Below are positions 1-41,228 of a stretch of 41,228 nt of DNA, one piece after another (position 1 is the first letter of the stretch; the number at the start of each line of letters is the position of its first letter). Source of the stretch: Anaerolineales bacterium (GTDB lineage Bacteria > Chloroflexota > Anaerolineae > Anaerolineales > Villigracilaceae); assembly GCA_030824405.1 (NCBI GenBank), contig JAVBXV010000062.1:1-41228 (forward strand), given 5' to 3'. The notes under the pieces are model-generated. The model was not told the DNA's origin and did no database searches. It saw nothing but the letters and a program-made list of their open reading frames with translations. Position numbers and translations under genes: made by a program.

Positions 1-68
1 GCCATCGCTGGTGTTGCTGCTTCGCTCATTTTGACACTTATGTCTTCTGATAGATTTTTTGTATTCAT
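1..68 (-). CDS. Unknown protein, N-terminus only (runs off window)
   Basis: An ATG at 66-68 on the minus strand opens a frame that continues past the window edge, giving 22 residues that begin MNTKNLSEDISVKMSE. A good ribosome binding site, AGGAG, lies 10 nt upstream at 79-83. The leader from 58 to 94 is identical to the leader of the DUF6326-like gene at 611. The first residues (MNT) are also shared, so the two gene starts look like copies of one another. Too little is present to name a family. The gene would be the last member of the minus-strand cluster that starts with the MalT-like regulator. Confidence 0.6.
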   Translation of the reverse strand, partial: MNTKNLSEDISVKMSEAATPAM

Positions 69-94
69 TTTTGTATTACTCCTTTTTTTATTTA
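58..94 (-). repeat. 37-bp direct repeat, copy 1 (translation start leader)
   Basis: Identical over 37 bp to 601-637. Each copy carries AGGAG and the ATG of the gene that follows it on the minus strand, so the repeat is a duplicated ribosome binding site plus the first codons. Confidence 0.85.
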
Positions 95-152
95 AAAGCG
101 GTATGGTTTGTCATTTCAATTTATCTTGATTTATTAGATTTTGTTGTTAGGG

Positions 153-611
153 CTAACTTTCCTGTTTAGGCCACTTCCAGGCATAACGGATAATGAGACA
201 AAGAAGAATCACTTCTAAAGCCGCGGCAAAATACATATGCAACCAAGCCACTCCTGTCAAATTAAACAACATATAAGGAATAAATATTGTAGCCACGATT
301 ATGTTTGTCCAACGATTTACTTTAACCGGCAGGGCAACAGAAAGGAAAATCATAAGAACTGGAATTGCTACAAAAAACATTGCTACCATTAGAAAGACAT
401 AGGTAATGTCAAATGTAAATACTTTTCCTGCCAGAATCTCTTCTATTTTGCCCGGCATATATAAGTGGAAATGATCTACATAGCTGTAGAGAAACATGAA
501 ACTCGTCCACATTGCTGCAATCTTCAGTTTCAAACTGACTTTGATGTCTTCCATTTCAGTGGTCGTGTTGTTTGTACTCATTTTTATTGCTCCTTTGTTG
601 TTTGTATTCAT
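153..611 (-). CDS. DUF6326-like four-helix membrane protein
   Basis: The protein has about 152 residues: a polar N-terminus, then four hydrophobic stretches, ending in KWPKQES. The order of segments (AAMWTSFMFLYSYVDHFHLY, then a long Val/Phe/Leu helix, then NRWTNIIVATIF, then a last helix ending RYAWKW) fits the DUF6326 family as I remember it; its function is unknown. Two starts are possible. The ATG at 611 has AGGAG 10 nt upstream and the ATG at 581 has AAAGGAG 8 nt upstream; the family-like part starts only after the second. The upstream small gene is in the same frame with no stop between, so a read-through fusion protein is possible, but the dedicated ribosome binding sites argue for separate initiation. 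Confidence 0.6.
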   Translation of the reverse strand: MNTNNKGAIKMSTNNTTTEMEDIKVSLKLKIAAMWTSFMFLYSYVDHFHLYMPGKIEEILAGKVFTFDITYVFLMVAMFFVAIPVLMIFLSVALPVKVNRWTNIIVATIFIPYMLFNLTGVAWLHMYFAAALEVILLCLIIRYAWKWPKQES

Positions 612-637
612 TTTTGTATTACTCCTTTTTTTATTTA
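601..637 (-). repeat. 37-bp direct repeat, copy 2 (translation start leader)
   Basis: Second copy of the 58-94 repeat. It holds the ribosome binding site and start codon used for the DUF6326-like gene. Confidence 0.85.
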
Positions 638-860
638 GAATTTGTTGACTCAAAGTGACTGTTATCTGGTTCACCGAAACGAGTGGAAGACCGAGGTCAC
701 GTACCTTTCGCAGCAACCCATATAGGGCGGGCTGATCAGGCACAGGTCCAGAAAGAAGCGTGGTTCCATCCTCTTCCAGCGTGATGGACATGCCGTCGAA
801 CCAGTCTGCCCAGTGGGCATCCAGATGCCCTGCGATCCGAATTTCGTAGAAGTGAGTCAT
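612..860 (-). CDS. Short MT-x-x-YEIRI protein, stop codon lost, open into next gene
   Basis: The ATG at 858-860 starts MTHFYEIRIAGHLDAHW, followed by WFDGMSITLEEDG and ending near LRKVRDLGLPLVSVNQI. I recall short proteins of this type, about 70-80 residues, beside MalT/LuxR regulators in Chloroflexota; their function is unknown. No stop follows. The frame continues through LSQQILNKKRSNTK into the ATG of the DUF6326-like gene, so the natural stop appears to have been removed by a deletion that joined the gene to the tail of a lost neighbour (compare 1800-2014). The product may be a fusion with the membrane protein or simply a gene with a ragged end. A broken second copy lies at 1961-2014. Confidence 0.55.
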
Positions 861-953
861 CGTCAATGCACACAAATATACTGACAGGGAGAGTTGTCGT
901 TTAGAACCAAAAGTATTGTTTTGAGTATTGTTTTTGGGGTAGAGCAAACCCAA
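831..953 (-). repeat. Diverged duplicate segment A (regulator tail, spacer, small-gene start)
   Basis: Matches 1984-2107 along its length. Shared landmarks in the same order are TGCGATCCGAATTTCGTAGA, the small-gene start codon, TTAGAACCAAAAGT, TTTTGAGTATTG and AGAGCAA. In segment B the right end is the last codons of the MalT-like regulator. Here the same GLL codons survive but no regulator gene lies upstream, so this is the scar of a duplicated and deleted cassette. Confidence 0.75.
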
Positions 954-982
954 CTCAGGTAACCCGCCGCCGTTTCGCCAAT

Positions 983-1780
983 CTATGCCAATCCAAGCAC
1001 AAGACCCAGGATCAGAAATAAAAAGTAAATACTTTGCCCGGAATGCAAAATGATAGGGAACCAGTTGCTGCAGAAGTTCTTTCCGCTCCAGGCAAAGATC
1101 AGGTTGGCGGGCAGCCCCGCCAGAATGCCCCAAGGTTGGTGCAAATGGTAGAACGAGAACAGAATGCCATTGGCAACCCAATCCCATTTTCCAAAAGCAC
1201 CATTCATCTTGGGGAGCAATACGCCACGGAATAAAAATTCTTCCCCCAGGAATGTGTTGAACAATGCAAGTGTTGCAAAGAGTCCTAACAGGCTCCATTG
1301 CCCAATCCATTGTTTTTGCATTTCAGGAGTGAACAAGGTAGTGGCGTCATACCCGGCAGGCTGGGCAAAAAAGGGGAAGAGGGTCACCCAAAAGTATTCC
1401 AGCCATTCTCCCAATCCGATCTCAAGCAAGGCAACCAGAACGATCAAAGGGACAAGCCACCACCATAGGCTTTTTTGCGTCAGTCCCGTTCTAGGCGAGA
1501 CAGGATGATTCAACCAAAAACGGCGGCGGATTGTTTCAAAGCACAGGTTGCCCTCTTCACGATATAGAATCCACATAGAAAGGATGAACTGCCAGATCAA
1601 ACCACCGATGAGAAGTTTGATGCGCAATAACGCCGCCTCAACTGCGCCAAGACCTGAACTGAGGAAAGGATATACTCCCCAGCCTAAAATCCACATAGGA
1701 ATTGCGGCGGCAGCCCAAATCAACAGGGTTTCCCTCAAACTGTATTGGGAGATTGGTGAAATGTTATTTTTGTACTCCAT
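983..1780 (-). CDS. CPBP-family intramembrane protease (Abi/CAAX-type)
   Basis: The 265-residue protein is polytopic, with about seven hydrophobic segments. It carries the three CPBP motifs: a double glutamate with arginine in LGEEFLFRG (E180, E181, R185), a histidine motif in FSFYHLHQP (H212) and a late histidine in ILHSGQS (H246). These residues are expected to bind zinc and cleave a peptide within the membrane. In bacteria the family acts in prenyl-type processing, bacteriocin self-immunity or regulated proteolysis; the substrate here cannot be told. The ATG at 1780 has TGGAG 7 nt upstream. The gene sits between two copies of a decayed cassette and its stop at 983 is about 30 bp from the regulator-tail scar, so it may have been present before the duplication or inserted later. 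Confidence 0.85.
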   Translation of the reverse strand: MEYKNNISPISQYSLRETLLIWAAAAIPMWILGWGVYPFLSSGLGAVEAALLRIKLLIGGLIWQFILSMWILYREEGNLCFETIRRRFWLNHPVSPRTGLTQKSLWWWLVPLIVLVALLEIGLGEWLEYFWVTLFPFFAQPAGYDATTLFTPEMQKQWIGQWSLLGLFATLALFNTFLGEEFLFRGVLLPKMNGAFGKWDWVANGILFSFYHLHQPWGILAGLPANLIFAWSGKNFCSNWFPIILHSGQSIYFLFLILGLVLGLA

Positions 1781-1799
1781 GATTTATCTCCATTTATTT

Positions 1800-2014
1800 T
1801 TAGAATTTTGTTTGAGCAATTTCCTGCCCAGTGTCTTCGGGCTGGGAAACGAACGCAGATGAGTTAAATCCCTTGGCGATCAGCCACACACCAATGGACA
1901 TCTCCCACAAGCCGCCTGGAATCGAATGAAATCTTATACGACAAGCCGTCGAACCCGTCCTCTCACTGAGTATCCACATGTTCTGCGATCCGAATTTCGT
2001 AGAGTTGGGTCATC
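1800..2014 (-). pseudogene. Remnant: start of MT-x-x-YEIRI gene joined to DUF4386-like tail
   Basis: Reading leftward from the ATG at 2012-2014, the frame gives MTQLYEIRIAEHVDTQ, then TGA where the intact copy has TGG (Trp), then EDGFDGLS, which still aligns to the intact small gene. Soon after, homology moves to another frame, which reads SIPGGLWEMSIGVWLIAKGF and ends KF-stop at 1800-1802. That tail looks like the C-terminus of a DUF4386-type membrane protein (from memory). So two genes were fused by deletion and both are dead. The 3' end and following spacer resemble the sequence at 630-660, showing that the same ancestral gene end existed in both cassette copies. Confidence 0.65.
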
Positions 2015-2107
2015 ATTAACGTGCGCGAATATAACGGCAGGGCAGACCTGCCGTTAGAACCAAAAGTGTTGTTTTGAGTATTGTCTGGAGGTTAGAGCAA
2101 GCCCAGT
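1984..2107 (-). repeat. Diverged duplicate segment B
   Basis: Partner of 831-953. Here the segment begins in the intact MalT-like regulator (last codons and stop at 2092-2094), crosses the spacer and enters the broken small gene. Confidence 0.75.
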
Positions 2108-4797
2108 TTGCGGGCGCGGGCGACGGCTTCGGTGCGGCTTTTGGCTTGCAGTTTGGCAAAAATGCGCAGGTTATGCCCCTTGATCGTGCTCAATGCCACA
2201 AACAGTTTCTGAGTAATTTCCTGATTGGAAAGTCCCTGTGCAATGAGACATAATACTTCGAGTTCGCGCTCACTCAAAGGGTCGATCAGTTCAGTTTTGG
2301 GTTTTTGAAGTTGTGTCGGTTGAGAAAACCCTGCCAAAAGTTTTTCCACATAACCAAACAAAGGCTGAACTTCAGTCCGCGCCGAGCTTTCAAGCGCAGA
2401 TCGTAAATCCAAAATCAACAATCGTATGAGTTCACCTTCGTCAACGAAAAGCCGCCAATAGCCTTCTGACTCGGCAAGTTTTAGGGCTTGCTCCAGCGAG
2501 GTGATGGCGTTTGCCTGTTCTCCCTTTGATTGGAAGGCAAGTGACAACGTGATCAAAATCTCGATCTGGCTGGCAAGGCGGTTTTGAGTTTCTGCCAGTT
2601 TCAAATGACGTTCCAATGAACTCACCACATCACTGAAATTAACATTGACTTCCGCCAGTGCGATTCTTGCCAGTGTAACGCGCTCAAACTCATGCAGATA
2701 ATCAGGAGCATCGCGCAAAGATAACCCGCTCTTGCGCGCCCATGTCTGCGCGTTCATAAGCTGCTCTTGCTTGAGATATATGCGCGCCTTCATCGCACCC
2801 ACAGGGCGTAGATTGGGAATGGGCGTGCGCACGTAAAAACGCTGAGCTTCATCCAATGCTTCCAGCGCGGCGTCGTGATCACCTTCAGATTCTTTCAAAT
2901 AGGCCTGTGCCAAACTCTTGCGATATGCCCAATCTACAATGGGGGTTTGCCTGCCGAGTTCAAAGGATTTTTGTAAATGACTTGCAGCGCGTTCATCCTC
3001 ACCCATTTCGTGATACAGCAGACCCAAACCCAAATGGTGATGTGCAGTAATGCTTTCTACGCCATGCGTTGTCGCCAATTTCAAGGCTGTCTGATAGACC
3101 TGAATCGCATCGCGCAGCCGCCCTTGTGCAATCAGAATATCCGCCTTGGCAAACGAAGTAGCAACCGCAAAAGCAAAATTATCCGCCTGTTGTGCCGCAT
3201 CCACCCAACTGTTCATGAATGGATACACCTTGTCCAACTCGCCGCTTGCCCAATGTGTGAAGCTCAAAATCGCCGATGCCTGCGCCTGCATAAATTCATC
3301 ATCAGGCGGCGCCATGTCTTGCGCCATTTCAGCGAATTTGACCGTGTCGGCAAACCGATTCTGCACTTGCGCGTTGAAGGCGCGCGCCATTGCGATCCGC
3401 ACAGGCAGCGCACGGAATTGTTCTGCTTCAACGATCACCAGATCTTCAAGCGGATTCTTTAAACAGGCTTCGGCATCCTTCAAACTTGACTCGCTCGCCT
3501 CAGCATTGCCCGCATCCATATAGGACCAACCCATTTGCGTTAACAGCACAGGACGAACCCGCCTCACACTTAACGGAAGCTGGTTCACCCACCCGAGCCA
3601 GGTGCCAGTCTGGAAGGTTTCGTCCATGCCCAACCAGGCGCTCTCTGTCAGCCGGGCAGCTCGTTCAAAATCTTCGGCGGAGATGGCGTACCGAAACGCC
3701 TCACCAACATCACCGTTCTGCTCAAACCATTCACTCGCGCGGATGTTTATTCCCGCAACCTCTTCCTTACCAAGCTTCTGATTCAATCGTTGACGAAGCA
3801 GGTCGCGGAAAAGATGATGATAGCGATACCAGCGCCGTTCATCATCCAATGAAATAACGAAGAGGTTGGCGCGTTCCAACTGTTCCAATATCTCCTGTGC
3901 TGAGTTTTTTTCACCCTGCCACAAGGCATCACACAATGAGCCACTCAAACGGTTCAGGATGGATGTGCGTAATAAAAACCCTTGCAGGGATTCGGATTGT
4001 TTTTGCAGTACTTCTTCCAGCAGATAATCGAGCACAAATTGATTCGCTCCGCTGAACGAATGGATGAATTCAGCCGCATCTACCTTGCCCTGCATGGAGA
4101 GCGCCGCCAATTGCAGTCCCGCCACCCAGCCCTCGGTGCGGGCTTCCAGCACGGCAATATCTTGACTGGAAAGATCCAACCCCATGACCTGGTTAAGAAA
4201 ATCGGCGGCTTCGTTTTCGGTAAAACGCAATTCAGCGGTGCGGATCTCCGTCAATTGGTTTTTGGCACGTAACCGGGCGAGTGGCAGTGCGGGGTCTTCG
4301 CGGGTGGTGATAATCAGGTGCATCTGTTGGGGCGTATGCTCCACGAGAAATGCCAATAATTCATCCACTGCTCGAGAATCGACCGCGTGAAGATCATCGA
4401 GGACGAGGATGAAATCATCTTCAATTGAGCTTAATTCGTTGAGAAGTGTGGTTAATAATTCGTTTGGGGTTATCGGCTGCGACGATTGAAGCGCCACCAA
4501 CACACCGTCACCGACGCCAGAGATCAGGGTTTGCAGAGCAGTGACAAGGTAAGTCAGGAAGCGGGCGGCATCGCCGTCATTTTCATCCAGCGAAATCCAC
4601 GCGGCAGGGATCTTGCACATCTCCAACCATTCGCAAACCAGCGTAGTCTTGCCAAATCCAGCCGGAGCGGAGATCAAGGTCAGTTTGCGTCCAGCCCGAA
4701 TCCCTTCAGAGAGCGCTTCGTTAATCCGTTTGCGAAGAACCAGGTCACGTTTGAGTGTTGGGATGTTGGTCTTTGTTTTGATAAGAAGGCTGGGCAT
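2092..4797 (-). CDS. MalT/LuxR-type large ATPase transcriptional regulator
   Basis: About 901 residues. The N-terminus has a P-loop (SAPAGFGKTTL) and a Walker B strand (FILVLDDLH), giving a STAND-type NTPase. The middle is a long helical tetratricopeptide-like region. The C-terminus is a LuxR helix-turn-helix (LSERELEVLCLIAQGLSNQE, then TIKGHNLRIFAKL). Family members act as ligand-gated activators: the sensor repeats bind an inducer and nucleotide exchange allows DNA binding. The third part of the HTH reads KGHNLRIFAKL instead of the usual KTHLxNIYxKL, a mild oddity. I chose the ATG at 4797 (MPSLLIKTK); a TTG five codons upstream is also in frame, and neither has a strong ribosome binding site. 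The genes downstream are degenerate, so the original target operon may be partly lost. Confidence 0.85.
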   Translation of the reverse strand: MPSLLIKTKTNIPTLKRDLVLRKRINEALSEGIRAGRKLTLISAPAGFGKTTLVCEWLEMCKIPAAWISLDENDGDAARFLTYLVTALQTLISGVGDGVLVALQSSQPITPNELLTTLLNELSSIEDDFILVLDDLHAVDSRAVDELLAFLVEHTPQQMHLIITTREDPALPLARLRAKNQLTEIRTAELRFTENEAADFLNQVMGLDLSSQDIAVLEARTEGWVAGLQLAALSMQGKVDAAEFIHSFSGANQFVLDYLLEEVLQKQSESLQGFLLRTSILNRLSGSLCDALWQGEKNSAQEILEQLERANLFVISLDDERRWYRYHHLFRDLLRQRLNQKLGKEEVAGINIRASEWFEQNGDVGEAFRYAISAEDFERAARLTESAWLGMDETFQTGTWLGWVNQLPLSVRRVRPVLLTQMGWSYMDAGNAEASESSLKDAEACLKNPLEDLVIVEAEQFRALPVRIAMARAFNAQVQNRFADTVKFAEMAQDMAPPDDEFMQAQASAILSFTHWASGELDKVYPFMNSWVDAAQQADNFAFAVATSFAKADILIAQGRLRDAIQVYQTALKLATTHGVESITAHHHLGLGLLYHEMGEDERAASHLQKSFELGRQTPIVDWAYRKSLAQAYLKESEGDHDAALEALDEAQRFYVRTPIPNLRPVGAMKARIYLKQEQLMNAQTWARKSGLSLRDAPDYLHEFERVTLARIALAEVNVNFSDVVSSLERHLKLAETQNRLASQIEILITLSLAFQSKGEQANAITSLEQALKLAESEGYWRLFVDEGELIRLLILDLRSALESSARTEVQPLFGYVEKLLAGFSQPTQLQKPKTELIDPLSERELEVLCLIAQGLSNQEITQKLFVALSTIKGHNLRIFAKLQAKSRTEAVARARKLGLL

Positions 4798-5059
4798 AGA
4801 AGGGGGTTCCAAAACTGTTTTGAAAGACTGCCTTTATGTACGTTTGGGGTTCACTATGGTTGTTTATGAAGCATATCTTCACACCAGGCAAAACCAGCCT
4901 CGTAGTCATCATATACTGTGTTCCCTTGAGACACCATCGCCAATGCAATATTCGGATGTGCAAGGGCGGTGTGTGTGGACATACTTCAATTTTATCAGGA
5001 AGAGTATCTTTATAGCTCGGCCAGTGTATTAGAATCAAACTAAAACTCAGGAGTTTTCA

Positions 5060-5761
5060 TTGAACAACTATATTGCACTCGCGCTTACCTTTGGACTTTC
5101 GGTTGCCTTCCTGCGCTTGATGGATTTTATTGCCCATCGCGGTTGGATGGACAGCAAACTCAGCCGCAAGGTGATCCACATTGGGACGGGTCCGCTGTTT
5201 GTATTGTGCTGGTTCCTATTCAAAGACACGCCTGATGCCCGCTGGCTGGCTGCTCTGGTTCCTTTCGCGATCACCGTGCAGTTTGCGCTGATCGGTTTGG
5301 GCATCTTGAAGGATGAGGCATCCGTAAAAGCCATGTCTCGCACGGGCGACCCGAAGGAAATTTTGCGCGGCCCGTTATTTTACGGGATCATGTTCGTGGT
5401 GTTGACATTGGTCTACTGGAAAGACTCGCCCATCGGGATCATCGCGTTGATGATGATGTGCGGCGGTGACGGCATCGCGGATGTGGTTGGGCGGCGCATC
5501 GCTTCTCCCAAACTGCCGTGGAGCAAGGATAAATCTGTGGCGGGTACGTTGGGCGTTTTTGTAGGCGGCTGGGTGATGTCTGCTGTCATTATTTATATTT
5601 TTGTTGCGGCGGGAGTATTTGCAGGCCCGTTCACAAATTATCTTCTGCCGATCACAAGCATTGCGCTGGCAGGAGCATTGGTGGAGTCACTGCATTACAG
5701 GGATATAGACAATATCAGCATGACATTGGCATCTGCATTGGTCGGGCATTTGTTCTTTTAA
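5060..5761 (+). CDS. Phytol/dolichol kinase-like integral membrane protein
   Basis: 233 residues with about six to seven transmembrane helices. Key motifs are LSRKVIHIGTGPLF near residue 35 and the block CGGDGIADVVGRR followed by LPWSKDKSVAGT, typical of the VTE5 phytol kinase/SEC59 dolichol kinase/DGK1 superfamily, which phosphorylates isoprenoid or lipid alcohols with CTP. In phototrophs it salvages phytol from chlorophyll; in non-phototrophs the substrate is usually unknown. The start is TTG at 5060 with an excellent CAGGAG 6 nt upstream. The gene is convergent with the SGNH gene, with only 9 bp between stops. A weak AT-rich hairpin (TTTTTGC 5763-5769 with GCAAAAA 5781-5787) lies at the junction. 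Confidence 0.8.
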   Translation: MNNYIALALTFGLSVAFLRLMDFIAHRGWMDSKLSRKVIHIGTGPLFVLCWFLFKDTPDARWLAALVPFAITVQFALIGLGILKDEASVKAMSRTGDPKEILRGPLFYGIMFVVLTLVYWKDSPIGIIALMMMCGGDGIADVVGRRIASPKLPWSKDKSVAGTLGVFVGGWVMSAVIIYIFVAAGVFAGPFTNYLLPITSIALAGALVESLHYRDIDNISMTLASALVGHLFF

Positions 5762-5770
5762 GTTTTTGCT

Positions 5771-6790
5771 TTATTTTCCTGCAAAAAGTTCATTCAATCC
5801 ATTTGCAAGTATTTGCGTGAACAAGACCTTGCCCTCGTCGCTCAAGTGGATCGAGTCTCGAAAGAATTCATGAGACAGGCGCGGATCATTTCCGTAATCC
5901 AGCACGAGGGCATGGTTTTCATTCAGGTAACTGGTCAGCGAGGCGATGTAGGCGTTTAATTCTGCATCAGGTTCATGTGTCTCCACTTTGATGCGGACAA
6001 AAATAAGCTGGATGTTGTTCTCATCTGCAATGCGGATCATATCAGGGAGAAAGGAACGCTCGATCTGCGCGTCAAAATTCAATTGATCGGGGGTGTACAA
6101 ATAGGCTTCGGCTGCGCCAACCGCATCTACAAGGGCTTTGGGTTCAAGGTCTGCTCCTGCAAAGATCTCGCCGAGTGCGTAATCGGTGCAATCTTCGTCA
6201 CAGCCGAAGAGGGGCGGAGCAAAATAACGGACATGAGTATCTATGCTGTTGCGGAGATCGGCGCGTGATACATACAGCGGGAAATATTTTTCAGCCGCGA
6301 TCTCCAGCGGATTCATCAAATTGACAAATGACTTTTGAATAAAGACAGGTTCGTTCCGACCTGCGTATTCGTCCACCAGATCGAAGTAGCTGCCATGCAC
6401 ACGGTAACCAGGCGCGGTGAGGATCGTGTCGCGAAAGACGACCAGCACGGTTTCAGGTTTGTAGGACGCATCTGCAATGCTGTTCTTGAGCAGCAAATAC
6501 CACAACGCCGAAGCAGAGCCAGGGATACCCATACTATATACAGACTTGCCTGTTTGCTGTGCGAGCGAGTCCACGTCCACGCCGAGGTTGAGAGTGGAAT
6601 CGCCGAGCAGAATGATCTGCGGGTGTTTCTCTTCAATGGCTTCCAAATAGTTGGTACGGACTTGACGATCCAATGCGGGGCCAGGGTCGCGGGGATAGGT
6701 CATCTCGTATCGGCGCGGGAGAATGGCCGAGGCGGCGATCATGATGATGGTGAGGATCAGGCTGAATTTAAGAAAGAAGCGCATGTCCAT
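5771..6790 (-). CDS. SGNH/AlgX-DltD-like protein, partner of MBOAT acyltransferase
   Basis: About 339 residues. An N-terminal signal anchor (RFFLKFSLILTIIMIAASAI) is followed by a periplasmic or external SGNH domain: the nucleophile block is IILLGDSTLNLGV, and the C-terminal Asp-His pair is FRDSIHLSDEG. Proteins of this kind work with AlgI/DltB-type MBOAT proteins to put acetyl or other acyl groups on exopolysaccharides. The start is uncertain: ATG at 6790 or two codons on at 6784, both just after the MBOAT stop at 6795. A longer frame from 6844 would overlap the MBOAT end and is unlikely. It is the third gene of the operon. Confidence 0.75.
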   Translation of the reverse strand: MDMRFFLKFSLILTIIMIAASAILPRRYEMTYPRDPGPALDRQVRTNYLEAIEEKHPQIILLGDSTLNLGVDVDSLAQQTGKSVYSMGIPGSASALWYLLLKNSIADASYKPETVLVVFRDTILTAPGYRVHGSYFDLVDEYAGRNEPVFIQKSFVNLMNPLEIAAEKYFPLYVSRADLRNSIDTHVRYFAPPLFGCDEDCTDYALGEIFAGADLEPKALVDAVGAAEAYLYTPDQLNFDAQIERSFLPDMIRIADENNIQLIFVRIKVETHEPDAELNAYIASLTSYLNENHALVLDYGNDPRLSHEFFRDSIHLSDEGKVLFTQILANGLNELFAGK

Positions 6791-6794
6791 CTCG

Positions 6795-8192
6795 CTAAAA
6801 TTGAAAGTAGATAAAATCTGAACTGGCCGAGTTGATGTAGACAACGATCAGGGCGGCTGCAATTGCATAGAAAGCGGCCTGCGCCCAACTTTCATTTGTG
6901 TATTGATCTATCAGGTGTTTCAGCAGCAGGGGCAATGAATATGCAAGCGCCATCGTCATTGTGATCAGGCCAAGAATGAATTCGTTATGTGTAGGGATAA
7001 ATGGCGAGTTGAGCAGAATGTGCAGCAGCCAAGTCATGGAAGGGGCGCGGAAGATCATCCAGCCAAAAACGATGAACGAGAACATTAGCAGCCATGCAAA
7101 AAATAATTTAAGTTTCGAGCTGGGTTTCCAATCACCGCGAATGCCTGCAAGTTGATAGGCTGTGATGAGCACGCCGTAATACAGACCCCAGATCACAAAG
7201 TTGAGACCTGCGCCATGCCACAACCCGCTGATGAACATGGTGACAAGCGGCGGAATGGACATGGCCAGATTCTCATTAAGTTTATAACGCAGTGCCATGC
7301 GCCGAACGGGGAAGAAAACATAATCGCGCAGCCAGGTGGAAAGGGAAATATGCCAGCGATTCCAAAAATCGGTGGGTGTGAGCGAAAGGTACGGCTGGTG
7401 AAAGTTTTCGGAAGTGTTGAAGCCAAGCAAAAAGGAAACCGCGCGCGAAAGATCTGTGTATGCGGAAAAATCTGCGAGGATCTGCAGGGTGTATCCGAGC
7501 GCGCCGCTTAATAACAAAAAGCCCGAAGGGTCGCTAAAACTAAAGACACGGTTGACCAGCACCTGCACGCTGTTGGCAATCACTAATTTTTTAAAGAAGC
7601 CCATCACCAACAGGGGCCAGGCTTTATAAAAAAATTCTGCCTGCCATGTGCGCGGCGCTTCGATCTGTGGCAATAGTTTTTGCGGACGTTCAATAGGCCC
7701 CGCCACGATCTGCGGAAAGTATGAAACATACAAGGCAAAGTCTACGAACGTGTGCGTGGGCTTGAGCGTGCCGCGTGAGACATCGATCATGTAGCCTAAT
7801 TTTTTCAGCGTGAAAAAGGAAAGCCCTGCTGGCAATACTATTTTCAGAAGCAGTTCATCGGCGCTGAAACCGAGCGTATTCAAAAATGACGCGACACTGC
7901 CACTGAAAAAATCAAAGTATTTGAAAAAAGCCAGCACGCCCAAATTGACGATGAGACTCAAGCCCATCACCAGGCGTTTGCGATCTGGATATGCGGCCAT
8001 GCCGCGTGCAAGAAAAAAATCAGCAGTGGTGGATGCGCCCAGCATAACGGCGTACCAAACCTGCACCGAACCATAAAAATAATAACTGGCGGCCAGCAAA
8101 ATTAAATTTTGCCAGCGCCTCTCGCGCACCCCCCAATACAAAACAAGAACGATCAGGAAGAAAAGTAAAAAATCGTAACTGGTAAAGGCCAT
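6795..8192 (-). CDS. MBOAT-family O-acyltransferase (AlgI-like)
   Basis: 465 residues with many transmembrane helices. Typical AlgI signatures are present: LPAGLSFFTLKKLGYMIDV, the block YFPQIVAGPIERP, the conserved NRWHISLSTWLRDY loop and the catalytic histidine motif SGLWHGAGLNF. The family moves acyl groups, usually acetyl, from the cytoplasm onto sugars or peptides at the outer face, with an SGNH partner; that partner is the next gene. The gene starts 3 bp after the stop of the PIG-L deacetylase, so the three are almost surely one transcript. The most likely role is O-acylation of a cell-surface or secreted polysaccharide. Confidence 0.9.
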   Translation of the reverse strand: MAFTSYDFLLFFLIVLVLYWGVRERRWQNLILLAASYYFYGSVQVWYAVMLGASTTADFFLARGMAAYPDRKRLVMGLSLIVNLGVLAFFKYFDFFSGSVASFLNTLGFSADELLLKIVLPAGLSFFTLKKLGYMIDVSRGTLKPTHTFVDFALYVSYFPQIVAGPIERPQKLLPQIEAPRTWQAEFFYKAWPLLVMGFFKKLVIANSVQVLVNRVFSFSDPSGFLLLSGALGYTLQILADFSAYTDLSRAVSFLLGFNTSENFHQPYLSLTPTDFWNRWHISLSTWLRDYVFFPVRRMALRYKLNENLAMSIPPLVTMFISGLWHGAGLNFVIWGLYYGVLITAYQLAGIRGDWKPSSKLKLFFAWLLMFSFIVFGWMIFRAPSMTWLLHILLNSPFIPTHNEFILGLITMTMALAYSLPLLLKHLIDQYTNESWAQAAFYAIAAALIVVYINSASSDFIYFQF

Positions 8193-8195
8193 GAA

Positions 8196-8936
8196 TTAAG
8201 TCTCGGGTTTTTCTTCCACGTTGATCATCACTTTATAAGACTCGGCAAACGCAATTCCTTTTTCCCTGCCTTCTTCTTCGGCCCATTTGCGGAGTTCGTC
8301 ATCGGGCTCCCAATCGCCCAACTGGCTGACGTGTTTTTTCAACGCCTGTATTTTGACATCGATGGTCTCGCTGATGTCCACCCAGGTGTCGGCTTTTTCG
8401 GTGCCATGAACATATACTCGTTTGACTTTATGCGGTTCAAACCCCGCCGCCAACAGGTCTGTAAAAATGAGCCGTGTCTCAGCGGACGGGAAGACCGCGT
8501 ACAAGGCAGATTGTGCCGCGGCGCGATGATCTGGATGATTGATGTATCCATTTCCATAGAACACGCCCTGCGGATCACCAATGATGACCACATCTGGTTT
8601 GTATTGACGGATGACGCGCGTCAGTTCCTTGCGCAACGCAATGGTCGGCTCCAACTCACCATCAGGGTGGCGCAGAAAGACGGTCTCTTTTACACCAATG
8701 ACTTCGTTGGCATTCGTCTGCTCGCCTTCGCGCAGTTTCGCCAATTCAGGTTTGTACTCGGCTCCTTTAGACGGGTCGTTCGAACCCGAGTCTCCGCTTG
8801 TGATCACAACCGATATGACTTCGCATCCCGCTTTGGCCCATTTGGCAAGCGTGCCAGCAACACTAAATTCCTGATCGTCAGGATGCGCGTGGATGCTCAT
8901 CGCGCGTTTGGGGAGGTATTCTGTTTCGTTAGACAT
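8196..8936 (-). CDS. PIG-L/LmbE-family zinc N-deacetylase
   Basis: 246 residues. The zinc motif AHPDDQEFSVAG lies close to the N-terminus, and the second histidine motif is NHPDHRAAA. This family removes N-acetyl groups from GlcNAc-type sugars (mycothiol, bacillithiol, GPI and polysaccharide precursors). The ATG at 8936 (MSNETEYLPKRA) is preferred to an in-frame start 21 codons upstream, because the latter would run through a perfect hairpin (8951-8987). It heads an operon with MBOAT and SGNH genes, so a role in deacetylating a glycan that is then O-acylated is plausible, although bacillithiol-type synthesis cannot be excluded. Confidence 0.85.
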   Translation of the reverse strand: MSNETEYLPKRAMSIHAHPDDQEFSVAGTLAKWAKAGCEVISVVITSGDSGSNDPSKGAEYKPELAKLREGEQTNANEVIGVKETVFLRHPDGELEPTIALRKELTRVIRQYKPDVVIIGDPQGVFYGNGYINHPDHRAAAQSALYAVFPSAETRLIFTDLLAAGFEPHKVKRVYVHGTEKADTWVDISETIDVKIQALKKHVSQLGDWEPDDELRKWAEEEGREKGIAFAESYKVMINVEEKPET

Positions 8937-8950
8937 GCGCTGGATTTTAA

Positions 8951-8987
8951 CGCATAGTTCCGAAGCGGAGGACTTCGGAACTATGCG
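8951..8987. repeat. 15-bp perfect inverted repeat in PIG-L leader
   Basis: Arms CGCATAGTTCCGAAG (8951-8965) and its exact complement (8973-8987) with a 7-nt loop. It lies 14 bp upstream of the PIG-L start, with no T-run on either side, so it is not a plain terminator. The loop reads UCCUCCG in the PIG-L transcript. It could be a REP-like intergenic palindrome or a leader hairpin. Confidence 0.8.
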
Positions 8988-9051
8988 CGTACAGATCAAC
9001 AGACTATTTCCACACCTTAATTTTTTGCAAGGTACTCGACATTCTTCTCAG

Positions 9052-9081
9052 TTGACATTTACAAGCAGACGACTATATAAT
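9052..9081 (+). promoter_or_regulatory. Near-perfect sigma-70 promoter
   Basis: TTGACA at 9052-9057, an 18-bp spacer, and TATAAT at 9076-9081. Both hexamers are exact. Transcription would start about 9087-9089, at the first base of the hairpin at 9088. No plus-strand gene follows. Confidence 0.65.
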
Positions 9082-9087
9082 ATATAT

Positions 9088-9134
9088 GCCCGTCGTAGGA
9101 TGCCCCCCTCATCCTGCGGCGGGCACTTTTTATG
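9088..9134 (+). ncRNA. Candidate ~45-nt RNA: promoter-proximal terminator hairpin
   Basis: Left arm GCCCGTCGTAGGATG (9088-9102) pairs fully, with two G-U pairs, to CATCCTGCGGCGGGC (9110-9124) across a C-rich 7-nt loop. AC and five T (9127-9131) follow. Together with the consensus promoter just upstream, the expected transcript is little more than the hairpin and U-tail. It may be a tiny RNA or a block to transcription entering the 3' end of the REC-CpaE gene. A REP-like palindrome is the alternative. Confidence 0.4.
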
Positions 9135-9148
9135 CCTGCAACCAGAGG

Positions 9149-10354
9149 TTACTTCTTTCTATTTTGATACCGTTTGTACACACGGGTCCATGCCTCGCTG
9201 GGGGTTTCTGGCTTGGATTTCTTATGCTCATTCTTGCTAATAAAAAAGGCAAAATCCTCAAGCATGGCAGAGATCGGCTCGTTGGGTTTTTCGAGCACCA
9301 ACGGCCTTCCAAAGTTGATCGCTTCCACGACCACATCTGGCACATGCGGGAACGAAGCCACAAACCCCATCCCCATCGCGGATTCGATCTTTTCTTTTAC
9401 CAAACTGGAACGCGGGAAGGTGGCATTCAAAATTGGCTTGACCTTTTCCCTGGGATATCCTAATTTTTGATAGGCATCCAACGCGGCGGCGGTGGCACGA
9501 ACGGAAGCCATATCTGGGGTGCCCACCAGCAGAATGGTATCGGCTACATCCAACGCACTCAGGGATGCTTCGCTAAAATCATGCGGCAGATCGGCAATGA
9601 TGTATTGATAATTTTCCTTAAGCAAGGCAATTACAGCGGACAATGTTTCACCCCGCAATGCTTCGCCTTCGTCAGAGAATGTGGGGGCGGCAATAAAAGA
9701 CAGACCACTCTCGTGTACACGAATAATGCTACTCAAAGAATCAATATCCACTTCACCTGCTTGAAAACGAGCCACATCTGCCCAGGTACGGCTCAGGTTC
9801 GAATTAAGCATGAGCGCCACCTGCCCTGCGGTCATAGTCAGGTCCAGCAGGATGGTTTTGCCCCACAGGCTGGAGAGGGAAAGACCTATGTTTACTGCAA
9901 GAGTAGAGCAGCCTGTCCCGCCGCGCAAGCTGTGAAGCACGATGGTTTGTGCCTCCTGTTTTTCTACTGATACAGCGGGGATCATTTCTGCACGGCGAAT
10001 GAGCGCAGAAACTCTGGCTGCAAGTTCTGCTGGTTCGAAAGGTTTGCTCAGGTAATCGTCTGCACCAAACTCAAAGGCACGCAGTTTATCCTGCAAGCCA
10101 GATTGTGCGGTCAACACCATAATGGGCGTCGAAAAGAATTGCGCTTCACGCCGCAGTAGACGCGTCAACTCATACCCATTGATATCAGGCATCATGACAT
10201 CGGTGATGATGACGTCAGGCTTCAGGGTGCGGGCACGAGCAATGCCACTGGTGCCATCTTCAGCAAAACTGACCTGGGCGTTCAGCGGCTCAAGGGCTTT
10301 TGAAACAAGTTGATGATTGGTAGGTTCATCATCAATGAATAGGATGCGGGTCAT
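9149..10354 (-). CDS. Receiver plus CpaE/MinD-like ATPase protein
   Basis: 401 residues. Residues 1-125 form a response-regulator receiver (acidic pair in ILFIDDEPTN, phosphoacceptor aspartate in DVIITDVMMPDINGYE, lysine in YLSKPFEP). Residues 140-360 form a ParA/MinD-like P-loop domain with the atypical Walker A HSLRGGTGCSTLAVNIG, where the usual lysine pair is missing, as in CpaE/TadZ proteins. These proteins localise pilus or secretion machinery at the pole. The tail is basic. The gene starts 15 bp after the hybrid kinase stop with GGAGG before its ATG, so the kinase and this protein form an operon and probably a phosphorelay. No tad pilus genes are in the window. Confidence 0.85.
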   Translation of the reverse strand: MTRILFIDDEPTNHQLVSKALEPLNAQVSFAEDGTSGIARARTLKPDVIITDVMMPDINGYELTRLLRREAQFFSTPIMVLTAQSGLQDKLRAFEFGADDYLSKPFEPAELAARVSALIRRAEMIPAVSVEKQEAQTIVLHSLRGGTGCSTLAVNIGLSLSSLWGKTILLDLTMTAGQVALMLNSNLSRTWADVARFQAGEVDIDSLSSIIRVHESGLSFIAAPTFSDEGEALRGETLSAVIALLKENYQYIIADLPHDFSEASLSALDVADTILLVGTPDMASVRATAAALDAYQKLGYPREKVKPILNATFPRSSLVKEKIESAMGMGFVASFPHVPDVVVEAINFGRPLVLEKPNEPISAMLEDFAFFISKNEHKKSKPETPSEAWTRVYKRYQNRKK

Positions 10355-10369
10355 GCAAACCTCCGATAA

Positions 10370-13300
10370 CTAAATATTTTGAATAAGATAATCCCGAACT
10401 CGAACGACCTCGGTTTCGATCTGCTGCACAAGAGGCCGCGCATTGGAAGACACTTCACGAAGACAAAGTTGTTCCAACTCTGCGGAAAGTTCGGCCAGAA
10501 AGGCTGCGTCAAAGGTCAGGGAAATACCCTTAAGGGTATGGGCATGGCGCAAGAGCCGCTTCGTATCTCCTTCGTTGACTGCCAATTTGATCTCATCAAC
10601 TCTTGCGGGCAAATGGTCGCGAAAATCCCTGCACATTTCGAGCATGAATTCCTGGTCACCGCCAAAGCGGTCCAGGGCGGCATTCAGATCGACGGGAATT
10701 TCAGGGGGAGTGAATATTTTGGGAGTTGGATCAGGCTTCTCGGTCAGAGCGGAAGCGGGGTCTACTTCCTCACCAAACAAACCGTCATCCAAATCCAGAG
10801 AAAAACTTTGTTCAGATGCCGTCATTGCCTGCGGCGTGGATTCTTTATCTGTGTTGTTTCCAACCCAGCGATTTAAGACAGCGCCCAGAATACGGGAATC
10901 AATGGGCTTGGTCACATAATCATCCATGCCAGCCTCAAGACATCTTTCACGATCGCCTTTCATAGCGTGGGCGGTCATGGCAATAATGGGGATGTGTTGA
11001 CCGTTCGCAGATTCCCAGGCGCGTATCAAACGAGTGGCCTCAAAACCATCGAGGTCGGGCATTTGCACATCCATGAGCATGGCGTTGTACCCGCCAGTCT
11101 TTACATGATCAAAAGCAGCGCGGCCATTATCGACAACATCCACAAGATAGCCAGCTTTTTGTAAAAGGGCGACTGCCAATTTTTGGTTGATCGAATTATC
11201 TTCGGCCAATAGAATGCGCGCGCCAACAAGGGCCATCTTTTCAGCGATGACATGCCGCGTGACAATTCCAGCCTGGGTTTCACTATCCCGATTCAAAATG
11301 GCAAGCAGGGCCTCGTGTAACATTTGCTGCTTGACGGGTTTGAGCAAATAACCAGAACAGCCCAACGCTTCCAGACGAACCGCATCTCCTCTTTTTCCCA
11401 TCGAAGTGAGGATGACGACTTTTACATCTTTTACAAGCGGGTCAGTTTTGATCGCGCGGGCGGTTTGTTCGCCGTCCATGCCAGGCATCTGCATATCCAG
11501 TAGAACAATATGATATGGATTTCCTTCACGAGCAGCAGTGTGGAGCATCTCCAGGCCTCGCGCTCCGCTGGCAGCTGTTTCTATTTGACAGCCGAAGCCT
11601 TCCACCATTTTGGAAAGAACAAGGCGGTTGGTCTGGTTATCGTCCACGCCGAGAACGCGGACTGTTCTCAAGTCTTGCGGGCCAAACGATAGGGCGCTCT
11701 CGATCGGCGGTTGGGCGTCTGCTTTTTCAAAGGTGATATCGAACCAAAAATCACTGCCGATACCCGCTTCACTTTTTAATCCCATGGTGCCATTCATGGC
11801 TTCCACAAGTTGTTTTGAAATGGTCAGCCCAAGACCTGTGCCGCCATATTTTCGCGTGGTGGATCCATCTGCCTGTGTAAATCTTTCAAAGACCGCTGGC
11901 TGTCTTTCCAGAGGAATGCCAATGCCAGTATCCTGTACCGAAAAATGGACACGGACATGTGTATCTGTTTCTTCAAGCATTTCTGCACGAATAACCACTT
12001 CACCCTGATGAGTGAATTTGATGGCGTTCCCCACAAGGTTGGTCAATATCTGACGCAGACGCCCTGCATCTCCGCGCAGAATATGGGATATGTCTGGATG
12101 CACAAGGCAAACCAGCTCAAGGTCTTTATCCTGTGCCCGCCTGGCAAGTGTATATCCCACATCTTCAATGGTAGTACGAAGGTTGAAGTTGATGGATTCA
12201 AGATCAAGTTTGCCTGCTTCAATTTTCGAGAAATCCAAAATATCATTGAGCAGGGAAAGAAGCGCCTCTGCACTTTTAAGCGATGTTTGTAAATAATCCT
12301 GTTGCTCACTTGTCAGGGAGGTATCGAGCGCCAGTTCCAACATGCCGATCACGCCGTTCATCGGCGTGCGGATCTCATGACTCATGTTGGCAAGGAATTC
12401 ACTCTTTGAACGGTTGGCTTCTTCAGCCTCCTGCTGGGCACGGACAATATCAGAGATGTCGTGATAAATAGCCAGCGCCCCAACCCTTTCATTGCCCACA
12501 AATACAGGCACGCCAAAAACTTCAACATCCACAAAGCTGCCATCTTTACGGCGGCGCTTGCTCAGAATGTGGACCTTATCTGTCATGACCTGCTGGGTGT
12601 ATTTTTGGGCTTCCAGAAGGGTGTCTTCGCTTGTGATCAGGGAGTCCAGAGGCACTCCAATGATCTCACTGCTTTGATAACCAAATAAATTTTCAAAGGC
12701 GGGGTTGCAGGAACTGATCTTTTCATCCGTATCCAGAACCACGATCGCCACGGGGCTATTGGCGATCAGTATTTCATAGAACTGTTTCTGGCGTTTGATC
12801 TCGATCTCAATATTCTTTTGATGCGTGATATCACGCCCAATACCGACCAGACCCATCACATTTCCGTGATGATCCTTGACGGGGATCTTCGAGGTGATCA
12901 CCCAGACCGGGTTCGCATTCTCATCCAGACCTGGTTCTTCATGGTTCAATACAGGCAGTTGAGTATCCAACACCAACTTGTCATCAGCCCAAAACTTTTG
13001 AGCCAACTCCGCAGGATACAGATCAAAGTCTGATTTTCCAATAATATCCTGCATGGTCTTTGCGCCAGAGGCCAGCATATCGGCCTGATTGGCGAGAGTT
13101 TTTCTTCCTTCAGTATCTTTAACATAGATACGATCTGGCAGGTTGTCGACCACAGTACGCAGAAGATTCTTTTCGACAAACAGAATATTCTCCACCTCTT
13201 TACGCTCTGTAATGTCGTGCAGTATCAAAAGGGTTTGATTTTCCAATCCATCTGCCTGAATTGAGTACATGGACAGGTCATACAAACGCTTTAGCCATTG

Positions 13301-13750
13301 AAACTCAACAGGCTTTGTTTTCAAGGCGTCCAGATACTCCTCCCCCAATATTTCGAGCAGGGACCTGCCGATCACACCCGTAAATTTCGTACCGAGATTA
13401 TCCACCACGGCACGGTTACAGCGCATGACAATATTCTGTTCATCAACAACAAATATCAAATCTGAAAAAGAATCGAATATCATCTCCCATTCTTTTTTGG
13501 CCTGGCTTATTGTTGCAGAAAGACTGCGCTGCAATCCGATCATGCCTGCCAGTGTTCCAAATACAAGAGGAGCCAGATCCAACATGAACATCATGGGTTG
13601 GATTCTATGAAGATAAAGAAATGACCAGAGCGTGAAATGCAGGTGCTGCCGATTAAATTCAAGCCAGATGCCCACAACAAGAAATATCAGACCCCCAATA
13701 AAACCCATCAGTGCAAACAAATACATCGAGCGATTTTTATACCATTTCAT
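10370..13750 (-). CDS. BarA-type hybrid histidine kinase with two receivers and HPt
   Basis: About 1126 residues. Order: two N-terminal transmembrane helices; a weak PAS segment (about 90-185); two PAS domains (about 195-320, ending GIGRDITHQKN, and 325-445, ending IYHDISDIVRAQ); HisKA with the phosphohistidine in FLANMSHEIRTPMNG; HATPase (NLVGNAIKFTH, DTGIGIP, GTGLGLTISKQL); receiver 1 (LLDMQMPGMDGE); receiver 2 (LMDVQMPDLDGFE, YVTKPID); and a C-terminal HPt with its histidine in HAHTLKGIS. The layout is a full phosphorelay in one chain, which could pass phosphate to the receiver of the next gene. The ATG at 13750 has GGAGG 5 nt upstream; the in-frame ATG at 13762 contains that ribosome binding site and is rejected. 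Confidence 0.9.
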   Translation of the reverse strand: MKWYKNRSMYLFALMGFIGGLIFLVVGIWLEFNRQHLHFTLWSFLYLHRIQPMMFMLDLAPLVFGTLAGMIGLQRSLSATISQAKKEWEMIFDSFSDLIFVVDEQNIVMRCNRAVVDNLGTKFTGVIGRSLLEILGEEYLDALKTKPVEFQWLKRLYDLSMYSIQADGLENQTLLILHDITERKEVENILFVEKNLLRTVVDNLPDRIYVKDTEGRKTLANQADMLASGAKTMQDIIGKSDFDLYPAELAQKFWADDKLVLDTQLPVLNHEEPGLDENANPVWVITSKIPVKDHHGNVMGLVGIGRDITHQKNIEIEIKRQKQFYEILIANSPVAIVVLDTDEKISSCNPAFENLFGYQSSEIIGVPLDSLITSEDTLLEAQKYTQQVMTDKVHILSKRRRKDGSFVDVEVFGVPVFVGNERVGALAIYHDISDIVRAQQEAEEANRSKSEFLANMSHEIRTPMNGVIGMLELALDTSLTSEQQDYLQTSLKSAEALLSLLNDILDFSKIEAGKLDLESINFNLRTTIEDVGYTLARRAQDKDLELVCLVHPDISHILRGDAGRLRQILTNLVGNAIKFTHQGEVVIRAEMLEETDTHVRVHFSVQDTGIGIPLERQPAVFERFTQADGSTTRKYGGTGLGLTISKQLVEAMNGTMGLKSEAGIGSDFWFDITFEKADAQPPIESALSFGPQDLRTVRVLGVDDNQTNRLVLSKMVEGFGCQIETAASGARGLEMLHTAAREGNPYHIVLLDMQMPGMDGEQTARAIKTDPLVKDVKVVILTSMGKRGDAVRLEALGCSGYLLKPVKQQMLHEALLAILNRDSETQAGIVTRHVIAEKMALVGARILLAEDNSINQKLAVALLQKAGYLVDVVDNGRAAFDHVKTGGYNAMLMDVQMPDLDGFEATRLIRAWESANGQHIPIIAMTAHAMKGDRERCLEAGMDDYVTKPIDSRILGAVLNRWVGNNTDKESTPQAMTASEQSFSLDLDDGLFGEEVDPASALTEKPDPTPKIFTPPEIPVDLNAALDRFGGDQEFMLEMCRDFRDHLPARVDEIKLAVNEGDTKRLLRHAHTLKGISLTFDAAFLAELSAELEQLCLREVSSNARPLVQQIETEVVRVRDYLIQNI

Positions 13751-14083
13751 ACATGCCTCCATTACTTAAAGGAATGGATCAGCAAACCTTTGGCAGATTC
13801 AGTATAGCATGCGGAAAGCTGGGCTTAGCTTGCAACAAAACGACATTCTACAGAGCAGGAAATTCTTTAAATATATGTAGAACGCAACAAAAACACGCAC
13901 AAACTGCATATGTACAATCGATGGTGCAAAAAAATAGTGAGAATTGGGATGAGTGAAATTCTGAATTTTTATGCATATTATCTGCATTAAACACGAGCAT
14001 ATATTCTTTTATTTTAGGGAACAAGTCGTATAATAAATCGATAGTTAATTAATCCACAAATCCAGTATCAAGGAGAATTGCCC
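13751..14083. promoter_or_regulatory. Divergent promoter region between kinase and ammonia-lyase
   Basis: About 330 bp with no gene. It is AT-rich. For the lyase, an exact TATAAT lies at 14029-14034 without a recognisable -35 box, and AAGGAG at 14070-14075 precedes the ATG by 8 nt. No palindrome long enough to call an operator was seen apart from a short TTAATTAA at 14045. Confidence 0.45.
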
Positions 14084-15607
14084 ATGACCATCATCCTGAA
14101 CGGCGCCGCCCTCACTGTTGAAAAACTTGTCGCGATCGCGCGCTTTAACGAAAAGGTGGAGCTTGCTCCTGAAGCCCTTGAAAGAATCAAAGTCTGCCGC
14201 GCCATGCTGGAGCAAAAACTGGCCAATAAAGAGGTCATGTATGGCACGAACACCGGCATTGGCGAGTTTTCCGAAACCATGCTTAGTGATGAGCAGGTAA
14301 AGGAATTTCAACGCTATCTGGTCTACAACCACGCCGCAGGCATTGGCGATCCCGCACCGATCGAACATGTCCGCGCGGCGTTGGCAGGACGCATCAACGT
14401 CCATGCCCACGGGAATTCTGGCTGCAGACCCGAGATCACACTCACACTGGTGGAGATGCTTAACAAAGGCGTCACACCAGTTGTTTGTCAAAAGGGTTCA
14501 GTGGGTGCCAGCGGAGACCTGGCCCCGATGGCGCAAGCCGCACTACTGCTCATGGGCGAGGGAGAAGCCTTTTATAATGGCGAGCAGTTAGCGGGCGCGG
14601 AAGCGATGCGCAGAGCTGGTATCGAAGTGCCAGGCTTGCAGGCAAGAGATGGTCTGGCTACGATCAACGGCTCCAATTTGTTGACCGCCATGTCTGCGCT
14701 GCACATTTATGATATGGAAAGATTCCTCAAGCAGGCAGAGATCGCCGCGGCGATGTCTATTGAAGCCCTGCTTGGCAACATGAAACCGTACAACACCAAA
14801 CTGCACGAACTGCGCGGATTCAGCGGCGCGATCACCTCTGCAAAAAATATTGCCAGGATGGTCGAAGGTTCAGACCTGACCACAGGCAAAATGAAAACAA
14901 AAGTACAGGATGCCTATTCAATGCGTTCCACACCACAGGTGGTGGGTGCAGCGCGTGACGCGATCGCATACGCACGCACTCAAGTTGAAATTGAATTGAA
15001 CGGCGTGGGCGACAACCCGATCTTCATCCCCGAACAGAATTTGACTCTCACAGGCGCAAACTTCCAAGGCTCGCCTGTTGCGCTCCCGATGGATATGGCT
15101 GGCATTGCCATCACCATGATCTGTGTGCTTTCTGAACGCAGATTGAATCGATTAACAAACCCCGCTCTTTCTCAGGGCCTGCCTGATTTCCTCGCCCATG
15201 AGCCTGGGTTCTACTCTGGATTAATGCTCAGCCAATACACCGCCGATCATTTGATCGTGGAACAAAGAATTTTATCTGCGCCTGCAAGCATTCAATCCAT
15301 CCCTGCCGCCGCAGACCAGGAAGACTTTGTTTCGATGGGTATGAACACCGCACTCAAGAACGGACAGATCCTCGATAACGCCTATGGCGTACTCGGGATT
15401 GAATTCATGGCTGCCGCACAAGCGCTCGACTTCCGCGAATTCACTGCGGGCAAAGGCTCGCTCAAAGCGCATGAAGTAATCCGCAAGCACGTGGATCATC
15501 TCGAAGTGGATCGCCCACTTTATAACGATCACAACAAGATGAAAGCGCTGGTGAAATCTGGCGAGATCCTCGAAGAAGTGGAAAAAGCAATTGGCAAGCT
15601 GGGATAA
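14084..15607 (+). CDS. hutH: Histidine ammonia-lyase-type aromatic amino acid lyase
   Basis: 507 residues, the usual HutH length. The MIO-forming triad Ala-Ser-Gly sits in GSVGASGDLAP at 142-144. The catalytic tyrosine (MYGTNTG) is Tyr53 and the substrate-side histidine (NHAAGIG) is His83. These are the positions known for Pseudomonas putida HutH; a His at this site favours histidine over tyrosine or phenylalanine. QDAYSMRSTPQ and DQEDFVSMG fit the later active-site loops, but NFQGSPVALPMD differs from the usual HutH wording (NFH-x-EPVA), so substrate is not certain. The reaction would be histidine to urocanate plus ammonia. No hutU, hutI or formiminotransferase gene is nearby. The start is ATG 14084 with AAGGAG; a TTG two codons upstream is too close to it. 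Confidence 0.85.
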   Translation: MTIILNGAALTVEKLVAIARFNEKVELAPEALERIKVCRAMLEQKLANKEVMYGTNTGIGEFSETMLSDEQVKEFQRYLVYNHAAGIGDPAPIEHVRAALAGRINVHAHGNSGCRPEITLTLVEMLNKGVTPVVCQKGSVGASGDLAPMAQAALLLMGEGEAFYNGEQLAGAEAMRRAGIEVPGLQARDGLATINGSNLLTAMSALHIYDMERFLKQAEIAAAMSIEALLGNMKPYNTKLHELRGFSGAITSAKNIARMVEGSDLTTGKMKTKVQDAYSMRSTPQVVGAARDAIAYARTQVEIELNGVGDNPIFIPEQNLTLTGANFQGSPVALPMDMAGIAITMICVLSERRLNRLTNPALSQGLPDFLAHEPGFYSGLMLSQYTADHLIVEQRILSAPASIQSIPAAADQEDFVSMGMNTALKNGQILDNAYGVLGIEFMAAAQALDFREFTAGKGSLKAHEVIRKHVDHLEVDRPLYNDHNKMKALVKSGEILEEVEKAIGKLG

Positions 15608-15610
15608 GAA

Positions 15611-15648
15611 GATAAAAAAAGACCGACTTTCGTCGGTCTTTTTTTATC
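15611..15648. terminator. Bidirectional terminator
   Basis: A 17-bp perfect inverted repeat (core GACCGAC/GTCGGTC, loop TTTC) is flanked by seven A on the left and seven T on the right. It serves the lyase on plus and the hybrid kinase on minus, which converge here. Confidence 0.92.
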
Positions 15649-15658
15649 TGTTCGCGAT

Positions 15659-18190
15659 CTATATAAAAAGTTCTATCATTTTCTGGAGTTCCTTCAATTT
15701 CACTGGCTTGCTTAAGTATTCGTTCATGCCTGCTTCGAGGCAGCGTTCACGGTCGCCGGGCATGGCAAAGGCGGTGACAGCAATGATCGGAACAGTAGCA
15801 AACTGAGGGTCAGCGCGGAGGCGGCGGGTAACATCGAACCCGTTGACAGTGGGCATCTGGATATCCATCAAAATGATGTCAGGTATAACTTCCATGATTT
15901 TTGAAATTACTTCACCGCCATCATGGACAACCCTGACCTGATAACCACAGACCTCAAGATAGTCCTGCGTGATCATCGCATTGGCCGCATTATCTTCCAC
16001 AAGCAGTATTTTCCCGCGAATGGTTTTCGCATCCACACTTGCGGCATTTATCTGCCCTTCGGAATGGGCATGATTCTGTTTTTTGTCTGACTGTATTTCC
16101 TCGCTCCAGGGAAGTGCAAACGAGAAACAACTTCCTGTACCAGGCTCACTTTGCAATTCCATACTGCCGTTGTGCATTTCAACGAGTTTTTTCACCAGGG
16201 TCAATCCCAGGCCTGTGCCTTCATATTGACGGGCGAGGCTACTATCGACCTGCACAAATGGCTTGAATAATTTTTGCTGATCTTCAGGGCTGATTCCAAT
16301 ACCAGTATCAGTGACGGAGAAGCGCATCAATCCCGCGCTGACATCTGCCAGCACTTCGAGTTTTACGCTTCCACCTTCAGGAGTAAATTTGACGGCGTTA
16401 TTCAGCAGGTTGACGAGGATCTGCTTAAGCCGCTTCGGATCTGCAATGAGCGCATTTGTGGCAGGGTAGGATGAATACTCCAATGCAATATGTTTCTTGC
16501 TGGCAAGTTGTTTGATGAAATTCAAACTTGAACGACAAATATCATTCACCGCGAAGAGTTCGGGGTGAAGTTCAAACTTGCCAGATTCGATCTTGGACAC
16601 ATCCAGAATATCGTTGATCAACCCAAGCAGGTGTTGACCGCTGGAATGGATGAGCTCCACTGCCTGCGCCTGCCTTTCATTCAAGGGACCTCGGATCCCC
16701 TCCAGCAGGGTTTCTGAAAATCCCAGAATGCCATTCAACGGCGTGCGCAACTCATGACTCATGTTGGCAAGGAATTCATCCTTGGCACGGTTGGCGTGGA
16801 CAAGCTCCATTGTACGTTCCTCGACCCGCGTCTCCAATTCATCGGTGTACTGACGGATCAACTCTGCGTTCTTCCTGCGTTCGGTGATATCGCGAATGAT
16901 CATGCTGGATACGACATCCCCATTTTTATCCTTGAACATGGCAGTAGATACTTCAACGGGAAACTTCTCGCCATTTTCACGAAGTAATGTAAGTTCACCG
17001 CTAAACCTGCCCGTTCGAGCACGTTCCTCGAGCGCCAATGCCAACCTCGGGTCAGATAGATCCGCCACTCCGCTTCGCCCAAGATGTTGGATCTCCTCCT
17101 CCGTGCGTCCGAACATACGGCAGGCGGCGGGGTTGACAGACAAAATTCTGCCATCAGGAGCGGTGAGTAAAATTGCATCCAATGAAGAATTATAGAGCAG
17201 GCGATAGCGCTCTTCGCTCTCACGCAGTTCGTCCTCAGCATTCCTGCGCTCGGTGATATCACGATAATTGATCACAATTGCCTGCACACTCGGCTCATGC
17301 AACAAGTTGGTGCCGATCCCTTCCACCCAGCGCCATGTGCCATCGGCATGTTTAAGGCGGAACGTACTGTGAATCACGCTGCCTGGTTCACGAAGAACTT
17401 CCGCAAATTGTTTTTGTACCCGTTCCAAGTCTTCAGGGTGGATAATCTCAAAAATATTACGCCCTTTGAATTGTTCATGCTTGTATCCCAGCATATTAAC
17501 CGCGGCGGGGCTTTCCCATAACAAGGTCCCATCGGGGGCAAGGAGAGAGATATTATCCAAACCATGTTCGATCAGCGCGCGGAAACGTAATTCACTTGCC
17601 TGCAATGCCTCCTCTGCCTGTTTACGCTCAGTAATATCCCGCGCCGAACCACGCACGATCGGGCTTGCCACTCCTTCCACACGCAGCGTATTGTTGTATG
17701 CCCAGGTACGGATCTCCCCATTTGCAACGCGAACTTTCATAATGCCCATCGCCCGCCCATATTTCTTGATCTCGTTAATGTAGGCTGCAAATCGTTTTTC
17801 TCCATTCGCAGCCAACGCATCCTTTAGATTCGTTTTCAACAGGGTCTCGTGCGAATACCCGCTCAATTCCACTGCGGCTTCATTCACAGAAAGCAGATTC
17901 CCTTCGAGATCATGCGTACAGATCAGGCTCTGACTATTCTCCACGAGATCACGGTATTTTTCCTCACTCTCCTCTAACAGCTTTAGGTCACCGCGCAACA
18001 TAAAATAGATCAGGCTGGCGCTTGCAAGTACGAACAGCCATCCTTTTATGGTTTGTGCCAGAATATAATCAGGGTCGGAGGGAGTAATAAGAATTTCCAG
18101 GGCTTTATCTGAAAGCAATATCCAGACAGCGCTGAAAAATGCATAGATCAGTGTTGTGCGCAGCAGCGTCATGTTTCTTTTCAGCTTCAT
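15659..18190 (-). CDS. Membrane hybrid histidine kinase, three PAS and one receiver
   Basis: 843 residues. Two N-terminal transmembrane helices enclose a short external loop. Three PAS domains follow (about 78-195, 200-320, 325-445), each ending in a DITER-type signature. HisKA has the histidine in FLANMSHELRTPLNG, then HATPase (NLLNNAVKFTP, DTGIGIS, GTGLGLTLVKKL), and a C-terminal receiver with aspartate in IILMDIQMPTVNG and lysine in YLSKPVK. There is no HPt, so an external phosphotransfer partner is needed. The start has GGAG 8 nt upstream. The gene is convergent with the lyase gene and shares its terminator. The kinase and receiver parts resemble those of the kinase at 10370 but the sensor domains differ. 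Confidence 0.9.
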   Translation of the reverse strand: MKLKRNMTLLRTTLIYAFFSAVWILLSDKALEILITPSDPDYILAQTIKGWLFVLASASLIYFMLRGDLKLLEESEEKYRDLVENSQSLICTHDLEGNLLSVNEAAVELSGYSHETLLKTNLKDALAANGEKRFAAYINEIKKYGRAMGIMKVRVANGEIRTWAYNNTLRVEGVASPIVRGSARDITERKQAEEALQASELRFRALIEHGLDNISLLAPDGTLLWESPAAVNMLGYKHEQFKGRNIFEIIHPEDLERVQKQFAEVLREPGSVIHSTFRLKHADGTWRWVEGIGTNLLHEPSVQAIVINYRDITERRNAEDELRESEERYRLLYNSSLDAILLTAPDGRILSVNPAACRMFGRTEEEIQHLGRSGVADLSDPRLALALEERARTGRFSGELTLLRENGEKFPVEVSTAMFKDKNGDVVSSMIIRDITERRKNAELIRQYTDELETRVEERTMELVHANRAKDEFLANMSHELRTPLNGILGFSETLLEGIRGPLNERQAQAVELIHSSGQHLLGLINDILDVSKIESGKFELHPELFAVNDICRSSLNFIKQLASKKHIALEYSSYPATNALIADPKRLKQILVNLLNNAVKFTPEGGSVKLEVLADVSAGLMRFSVTDTGIGISPEDQQKLFKPFVQVDSSLARQYEGTGLGLTLVKKLVEMHNGSMELQSEPGTGSCFSFALPWSEEIQSDKKQNHAHSEGQINAASVDAKTIRGKILLVEDNAANAMITQDYLEVCGYQVRVVHDGGEVISKIMEVIPDIILMDIQMPTVNGFDVTRRLRADPQFATVPIIAVTAFAMPGDRERCLEAGMNEYLSKPVKLKELQKMIELFI

Positions 18191-18570
18191 TTGTTACTCC
18201 AAGTGTGAATTTTACAGCTTGCCTGTTCCCAAAAGTGCTCGCTAAAGTTGAAAAACCTGCAAAATAAACCCCTTTGTATAAATTGGATTTTGTGAAGCCT
18301 ATTCCCGCAATAAGCCGCATTTTCACTAGTGCATGGTAGCACCCTTACACTCCAAAAACAACTTACAGATAAATTGCACTTATTAAACGGGTCTTTTTTT
18401 GAGATCCCACTTGATTAATTAACAGCGAGATTACCGAGTTCACAGAGAAAGCATCCTGACAATCCCATATAAAAACAAGATCATGTGTTGAGGGTTGAGA
18501 TATCGATAGGAGAGCCGCGCCCATGAATGGCACGGCTCTCCTGTCGAAAAAACTGGGGTGGAATATATCT
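18191..18570. other. Gene-free interval (380 bp)
   Basis: Lies between the start of the hybrid kinase and the end of the 716-residue gene, both on minus. No open frame with coding character was seen. It holds the kinase's upstream region and the hairpin at 18508-18542. Confidence 0.5.
18508..18542. repeat. Palindromic intergenic hairpin
   Basis: Outer arms AGGAGAGCCG (18508-18517) and CGGCTCTCCT (18533-18542), with an inner CCAT/ATGG pairing. No T-run follows on minus. It fits a REP-like element rather than a terminator. Confidence 0.65.
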
Positions 18571-20718
18571 TTAATAGATTTTCAAAGGGAACATATCGGT
18601 GGTTTTTACAAGTTCCCAATGGCTGATGTGTCTCCAGTCAAATATTCCACGGCCGCTGCCCTTGGAAAGCGCATCAGGTTGAGGCGGGCCAACTTTAACT
18701 TGAATAATATACTGAACGCCCGTGGGTTGTTTTTTCTTCTTGATGGTGTTCAGATCTTCCAGAATCTGTTTCATGATCTTTTCAGACTCGGCATTTGGGT
18801 CGAAAGACGGATCATACGATACGAACTCCTTGCTGACACCGCCAGTGAGGACGTGCGTAAGCGCAAACGTCGCTGGTCCGCTGACCCCGTTCAAGAGGAC
18901 GATATATTTCTGCTCTCCCTCCAAACTCGAACGATATGGGTTTGGCACGATCGCCAAATGAGCATGGACAATAAACTCGCCTGGGTTGTTTGTTTTGGTC
19001 TGGCTGATAAACTGACCCGAAATTTTTCTGTCATCCAAGAACGACGCTTTGAATCCCCTTTCAGGCTTATCAGTCACACCTTCATCCATCTCCTGATAAA
19101 AAGTTCTCTTCACCTTGGAGAGGTTTTCAGAATCCTTGCCTGAGGCGGCGGTTTGCTTAAAAGCGATCACCGCATTCGGCACCCGTTCAGCGTTAAAGTT
19201 GGGGTCAAACCAGTTGGCTTGTGGGATGCCGTAAATTTTCCCGAGCACAATTTCCGTCAACGGGTTTACATCAGGCGAAGCGATGATCACGCAATTCTTA
19301 TCCCGCAGCATATTCTCCAACTCCCGAATATACTGATCCCGCTCCACAGCCTGCTGTTTATCCACAACCTGTTCTATTTGATACACAGGCGATTCAATCG
19401 TCGCCCGGTACTGATGACTCGCAAAATAGGAGGTAAGCTCCGATGCCGCCCTCAGGTCCCAGTCACCGATCATTTCCCTGCCGATCGGGTTATGCAATGC
19501 GCCCGTAAATATGGAAACCTTTCCGCGCTTCTCCAGCACCTCGTCCCAGAATCGTCTGCGCGACCATTCGACAAAATCGGAAACGATCATTTGATAGAGA
19601 GTCTCTTCCAGCTCGCTCTCGAGGCGCACGGGGAATTTCTCGTCAAACGTCATGTGCCAAAGCGCGCGGATGTCGAACGCCAGATCGTCAATATCTTCTT
19701 CGTTGTTTTTATCATTCCCATATTTATTGATGGCAGTGATGGGGATTACGTTCTTCCCCTGAGCATGACAATACCCAAGCCAGAAATACATCATTGGGTT
19801 GCAATCTTTTCCGCCTGTTCTGATCATGGTGCAGAAAGATTGATTTATCTTTTCAAGGATTTCCCTGAAACTGGCGTTACTTTGTACCAGCTCACCATTC
19901 TTCAGTTGTTCAATTAATGGGTAATACGTTGTGGGTATTCTAAGTGTCTGTTGTTTATTTTCGATCCTGAGCAAAATATTATCAATGGCAACGCCCACAG
20001 ACGCGGCAATGTGCGTGGAAAATTTCAAGTCAATATCATTCGGGTTGAACCTTGCCCCCTCACCCCCACCTTTCCCATTTGAATCATCCGACGGATGACC
20101 AGGCAGGTTCAAAGAATCCAGCATCAACGTGATCGGTGAAGATTCCACCAGGGTTCTATTTTCACGTTCCCAGATATACGCCGAAAGCTGGAACTGATTA
20201 ATACTTAAAGGGGTCAGGTCGGCATACGCGTATGCCATGGAGCCCGCGAAATAATTTGTGACATATTCGCCAATGCTCGATCCTTTATGATAGACAATGA
20301 TGACCTTCTGTCCAATCCCATACGCCAGCCCCATTTCATAAAAAACATTTGCATTCGGCACAGAAACATCCACAACCACAAAATCGGATTCCTGTATCTT
20401 TTTGCAAATCTTTTCGCAAATAATGTAGCCTGTTTTACGAACCTGATCCGCTTTCATGATCTCCACAGGTTCTTCTTTTGTTCCGTAGCCGCCCTGAATA
20501 TAACGCTTCAAGCAAAGTTCATAAAAAACAGAAATATTGGGCTGGAAGGGAAGAACCATAAAACCCGAATAGGTTTTACTATTCTTTCGAAATTCAATTT
20601 CGCGGTCTATTTGTTCAGTATAGACACAGCCTTTGCCAGTCATAAAACATGGATTGATCCTGCGATGCGGTTTAATGATCTTTGATTTGAATTTTGCAAC
20701 TTCGCTTTCATTAGACAT
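18571..20718 (-). CDS. Unrecognised protein with tandem NDT/TIR-like segments
   Basis: 716 residues, no signal peptide or membrane helix. N-terminal part: a Cys pair (CFMTGKGC, 24-31), a strand FMVLPF (53-58), ADQVRKTG (90-97), ESDFVVVDVS (110-119) and NANVFYEMGLAYG (122-134). This series is that of nucleoside 2-deoxyribosyltransferase/TIR-like domains, and Glu128 lies where the catalytic Glu of that fold is found. A second segment (about 280-380) repeats the pattern in weak form (NPMMYFWLGYCHAQGK at 307, DLAFDIRALWHM at 345) without the Glu. A third (about 400-630) has CVIIASPDVNPLTE, then AIVPNPYRSS and LLNGVSGPATFALTHVL, like C-terminal domains I remember in actinobacterial regulators. The role may be NAD or nucleotide sensing or cleavage, perhaps in defence; this is inference. 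The ATG at 20718 has GGGAG at good spacing; the ATG at 20724 is too close to it. It appears to be a single-gene unit. Confidence 0.6.
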   Translation of the reverse strand: MSNESEVAKFKSKIIKPHRRINPCFMTGKGCVYTEQIDREIEFRKNSKTYSGFMVLPFQPNISVFYELCLKRYIQGGYGTKEEPVEIMKADQVRKTGYIICEKICKKIQESDFVVVDVSVPNANVFYEMGLAYGIGQKVIIVYHKGSSIGEYVTNYFAGSMAYAYADLTPLSINQFQLSAYIWERENRTLVESSPITLMLDSLNLPGHPSDDSNGKGGGEGARFNPNDIDLKFSTHIAASVGVAIDNILLRIENKQQTLRIPTTYYPLIEQLKNGELVQSNASFREILEKINQSFCTMIRTGGKDCNPMMYFWLGYCHAQGKNVIPITAINKYGNDKNNEEDIDDLAFDIRALWHMTFDEKFPVRLESELEETLYQMIVSDFVEWSRRRFWDEVLEKRGKVSIFTGALHNPIGREMIGDWDLRAASELTSYFASHQYRATIESPVYQIEQVVDKQQAVERDQYIRELENMLRDKNCVIIASPDVNPLTEIVLGKIYGIPQANWFDPNFNAERVPNAVIAFKQTAASGKDSENLSKVKRTFYQEMDEGVTDKPERGFKASFLDDRKISGQFISQTKTNNPGEFIVHAHLAIVPNPYRSSLEGEQKYIVLLNGVSGPATFALTHVLTGGVSKEFVSYDPSFDPNAESEKIMKQILEDLNTIKKKKQPTGVQYIIQVKVGPPQPDALSKGSGRGIFDWRHISHWELVKTTDMFPLKIY

Positions 20719-20838
20719 CGCCATTCTCCCTGTCGATATTGAATGTTAGAGAATAAATTTTTCTCATTTTTCAATATACATCGGTATTTGTCCAATTACA
20801 ATTCCAATAGGATAAAAATCACCACAGCGGGTGACAAA

Positions 20839-21918
20839 TTACTTTTTCATCACCCGCACACCCATTTGCTCCATTTTATGAAACAACTGCTCTGGCTCCG
20901 CAATATGCCCCATCATGTGCAGCCCAGCTGTGCGGATTTGTTCATACTGCGCCAGAAATGCGACTACGGGAATCGCCGTCAACTCATAACCATCTTCATG
21001 CTCGATCTGGACTCCGACCTGAGCCTGCTCGCCTTTCAACAAGCCTTCAGCTTCCACCTTAAGCGCCACCCGATACGGCGGCCTAGACTTTCCCATTGCC
21101 CACCACATCAACTTCCCCAGCGGACGAATACCACGCTTGGGTGCGATCTTGAGCCCCACCAGAATGATCGGTGTGATGAGAACATCTGCCAAAAAATTCG
21201 AGCCTGAAATATAGAAGCTCATATTTTTTAGCGTTGGGTACATTTCAGGCAAGCCGCGCAATTCTTCAAAGAACATCGAATAGCAAGTTCGCTTCCCGAT
21301 ATCATCACCAAAATCGAAGGCTCGCATCTCCCAATTGCTGGGCTTTGTCCATGCGCCATTCTTATATACCTGAGCCTGATAATGGATAAAGCCTTCCATT
21401 AATTCGTCCACGGCTTCGGTGTAGGGCAGGTTGCCCATATTTAAATATCCAGCCACTTGCGCAGAGTGGATCAAATCCAACTTCAAAGCGGCCATGCGGA
21501 TCATCGCAGAGGGCAGGCCAGGGTGATAGCCTGCTTCGGTAACAAAGCAAAGGCCCTTTTGCCTAATCTCTTCCTCGTGGGCATACAATGCTTCCAATTT
21601 GGCATCCGCGTATTGCACATCCAGATAATCCACGCGCATCTCCAACGCAGCGCGGACAACGTTTTCGGTATGATGAGTTGTCGGAGCAGCAACCAGTATG
21701 AGGTCCACGTTGTGAAGCGCCTGCTGTAGTGAATCCATATTGGCGGCATCTGCCTGTTGCGCTGTCACACGCGCATCGCGAAGTGAATCCACAAAGGCCT
21801 GCGCTTTATCAAGACGCCGCCCCGCAACAACGATCTGATGCGTTGTCTGCGCCAGTAAATGTTTTGTTAAAAGTTTGCCAGTTGCCCCATACCCGCCCAG
21901 GATCAAAATAGTATTCAT
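20839..21918 (-). CDS. Saccharopine dehydrogenase-like NAD(P)-binding protein
   Basis: 359 residues. A Rossmann start (ILILGGYGATGKLLTKHL) is followed by AGRRLDKAQAF and the loop VDLILVAAPTTHHTENVVRA, then YLDVQYADAKLEALY and VTEAGYHPGLPSAMIR. These are features of the Lys9/saccharopine dehydrogenase-related family, often annotated as saccharopine dehydrogenase NADP-binding proteins. The substrate in this subgroup is unknown; lysine metabolism is not supported by the context. GGAGG precedes the ATG by 5 nt. The stop lies about 120 bp from the start of the 716-residue gene. Confidence 0.75.
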   Translation of the reverse strand: MNTILILGGYGATGKLLTKHLLAQTTHQIVVAGRRLDKAQAFVDSLRDARVTAQQADAANMDSLQQALHNVDLILVAAPTTHHTENVVRAALEMRVDYLDVQYADAKLEALYAHEEEIRQKGLCFVTEAGYHPGLPSAMIRMAALKLDLIHSAQVAGYLNMGNLPYTEAVDELMEGFIHYQAQVYKNGAWTKPSNWEMRAFDFGDDIGKRTCYSMFFEELRGLPEMYPTLKNMSFYISGSNFLADVLITPIILVGLKIAPKRGIRPLGKLMWWAMGKSRPPYRVALKVEAEGLLKGEQAQVGVQIEHEDGYELTAIPVVAFLAQYEQIRTAGLHMMGHIAEPEQLFHKMEQMGVRVMKK

Positions 21919-22035
21919 ACACCCTCCGCAATTTACAATTTCAGTATAGTGCGGGGCGAAAGACAGTCAAGTACATAGTTCATGAAATCTCATGGCAGGA
22001 AGTAATTTTTGCCTGCATGGTACATCCATCAAAAA

Positions 22036-22062
22036 GAAAACTCCTGAACCTCAGGAGTTTTC
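22036..22062. terminator. Bidirectional terminator
   Basis: A 12-bp perfect stem (GAAAACTCCTGA with TCAGGAGTTTTC, loop ACC) with TTTTCTTTTT after it on minus. It ends the zinc-ribbon gene transcript. Confidence 0.85.
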
Positions 22063-22070
22063 TTTTCACT

Positions 22071-22091
22071 GTTCTCTGTTCTCTGTTCTCT
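22071..22091. repeat. GTTCTCT x3 tandem microrepeat
   Basis: Three exact 7-bp units lie between the zinc-ribbon gene stop and its terminator. A likely slippage site. Confidence 0.8.
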
Positions 22092-22098
22092 AACTTCC

Positions 22099-23157
22099 CT
22101 ATCTCTCCACACTCAACACCCCGCCCAATGCATTTAGCTTGAGCGTCCAGGTGCTGCCGATCTGGAATTGCTGAAACTCGGTCGCTGAACCTGGTGTATA
22201 GGTTTCTGTTCCATTGGGTGTACTAAACGTAACTGTGAAACTTTCTGAAGTTGTGCCAAGGCGTTGTTCATTGTAGAGCGACGGCTGTTCATATTCAGGA
22301 TACAGGTTATTGCCGCTCAGATCATAGGTTTGGATGGTCGTCCACTCGTCCACGGTGTAACTGCAATAGTCTGTGCTTTCGGTGTGACATTCTCTGACGA
22401 TCTCGGCGAAACCATTGCCCTGATCAACTGTCTTTTCTTCGCAGACTTCTTCGCTCTCGGTGCGGCAGGAAACATTATAGGCATCGAATGGCGGGCTGCC
22501 TCTTTCATTGGAATAATTGACCGCACGCACTTCCTGCACAGGCACAGAGGTCTGCCAGTACACATCGGTGACGGTCGCTTGCACAGATTTGGAGGGCAGC
22601 GCAAACAGCGTGAAAACCGCGATACAGCACAAGATAAGAAATGCGCCGATACCGCCGAACAAAAGCCAGTTTATTTTTTTAGGTTGGGCTTTCACAGCAG
22701 GGGAAGCACCTGCCTGCGCGGAAGCAGGTTTTGCCGCAGGCTCAACACGTGCCAGGGGCGAACCACATTGTCTGCACACGCGGGCAGTGCCTGGGTTTTC
22801 GAATCCGCAGTTCGTGCAGGTGACAGCTTTCGGCGGAGGTGGAGGCGCTTGCATTAATTGTCCCGCCTGACGCGCCTTGCCTTCCTTTAGATCGCCGCCG
22901 CATTGCGAACAGTTGGTCGCAGTGGCTGGGTTACGCGTGCCGCAAAATCCGCAGTGAATATCCGCGCCTGCTTTGGCGGCCGCTAACGCGTTTGCATCTG
23001 CAACGATCTTCTCGTCAGACGCGCGTCGAAATTTAACATTATCGGGTTGCGGCGCACCGCAGCTTTCACAAGTTTTCTTCGAGCCTTTGTTTATGCCCTC
23101 GCAGCTGGGGCACACCCATTCAAGCTCAACAAAACCCTTTGATTCTTTTTTCTCCAT
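22099..23157 (-). CDS. Membrane protein with three zinc ribbons
   Basis: 352 residues. Three cytoplasmic Cys4 ribbons (CPSC...CESC, CGFC...CSQC, CTNC...CRQC) occupy roughly residues 15-140, separated by an Ala-rich linker and a PPPPP stretch. A Pro/Ala-rich spacer and one transmembrane helix (LLFGGIGAFLILCCIAVFTL) follow. The external C-terminal domain of about 150 residues has six cysteines in a narrow window (CRTES, CEEK, CHTES, CSYTV), probably disulfide-bonded, and many Thr and Tyr. No enzyme motif is seen. The ATG at 23157 has GGAG 6 nt before it; the longer frame is rejected. Confidence 0.75.
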   Translation of the reverse strand: MEKKESKGFVELEWVCPSCEGINKGSKKTCESCGAPQPDNVKFRRASDEKIVADANALAAAKAGADIHCGFCGTRNPATATNCSQCGGDLKEGKARQAGQLMQAPPPPPKAVTCTNCGFENPGTARVCRQCGSPLARVEPAAKPASAQAGASPAVKAQPKKINWLLFGGIGAFLILCCIAVFTLFALPSKSVQATVTDVYWQTSVPVQEVRAVNYSNERGSPPFDAYNVSCRTESEEVCEEKTVDQGNGFAEIVRECHTESTDYCSYTVDEWTTIQTYDLSGNNLYPEYEQPSLYNEQRLGTTSESFTVTFSTPNGTETYTPGSATEFQQFQIGSTWTLKLNALGGVLSVER

Positions 23158-23219
23158 GCATCTCTCCTTCTTATTAACTCGAGTGTACAACAAAATTCGC
23201 GCGCGTAGTAGGGAAATCA

Positions 23220-23247
23220 AAAACCTTCAAGTTTCCTCGAAGGTTTT
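23220..23247. terminator. Terminator of histone-deacetylase-like gene
   Basis: AAAACCTTC (23220-23228) pairs with GAAGGTTTT (23239-23247). T-runs flank both sides, so it can act in either direction. It begins 5 bp past the stop of the deacetylase gene. Confidence 0.75.
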
Positions 23248-23251
23248 ATTT

Positions 23252-24262
23252 TTATGTTGACAACCCCTGCCATTGACGAATGGTAACCAGACGTTCTTCA
23301 TGATCTGGCTCGGCATGTGGACTTGGATCATGCGCATCAAACTTAAGCGGAGAGTTGGTCAATGCGCCGAAGACAGCATCTGCACCGTGAGCCACGTTGT
23401 GCGGGTCATACCCGCCTTCCAAAACAAAAATGATCTTTCCAGCGCAATGCTCGTTCGCAAGCTCAACCAGTTTTTTAGATGTCTCAAAAAATCCCTGCGT
23501 AGACATTCCCAAAGAAGTCAGCGGGTCATTCCAATGTGCATCGAAGCCCGCCGAGATGAACAACATCTGCGGCTTGAATTTCTGCACCACGGGTTTGAAG
23601 ATGTCTTCTGCGATCTGCGCGAAAATTTTATCTCCCGCCCGCGGATACAAAGGGACATTCACCAACCGCCCGCGTGCCTGCGGCGCATCATCGATCCAGC
23701 CTGTGCCGGGGTAAATTCCCCATTGATGCGTGGAGATGAATCCGAAGCGCTCGTCATGCAGGCAGGCTTCCTGCGTGCCATTGCCGTGATGCGCATCGTA
23801 GTCAATGACCATCACGCGTTCCATCCCATTGGCAAGCGCTTCCTGTGCGGCGACAGCAATATTATTGAAAATACAAAATCCCATCGAACGATGCGGCTCG
23901 GCATGATGCCCCGGCGGGCGCACGATCGCGAAGGCATTATCGGCATCACCATTCATCACCGCGCGAGTACATTCGATCACGCCGCCCGCAGCCAGCAGCG
24001 CATCTGCGTAGGATGTTTGGGTCACATACGTTGGGGCGTGGTCGATGACAGCCTCACCCTCTTTGCAAACTTCTTCAATTGCCGCGATCAATCCTGGTTG
24101 ATGCACGCGTGCAAGCTGTTCAAGCGTGGCTGGTTTCGCTTCGATCTTTTCCGCGGCAAATAAACCAAGTTGAGGTTCGAGCACATCCAACCTGCCCGGT
24201 CTTTCGGGATGGTCATAATATTGATGAAGCCGCGCAGGGACATAGGTGTAAGCCGTGCTCAC
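23252..24262 (-). CDS. Histone deacetylase/AcuC-family zinc amidohydrolase
   Basis: 336 residues, a single HDAC fold. The catalytic histidine pair is in RPPGHHAEPH (H119, H120). The zinc ligands are D156 and H158 in DYDAHHGNGT and D241 in SAGFDAHW, and the transition-state tyrosine is Y285 in EGGYD. All key residues are present, so the protein should be an active deacetylase, acting on acetyl-lysine, acetylpolyamines or small amides. The start is GTG at 24262, which overlaps the stop of the upstream 94-residue gene (GTGA), with GGGGAG 5 nt before it, so translation is coupled. Confidence 0.9.
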   Translation of the reverse strand: MSTAYTYVPARLHQYYDHPERPGRLDVLEPQLGLFAAEKIEAKPATLEQLARVHQPGLIAAIEEVCKEGEAVIDHAPTYVTQTSYADALLAAGGVIECTRAVMNGDADNAFAIVRPPGHHAEPHRSMGFCIFNNIAVAAQEALANGMERVMVIDYDAHHGNGTQEACLHDERFGFISTHQWGIYPGTGWIDDAPQARGRLVNVPLYPRAGDKIFAQIAEDIFKPVVQKFKPQMLFISAGFDAHWNDPLTSLGMSTQGFFETSKKLVELANEHCAGKIIFVLEGGYDPHNVAHGADAVFGALTNSPLKFDAHDPSPHAEPDHEERLVTIRQWQGLST

Positions 24263-24543
24263 ACAAACTCCCCGCCAATGGCTTGCCGCTCGATCATTTC
24301 ACGTGCAGAAGAAAATTTCAACTCCACTTCCACACGCTGGAAGCACAGCCCGCCGCTGCCCATCAAGACCTTGCGTGAATAATACACTTCGCCATCCCCT
24401 TCATATTCCACGCTCAGGTCGTTGGACAGATCCACACGGCCTTCGATCACCTCTCCGCAGCGTTTACATTTGACATTAAATAGATAGACTTGTCTCTGCG
24501 GCTGTGAAGAAGCACCACCAAAAAGTTTCTGTAAAAAGTTCAT
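24259..24543 (-). CDS. Small conserved zinc-binding-like protein
   Basis: 94 residues starting MNFLQKLFGG. One CxxC pair (VKCKRCGEVIEGRVDL), a later single Cys (GLCFQRVEVEL) and a beta-rich body. I recall similar short proteins in Anaerolineae, with no known function. It is translationally coupled to the deacetylase downstream (overlapping stop and start), which suggests a shared process or complex. SurE lies 74 bp upstream on the same strand. Confidence 0.7.
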   Translation of the reverse strand: MNFLQKLFGGASSQPQRQVYLFNVKCKRCGEVIEGRVDLSNDLSVEYEGDGEVYYSRKVLMGSGGLCFQRVEVELKFSSAREMIERQAIGGEFV

Positions 24544-24617
24544 TTAGTTTCTCCTGTGATCCTATTTTTCAAGAACCGATAAACAACCAAATCTTGCAAC
24601 AGGAAAATGGACGCCCG

Positions 24618-25382
24618 CTAAAATTCCCATTTCTTCAACACGTCCATGGCTTTGTAAAATGTCAAATCCAAATTCAGCGGCGTGATGGACACATAGCCTG
24701 CGCGCAAGGAACCGAAATCTGTACCGGGCTCGTCCACACCCGTGGGCGCTTCACCGCCGATCCAGTAATAGGGCTTGCCGCGCGGGTCACTGCGCACATC
24801 CAACGCGTCACGGTACACACGCAGCCCCTGACGCGTGATCATGAATCCTTTAAGTTGATCCTCTTTCAAATAGGGTACGTTGACATTCAACACCACACTC
24901 TCGGGCAAACCGTCTGCCATCACTTTTTCGGCCACACGCCGTGCAACCGAAGCCGCGCAGGAATAATCCAACGCGCCCTTGTGACCTTCGGGAGAATCCA
25001 GCGAAACGGCGATCCCTTTCACGCCCGCAATGACAGCTTCCATCGCAGCAGTGACCGTCCCTGAGTAGGTGACATCATGCCCAATATTTGCATTGGGATT
25101 AATCCCCGAAACCACCAGATCGATCTGCTCTTCGATCAACCCAAGCAAAGGCAGTGCAACACAATCAGAAGGTGCGCCGTCTGAAGTGAAAGCAGATGAA
25201 CCATCTGCCAGCACAGTTTCACGCACACGCAATGGACGTTCCATCGTTTTCACATGGCCCGAAGCAGACCAGTTTTTATCAGGCGCAAACACGGTCACTT
25301 TGCCCAGCTTACGCATCTCCTGCACGAGAGCAAGGAGCCCAGGTGCAGTCACACCGTCATCATTGGTTACGAGTATATGCAT
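24618..25382 (-). CDS. surE: 5'/3'-nucleotidase SurE
   Basis: 254 residues, full length. The metal site is at the N-terminus (ILVTNDDGVTAPG), with the APDKNWSASGH loop and the conserved SGINPNANIGHDVTYSGTV block. SurE hydrolyses nucleoside monophosphates and short polyphosphates and is linked to stationary-phase and stress survival. It is probably the first gene of a unit with the small zinc protein and the deacetylase-like gene. Confidence 0.95.
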   Translation of the reverse strand: MHILVTNDDGVTAPGLLALVQEMRKLGKVTVFAPDKNWSASGHVKTMERPLRVRETVLADGSSAFTSDGAPSDCVALPLLGLIEEQIDLVVSGINPNANIGHDVTYSGTVTAAMEAVIAGVKGIAVSLDSPEGHKGALDYSCAASVARRVAEKVMADGLPESVVLNVNVPYLKEDQLKGFMITRQGLRVYRDALDVRSDPRGKPYYWIGGEAPTGVDEPGTDFGSLRAGYVSITPLNLDLTFYKAMDVLKKWEF

Positions 25383-25441
25383 TTTGGTTTCCAGTTTTAT
25401 TTTTTGGGATTGATTCCATGATTATAACCCGCCCGATAACA

Positions 25442-25470
25442 GCAGGGACACGGCAGCGCCGTGTCCCTGC
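25442..25470. repeat. REP-like perfect palindrome
   Basis: A 13-bp arm GCAGGGACACGGC with its complement and a loop of AGC. It lies between the SurE start and the end of the extended membrane-protein frame. No U-run follows in the minus transcript (AG-rich then CGGGCGGG), so termination by it alone is doubtful. Similar GC palindromes occur at 28989-29015 and 18508-18542. Confidence 0.8.
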
Positions 25471-25476
25471 CAGTCT

Positions 25477-25914
25477 TTATGGAAATGCCATCACGATCAA
25501 AGTCATTGCAATTGCAAACAGGGTGGATTTACCCAGAATTTTCAAAGCCTGCAATCGAACCTGTTTCAACTCGCTTTGATCTTCGATCTCTTCAATCTTA
25601 TTCGTTGTTAGACGTGAACCACGTCCAGCGAGAGCTACTCAGGTTTTATCGCGCCACTGAAAAAAGCCAGAGGCGGCGGCACCAAATAGAAAGAACAATG
25701 GCAGCCGCCAAACCTTGTCCGCACCGATGATAAGCAGAACGGCGAGGATGACGAGGCTGATGACGAACTGGGCAATGCCAAAATTCAATCTTCTGCGCCG
25801 TTCCTTTGGGCTGATATTGGCAATGCAAACTTCATAGTTCCCGTCTTCGCCTTCAGGTGAAAAAGAATCAAACCCCGTGCCGTTACTTGAAAAACTCAAT
25901 CTGTTATTTAACAT
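25477..25914 (-). CDS. Small membrane protein with in-frame TGA: candidate selenoprotein
   Basis: From the ATG at 25914, 91 residues are read to a TGA at 25639-25641: a polar start, ISPKERRRRLNFG, two transmembrane helices, then FFQWRDKT. After the TGA the same frame stays open for 53 codons (VALAGRGSR..., a charged linker, LKQVRLQALKILGK, then a hydrophobic helix IAMTLIVMAFP) to TAA at 25477-25479. In the family as I remember it, the same place reads KTC-VALAARG, so the TGA replaces a cysteine codon. A hairpin just 3' (25609-25627) fits a bacterial SECIS. The reading is Sec92 in a 145-residue protein. Alternatives are a nonsense mutation of Cys or an assembly error. The function is unknown. 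The ribosome binding site lies inside a strong hairpin at 25915-25962. Confidence 0.55.
25609..25627 (-). promoter_or_regulatory. Candidate bacterial SECIS hairpin
   Basis: In the minus transcript GACGUG-GUU-CACGUC forms a 6-bp stem, extended by one G-U and one U-A pair. It begins 11-13 nt after the UGA, and the apical loop starts with G 19 nt after the UGA. Known bacterial SECIS elements sit immediately 3' of UGA, inside the coding region, with G in the first loop positions. Confidence 0.45.
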
Positions 25915-25962
25915 AAGAACGTCCTCTCCCTTTCAGTTTACGAATAGGGTGAGGACGTTCTT
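25915..25962 (-). promoter_or_regulatory. RBS-masking hairpin before the TGA-containing gene
   Basis: AAGAACGTCCTC plus CCCT (25915-25931) is complementary to 25946-25962 with one mismatch. In the minus transcript the right arm contains GGGAGAGG, the only ribosome binding site, and ends directly at the ATG (25912-25914). It would shut translation unless opened. There is no T-run, so it is not a good terminator for the upstream gene. Confidence 0.7.
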
Positions 25963-25982
25963 AACTCATGGTTTTATACCTG

Positions 25983-26903
25983 TTAATTCGGAGCCAAAGC
26001 CAGGATCACTCCATTTTGTGACGGATCATACAACAGTAAACCATCGTCGGTTTTGTTGGAGGCGATGCCAGCCTGATCGACACGTCCAATGACTTCATCC
26101 AATGCCTTTTGATCGGGCAGGTTGACCACGAAATAGCGCAGGCCAACTGCATCAGCAGGAGGAGGCGGCGCACCTGCACCCTGCCAGGTGTTCAAGCCGA
26201 GATGATGATGATAGCCGCCAGCCGAGAGGAATCCCATTTGAAATTCGGTGGCGACGCCCTGCAAATCAAAGCCAATAACGCCGTGATAAAAATCAACAGC
26301 CTCTTGAATATTGCGCACATGCAAATGGACATGTCCCATGCGGGTTTCCAAAGAAATGGGAGCATCCAGACGATCTTCTTCTTTCAAGTGAGTTAACAGG
26401 GCTTCCACGTCCAATGCTTCGCGGCCGTCACTCCAGGAGCCGTCTGTGCGGCGGGTTTCGTACTTGCCGTCTTTCAACGTCCACGAGCCGTCTTCGGGAG
26501 ATTCGCAATACAACTCAATGCCGTTGCCTTCGGGGTCATCGAGGTAGGTGGTCTTGGTCATGATATGGTCGGTGGGAGAATTACGATATTTCAACGCAAA
26601 CAAACGCGCCACCGCCCGCGCCAACTCACGGCGGTTGGGATACAAGACTGCGAAGTGATACAGCCCTGTAACGCCGCGATATTTTTTCAGGTTCGGTTCT
26701 TCGGTCATGCGCAGCAGGTCTGCGCCGCCAGCGCCAAGGCCTGCCTTGTTGCCTTCACGCCAGTGGAGTTGGAATCCGAGTACCTGCTGATAGAACGCGA
26801 TCTGATTTTCCAGATTGGCAACTGTCAACGAGACGTGACCAAGTGTCGTGGAGGGATGAATCGAAAAATCCTGTTTAGCGGGGGAGTTTGTTTGTGTGTT
26901 CAT
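25983..26903 (-). CDS. VOC-family ring-cleavage dioxygenase-like protein
   Basis: About 306 residues with two glyoxalase/VOC halves: TTLGHVSLTVANLENQIAFY at the N-terminus and MGHVHLHVRNIQEAVDFY after residue 190. Metal ligands fit His in GHVSL, His in LYHFAVLYP, and Glu in GIELYCESP in the first half; the second half carries GYHHHLGLN. This pattern is that of CatE/MhqO-type extradiol dioxygenases that open catechol or hydroquinone rings. The ATG at 26903 (MNTQTNSPAK) is chosen; a longer frame would extend into the inverted repeat at 26919-26965. It is the last gene of the operon opposite the TetR gene. Confidence 0.8.
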   Translation of the reverse strand: MNTQTNSPAKQDFSIHPSTTLGHVSLTVANLENQIAFYQQVLGFQLHWREGNKAGLGAGGADLLRMTEEPNLKKYRGVTGLYHFAVLYPNRRELARAVARLFALKYRNSPTDHIMTKTTYLDDPEGNGIELYCESPEDGSWTLKDGKYETRRTDGSWSDGREALDVEALLTHLKEEDRLDAPISLETRMGHVHLHVRNIQEAVDFYHGVIGFDLQGVATEFQMGFLSAGGYHHHLGLNTWQGAGAPPPPADAVGLRYFVVNLPDQKALDEVIGRVDQAGIASNKTDDGLLLYDPSQNGVILALAPN

Positions 26904-26918
26904 TCTTTCTCTCTTGTT

Positions 26919-26965
26919 AACTTGTGATAATGTCATCTTTTTATCAGACGACATTATCACAAGTT
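26919..26965. promoter_or_regulatory. 16-bp perfect inverted repeat before VOC gene
   Basis: Arms AACTTGTGATAATGTC (26919-26934) and its complement (26950-26965), separated by 15 bp. It starts 10 bp past the LUD stop and ends 15 bp before the VOC ATG. No T-tract follows. It could be an operator for separate control of the VOC gene or a processing or stabilising hairpin. Confidence 0.7.
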
Positions 26966-26975
26966 TAATTTCTTC

Positions 26976-27623
26976 TTAAAAACCCAGTTCTTCTTTAACG
27001 AGGATCATCGTGATACGGTTTGGGCGCGACGCACGATTGATGACAAGCACTTGATTGACAGCGGTGCCAACTTTGTAGAGTTGCTGCATATGTTCTTCTT
27101 CAAGAGGGACAACATGTTCCTGAATGCGGCGGAAACCATCATTCAAATCTCTGACAATTTTCTGCGCGCCAACCACCCAGATCACGCGGCCTGCGCCAGA
27201 AGCGTAGGGACCAAGCTGACTGCCCGTGTTGGAAGCGATCAGCACATGACCATCTTCAGTGACGGCGTGGACGCTGCCCGCCGCGAAATCAGGCGCGTTT
27301 ATCATCTTGCGAATTTCGCGGCCTTGCGTTTCGCGATTCATCGCATACATTTTGGGGCGTATGGCATCGAAACGGCCTGACTGATCGATCTCATCTTTTA
27401 TGCCAGTTTGCTCAAGGGTTACGGATGCGCCAAGAAATACTTCGGAGCCTTCGGGAACCAATTCAAGGAACAGACGTTTCGCTTCTACGCCATTTTCAGC
27501 GATCAAGGTCTGAATGCCATTGGCTTCAAGCGCTTTCACAGTGCGCGCAATTTTCTCGTCTGTTGCCAGTTTGGATAATTCTTCAATCGGAGTGATGGCA
27601 AGTTCTTTATTTGTTGTGAACAT
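26976..27623 (-). CDS. LUD-domain protein (LutC/YkgG-like)
   Basis: 215 residues. It has the LUD hallmark SNTGSQLGPYASGAGRVIWV followed by VGAQKIVRDL, and FLGASVTLEQTG earlier. There are no Fe-S cysteine motifs, so it is the short LutC-like form. LUD proteins work in lactate oxidation, but solitary ones occur in many redox operons with unknown roles. It begins 9 bp after the oxidoreductase gene with AAGGA upstream. There is no lutA or lutB here. Confidence 0.85.
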   Translation of the reverse strand: MFTTNKELAITPIEELSKLATDEKIARTVKALEANGIQTLIAENGVEAKRLFLELVPEGSEVFLGASVTLEQTGIKDEIDQSGRFDAIRPKMYAMNRETQGREIRKMINAPDFAAGSVHAVTEDGHVLIASNTGSQLGPYASGAGRVIWVVGAQKIVRDLNDGFRRIQEHVVPLEEEHMQQLYKVGTAVNQVLVINRASRPNRITMILVKEELGF

Positions 27624-27632
27624 AATTTCCTT

Positions 27633-28277
27633 TTATCCAAGGATCTTCAAAGCACTGCCCCAATTGGTGCCGAGGGTGCCCTGTAAAGTGATGTGCAATA
27701 ACTGCATGGCTTCGATCTGGCGGGCGCGGTGCAGAGGGCCAGCATCAATGGCACGCATGCCGCCATCTGTTACCAACTGAGAGACTTTGCTCTTTGCATC
27801 GGCATCATCACCAGCGATGAAGACGTCCAGTTTCTGTCCGCCAGTATCACCAGCCAGGAGCGTGCCTGCGAAAGTGGTATTGAAAGCCTTGACCACATAT
27901 GCGCCAGCGGCAATGGCTTTGGCCAGATCTTCTGCGGAGGAAGAATCAGGCGCGGTGGCGAGGCCGTCGTAAGTGGAGTTCAACGGGTTGGCAATATCCA
28001 CAACGACCTTGCCAGCGAGTTTTGTGCCGAGCTGTTTTGCGATCTCAATGTTGGTGCCGTACCAAACCGCCAGCACAACCACATCACCGAGAACTGCATC
28101 GCCGAGGCTGGCGGCGGAAGTTGTCGCGCCTTTTTTGGCAGAGGCTTTTATTTCTGCAGCAGCCTTTTCAGCTGCTTCAGGATTCGCATCTACAAATGTG
28201 ACCGAGTGTCCGCCTGCAACTACGCGGGTTCCGATACCGCGTCCCATGTTGCCTGATCCGATAATTGTTATGTTCAT
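27633..28277 (-). CDS. NADPH-dependent F420 reductase-like oxidoreductase
   Basis: 214 residues. The N-terminal Rossmann motif is IIGSGNMGRGIG, then VDANPEAAEKA. VVDIANPLNSTYDG and VVKAFNTTFAG are typical of the F420_oxidored/NADP oxidoreductase family. It binds NADP; use of F420 is not assured. First gene of the operon; AAGGAG precedes the ATG and a strong palindrome lies upstream at 28320-28341. Confidence 0.85.
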   Translation of the reverse strand: MNITIIGSGNMGRGIGTRVVAGGHSVTFVDANPEAAEKAAAEIKASAKKGATTSAASLGDAVLGDVVVLAVWYGTNIEIAKQLGTKLAGKVVVDIANPLNSTYDGLATAPDSSSAEDLAKAIAAGAYVVKAFNTTFAGTLLAGDTGGQKLDVFIAGDDADAKSKVSQLVTDGGMRAIDAGPLHRARQIEAMQLLHITLQGTLGTNWGSALKILG

Positions 28278-28319
28278 TCTTGACTCTCCTTGAGTTGTTT
28301 GATAATATACATCCGTTGC

Positions 28320-28341
28320 TTACACAACAGATGTTGTCTAA
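28320..28341. promoter_or_regulatory. TetR-type operator palindrome
   Basis: A 22-bp palindrome: half-site TTAcACAACA, spacer GA, and its complement, with one unpaired base per arm. It is in the 136-bp gap between two divergent genes. A second related site (TGTTGACTAAGCAACA, 28387-28402) lies just before the TetR ribosome binding site; GTTGCTTA at 28315-28322 is its partial inverse. Together they suggest autoregulation and operon control. Confidence 0.7.
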
Positions 28342-28413
28342 TTTACCAATTCGCCCAATGAAAGTCAACCAACAAAGAGTTGGATGTGTTGACTAAGCAA
28401 CAAAGGAGCCAAT

Positions 28414-28980
28414 ATGTTGCCTAACCCCGATGAAAAACTGGACCCGCGCGTCAAACGTACCCGCGGCCTGATTCTGAAATCCTTTGAGGATCTCCTCGCT
28501 GAAAAAAACTTCGAAGCCATCTCCGTGCAGGATGTGACCGACAAAGCGCAAATTAATCGTGCCACCTTTTATGCACACTATCAGGATAAATACGTCCTGC
28601 TCGATCATTCCATCAGCCAGATGTTCATGCAGGAGATCGAAAAGCGGACATTAAGTGTTTGCAGTTACAGCCCCGACAACCTGCGGAATTTGATCCTTGC
28701 CGTCTGTGAATTTCTTGCCAACATTCACAGCGGATGCGCCCAGCCGCATCAACAGTTCGAATCACTGGTGGAAGGAACCATCAAAAAAATAGTCTTCGAC
28801 CTGCTTACCTACTGGTTGAGAAACTCCAAAGTCCCAACTGAAATCCCTGCCACCGTTGCCACCTGGGCAATTTACGGTCTGGCCTCACACTACAGCCACA
28901 TGAAAAAACGCCCCACCCTCGAAAAATTCGTGGATGAAGCGTTCCCGCTGGTGGCGGTTAATTTGGAACAGTTTGCGTAA
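28414..28980 (+). CDS. TetR/AcrR-family transcriptional regulator
   Basis: 188 residues. The HTH lies at about 20-65 (LILKSFEDLLAEKNFEAIS, VQDVTDKAQINRATFYAHY). The C-terminal ligand domain (about 80-185) is less conserved and has a Cys pair at SVCSYSP and AVCEFL plus SGCAQPHQ, possible redox-sensing residues. AAAGGAG is 5 nt before the ATG. It is divergent from the F420 reductase-like/LUD/VOC operon and should repress it through the palindromes between the genes; the ligand may be a phenol, quinone or electrophile (inference). Confidence 0.9.
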   Translation: MLPNPDEKLDPRVKRTRGLILKSFEDLLAEKNFEAISVQDVTDKAQINRATFYAHYQDKYVLLDHSISQMFMQEIEKRTLSVCSYSPDNLRNLILAVCEFLANIHSGCAQPHQQFESLVEGTIKKIVFDLLTYWLRNSKVPTEIPATVATWAIYGLASHYSHMKKRPTLEKFVDEAFPLVAVNLEQFA

Positions 28981-28988
28981 TCTTTATT

Positions 28989-29015
28989 GTAGAGGCGCGG
29001 TCATCGCGCCTCTAC
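28989..29015. repeat. REP-like palindrome overlapping the end of the ABC ATPase gene
   Basis: Arms GTAGAGGCGCG (28989-28999) and its complement (29005-29015) with a 5-nt loop. The right arm codes for the last residues (VEAR) and the stop of the ABC ATPase gene. Palindromes of this style are common in intergenic DNA of Chloroflexota and Cyanobacteria as I recall. Confidence 0.8.
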
Positions 29016-30062
29016 TGCAAGACCATTGTGAAAAATCGTCACTTGATGTTCCGCGCTGATAAAGGCGCGGACAGATGTACCTGGGGGAATTAACTGTGTA
29101 TGCGATTTGAAGGCATGCACCAGATTTCCTGAAGTAAGCCGTAAGCGATATTGATAATGCGCCCCTCGAAAGAAACGCGCCAACACCAGCGCATTCGGAT
29201 GATCGCTCTGGTCAAAATCCACATCATCGGCGCGGAGTGCGATCTCTACGGATGAATTTTCGGGGATGTTCAACTTTTGGGGGATCAAACCAAGTTCAGT
29301 TTGAATTCCATTATTTTGCACGGTACCGGGTAAAAAATCACTGTCACCCATGAATTCAGCCACAAAACGCGTTGCTGATTCATGGAAGATTTCTTCGGGC
29401 AAGCCTACCTGCTCCAGATGTCCATTTTGGAATACGGCGAGACGGTCACCCATGTAAAGGGCTTCCTCTTGATCGTGCGTGACAAATACCGCTGTCGCCT
29501 TCATCGCTTTCAAGATGCCGCGCACCTGCTCACGAACTTCATGGCGCAGATCTGCATCCAGGCTGCTGAACGGCTCATCCATCAACACCAGTACTGGATG
29601 CGGCGCAAGCGCGCGCGCCAATGCCACGCGCTGACGTTCGCCTCCGGACAACTGATGAGGGTAGCGCTCTCCAAAATTTTCCAACCCGACAAGTTTCAAC
29701 ATGCCGTATGTGGTTTCGCGTGCTTTTGCAGCAGGCTGACCTTTCAGCCCAAACTTTACATTTTCAAAAACTGTGAGATGCGGGAAGAGTGCGTGGTCTT
29801 GAAAGACCATGCCCACGCCGCGCTTTTCAGGCGGAGTAAAATGCCCATCGTCAACGACCAGTTGTCCCTTAATGTTGATCGAGCCGCTGTCGGGCCGCTC
29901 CAGCCCGGCGATGAGTCGCAGGGTGGTCGTCTTTCCGCATCCACTGGGACCGACAAGCGCGAGAATTTCTCCCGTGCGCAAAGTGAGTGAGACATCATTC
30001 ACTGCCGTGGTTTTTGCAGAAGTAAATTTCTTTGAGATGTTACGTAGTTCAAGTGCGTTCAT
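29001..30062 (-). CDS. ABC importer ATPase, ferric iron/FbpC type
   Basis: 353 residues. Walker A is GPSGCGKTTTL, the signature LSGGERQRVALARAL, Walker B VLVLMDEPFSSLD and the switch His VTHDQEEAL. A C-terminal TOBE-like regulatory domain (about 240-350) follows. It follows the permease gene with an ATGA overlap and therefore powers it. The last codons come from a REP-like palindrome, so the natural C-terminus may have been slightly changed. Confidence 0.88.
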   Translation of the reverse strand: MNALELRNISKKFTSAKTTAVNDVSLTLRTGEILALVGPSGCGKTTTLRLIAGLERPDSGSINIKGQLVVDDGHFTPPEKRGVGMVFQDHALFPHLTVFENVKFGLKGQPAAKARETTYGMLKLVGLENFGERYPHQLSGGERQRVALARALAPHPVLVLMDEPFSSLDADLRHEVREQVRGILKAMKATAVFVTHDQEEALYMGDRLAVFQNGHLEQVGLPEEIFHESATRFVAEFMGDSDFLPGTVQNNGIQTELGLIPQKLNIPENSSVEIALRADDVDFDQSDHPNALVLARFFRGAHYQYRLRLTSGNLVHAFKSHTQLIPPGTSVRAFISAEHQVTIFHNGLAVEAR

Positions 30063-31690
30063 TTAAAAATCTGTTCCCGACGTAATAGGAAATAAAGCGG
30101 CAATGCGGATGCCAGCACCAACAATAAAGCGGCGGGCGCGGCCTGAATGTAAAATCCTTCGGCGGCCCAGATCCAGACACGGACAGCGAGTGTATCAAAC
30201 CCTGCAGGACGAAGCAATAGGGTGGCGGGTAGTTCCTTTAAGGAAGTGAGAAATACAAGCGATGCTCCCGCCATTAACCCAGGCAGAATAAGCGGCAATA
30301 TTACTTGAAAGATGGTTTGCAGGGAAGTTCGTCCAAGTGTGCGCGAGGCTTCTTCCATGGATGGGGATAGTTGATTCAGCGCGGACTCGCTGGCGCGTAT
30401 GGCTTGCGGCATATGACGCAGGACATACGCCATGACAACGATTAGCGGCGTGGCATAAAGGAATGGTAAAAATTGATTGACGAGCAAAACCAAACTGAGC
30501 GCCACTACCACGCCGGGGATGGCATACCCGATCTGTGTAAAACGCGAGATGGCTTTGGATAGTTTGCTCGGATATCTTACTGATAACAAAGCGACTGGTA
30601 GTGAAAGCACAACTGCAATCAATGCAGCAAGCGCGGAACTCCATAAACTATGCCAGATGTAGTCACCAAACGTTTGCGAACCAGAACGCATGATGGAGGA
30701 AAGTGTTTCGGGGTCCAACAGGGCGGTGAGGCTCCAATAACCCAAAACAAAAACAGGTACCAGCAAACTCGCGGATACAACCAATAAGACGAGCAGCAAG
30801 GCTGGAATCTTCCAACGATTTAATGGAAGCAAACTGGCAGGCCGCCATTGACTGTCCATTTGGGTGTAGCGGGCTTGTCCCTGCAAACGCAATTCGCCCC
30901 ACAAAATGATAATGGCAATGGTGATCAAAATTCCGCTGAGGATGGATGCGGCGGAACGATCATACCTGCCTGACAATTGCACAAAGATCGCAGAGGAGAA
31001 TGTTTCATAGCGAAGTAATGCAACCGTGCCGTACTCCGACAAAATATCCAAAGCGACGAGTAACGCGCCTGCTGTTAAGCCAGGACGTAATGCAGGCAAC
31101 GTCACTTCCCAAATTGTGCGCCAGTTGTTTCTTCCAAAGGTGCGGGCGGCTTCTTCAAGAGATGCATTCAAGGAGCGAAAAGCGGCTCCGCTCAATAAAT
31201 AAACATAAGGATAAGTAAACAAAGTGAGAATGAAAGCCGCGCCCCAAAATCCCAGCGGACTTGGCGTGGGCACGGGCTGTCCGAACCAGTTTTCAAGCAA
31301 TTGCGGAATCACTCCCCCGCGTGGACGCAGCAGGGTGAGATGAACAATTCCACCAATATAAGCAGGGATGGCGAGCGGCAAAGCCAGCATCCAGCGAAAG
31401 AGGTGGCGGCCGGGTAAGTTTGTGCGTTCAGTGAGGAACGCCATGCTCACACCTACAAATGTAGCTCCACATGTAACAGCCGCGGTCAGCAATAATGTAT
31501 TGGCGAGTAATTTCAAAATGCGGGTTTGCAACAGGCGTATCCACACATCCGCTCCGCCAGTGAAGGCGCGGAAGAAAATATAAACAAGTGGAATTGCCAC
31601 AAACAAAGCCACCAGCCCCGCGGCCAGTAAAAGCCGGGGGCTGATGTTAATACGTTTGGGGATTTGCAGGAAATTCTTCCAGCGTTGCAT
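30059..31690 (-). CDS. Two-domain ABC permease, ferric iron/FbpB type
   Basis: 543 residues with about twelve transmembrane helices, two permease modules in one chain. Each half has an EAA-type loop: LEEAARTFGRNNWRTIWEV near 185 and MEEASRTLGRTSLQTIFQV near 455. Fused permeases of this sort belong to the ferric iron and thiamine/phosphonate class. The gene lies 24 bp after the binding protein and overlaps the ATPase start. Confidence 0.9.
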   Translation of the reverse strand: MQRWKNFLQIPKRINISPRLLLAAGLVALFVAIPLVYIFFRAFTGGADVWIRLLQTRILKLLANTLLLTAAVTCGATFVGVSMAFLTERTNLPGRHLFRWMLALPLAIPAYIGGIVHLTLLRPRGGVIPQLLENWFGQPVPTPSPLGFWGAAFILTLFTYPYVYLLSGAAFRSLNASLEEAARTFGRNNWRTIWEVTLPALRPGLTAGALLVALDILSEYGTVALLRYETFSSAIFVQLSGRYDRSAASILSGILITIAIIILWGELRLQGQARYTQMDSQWRPASLLPLNRWKIPALLLVLLVVSASLLVPVFVLGYWSLTALLDPETLSSIMRSGSQTFGDYIWHSLWSSALAALIAVVLSLPVALLSVRYPSKLSKAISRFTQIGYAIPGVVVALSLVLLVNQFLPFLYATPLIVVMAYVLRHMPQAIRASESALNQLSPSMEEASRTLGRTSLQTIFQVILPLILPGLMAGASLVFLTSLKELPATLLLRPAGFDTLAVRVWIWAAEGFYIQAAPAALLLVLASALPLYFLLRREQIFK

Positions 31691-31714
31691 AAAGCTCCAG
31701 AAACAGAATCAGGC

Positions 31715-32812
31715 TTAGGGAAGTCCGACCGTTTCTATTAGATTGAGAGTCGCATCGAGGTTGAGAGCGGCATCAGCCACGTTCACATCCGCGAGGCGGT
31801 ATTCATCCAAAGATTGCACTTCAGGGTGTAAAGCCACACCAGGGATGAGCGGATATTCGTAATTCAGTTCTGCAAACAATTCCTGGCCTTCGGGCGAAAG
31901 CAAAAAGTCAATGAAGGCTTGCGCGGCGGAGAGATTCTTTGAGCCTTGAACAATTCCAGCCGCAGTGGCGTTGGTGATCAAACCAATTTCGCCCTCGCCT
32001 TGATCGGGGAACACAACTCCAACAGGGCTGCCTTCGGCAAGCTGCAAATAATAATAGTAGTGATTAACCAAGCCGATCTTGAACTCACCCGCGCCGACCG
32101 CTTTGCGAACATCGGTATGGCCGCCAAAGAAAGTCACTTCATTTGCGATCATGCCTGTCAGCCATTCCTGCGTGGCTTCCTCGCCAAGTAACTGGCTCAT
32201 CGCCGCGATCTGTGCCTGCATACCACCATTGGTGGAGCCAGCCGCAGCGATCTGTCCCTTCCATTTAGGATCGGTCAATTCAAAAATGGAAGTGGGCACT
32301 TCGTCTGCGCCAAGAAGTTCAGTATTGTACATGATAACGCGCGCGCGACGGGTAATCCCCACCCAGCTATCCTCAGGCCCAATAAATTCTGCGGGCAATT
32401 GGTCTGCAGCGGCAGGACGATACGATTGAAAAACATCCTGCTGATACATACTCTGCACTGTAAAAATTTCAGTGGTGATAAACACATCCGCCTGCGGGTT
32501 CGCCTTTTCCTCGATTAACGCATTGGCAAGCTCGCTGTTGCTTCCAGACTTTAGCAAAATATTCACATTCGGATACGCCGCCTGAAAAGCATCCAACACA
32601 GGCTGGACGAGTGTTTCAGAACGACCCGAATAGATGACCAGATCGCCCGCCACAGATTCATCGGCGACGACAACAGGCGCTTCAGTTCCTACGGGTAAAG
32701 CTGGTTCAGTGACTGCGGCATCTTCCCCGCTGACAGTGTTTCCTCCACCGCACGCGCTGACCAACATCATCATCACGAACAACAGAATGGTTAATTTTCT
32801 ACTATTTTTCAT
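31715..32812 (-). CDS. Iron-type ABC substrate-binding lipoprotein
   Basis: 365 residues. A lipobox (MMMLVSACGGG) gives a lipid-anchored protein with an acidic Thr/Val-rich linker. The body starts LVIYSGRSETLVQPVLDAF and has a run of tyrosines in NHYYYYLQLAEG, the position of the Tyr pair that binds Fe(III) in FbpA proteins. WVGITRRARVIMYN and FPDQGEGEIGLIT are also typical. It binds ferric iron, perhaps with a carbonate anion or as a chelate. GAGGAG lies 9 nt before the ATG. The promoter overlaps a perfect 28-bp palindrome. Confidence 0.87.
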   Translation of the reverse strand: MKNSRKLTILLFVMMMLVSACGGGNTVSGEDAAVTEPALPVGTEAPVVVADESVAGDLVIYSGRSETLVQPVLDAFQAAYPNVNILLKSGSNSELANALIEEKANPQADVFITTEIFTVQSMYQQDVFQSYRPAAADQLPAEFIGPEDSWVGITRRARVIMYNTELLGADEVPTSIFELTDPKWKGQIAAAGSTNGGMQAQIAAMSQLLGEEATQEWLTGMIANEVTFFGGHTDVRKAVGAGEFKIGLVNHYYYYLQLAEGSPVGVVFPDQGEGEIGLITNATAAGIVQGSKNLSAAQAFIDFLLSPEGQELFAELNYEYPLIPGVALHPEVQSLDEYRLADVNVADAALNLDATLNLIETVGLP

Positions 32813-32839
32813 AAAACAGATCTCCTCGGAATTTATTAA

Positions 32840-32870
32840 ACAGATAAAAGCGGCCGCTTTTATCTGTCAA
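32840..32870 (-). promoter_or_regulatory. 28-bp palindrome over the promoter of the iron-type importer
   Basis: Perfect two-fold palindrome 32840-32867, half-site ACAGATAAAAGCGG. On minus an exact TTGACA (32865-32870) shares its first arm; the -10 box is less clear (TATCTG or TTATCT inside the second arm). It lies about 28 bp from the ATG. It does not match a Fur box or a DtxR box, so the regulator is unknown. Confidence 0.7.
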
Positions 32871-32965
32871 GCACGGCGCAGTATACTCACCGTACCCCGA
32901 ATAATCTAGTGATATGTATTAAACCGTACACACATTGGGTTGCAAATAGTTTTCAACCACATTGA

Positions 32966-32996
32966 AAATTCCCTCCAAATAATTTAGAGGGAATTT
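32966..32996. terminator. Bidirectional terminator
   Basis: AAATTCCCTC (32966-32975) with GAGGGAATTT (32987-32996) and an 11-nt loop, T-rich on both sides. It ends the isomerase gene on minus. Confidence 0.8.
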
Positions 32997-33030
32997 GTTT
33001 TTCGCCGATCTGATCACACCGAACACAAAT

Positions 33031-34095
33031 TTATGGAGTTCTCGCCAATGCCTCTTTGAAATTCAAAAACGCATATTCATCCGAGGGGTCTGTGCCGTAG
33101 GCCATGGCAAGATAATAAGCCATGTAATCGCCGAAAATGATCAGAGTCCACAAATGAGCGATGATCGATTCACCGCGTGCATCGATCACATCTGTGTTCA
33201 GGGCTTCGAGCATGAACGCCTGACGCATCAAGTCTGAGCGCAGTCTATTGCGTGGATGGTCGCCTGGCGCACGCATGAACAGGGTCATCGTGTGAGCATT
33301 GAGAGTTGGGTTCGGGTTGAGTGTGGCGCTCAATGTATTATGCGTGGCTTCGGGAATGATCTCAAAGTTCGCCCCCGCCTTAGCAAGTTGGTTGATCTGC
33401 GTCTTCCATCTTCGCGCAACAGGCGCGAGATTTTCCGTCCCCACAAACGTAACCCAACGCCCCACCAATTGACCCGCGTAACGCTTGGCAGGATTCTTCG
33501 CGGCGATCACGTCTGCGACAATGTGCTGTTGTGAACGCTTCATCATCGCCACGGCTTCGGCTACATCATTGGCAGGGTCGGGGATGAATCCGAGGCGGGA
33601 GAACAATGCCAGCAGCAAAGCAAACGGGAAAGCAATTGCTGTGGTGTCCATTCGTTTGTATTCAAAATTCCATACTGGAATTTTTTTTTCAGCGGCACGT
33701 TTGGTCAATTCGCCGCCCGTGGAGATGACGAGCAGGCTGCATTTATTTTTTTGCGCAGTTTCAAATGCATCCAACACTTCTTCGGTATTCCCTGAATGCG
33801 AAACGCAAACGACCAATGTCGCTTTGCTGTTGGCGAATGCAGGCAGGCCATAGCCGCGGTGCAATGTCACAGGGAGGCGAATGCTTGAGAAAACAGAAGC
33901 AGTTACCAGCTCGGCCGCGATCGCTGAATCTCCCATGCCAGTGATGACGATGGCCTGGATGTCTTTGAAATCGGGCAGCGGCTGAGTCTGCCCCAAGTCC
34001 CATGCGGTTTGTAATTGATCGGGCAGGCCGTCAATATCAGCCAGCAGGTTTTGGGGATCTATTTTTTTAAAGAGGTCGAGGTCGTCGAGATTCAT
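33031..34095 (-). CDS. Bifunctional phosphoglucose/phosphomannose isomerase-like SIS protein
   Basis: 354 residues, two SIS modules. The sugar-phosphate loop is IVITGMGDSAIAAELV, then VVCVSHSGNTEEVLDAFE. In the second half VTFVGTENLAPVARRWKTQ and the Glu-His pair in IIPEATHNTLS fit the PGI/PMI family known from archaea and some bacteria. It would interconvert glucose-6-P or mannose-6-P with fructose-6-P, feeding glycan precursors. The start overlaps the stop of the carboxypeptidase gene (TAATG). Confidence 0.85.
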   Translation of the reverse strand: MNLDDLDLFKKIDPQNLLADIDGLPDQLQTAWDLGQTQPLPDFKDIQAIVITGMGDSAIAAELVTASVFSSIRLPVTLHRGYGLPAFANSKATLVVCVSHSGNTEEVLDAFETAQKNKCSLLVISTGGELTKRAAEKKIPVWNFEYKRMDTTAIAFPFALLLALFSRLGFIPDPANDVAEAVAMMKRSQQHIVADVIAAKNPAKRYAGQLVGRWVTFVGTENLAPVARRWKTQINQLAKAGANFEIIPEATHNTLSATLNPNPTLNAHTMTLFMRAPGDHPRNRLRSDLMRQAFMLEALNTDVIDARGESIIAHLWTLIIFGDYMAYYLAMAYGTDPSDEYAFLNFKEALARTP

Positions 34096-35576
34096 TAACT
34101 TGCGTCCTTGATGAATTTGGCCATATCTTTTTTCATCTCTTTGAGCGAAGGCATATGGATGTACATCATGTGCCCCGCATCGTAATACGCCATGCGGATG
34201 TTCTTGCGCAAAGATTGGTCGAGGCCGAGATGATCAAACGTATATTCGGTGGCGAAGTATGGCGTGCCGAGATCGAAATAGCCGTTGGCGACAAAGACCT
34301 TTAGATATTTATTGAAGGTCATTGCGCCGCGCAGCGTTTCAGCAACATTGACGTATTGATTCTGGAAATAACTGTACGACCAATTCATCCAGACCTTGTC
34401 GCTAAGAATTTCATACGGGGTATCGGTTTCAAATTTCAATTCAGTGCGGACGTAATCATTGAACGCGGCAGTGTACGGCCCGTTGACTTGAGCAAACAGC
34501 GGATCATACTCTGGCATGGAAGTAACACCGCTTCGATCCATACCCGTGTAGCGGCTGTCTAAACGCCCGACGGTTTTTCCACGCTCACGCAGCAGCTCTT
34601 TGAAATAATGCTGGTCGAGAATTCTCAAATTGGTGCGTTCGATGAACTCCTGCGAGATGCCTGTGTAGCGGGAAAGTTTTTCCACGATATTGGCGCGCTC
34701 TTCGGGTGTGAGGGCAGCGCCTTTGAGCAAGGCAGTTGCATACTCGCCCATTGCAAATTCTTCGGCTTCTTTGAGAGCGGCCTTCAAAGTTGATTTGAAA
34801 TTCAACTTGCCGTGATACCAGGCTGTGGCTGTGTAAGCGGGCAGAAAAAGAATGTAGGGCAGATCATTATTGAGATTGAAATCAATGGTGGAGAAATCGA
34901 GTACGGCCGAGATGAGCAGCAGTCCATTCAAGAGCATGCCATGACGATCCTGCAAATAACCAGAGAGACCTGCCGAGCGTGTAGTTCCGTAGGATTCACC
35001 TGCAAGGAATTTTGGCGAGAGCCAGCGGTTATAACGTGTGGTGTACAAGCGAATGAAATCGCCGACGGAAGCGATGTCTTTTGTGAAGGTGTGCCAGTCT
35101 CTGGATTTTTCACCTTCCACGGGGCGGCTGTAGCCAGTGCTCATCGGGTCGATGAAGACAAGATCGGTTTCATCGAGAATGGAATATTGATTGTCAGTTA
35201 ATTTGAAGGGAGGCGGCGGCATCTCGCCATCGTCTGTGAGGACAACGCGGCGCGGGCCGAGCACGCCCATGTGCAGCCACACAGACGAGGAGCCTGGTCC
35301 GCCGTTGAAGGAGAATGTGATCGGGCGCTTACCTTTATCTTTCACGCCGTCTTTGGTGTAGGCGATAAAGAAAATTTGGGCGCGCGGCTTTTCAACTTCC
35401 GCATCCTTATCTTTATCGTGGACTTCTTCCTTGAGCACCATCGTCCCTGTGGTGACGGTGTACTTAATCAGCTTGCCGCCGATCTTGATCGAATGCTTGC
35501 TTTCTACAAGATTGTCTTTTGGAGCGGGCTTATCGTCTTTCTTCTCTTCGGGTTTGGATTCTTTTTTTTCTGCCAT
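34095..35576 (-). CDS. Serine carboxypeptidase (peptidase S10)
   Basis: 493 residues. A charged Lys/Glu/Asp N-terminal extension without signal peptide is followed by an alpha/beta hydrolase. The oxyanion loop is FSFNGGPGSSS, nucleophile FLAGESYGTTRSAG, acid VANGYFDLGTPY and His AYYDAGHMMYIH. All three catalytic residues are in place. Bacterial S10 peptidases trim C-terminal residues. No export signal is visible, so a cytoplasmic place is likely. AAGGAG lies upstream of the ATG; the gene is 15 bp behind the DUF6688-like gene. Confidence 0.92.
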   Translation of the reverse strand: MAEKKESKPEEKKDDKPAPKDNLVESKHSIKIGGKLIKYTVTTGTMVLKEEVHDKDKDAEVEKPRAQIFFIAYTKDGVKDKGKRPITFSFNGGPGSSSVWLHMGVLGPRRVVLTDDGEMPPPPFKLTDNQYSILDETDLVFIDPMSTGYSRPVEGEKSRDWHTFTKDIASVGDFIRLYTTRYNRWLSPKFLAGESYGTTRSAGLSGYLQDRHGMLLNGLLLISAVLDFSTIDFNLNNDLPYILFLPAYTATAWYHGKLNFKSTLKAALKEAEEFAMGEYATALLKGAALTPEERANIVEKLSRYTGISQEFIERTNLRILDQHYFKELLRERGKTVGRLDSRYTGMDRSGVTSMPEYDPLFAQVNGPYTAAFNDYVRTELKFETDTPYEILSDKVWMNWSYSYFQNQYVNVAETLRGAMTFNKYLKVFVANGYFDLGTPYFATEYTFDHLGLDQSLRKNIRMAYYDAGHMMYIHMPSLKEMKKDMAKFIKDAS

Positions 35577-35591
35577 GGGAATTCTCCTTAG

Positions 35592-36683
35592 TTACGAAAG
35601 ATACATTTTTCTTGAAATGGATTCAATTTCTGGAATGACAAGTTTCAATGCGAGGAATGAAATCCATTCTACAGGAACAAGGATGAGGAACGCAATATCT
35701 GCCAGAAGGGAATTCTTGATATGAGCCGCCAGTCTTTTGCCGATCACATCATAAACTTTTCGGATTAATGCATGCAAGGTTGGAGCGACAGCCATCAATG
35801 CCAATTCAACCGATTTGAGACGTTGCAACTGTGGATTCACCCGCATGAAATTTCCATTCACCAAACGAACAGGCTGTGAGCCAACAATGCGCGGATGTCC
35901 CTGCGCGGCGGCGGTGGCGATATAACAATTTGGCGGCTGAGGCGGAAGTGCGGCGTACAACTCGTACATTTTCATTATATTGAAGCGTAAGGCCCCCACG
36001 TAGGCGGCAAGCCATGTGATGATGCCAAGTCCACGCGAGAGGGTGAGTTTCGATTCGTGGTTCTTCACCAGCCAGATGGCAGTTTGAGCAGAGAGAAGGA
36101 AAGACCAGAAGGGCGCGACGAGCACAAGAAATATAAAAGCAGTGAAGAATGGAGAAAAAAAGTTGCGAGAAATGATCATACTGATCAAAGCAAGTACCAC
36201 TGTAAAACTCGCAAGCAGAATCCCCAACAGTTTAAGATTCCATTTTTTTACAACCCAGGGATAAATGCGGGAAAATATCAGGGGCGATATCCAGGCCAGG
36301 AACAGAAGGACGATCCAGATCGAAAATTGCAGGGAAAGCAAGACAGCAACGCTATAGTGCAAGGCAAGAATAACGCCTGTATAAACGCCAAAGCGGACTA
36401 AAAATTTCGGCGCAAATTTCCCAGAGTCGATCAAAAGTGCAAGATAGCAAACGACTGAATAGGTCAGCAGGGGCAAAACAAACAACGAGGCTTCTGGAAA
36501 AAGAAACAGGATTGCATAATCAGACAATTTACCCGACTGCCATTCAGGTTTCAATGCATTGATCATCGAAAACGAAAAAATGGGCGGAACCGTTACGAAT
36601 AAACCAAACAAAACCCTTCCCCAACGTGTTGTGGGGAAGGGCGAAGAGATCTCAATTGAACTGGGGGCAGATTCGATATCCAT
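35592..36683 (-). CDS. DUF6688-like polytopic membrane protein with CYIATAAA motif
   Basis: 363 residues, about seven transmembrane helices in the first two thirds. The C-terminal part has PNCYIATAAAQGHPRIVGSQ, then NPQLQRLKSVELALMAVAP and a final hydrophobic segment. The Cys-Tyr-Ile-Ala-Thr motif matches what I recall for DUF6688 and CFI-box proteins; the function is unknown. First gene of a three-gene run with the S10 peptidase and the isomerase. Confidence 0.65.
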   Translation of the reverse strand: MDIESAPSSIEISSPFPTTRWGRVLFGLFVTVPPIFSFSMINALKPEWQSGKLSDYAILFLFPEASLFVLPLLTYSVVCYLALLIDSGKFAPKFLVRFGVYTGVILALHYSVAVLLSLQFSIWIVLLFLAWISPLIFSRIYPWVVKKWNLKLLGILLASFTVVLALISMIISRNFFSPFFTAFIFLVLVAPFWSFLLSAQTAIWLVKNHESKLTLSRGLGIITWLAAYVGALRFNIMKMYELYAALPPQPPNCYIATAAAQGHPRIVGSQPVRLVNGNFMRVNPQLQRLKSVELALMAVAPTLHALIRKVYDVIGKRLAAHIKNSLLADIAFLILVPVEWISFLALKLVIPEIESISRKMYLS

Positions 36684-36719
36684 AATTTCCTTTTTGTTGG
36701 AGCGTGAAAGATAGTGTGG

Positions 36720-37544
36720 CTATTTTATTGAGTTTATGACTGCATACACTTCTTTTTTGTTCCAGCCGCTTTGCTCTGCCAATTCCACAGATATTTCCTT
36801 TGCCGATCTTCCTGCTTTCAATTCCTTCTTAATGGATTTGAGTACTTCTTCTTCTGTCCAGATATTTTTTTCTTCTTTGGCCTTGCCTGCGATCACCAGT
36901 GTGAATTCGCCGCGCGGATCTTTGGAGTTGAAATAGTCGAGCGCGCCGTTGACGGGTCCGCGCCAGTATTCTTCATATAGCTTGGTCATTTCACGGGCAA
37001 CACAAATTTGACGGTCGCCCAGTGTGGAGAGAATGTCTTCGAGCGAGTCTGTGATGCGGTGCGGAGATTCGAGAAAGATGAGGGTATATGGCAGGCTGGA
37101 AACTTGCGCGAGAGCCTTGCGGCGGTCACTGGCTTTGTGCGGAAGATAGCCGAGGTAGAGAAATGAATCCGTGGGCAGGCCGGAGACTGTCAAGGCGGCG
37201 ATGGGAGCTGAAGCACCAGGAACAGGCCGAACGTCGAAGCCTGAAGCGAGGGCGGCTTGAACCAGCTCATAGCCAGGATCATTGATCGCGGGCGTGCCTG
37301 CGTCAGAGATGAGCGCCACGTCCCCTTCTGCGAGGGCGGCGAGGATCATATCCAGTTTGTGTATCTTGTTGTGTTCGAAATAACTGGTGAACTGGGTTGT
37401 GATGTCAAAGTGTTTGAGCAGTACGCCGCTGTGACGGGTGTCTTCTGCCGCAATGAGTTTGGCTTCACGCAAAATACGCAGTGCGCGCGCGGAGATGTCT
37501 TCGAGATTTCCAATTGGTGTTGCAACGAGATAGAGTGTGCCCAT
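36720..37544 (-). CDS. rsmI: 16S rRNA (cytidine-1402 2'-O) methyltransferase RsmI
   Basis: 274 residues, usual length. Start MGTLYLVATPIGNLEDIS and AEDTRHSGVLL are near-invariant, with ALISDAGTPAINDPGYEL and VPGASAPIAAL for the SAM site, and FLESPHRITDSLEDI later. RsmI methylates C1402 in the decoding centre of 16S rRNA. A short basic C-terminal domain (residues 225-274) is kept. It sits alone between a terminator on its upstream side and the DUF6688-like gene. Confidence 0.95.
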   Translation of the reverse strand: MGTLYLVATPIGNLEDISARALRILREAKLIAAEDTRHSGVLLKHFDITTQFTSYFEHNKIHKLDMILAALAEGDVALISDAGTPAINDPGYELVQAALASGFDVRPVPGASAPIAALTVSGLPTDSFLYLGYLPHKASDRRKALAQVSSLPYTLIFLESPHRITDSLEDILSTLGDRQICVAREMTKLYEEYWRGPVNGALDYFNSKDPRGEFTLVIAGKAKEEKNIWTEEEVLKSIKKELKAGRSAKEISVELAEQSGWNKKEVYAVINSIK

Positions 37545-37572
37545 GCTGTGATTTTATCACCCCCCGTTACAT

Positions 37573-37614
37573 CAATAAAAAAATCGGGCGCATGTGCGCC
37601 CGATTTTTTTATTG
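37573..37614. terminator. Strong terminator overlapping the kinase stop codon
   Basis: 20-bp perfect arms (core ATCGGGCGCA) with a 2-nt loop, bordered by A7 and T7. The kinase stop (37609-37611) is inside the arm, so ribosomes ending translation reach into the hairpin. Confidence 0.92.
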
Positions 37615-39063
37615 ACAGGATCTGATATCCACAGTGAATGTGGTACAGCCAGCATCTGCAGGCGGTACAGCCGCACAACATTGATTCGCCGAATCAAAGG
37701 TTGAATCAGGAGAGCAGCTTGAAAGGTCTGTAGCAGAGAGCACGGGCGGTTTGCATACTTTCAAGTCAAAGGATAACAACTGCGGCCCCGAGCAGGAGAT
37801 GAGCATTCTGCCGTCAACCACCGTTTCAAAGATACATTTCATGGCAGGGTCGAGAGATTCGAATGTGGAACCTTCAGTGATGGAAACTGAAGTGTATGGA
37901 ACTTTCTTGATACAAACTTTATTTGTAGTTTCCACATCAGGTACTGCGATCAGGTTGGCGGCACATGCGGGAGCCAGCGGCAAAGCCGATGCAACAGCCT
38001 CAGTGGGCGCTTCAGTTGGAGCAAGAGTTGCTTCTTCAGTTAAAGTGGCGGGCACCAAAGTAGGTGTGGATGTGGGCAACGACGCAGGGAAAAGTTGATT
38101 TCGTAATACAAAGAAACCAACCAGTGCAACCAACAACACAACACCAGCCACGGCGATGCCAGTCTTGCTGCGGGAAGAGACTGTCCCAGCAGAGGCAAAC
38201 ACTCCCGTGCGCACACCTGTGGCGCCCCCAGAGGTGACATTCCCTTCGCTGCCAAATGCAATCACGTTCAACGCTTTGGCAAGGTCAGTTGCCTTGGCGT
38301 AACGCTTATCTCTATCCTTTGCCATGGAGGTCTTAATGATCTGATCCACATCAAATGGCAAACTTGGGAGTGTCAGTAAAATTTCAGGAACGGGTTCTGT
38401 GATGTGTTTGACCACCACGCCCATAGGAGTATCCGCATTATAGGGCTGCTGGCCGCTCAACATTTGATAGATGATCACGCCTAATCCATAGACATCGCTG
38501 CGGCCATCCACGTCCAATCCACGTGCCTGTTCAGGGCTCATGTATGCGGGTGTGCCGATGATGCCGCTGCCTGTCAGGCTGCTGGTTGATTCTGAAAGTT
38601 TGGCAATTCCAAAGTCTGAAATGAATGGAGCGCCTGTATCATCAAAAAGAATATTATCTGGTTTCAGATCGCGATGAATGATGCCTTTTTTATGAGCGTA
38701 GGCAAGCCCTTGTGCGATCTTTTCCACGATCCGCGCGGTATCTTCCAGTGAAAATCTGCCTTTTTCGATCTCACCAGAAAGTGAACCGCCGTTCATATAA
38801 CGCATGACAAAATATGGCTGTCCATCCTCTTCGCCCACGTCATAAACAGGCACGATGGCTGGATGTTCCAATGCGGCGACGATCTTAAGTTCGCGTTCAA
38901 AGCGCGAACGGAACTGCGGATCATGCATCATCTCGCGCGGCAGGATTTTGATCGCCACTTCGCGGTCAAAACTTGGGTCATACGCGCGGTACACAGTTGC
39001 CATACCACCGCGGCCCAATTCAGATTTTATTTCGTAGCGACCGATCTTAGAGGGGATTGCCAT
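37609..39063 (-). CDS. PknB-like membrane Ser/Thr protein kinase with Cys-rich exterior
   Basis: 484 residues. Kinase domain at about 8-265: glycine loop ELGRGGMATVYRAYD, lysine REVAIKIL, catalytic loop IIHRDLKPDNILFD, DFG in ISDFGIAKL, and GTPAYMSPEQARG. A Gly/Ser/Thr linker and one transmembrane helix (TGIAVAGVVLLVALVGFFVL) follow, then a Pro/Thr-rich stalk and an external domain with ten or more cysteines ending CTTFTVDIRSCQ. There are no PASTA repeats, so the ligand differs from that of classic PknB. The ATG at 39063 (MAIPSKIGRY) is chosen over one 7 codons upstream. Confidence 0.92.
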   Translation of the reverse strand: MAIPSKIGRYEIKSELGRGGMATVYRAYDPSFDREVAIKILPREMMHDPQFRSRFERELKIVAALEHPAIVPVYDVGEEDGQPYFVMRYMNGGSLSGEIEKGRFSLEDTARIVEKIAQGLAYAHKKGIIHRDLKPDNILFDDTGAPFISDFGIAKLSESTSSLTGSGIIGTPAYMSPEQARGLDVDGRSDVYGLGVIIYQMLSGQQPYNADTPMGVVVKHITEPVPEILLTLPSLPFDVDQIIKTSMAKDRDKRYAKATDLAKALNVIAFGSEGNVTSGGATGVRTGVFASAGTVSSRSKTGIAVAGVVLLVALVGFFVLRNQLFPASLPTSTPTLVPATLTEEATLAPTEAPTEAVASALPLAPACAANLIAVPDVETTNKVCIKKVPYTSVSITEGSTFESLDPAMKCIFETVVDGRMLISCSGPQLLSFDLKVCKPPVLSATDLSSCSPDSTFDSANQCCAAVPPADAGCTTFTVDIRSCQ

Positions 39064-39156
39064 GCGCGCAAGTATAAACCACATACAAGGCCAGAGGCAA
39101 GAAAACGAATCCGAATTGTCAGGATATTAACATGCCCCCCATTTGTACCCCACAAA

Positions 39157-39187
39157 GAAAACGTCAACCTTAACGGTTGACGTTTTC
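39157..39187. terminator. Terminator with regulator stop codon in its loop
   Basis: GAAAACGTCAACC (39157-39169) and its complement (39175-39187), loop TTAAC, TTTTCTTTG after it on minus. The stop of the MerR-type regulator (39170-39172) is in the loop. Confidence 0.88.
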
Positions 39188-39790
39188 CAAAGACTCATAG
39201 GTTTGTAAAAGGCTGATCAAAATTTCATCTGTAAATGTATGCACCTTGGTATACATCTGCGAAGCTCGCGCGCTGGGCACTTTCGCATCCCCATAGACCT
39301 TGATCACAGAGGAAACCAAGGTGTCGCGAAAAAACAGGAACGCCTTCGCCGCATCCACATAGCTCAAATTGTAGCGCCGCGCACGGGACGCATACTCATA
39401 GCCGATCGCGTACGACTCAGTGGAGGCATCTTCACCGCTGGCGGTCACATATTGCATCAGCCCATGAAACAGAGAACGCGAACTCAAACGATACTGCGCC
39501 CGCGCATCTTCATCCAGTTTTTGATACCAGGACTCAGCCTGAAGCCGTCCCTCTGAAATTTGCATGCGGACATTTCGGACGACTTCCTGCATCATATTCT
39601 CAGGCTCGATCTCACGCGACGTTCGGCTTGATTCTGCCCAAAGGGTGATTTCACTACGCTTATAGCGGCGATGGCCACCCTGCGTCTTATGCACTGGCAG
39701 TACCCCTTTATCTGACCACAACCTGACAGTGCTGGGGTGTACTCCCAGCACTTGTGCCGCATCGCTCAAGGAAAGCCATTCATCTGTCAT
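39170..39790 (-). CDS. MerR-type HTH regulator with RsbRD-like helical sensor
   Basis: 206 residues. Residues 1-55 are a MerR/excisionase winged helix (LSLSDAAQVLGVHPSTVRLW, then TQGGHRRYKRSEI). Residues 65-205 are helical (YQKLDEDARAQYRLSSRSLF, YEYASRARRYNLSYVDAAKA), like the RsbRD N-terminal sensor fold; no cobalamin motif as in CarH/LitR is seen. The gene begins 13 bp after the PucC-like gene and should regulate it, perhaps through the repeats at 41152-41209. Ligand unknown. Confidence 0.75.
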   Translation of the reverse strand: MTDEWLSLSDAAQVLGVHPSTVRLWSDKGVLPVHKTQGGHRRYKRSEITLWAESSRTSREIEPENMMQEVVRNVRMQISEGRLQAESWYQKLDEDARAQYRLSSRSLFHGLMQYVTASGEDASTESYAIGYEYASRARRYNLSYVDAAKAFLFFRDTLVSSVIKVYGDAKVPSARASQMYTKVHTFTDEILISLLQTYESLENVNR

Positions 39791-39803
39791 AGTGATTTCA
39801 CCT

Positions 39804-41108
39804 TTAATCTGAGGCCAGAGCTACTTTATCAACGAAGGATGGCTCTTCCACTTTATTCTTGAAAGACTGAACATCAATGCGGGTGAGCATGAAGGCAGCG
39901 ATCAAGAGCATCAGCGCTTCGATTCCAAACACGATCAGATATCCGCTCAGCACAGCGCCTGTCAGATTGGTTGCCACGTCTGCTACGATGCCAGCGAGGA
40001 GCAAACCCACCAGACGAGACATGCCGTTTGAAAATCCCCACGCGCCAATATACAAGCCGACTTTTCCAGCAACGGTCAGGTCAAACATGAGGGAGAGGTT
40101 GGCGATCGTAGAAATACCCGTACCAAACCCAAGCAGCATGATGCCGATGTAGAAAATATTCAAACTGTGTGTCAAACCACTCAGGACAATTAACAGGAAC
40201 CCAACGAGCGCGCCAATGTTGCCAGACTGGGCAACGATTTTCTTTTTAACACGTCCCTCCAATGCGGCGGCGATCACAAAGGCGATCAATGTGAACGTGC
40301 CAGTGATGGATACGATGCGGGAAGTCTGTTCAACGGTCATGCCAAAAGCTTGCGCGCCAAAGGGTTCGAGAAGCACGTCCTGCCCGAGGATGGCGGCGAG
40401 CAGTAAAAGTAAGTATATGAAGAAGAGTTTAGCAACAGGGTTGGAGGTGATGGCAGCTGTCATCTGTTTGACGGTATATGATTCAGAGGAAGCCGTTGAG
40501 GAGGAAAGGACAAAGCGTGGCTCAAGTTTGATGAGGCCGAGCAGGCCAAGGGTTAGGGCTGAAGCGGCTACGATGTTAAAGGCAGTCGAGAGAGTCTCTG
40601 GCGTGTAGGTGGTCAGCATGCGGCTGAGTCCAATCCCTGTCGCAATTAAACCGATGACCATCATGAAGAACATGGTTGCTATCGTTTTGCCGCGTTCTTT
40701 TTCGCCTGAAAGTTCGGAGGCGAGGGAAAGGTATGAAACCGCAGAGAGGTTGTAGCCCATGCCCCAGGCTCCAAAGGCAAGCAGGCCTGCAAGGATGCCC
40801 AGTGTGAAATTATCATGAATGAGATAGGCAACGCTTGGAGATATGACCAGACCCAACACACAGAGAATGAGTCCCAGGAGAATGTATGGGGTGCGGCGAT
40901 AGCCGAGAATGGGGTGGCGGTCTGAAAATGAACCGATGGCCACCTGGATCGGTGAGATCAAGTAAGGAAACACTGCAAGAAGCGAGACGAGAGTTTTTGA
41001 GATCTCGAGGTCGAAGATCATGACGCGGTTGAGCGTGCTGTTGATCGGGACGAGGGTCATCGCAACTGCGACATGAATGAGGCCAAGTTGAAAGCGTTTG
41101 AGAAGCAT
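39804..41108 (-). CDS. PucC-like (BCD family) major facilitator transporter
   Basis: About 434 residues and twelve transmembrane helices. Start MLLKRFQLGLIHVAVAMTLV, NSTLNRVMIFDLEI, RRTPYILLGLILCVLG and AILGQDVLLEPFGAQAF are signature blocks of PucC/LhaA/Bch2 proteins, which in phototrophs help to assemble light-harvesting complexes or deliver bacteriochlorophyll. Non-phototrophs also carry members with unknown cargo. I prefer the ATG at 41108, with AAGGTGA upstream, over the ATG at 41183, because the extra 25 residues are not family-like and would span the leader hairpin. It is in an operon with the MerR-type regulator. Confidence 0.82.
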   Translation of the reverse strand: MLLKRFQLGLIHVAVAMTLVPINSTLNRVMIFDLEISKTLVSLLAVFPYLISPIQVAIGSFSDRHPILGYRRTPYILLGLILCVLGLVISPSVAYLIHDNFTLGILAGLLAFGAWGMGYNLSAVSYLSLASELSGEKERGKTIATMFFMMVIGLIATGIGLSRMLTTYTPETLSTAFNIVAASALTLGLLGLIKLEPRFVLSSSTASSESYTVKQMTAAITSNPVAKLFFIYLLLLLAAILGQDVLLEPFGAQAFGMTVEQTSRIVSITGTFTLIAFVIAAALEGRVKKKIVAQSGNIGALVGFLLIVLSGLTHSLNIFYIGIMLLGFGTGISTIANLSLMFDLTVAGKVGLYIGAWGFSNGMSRLVGLLLAGIVADVATNLTGAVLSGYLIVFGIEALMLLIAAFMLTRIDVQSFKNKVEEPSFVDKVALASD

Positions 41109-41127
41109 GATCACCTTATAAATAATA

Positions 41128-41152
41128 GCAAGGGTGCTTGAAACACCCTTGC
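41128..41152 (-). promoter_or_regulatory. Leader hairpin of PucC-like gene
   Basis: GCAAGGGTG (41128-41136) pairs with CACCCTTGC (41144-41152), loop of 7 nt. In the minus transcript it is followed by UAUUAUUUAUAAGG and the ATG 20 nt on. It could be an attenuator-like or stabilising hairpin. Confidence 0.6.
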
Positions 41153-41209
41153 ATACAACTAATATATTGTATGTTTTGGGCAAAAATACACAATGTAGAT
41201 TTATGTAGA
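41152..41209. promoter_or_regulatory. Repeat cluster upstream of PucC-like gene
   Basis: An inverted repeat CATACAA/TTGTATG (41152-41158, 41167-41173, 8-bp spacer) and two direct ATGTAGA repeats 10 bp apart (41193 and 41203). Spacing of about one helical turn suits binding by a MerR-type dimer or tetramer, such as the co-transcribed regulator. Confidence 0.45.
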
Positions 41210-41228
41210 ATTTTACTAGAGATTTGTG

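Follow-up and report, generated by a model that had tools for sequence, protein, structure and literature searches.

A short reading frame in the 41,228-nucleotide stretch of Anaerolineales DNA analysed here (hereafter the window) contains an in-frame UGA codon that is very probably read as selenocysteine (Sec), and the selenoprotein family to which its predicted membrane product belongs is missing from current lists. The frame lies on the minus strand, where it starts with ATG at 25914-25912, meets the TGA at 25641-25639 and ends with TAA at 25479-25477 (Table 1). This confirms the original prediction of a small frame that continues past a TGA for 53 codons, 91 codons preceding it. With the TGA decoded as an amino acid the product has 145 residues and reads MLNNR...FFQWRDKT-U-VALAGRGSR...MAFP; its pre-Sec part carries the Arg-rich ERRRR, and the residues flanking the TGA are RDKT and VALAGRG, as first described. 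The further proposal that this is a membrane protein in which Sec has replaced Cys is supported by Cys-containing homologues, by SelA, SelB and SelD, by the conservation of the frame beyond the TGA and by a hairpin that agrees with the bacterial SECIS model.

Table 1. Features at the locus of the putative selenoprotein gene (window coordinates)
Feature	Position	Strand	Remarks
SurE nucleotidase	24618..25382	-	Downstream neighbour; adjacency to the selenoprotein gene conserved
Predicted selenoprotein gene	25477..25914	-	145 codons with TGA as Sec, plus TAA stop
Post-Sec part, 53 codons	25480..25638	-	VALAGRGSR linker, two short strands, helix 113-143
SECIS-like hairpin GACGUG-GUU-CACGUC	25611..25625	-	+14 to +28 after the UGA
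In-frame TGA, predicted Sec92	25639..25641	-	Column holds TGA or a Cys codon only (~61 genes)
Pre-Sec part, 91 codons	25642..25914	-	Cys30-x-x-N-I motif, ERRRR, helices 36-63 and 73-89
VOC/glyoxalase-dioxygenase family protein	25983..26960	-	Upstream neighbour
LUD-domain protein	26976..27623	-	Neighbour
NADP/F420-type oxidoreductase	27633..28277	-	Neighbour
TetR-family regulator	28414..28980	+	Divergent neighbour

The gene is bordered by two inverted repeats. Directly 5' of the start codon, the arms 25914-25931 and 25946-25963 form an 18-nt inverted repeat (94%) with a 14-nt loop, whose motif GAACGTCCTC has no other copy in the window and which could possibly be a terminator of the VOC gene, an operator or an element of translation control. 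Just 3' of the gene, positions 25442-25470 hold a perfect 13-bp inverted repeat (GCAGGGACACGGC), perhaps a terminator or a small mobile palindrome, which is also found close to the family gene in some relatives (L004, L011, L018).

The evidence that the UGA is a sense codon is comparative. When 61 related genomes were searched, the family turned up in 17 same-genus genomes and in two from other families of the order; class-wide and phylum-wide searches were added later. The gene is patchy, being present in 17 of the 37 genomes of the genus. Every same-genus gene with a match across the site has exactly one TGA, the codon right after DKT. With the later finds in the same genus (G397), in other families of the class (G313, G362, G339, G106, G402 and G274) and elsewhere in the phylum (G499 and G454), the TGA form totals 26 genes in 25 genomes, all with a single TGA in the same column and never TAA or TAG. 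About 35 relatives carry TGC or TGT in this column, the Cys that the original prediction had expected of homologues, and a third residue was never seen there. Cys forms occur in G044, in the f18 genomes, in many f90 genomes and in an Anaerolineales MAG (L028), as well as in a Gemmatimonadaceae MAG (L030) and in a MAG labelled Deinococci (L027). The last of these groups with Anaerolineales sequences, owing either to transfer or to a mislabelled bin. In an alignment of 56 sequences the Sec/Cys column is invariant, as are N33, R42 and Q86, and 55 of the sequences share an N-terminal Cys (position 30-32), the Gemmatimonadaceae protein alone being without it; given this conservation, the N-terminal Cys may be a resolving partner or a metal or substrate ligand. 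Parsimony on the family tree needs at least five Sec/Cys changes; weak branches force no more than one. These sequence comparisons give good support to the reading of the UGA as a sense codon in a Cys column.

G029 has two diverged copies of the selenoprotein gene (L009 and L020), each with a TGA. In G004 (L018/L022, G004:C48:121315-121730) a frame change and a TAG interrupt the family gene ahead of the Sec codon, which points to a broken gene or a sequence error, and in G027 the gene lies on two contig ends (L016 at the end of G027:C66, L021 on G027:C240), only the stretch round the Sec codon being absent.

The frame 3' of the TGA is kept in relatives. Pairwise comparisons of the window gene with ten relatives gave, for the codons after the TGA, dN values of about 0.1-0.55 and dS values of at least 0.8 or saturated, and by this measure these codons are under purifying selection. 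AlphaFold2, run on the alignment, returned a model with a mean pLDDT of 89.5 (94-99 for residues 31-145) and helices at 36-63, 73-89, 93-98 and 113-143. The high confidence of the predicted fold suggests that the residues on either side of the TGA make up a single folding unit, and on the model the product is a three-helix membrane protein. A fold search against the PDB gave no significant match (best E 0.95; VIA-align Z <=7.1, helical bundle).

The hairpin GACGUG-GUU-CACGUC, which had been placed immediately after the UGA, is real and does have G as the first base of its loop, but it starts 14 nt past the codon. According to the bSECIS model, the loop has 3-9 nt with G in one of the first two places, the upper stem has 4-16 bp, the spacing is 16-37 nt and the minimum free energy is <=-7.5 kcal/mol (PMC13188914). 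The window hairpin, with a 3-nt loop starting with G, a spacing of 19 nt and an energy of -11.4 kcal/mol, agrees with all four published constraints, in line with the SECIS-like nature first proposed for it; among the relatives, energies over a 45-nt stretch are -5.8 to -7.4 kcal/mol in a few, and a few have a different best fold there. The single-sequence folding z-score (-1.55) is unimpressive, so that the evidence for the hairpin is comparative. All 26 TGA genes have G at +20 in the loop, followed by U in 21 of them, and the five pairs of the conserved stem (+15..+19 with +23..+27) occur in 97.7% of cells. Double changes fill 21 cells of the stem vs 7.1 in shuffles (none of 500 shuffles reaching as high), and shifting the pairing partners weakens or abolishes this covariation signal. 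The pair +18/+24, in which both bases are third codon positions, is C-G in 13 genes and U-A in 11 (p = 2.7e-6, kinship ignored). All five pairs are present in 23 of the 26 genes, vs a mean of 2.0 and a maximum of 7 in 500 draws of synonymous codons taken from the family's own codon usage, and the stem is paired in only 4 of 35 Cys-form genes. Selection on a SECIS-type RNA hairpin is thus well supported by the aligned genes. The GGUC loop of Escherichia coli fdhF lies at +19..+22, the same position as the GGUU loop of this gene, and the host genome's own SelD gene has a GCA-GGUUC-UGC hairpin after its TGA, also with a GGUU loop.

The original prediction had also called for the Sec machinery, and most of it is present. 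The host genome encodes SelA (G000:C180, 544 bits), SelB (G000:C427, 335 bits) and SelD (G000:C107, 354 bits), the SelD being itself of the Sec type with its own in-frame TGA. The gene for tRNA-Sec (selC), however, was not found over threshold in the host assembly, a fragmented draft of 458 contigs that is 85% complete. The DNA flanking tRNA-Sec in the relative G010 maps to G000:C351:3715-5044, and this contig ends at 5115, about 360 bases short of the expected tRNA-Sec, which would explain its absence from the draft. Of the 36 same-genus relatives searched, 31 have a tRNA-Sec over the curated cut-off; in one of the genomes (G035; L091, contig G035:C161) its gene and the selenoprotein gene share a contig, at a distance of about 8 kb. 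All 23 TGA-form genomes tested (G499 and G454 left out) have SelA and/or SelB over the cut-off, vs nine of the 17 clear Cys-form genomes, eight having neither and one more being too fragmentary (Fisher 3e-4, kinship ignored).

How else could the codon be read? TGA serves as a normal stop in 2 of the 27 window genes, and if it did so here as well, the product would have 91 residues and the downstream frame would be either a small ORF of its own or a remnant in decay. In a remnant one would expect neither a TGA shared by 25 genomes nor a hairpin that covaries. The protein sequence of the downstream frame is conserved between families and even between phyla, and the frame is under purifying selection; it has no conserved start codon, and in all Cys-form relatives it is fused to the upstream part without a stop. 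Termination at the TGA is accordingly extremely improbable. Read-through can be stimulated by hairpins, and programmed or leaky read-through of the UGA could put in Trp or another ordinary residue, the hairpin then being a general stimulator. The column, however, alternates with Cys only and never with Trp in 61 genes, the loop, spacing and energy of the hairpin all fall within the bSECIS model, and each of the tested TGA-form genomes has SelA or SelB, which makes such read-through highly unlikely. As the window stems from a fragmented draft, one may finally think of a sequencing or assembly error concealing a true TGC or TGT. The identical codon is shared by 26 genes from 25 genomes, some of them single contigs (G020 and G025), and this recurrence refutes the error in practice, leaving it a negligible probability. 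Decoding as selenocysteine remains the reading that we adopt in what follows.

Within the genus, the selenoprotein gene usually has a VOC dioxygenase-like gene on one side and surE on the other, and close by lie a LUD-domain gene, one for an F420/NADP-type oxidoreductase and a divergent TetR regulator. The VOC protein, which shows weak likeness to catechol 2,3-dioxygenase, is encoded near the selenoprotein gene in most same-genus loci examined. Some relatives have DoxX-like or DsbA-like genes near the locus, named from reading their sequences, without a model match. Pairs of a VOC dioxygenase and a DoxX-like protein are known from quinone- and thiol-stress loci, e.g., catDE of Bacillus subtilis. 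By association, the recurring neighbours (TetR, LUD, DoxX-like, VOC, DsbA-like and F420-type oxidoreductase) are in keeping with a locus that deals with redox or electrophile stress. We also would like to point out a 94-residue Cys-containing protein at 24259-24543 on the minus strand of the window, which is conserved near surE in six relatives and has no match in Pfam or NCBIfam.

The following mechanism can be proposed. SelB, carrying Sec-tRNA-Sec, would decode the UGA as selenocysteine, guided by the hairpin with its loop about 19 nt downstream, and translation would run on to the TAA. The product would sit in the inner membrane as a three-helix protein, with both the Arg-rich N-terminus and the QWRDKT-U-VALAGRGSR segment probably facing the cytosol, as the positive-inside rule suggests; this orientation would bring Sec92 and the near-invariant N-terminal Cys to the cytosolic surface of the membrane. 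The likeliest function, tentatively put forward from the Cys/Sec conservation and the neighbouring genes, is selenol/thiol redox chemistry at the membrane surface, possibly with Cys30 as the resolving partner; candidate substrates for reduction are lipophilic peroxides, disulfides and quinone-type electrophiles. A bolder and somewhat more doubtful idea is that of a new catalytic scaffold, in which a three-helix membrane protein of non-thioredoxin fold would employ a Cys/Sec pair on the cytosolic face of the membrane and work as a selenol peroxidase, a disulfide reductase or a quinone reductase; within this one family, Sec would have been acquired or lost on several occasions.

If the protein were a divergent member of the YgaP-like transmembrane family (PF11127/DUF2892), its function would be a different one: it would handle sulfur or thiocyanate and have no part in redox defence. 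Those proteins are likewise short and membrane-bound; near their N-terminus an N-[IS]-x-x-[DE]-R motif precedes helix 1, and helix 2 ends in a conserved Cys. Weak matches to PF11127 were obtained in five of ten relatives (E 0.03-9). All of them stay below the curated gathering cut-off of 25.3 bits, however, the best reaching 14.9 bits, and homology is not supported; hhalign aligned only 20 columns with a probability of 1.4%. Furthermore, PF11127 has the motif FCPLY and no third helix, whereas this family has DKT(C/U)V and the third helix. Membership of the YgaP-like family is therefore unlikely.

The absence of this family from existing inventories holds for each source consulted. Neither its Sec forms nor its Cys forms score over cut-off with Pfam or NCBIfam (20.0) models, no fitting family or motif is found among the 119 prokaryotic selenoprotein families of the latest inventory (PMC13188914 Table 1, May 2026), the deep-Sep study contains no fitting selenoprotein family, and the open-licence literature offers no earlier description of selenoproteins from Anaerolineales or Chloroflexota. 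The suggestion of a membrane selenoprotein outside the usual lists is thus supported. The roughly 119 families listed for prokaryotes would gain one more, from a phylum that scarcely figures in that literature, and its members would be small membrane proteins, not thioredoxin-fold enzymes. Standard gene callers would cut every such gene at the TGA, and the last helix would be lost. As Sec and Cys forms exist in related genomes, the benefit of selenium at a membrane surface becomes directly testable.

Membrane proteins in which Sec replaces Cys in part of the members are already catalogued, namely YeeE/YedE (PF04143), MerT-like (PF02411) and the SO_0444 Cu/Zn efflux transporter (NF033936). None of these three family models matches the present protein, and their Sec motifs are GUxSG, C/SxxU and UxC, whereas here it is DKTUV. 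With respect to decoding, the closest parallels are FdhF and SelD of E. coli, of the SelB/bSECIS type, which likewise have a UGA at a Cys column followed by a downstream hairpin with a GGU loop; the distance from UGA to loop is as in fdhF, and SelA, SelB and SelD are encoded in the genome. Differently from these systems, the family described here consists of predicted small three-helix membrane proteins, and not of formate dehydrogenases, SelD or thioredoxin-fold proteins.
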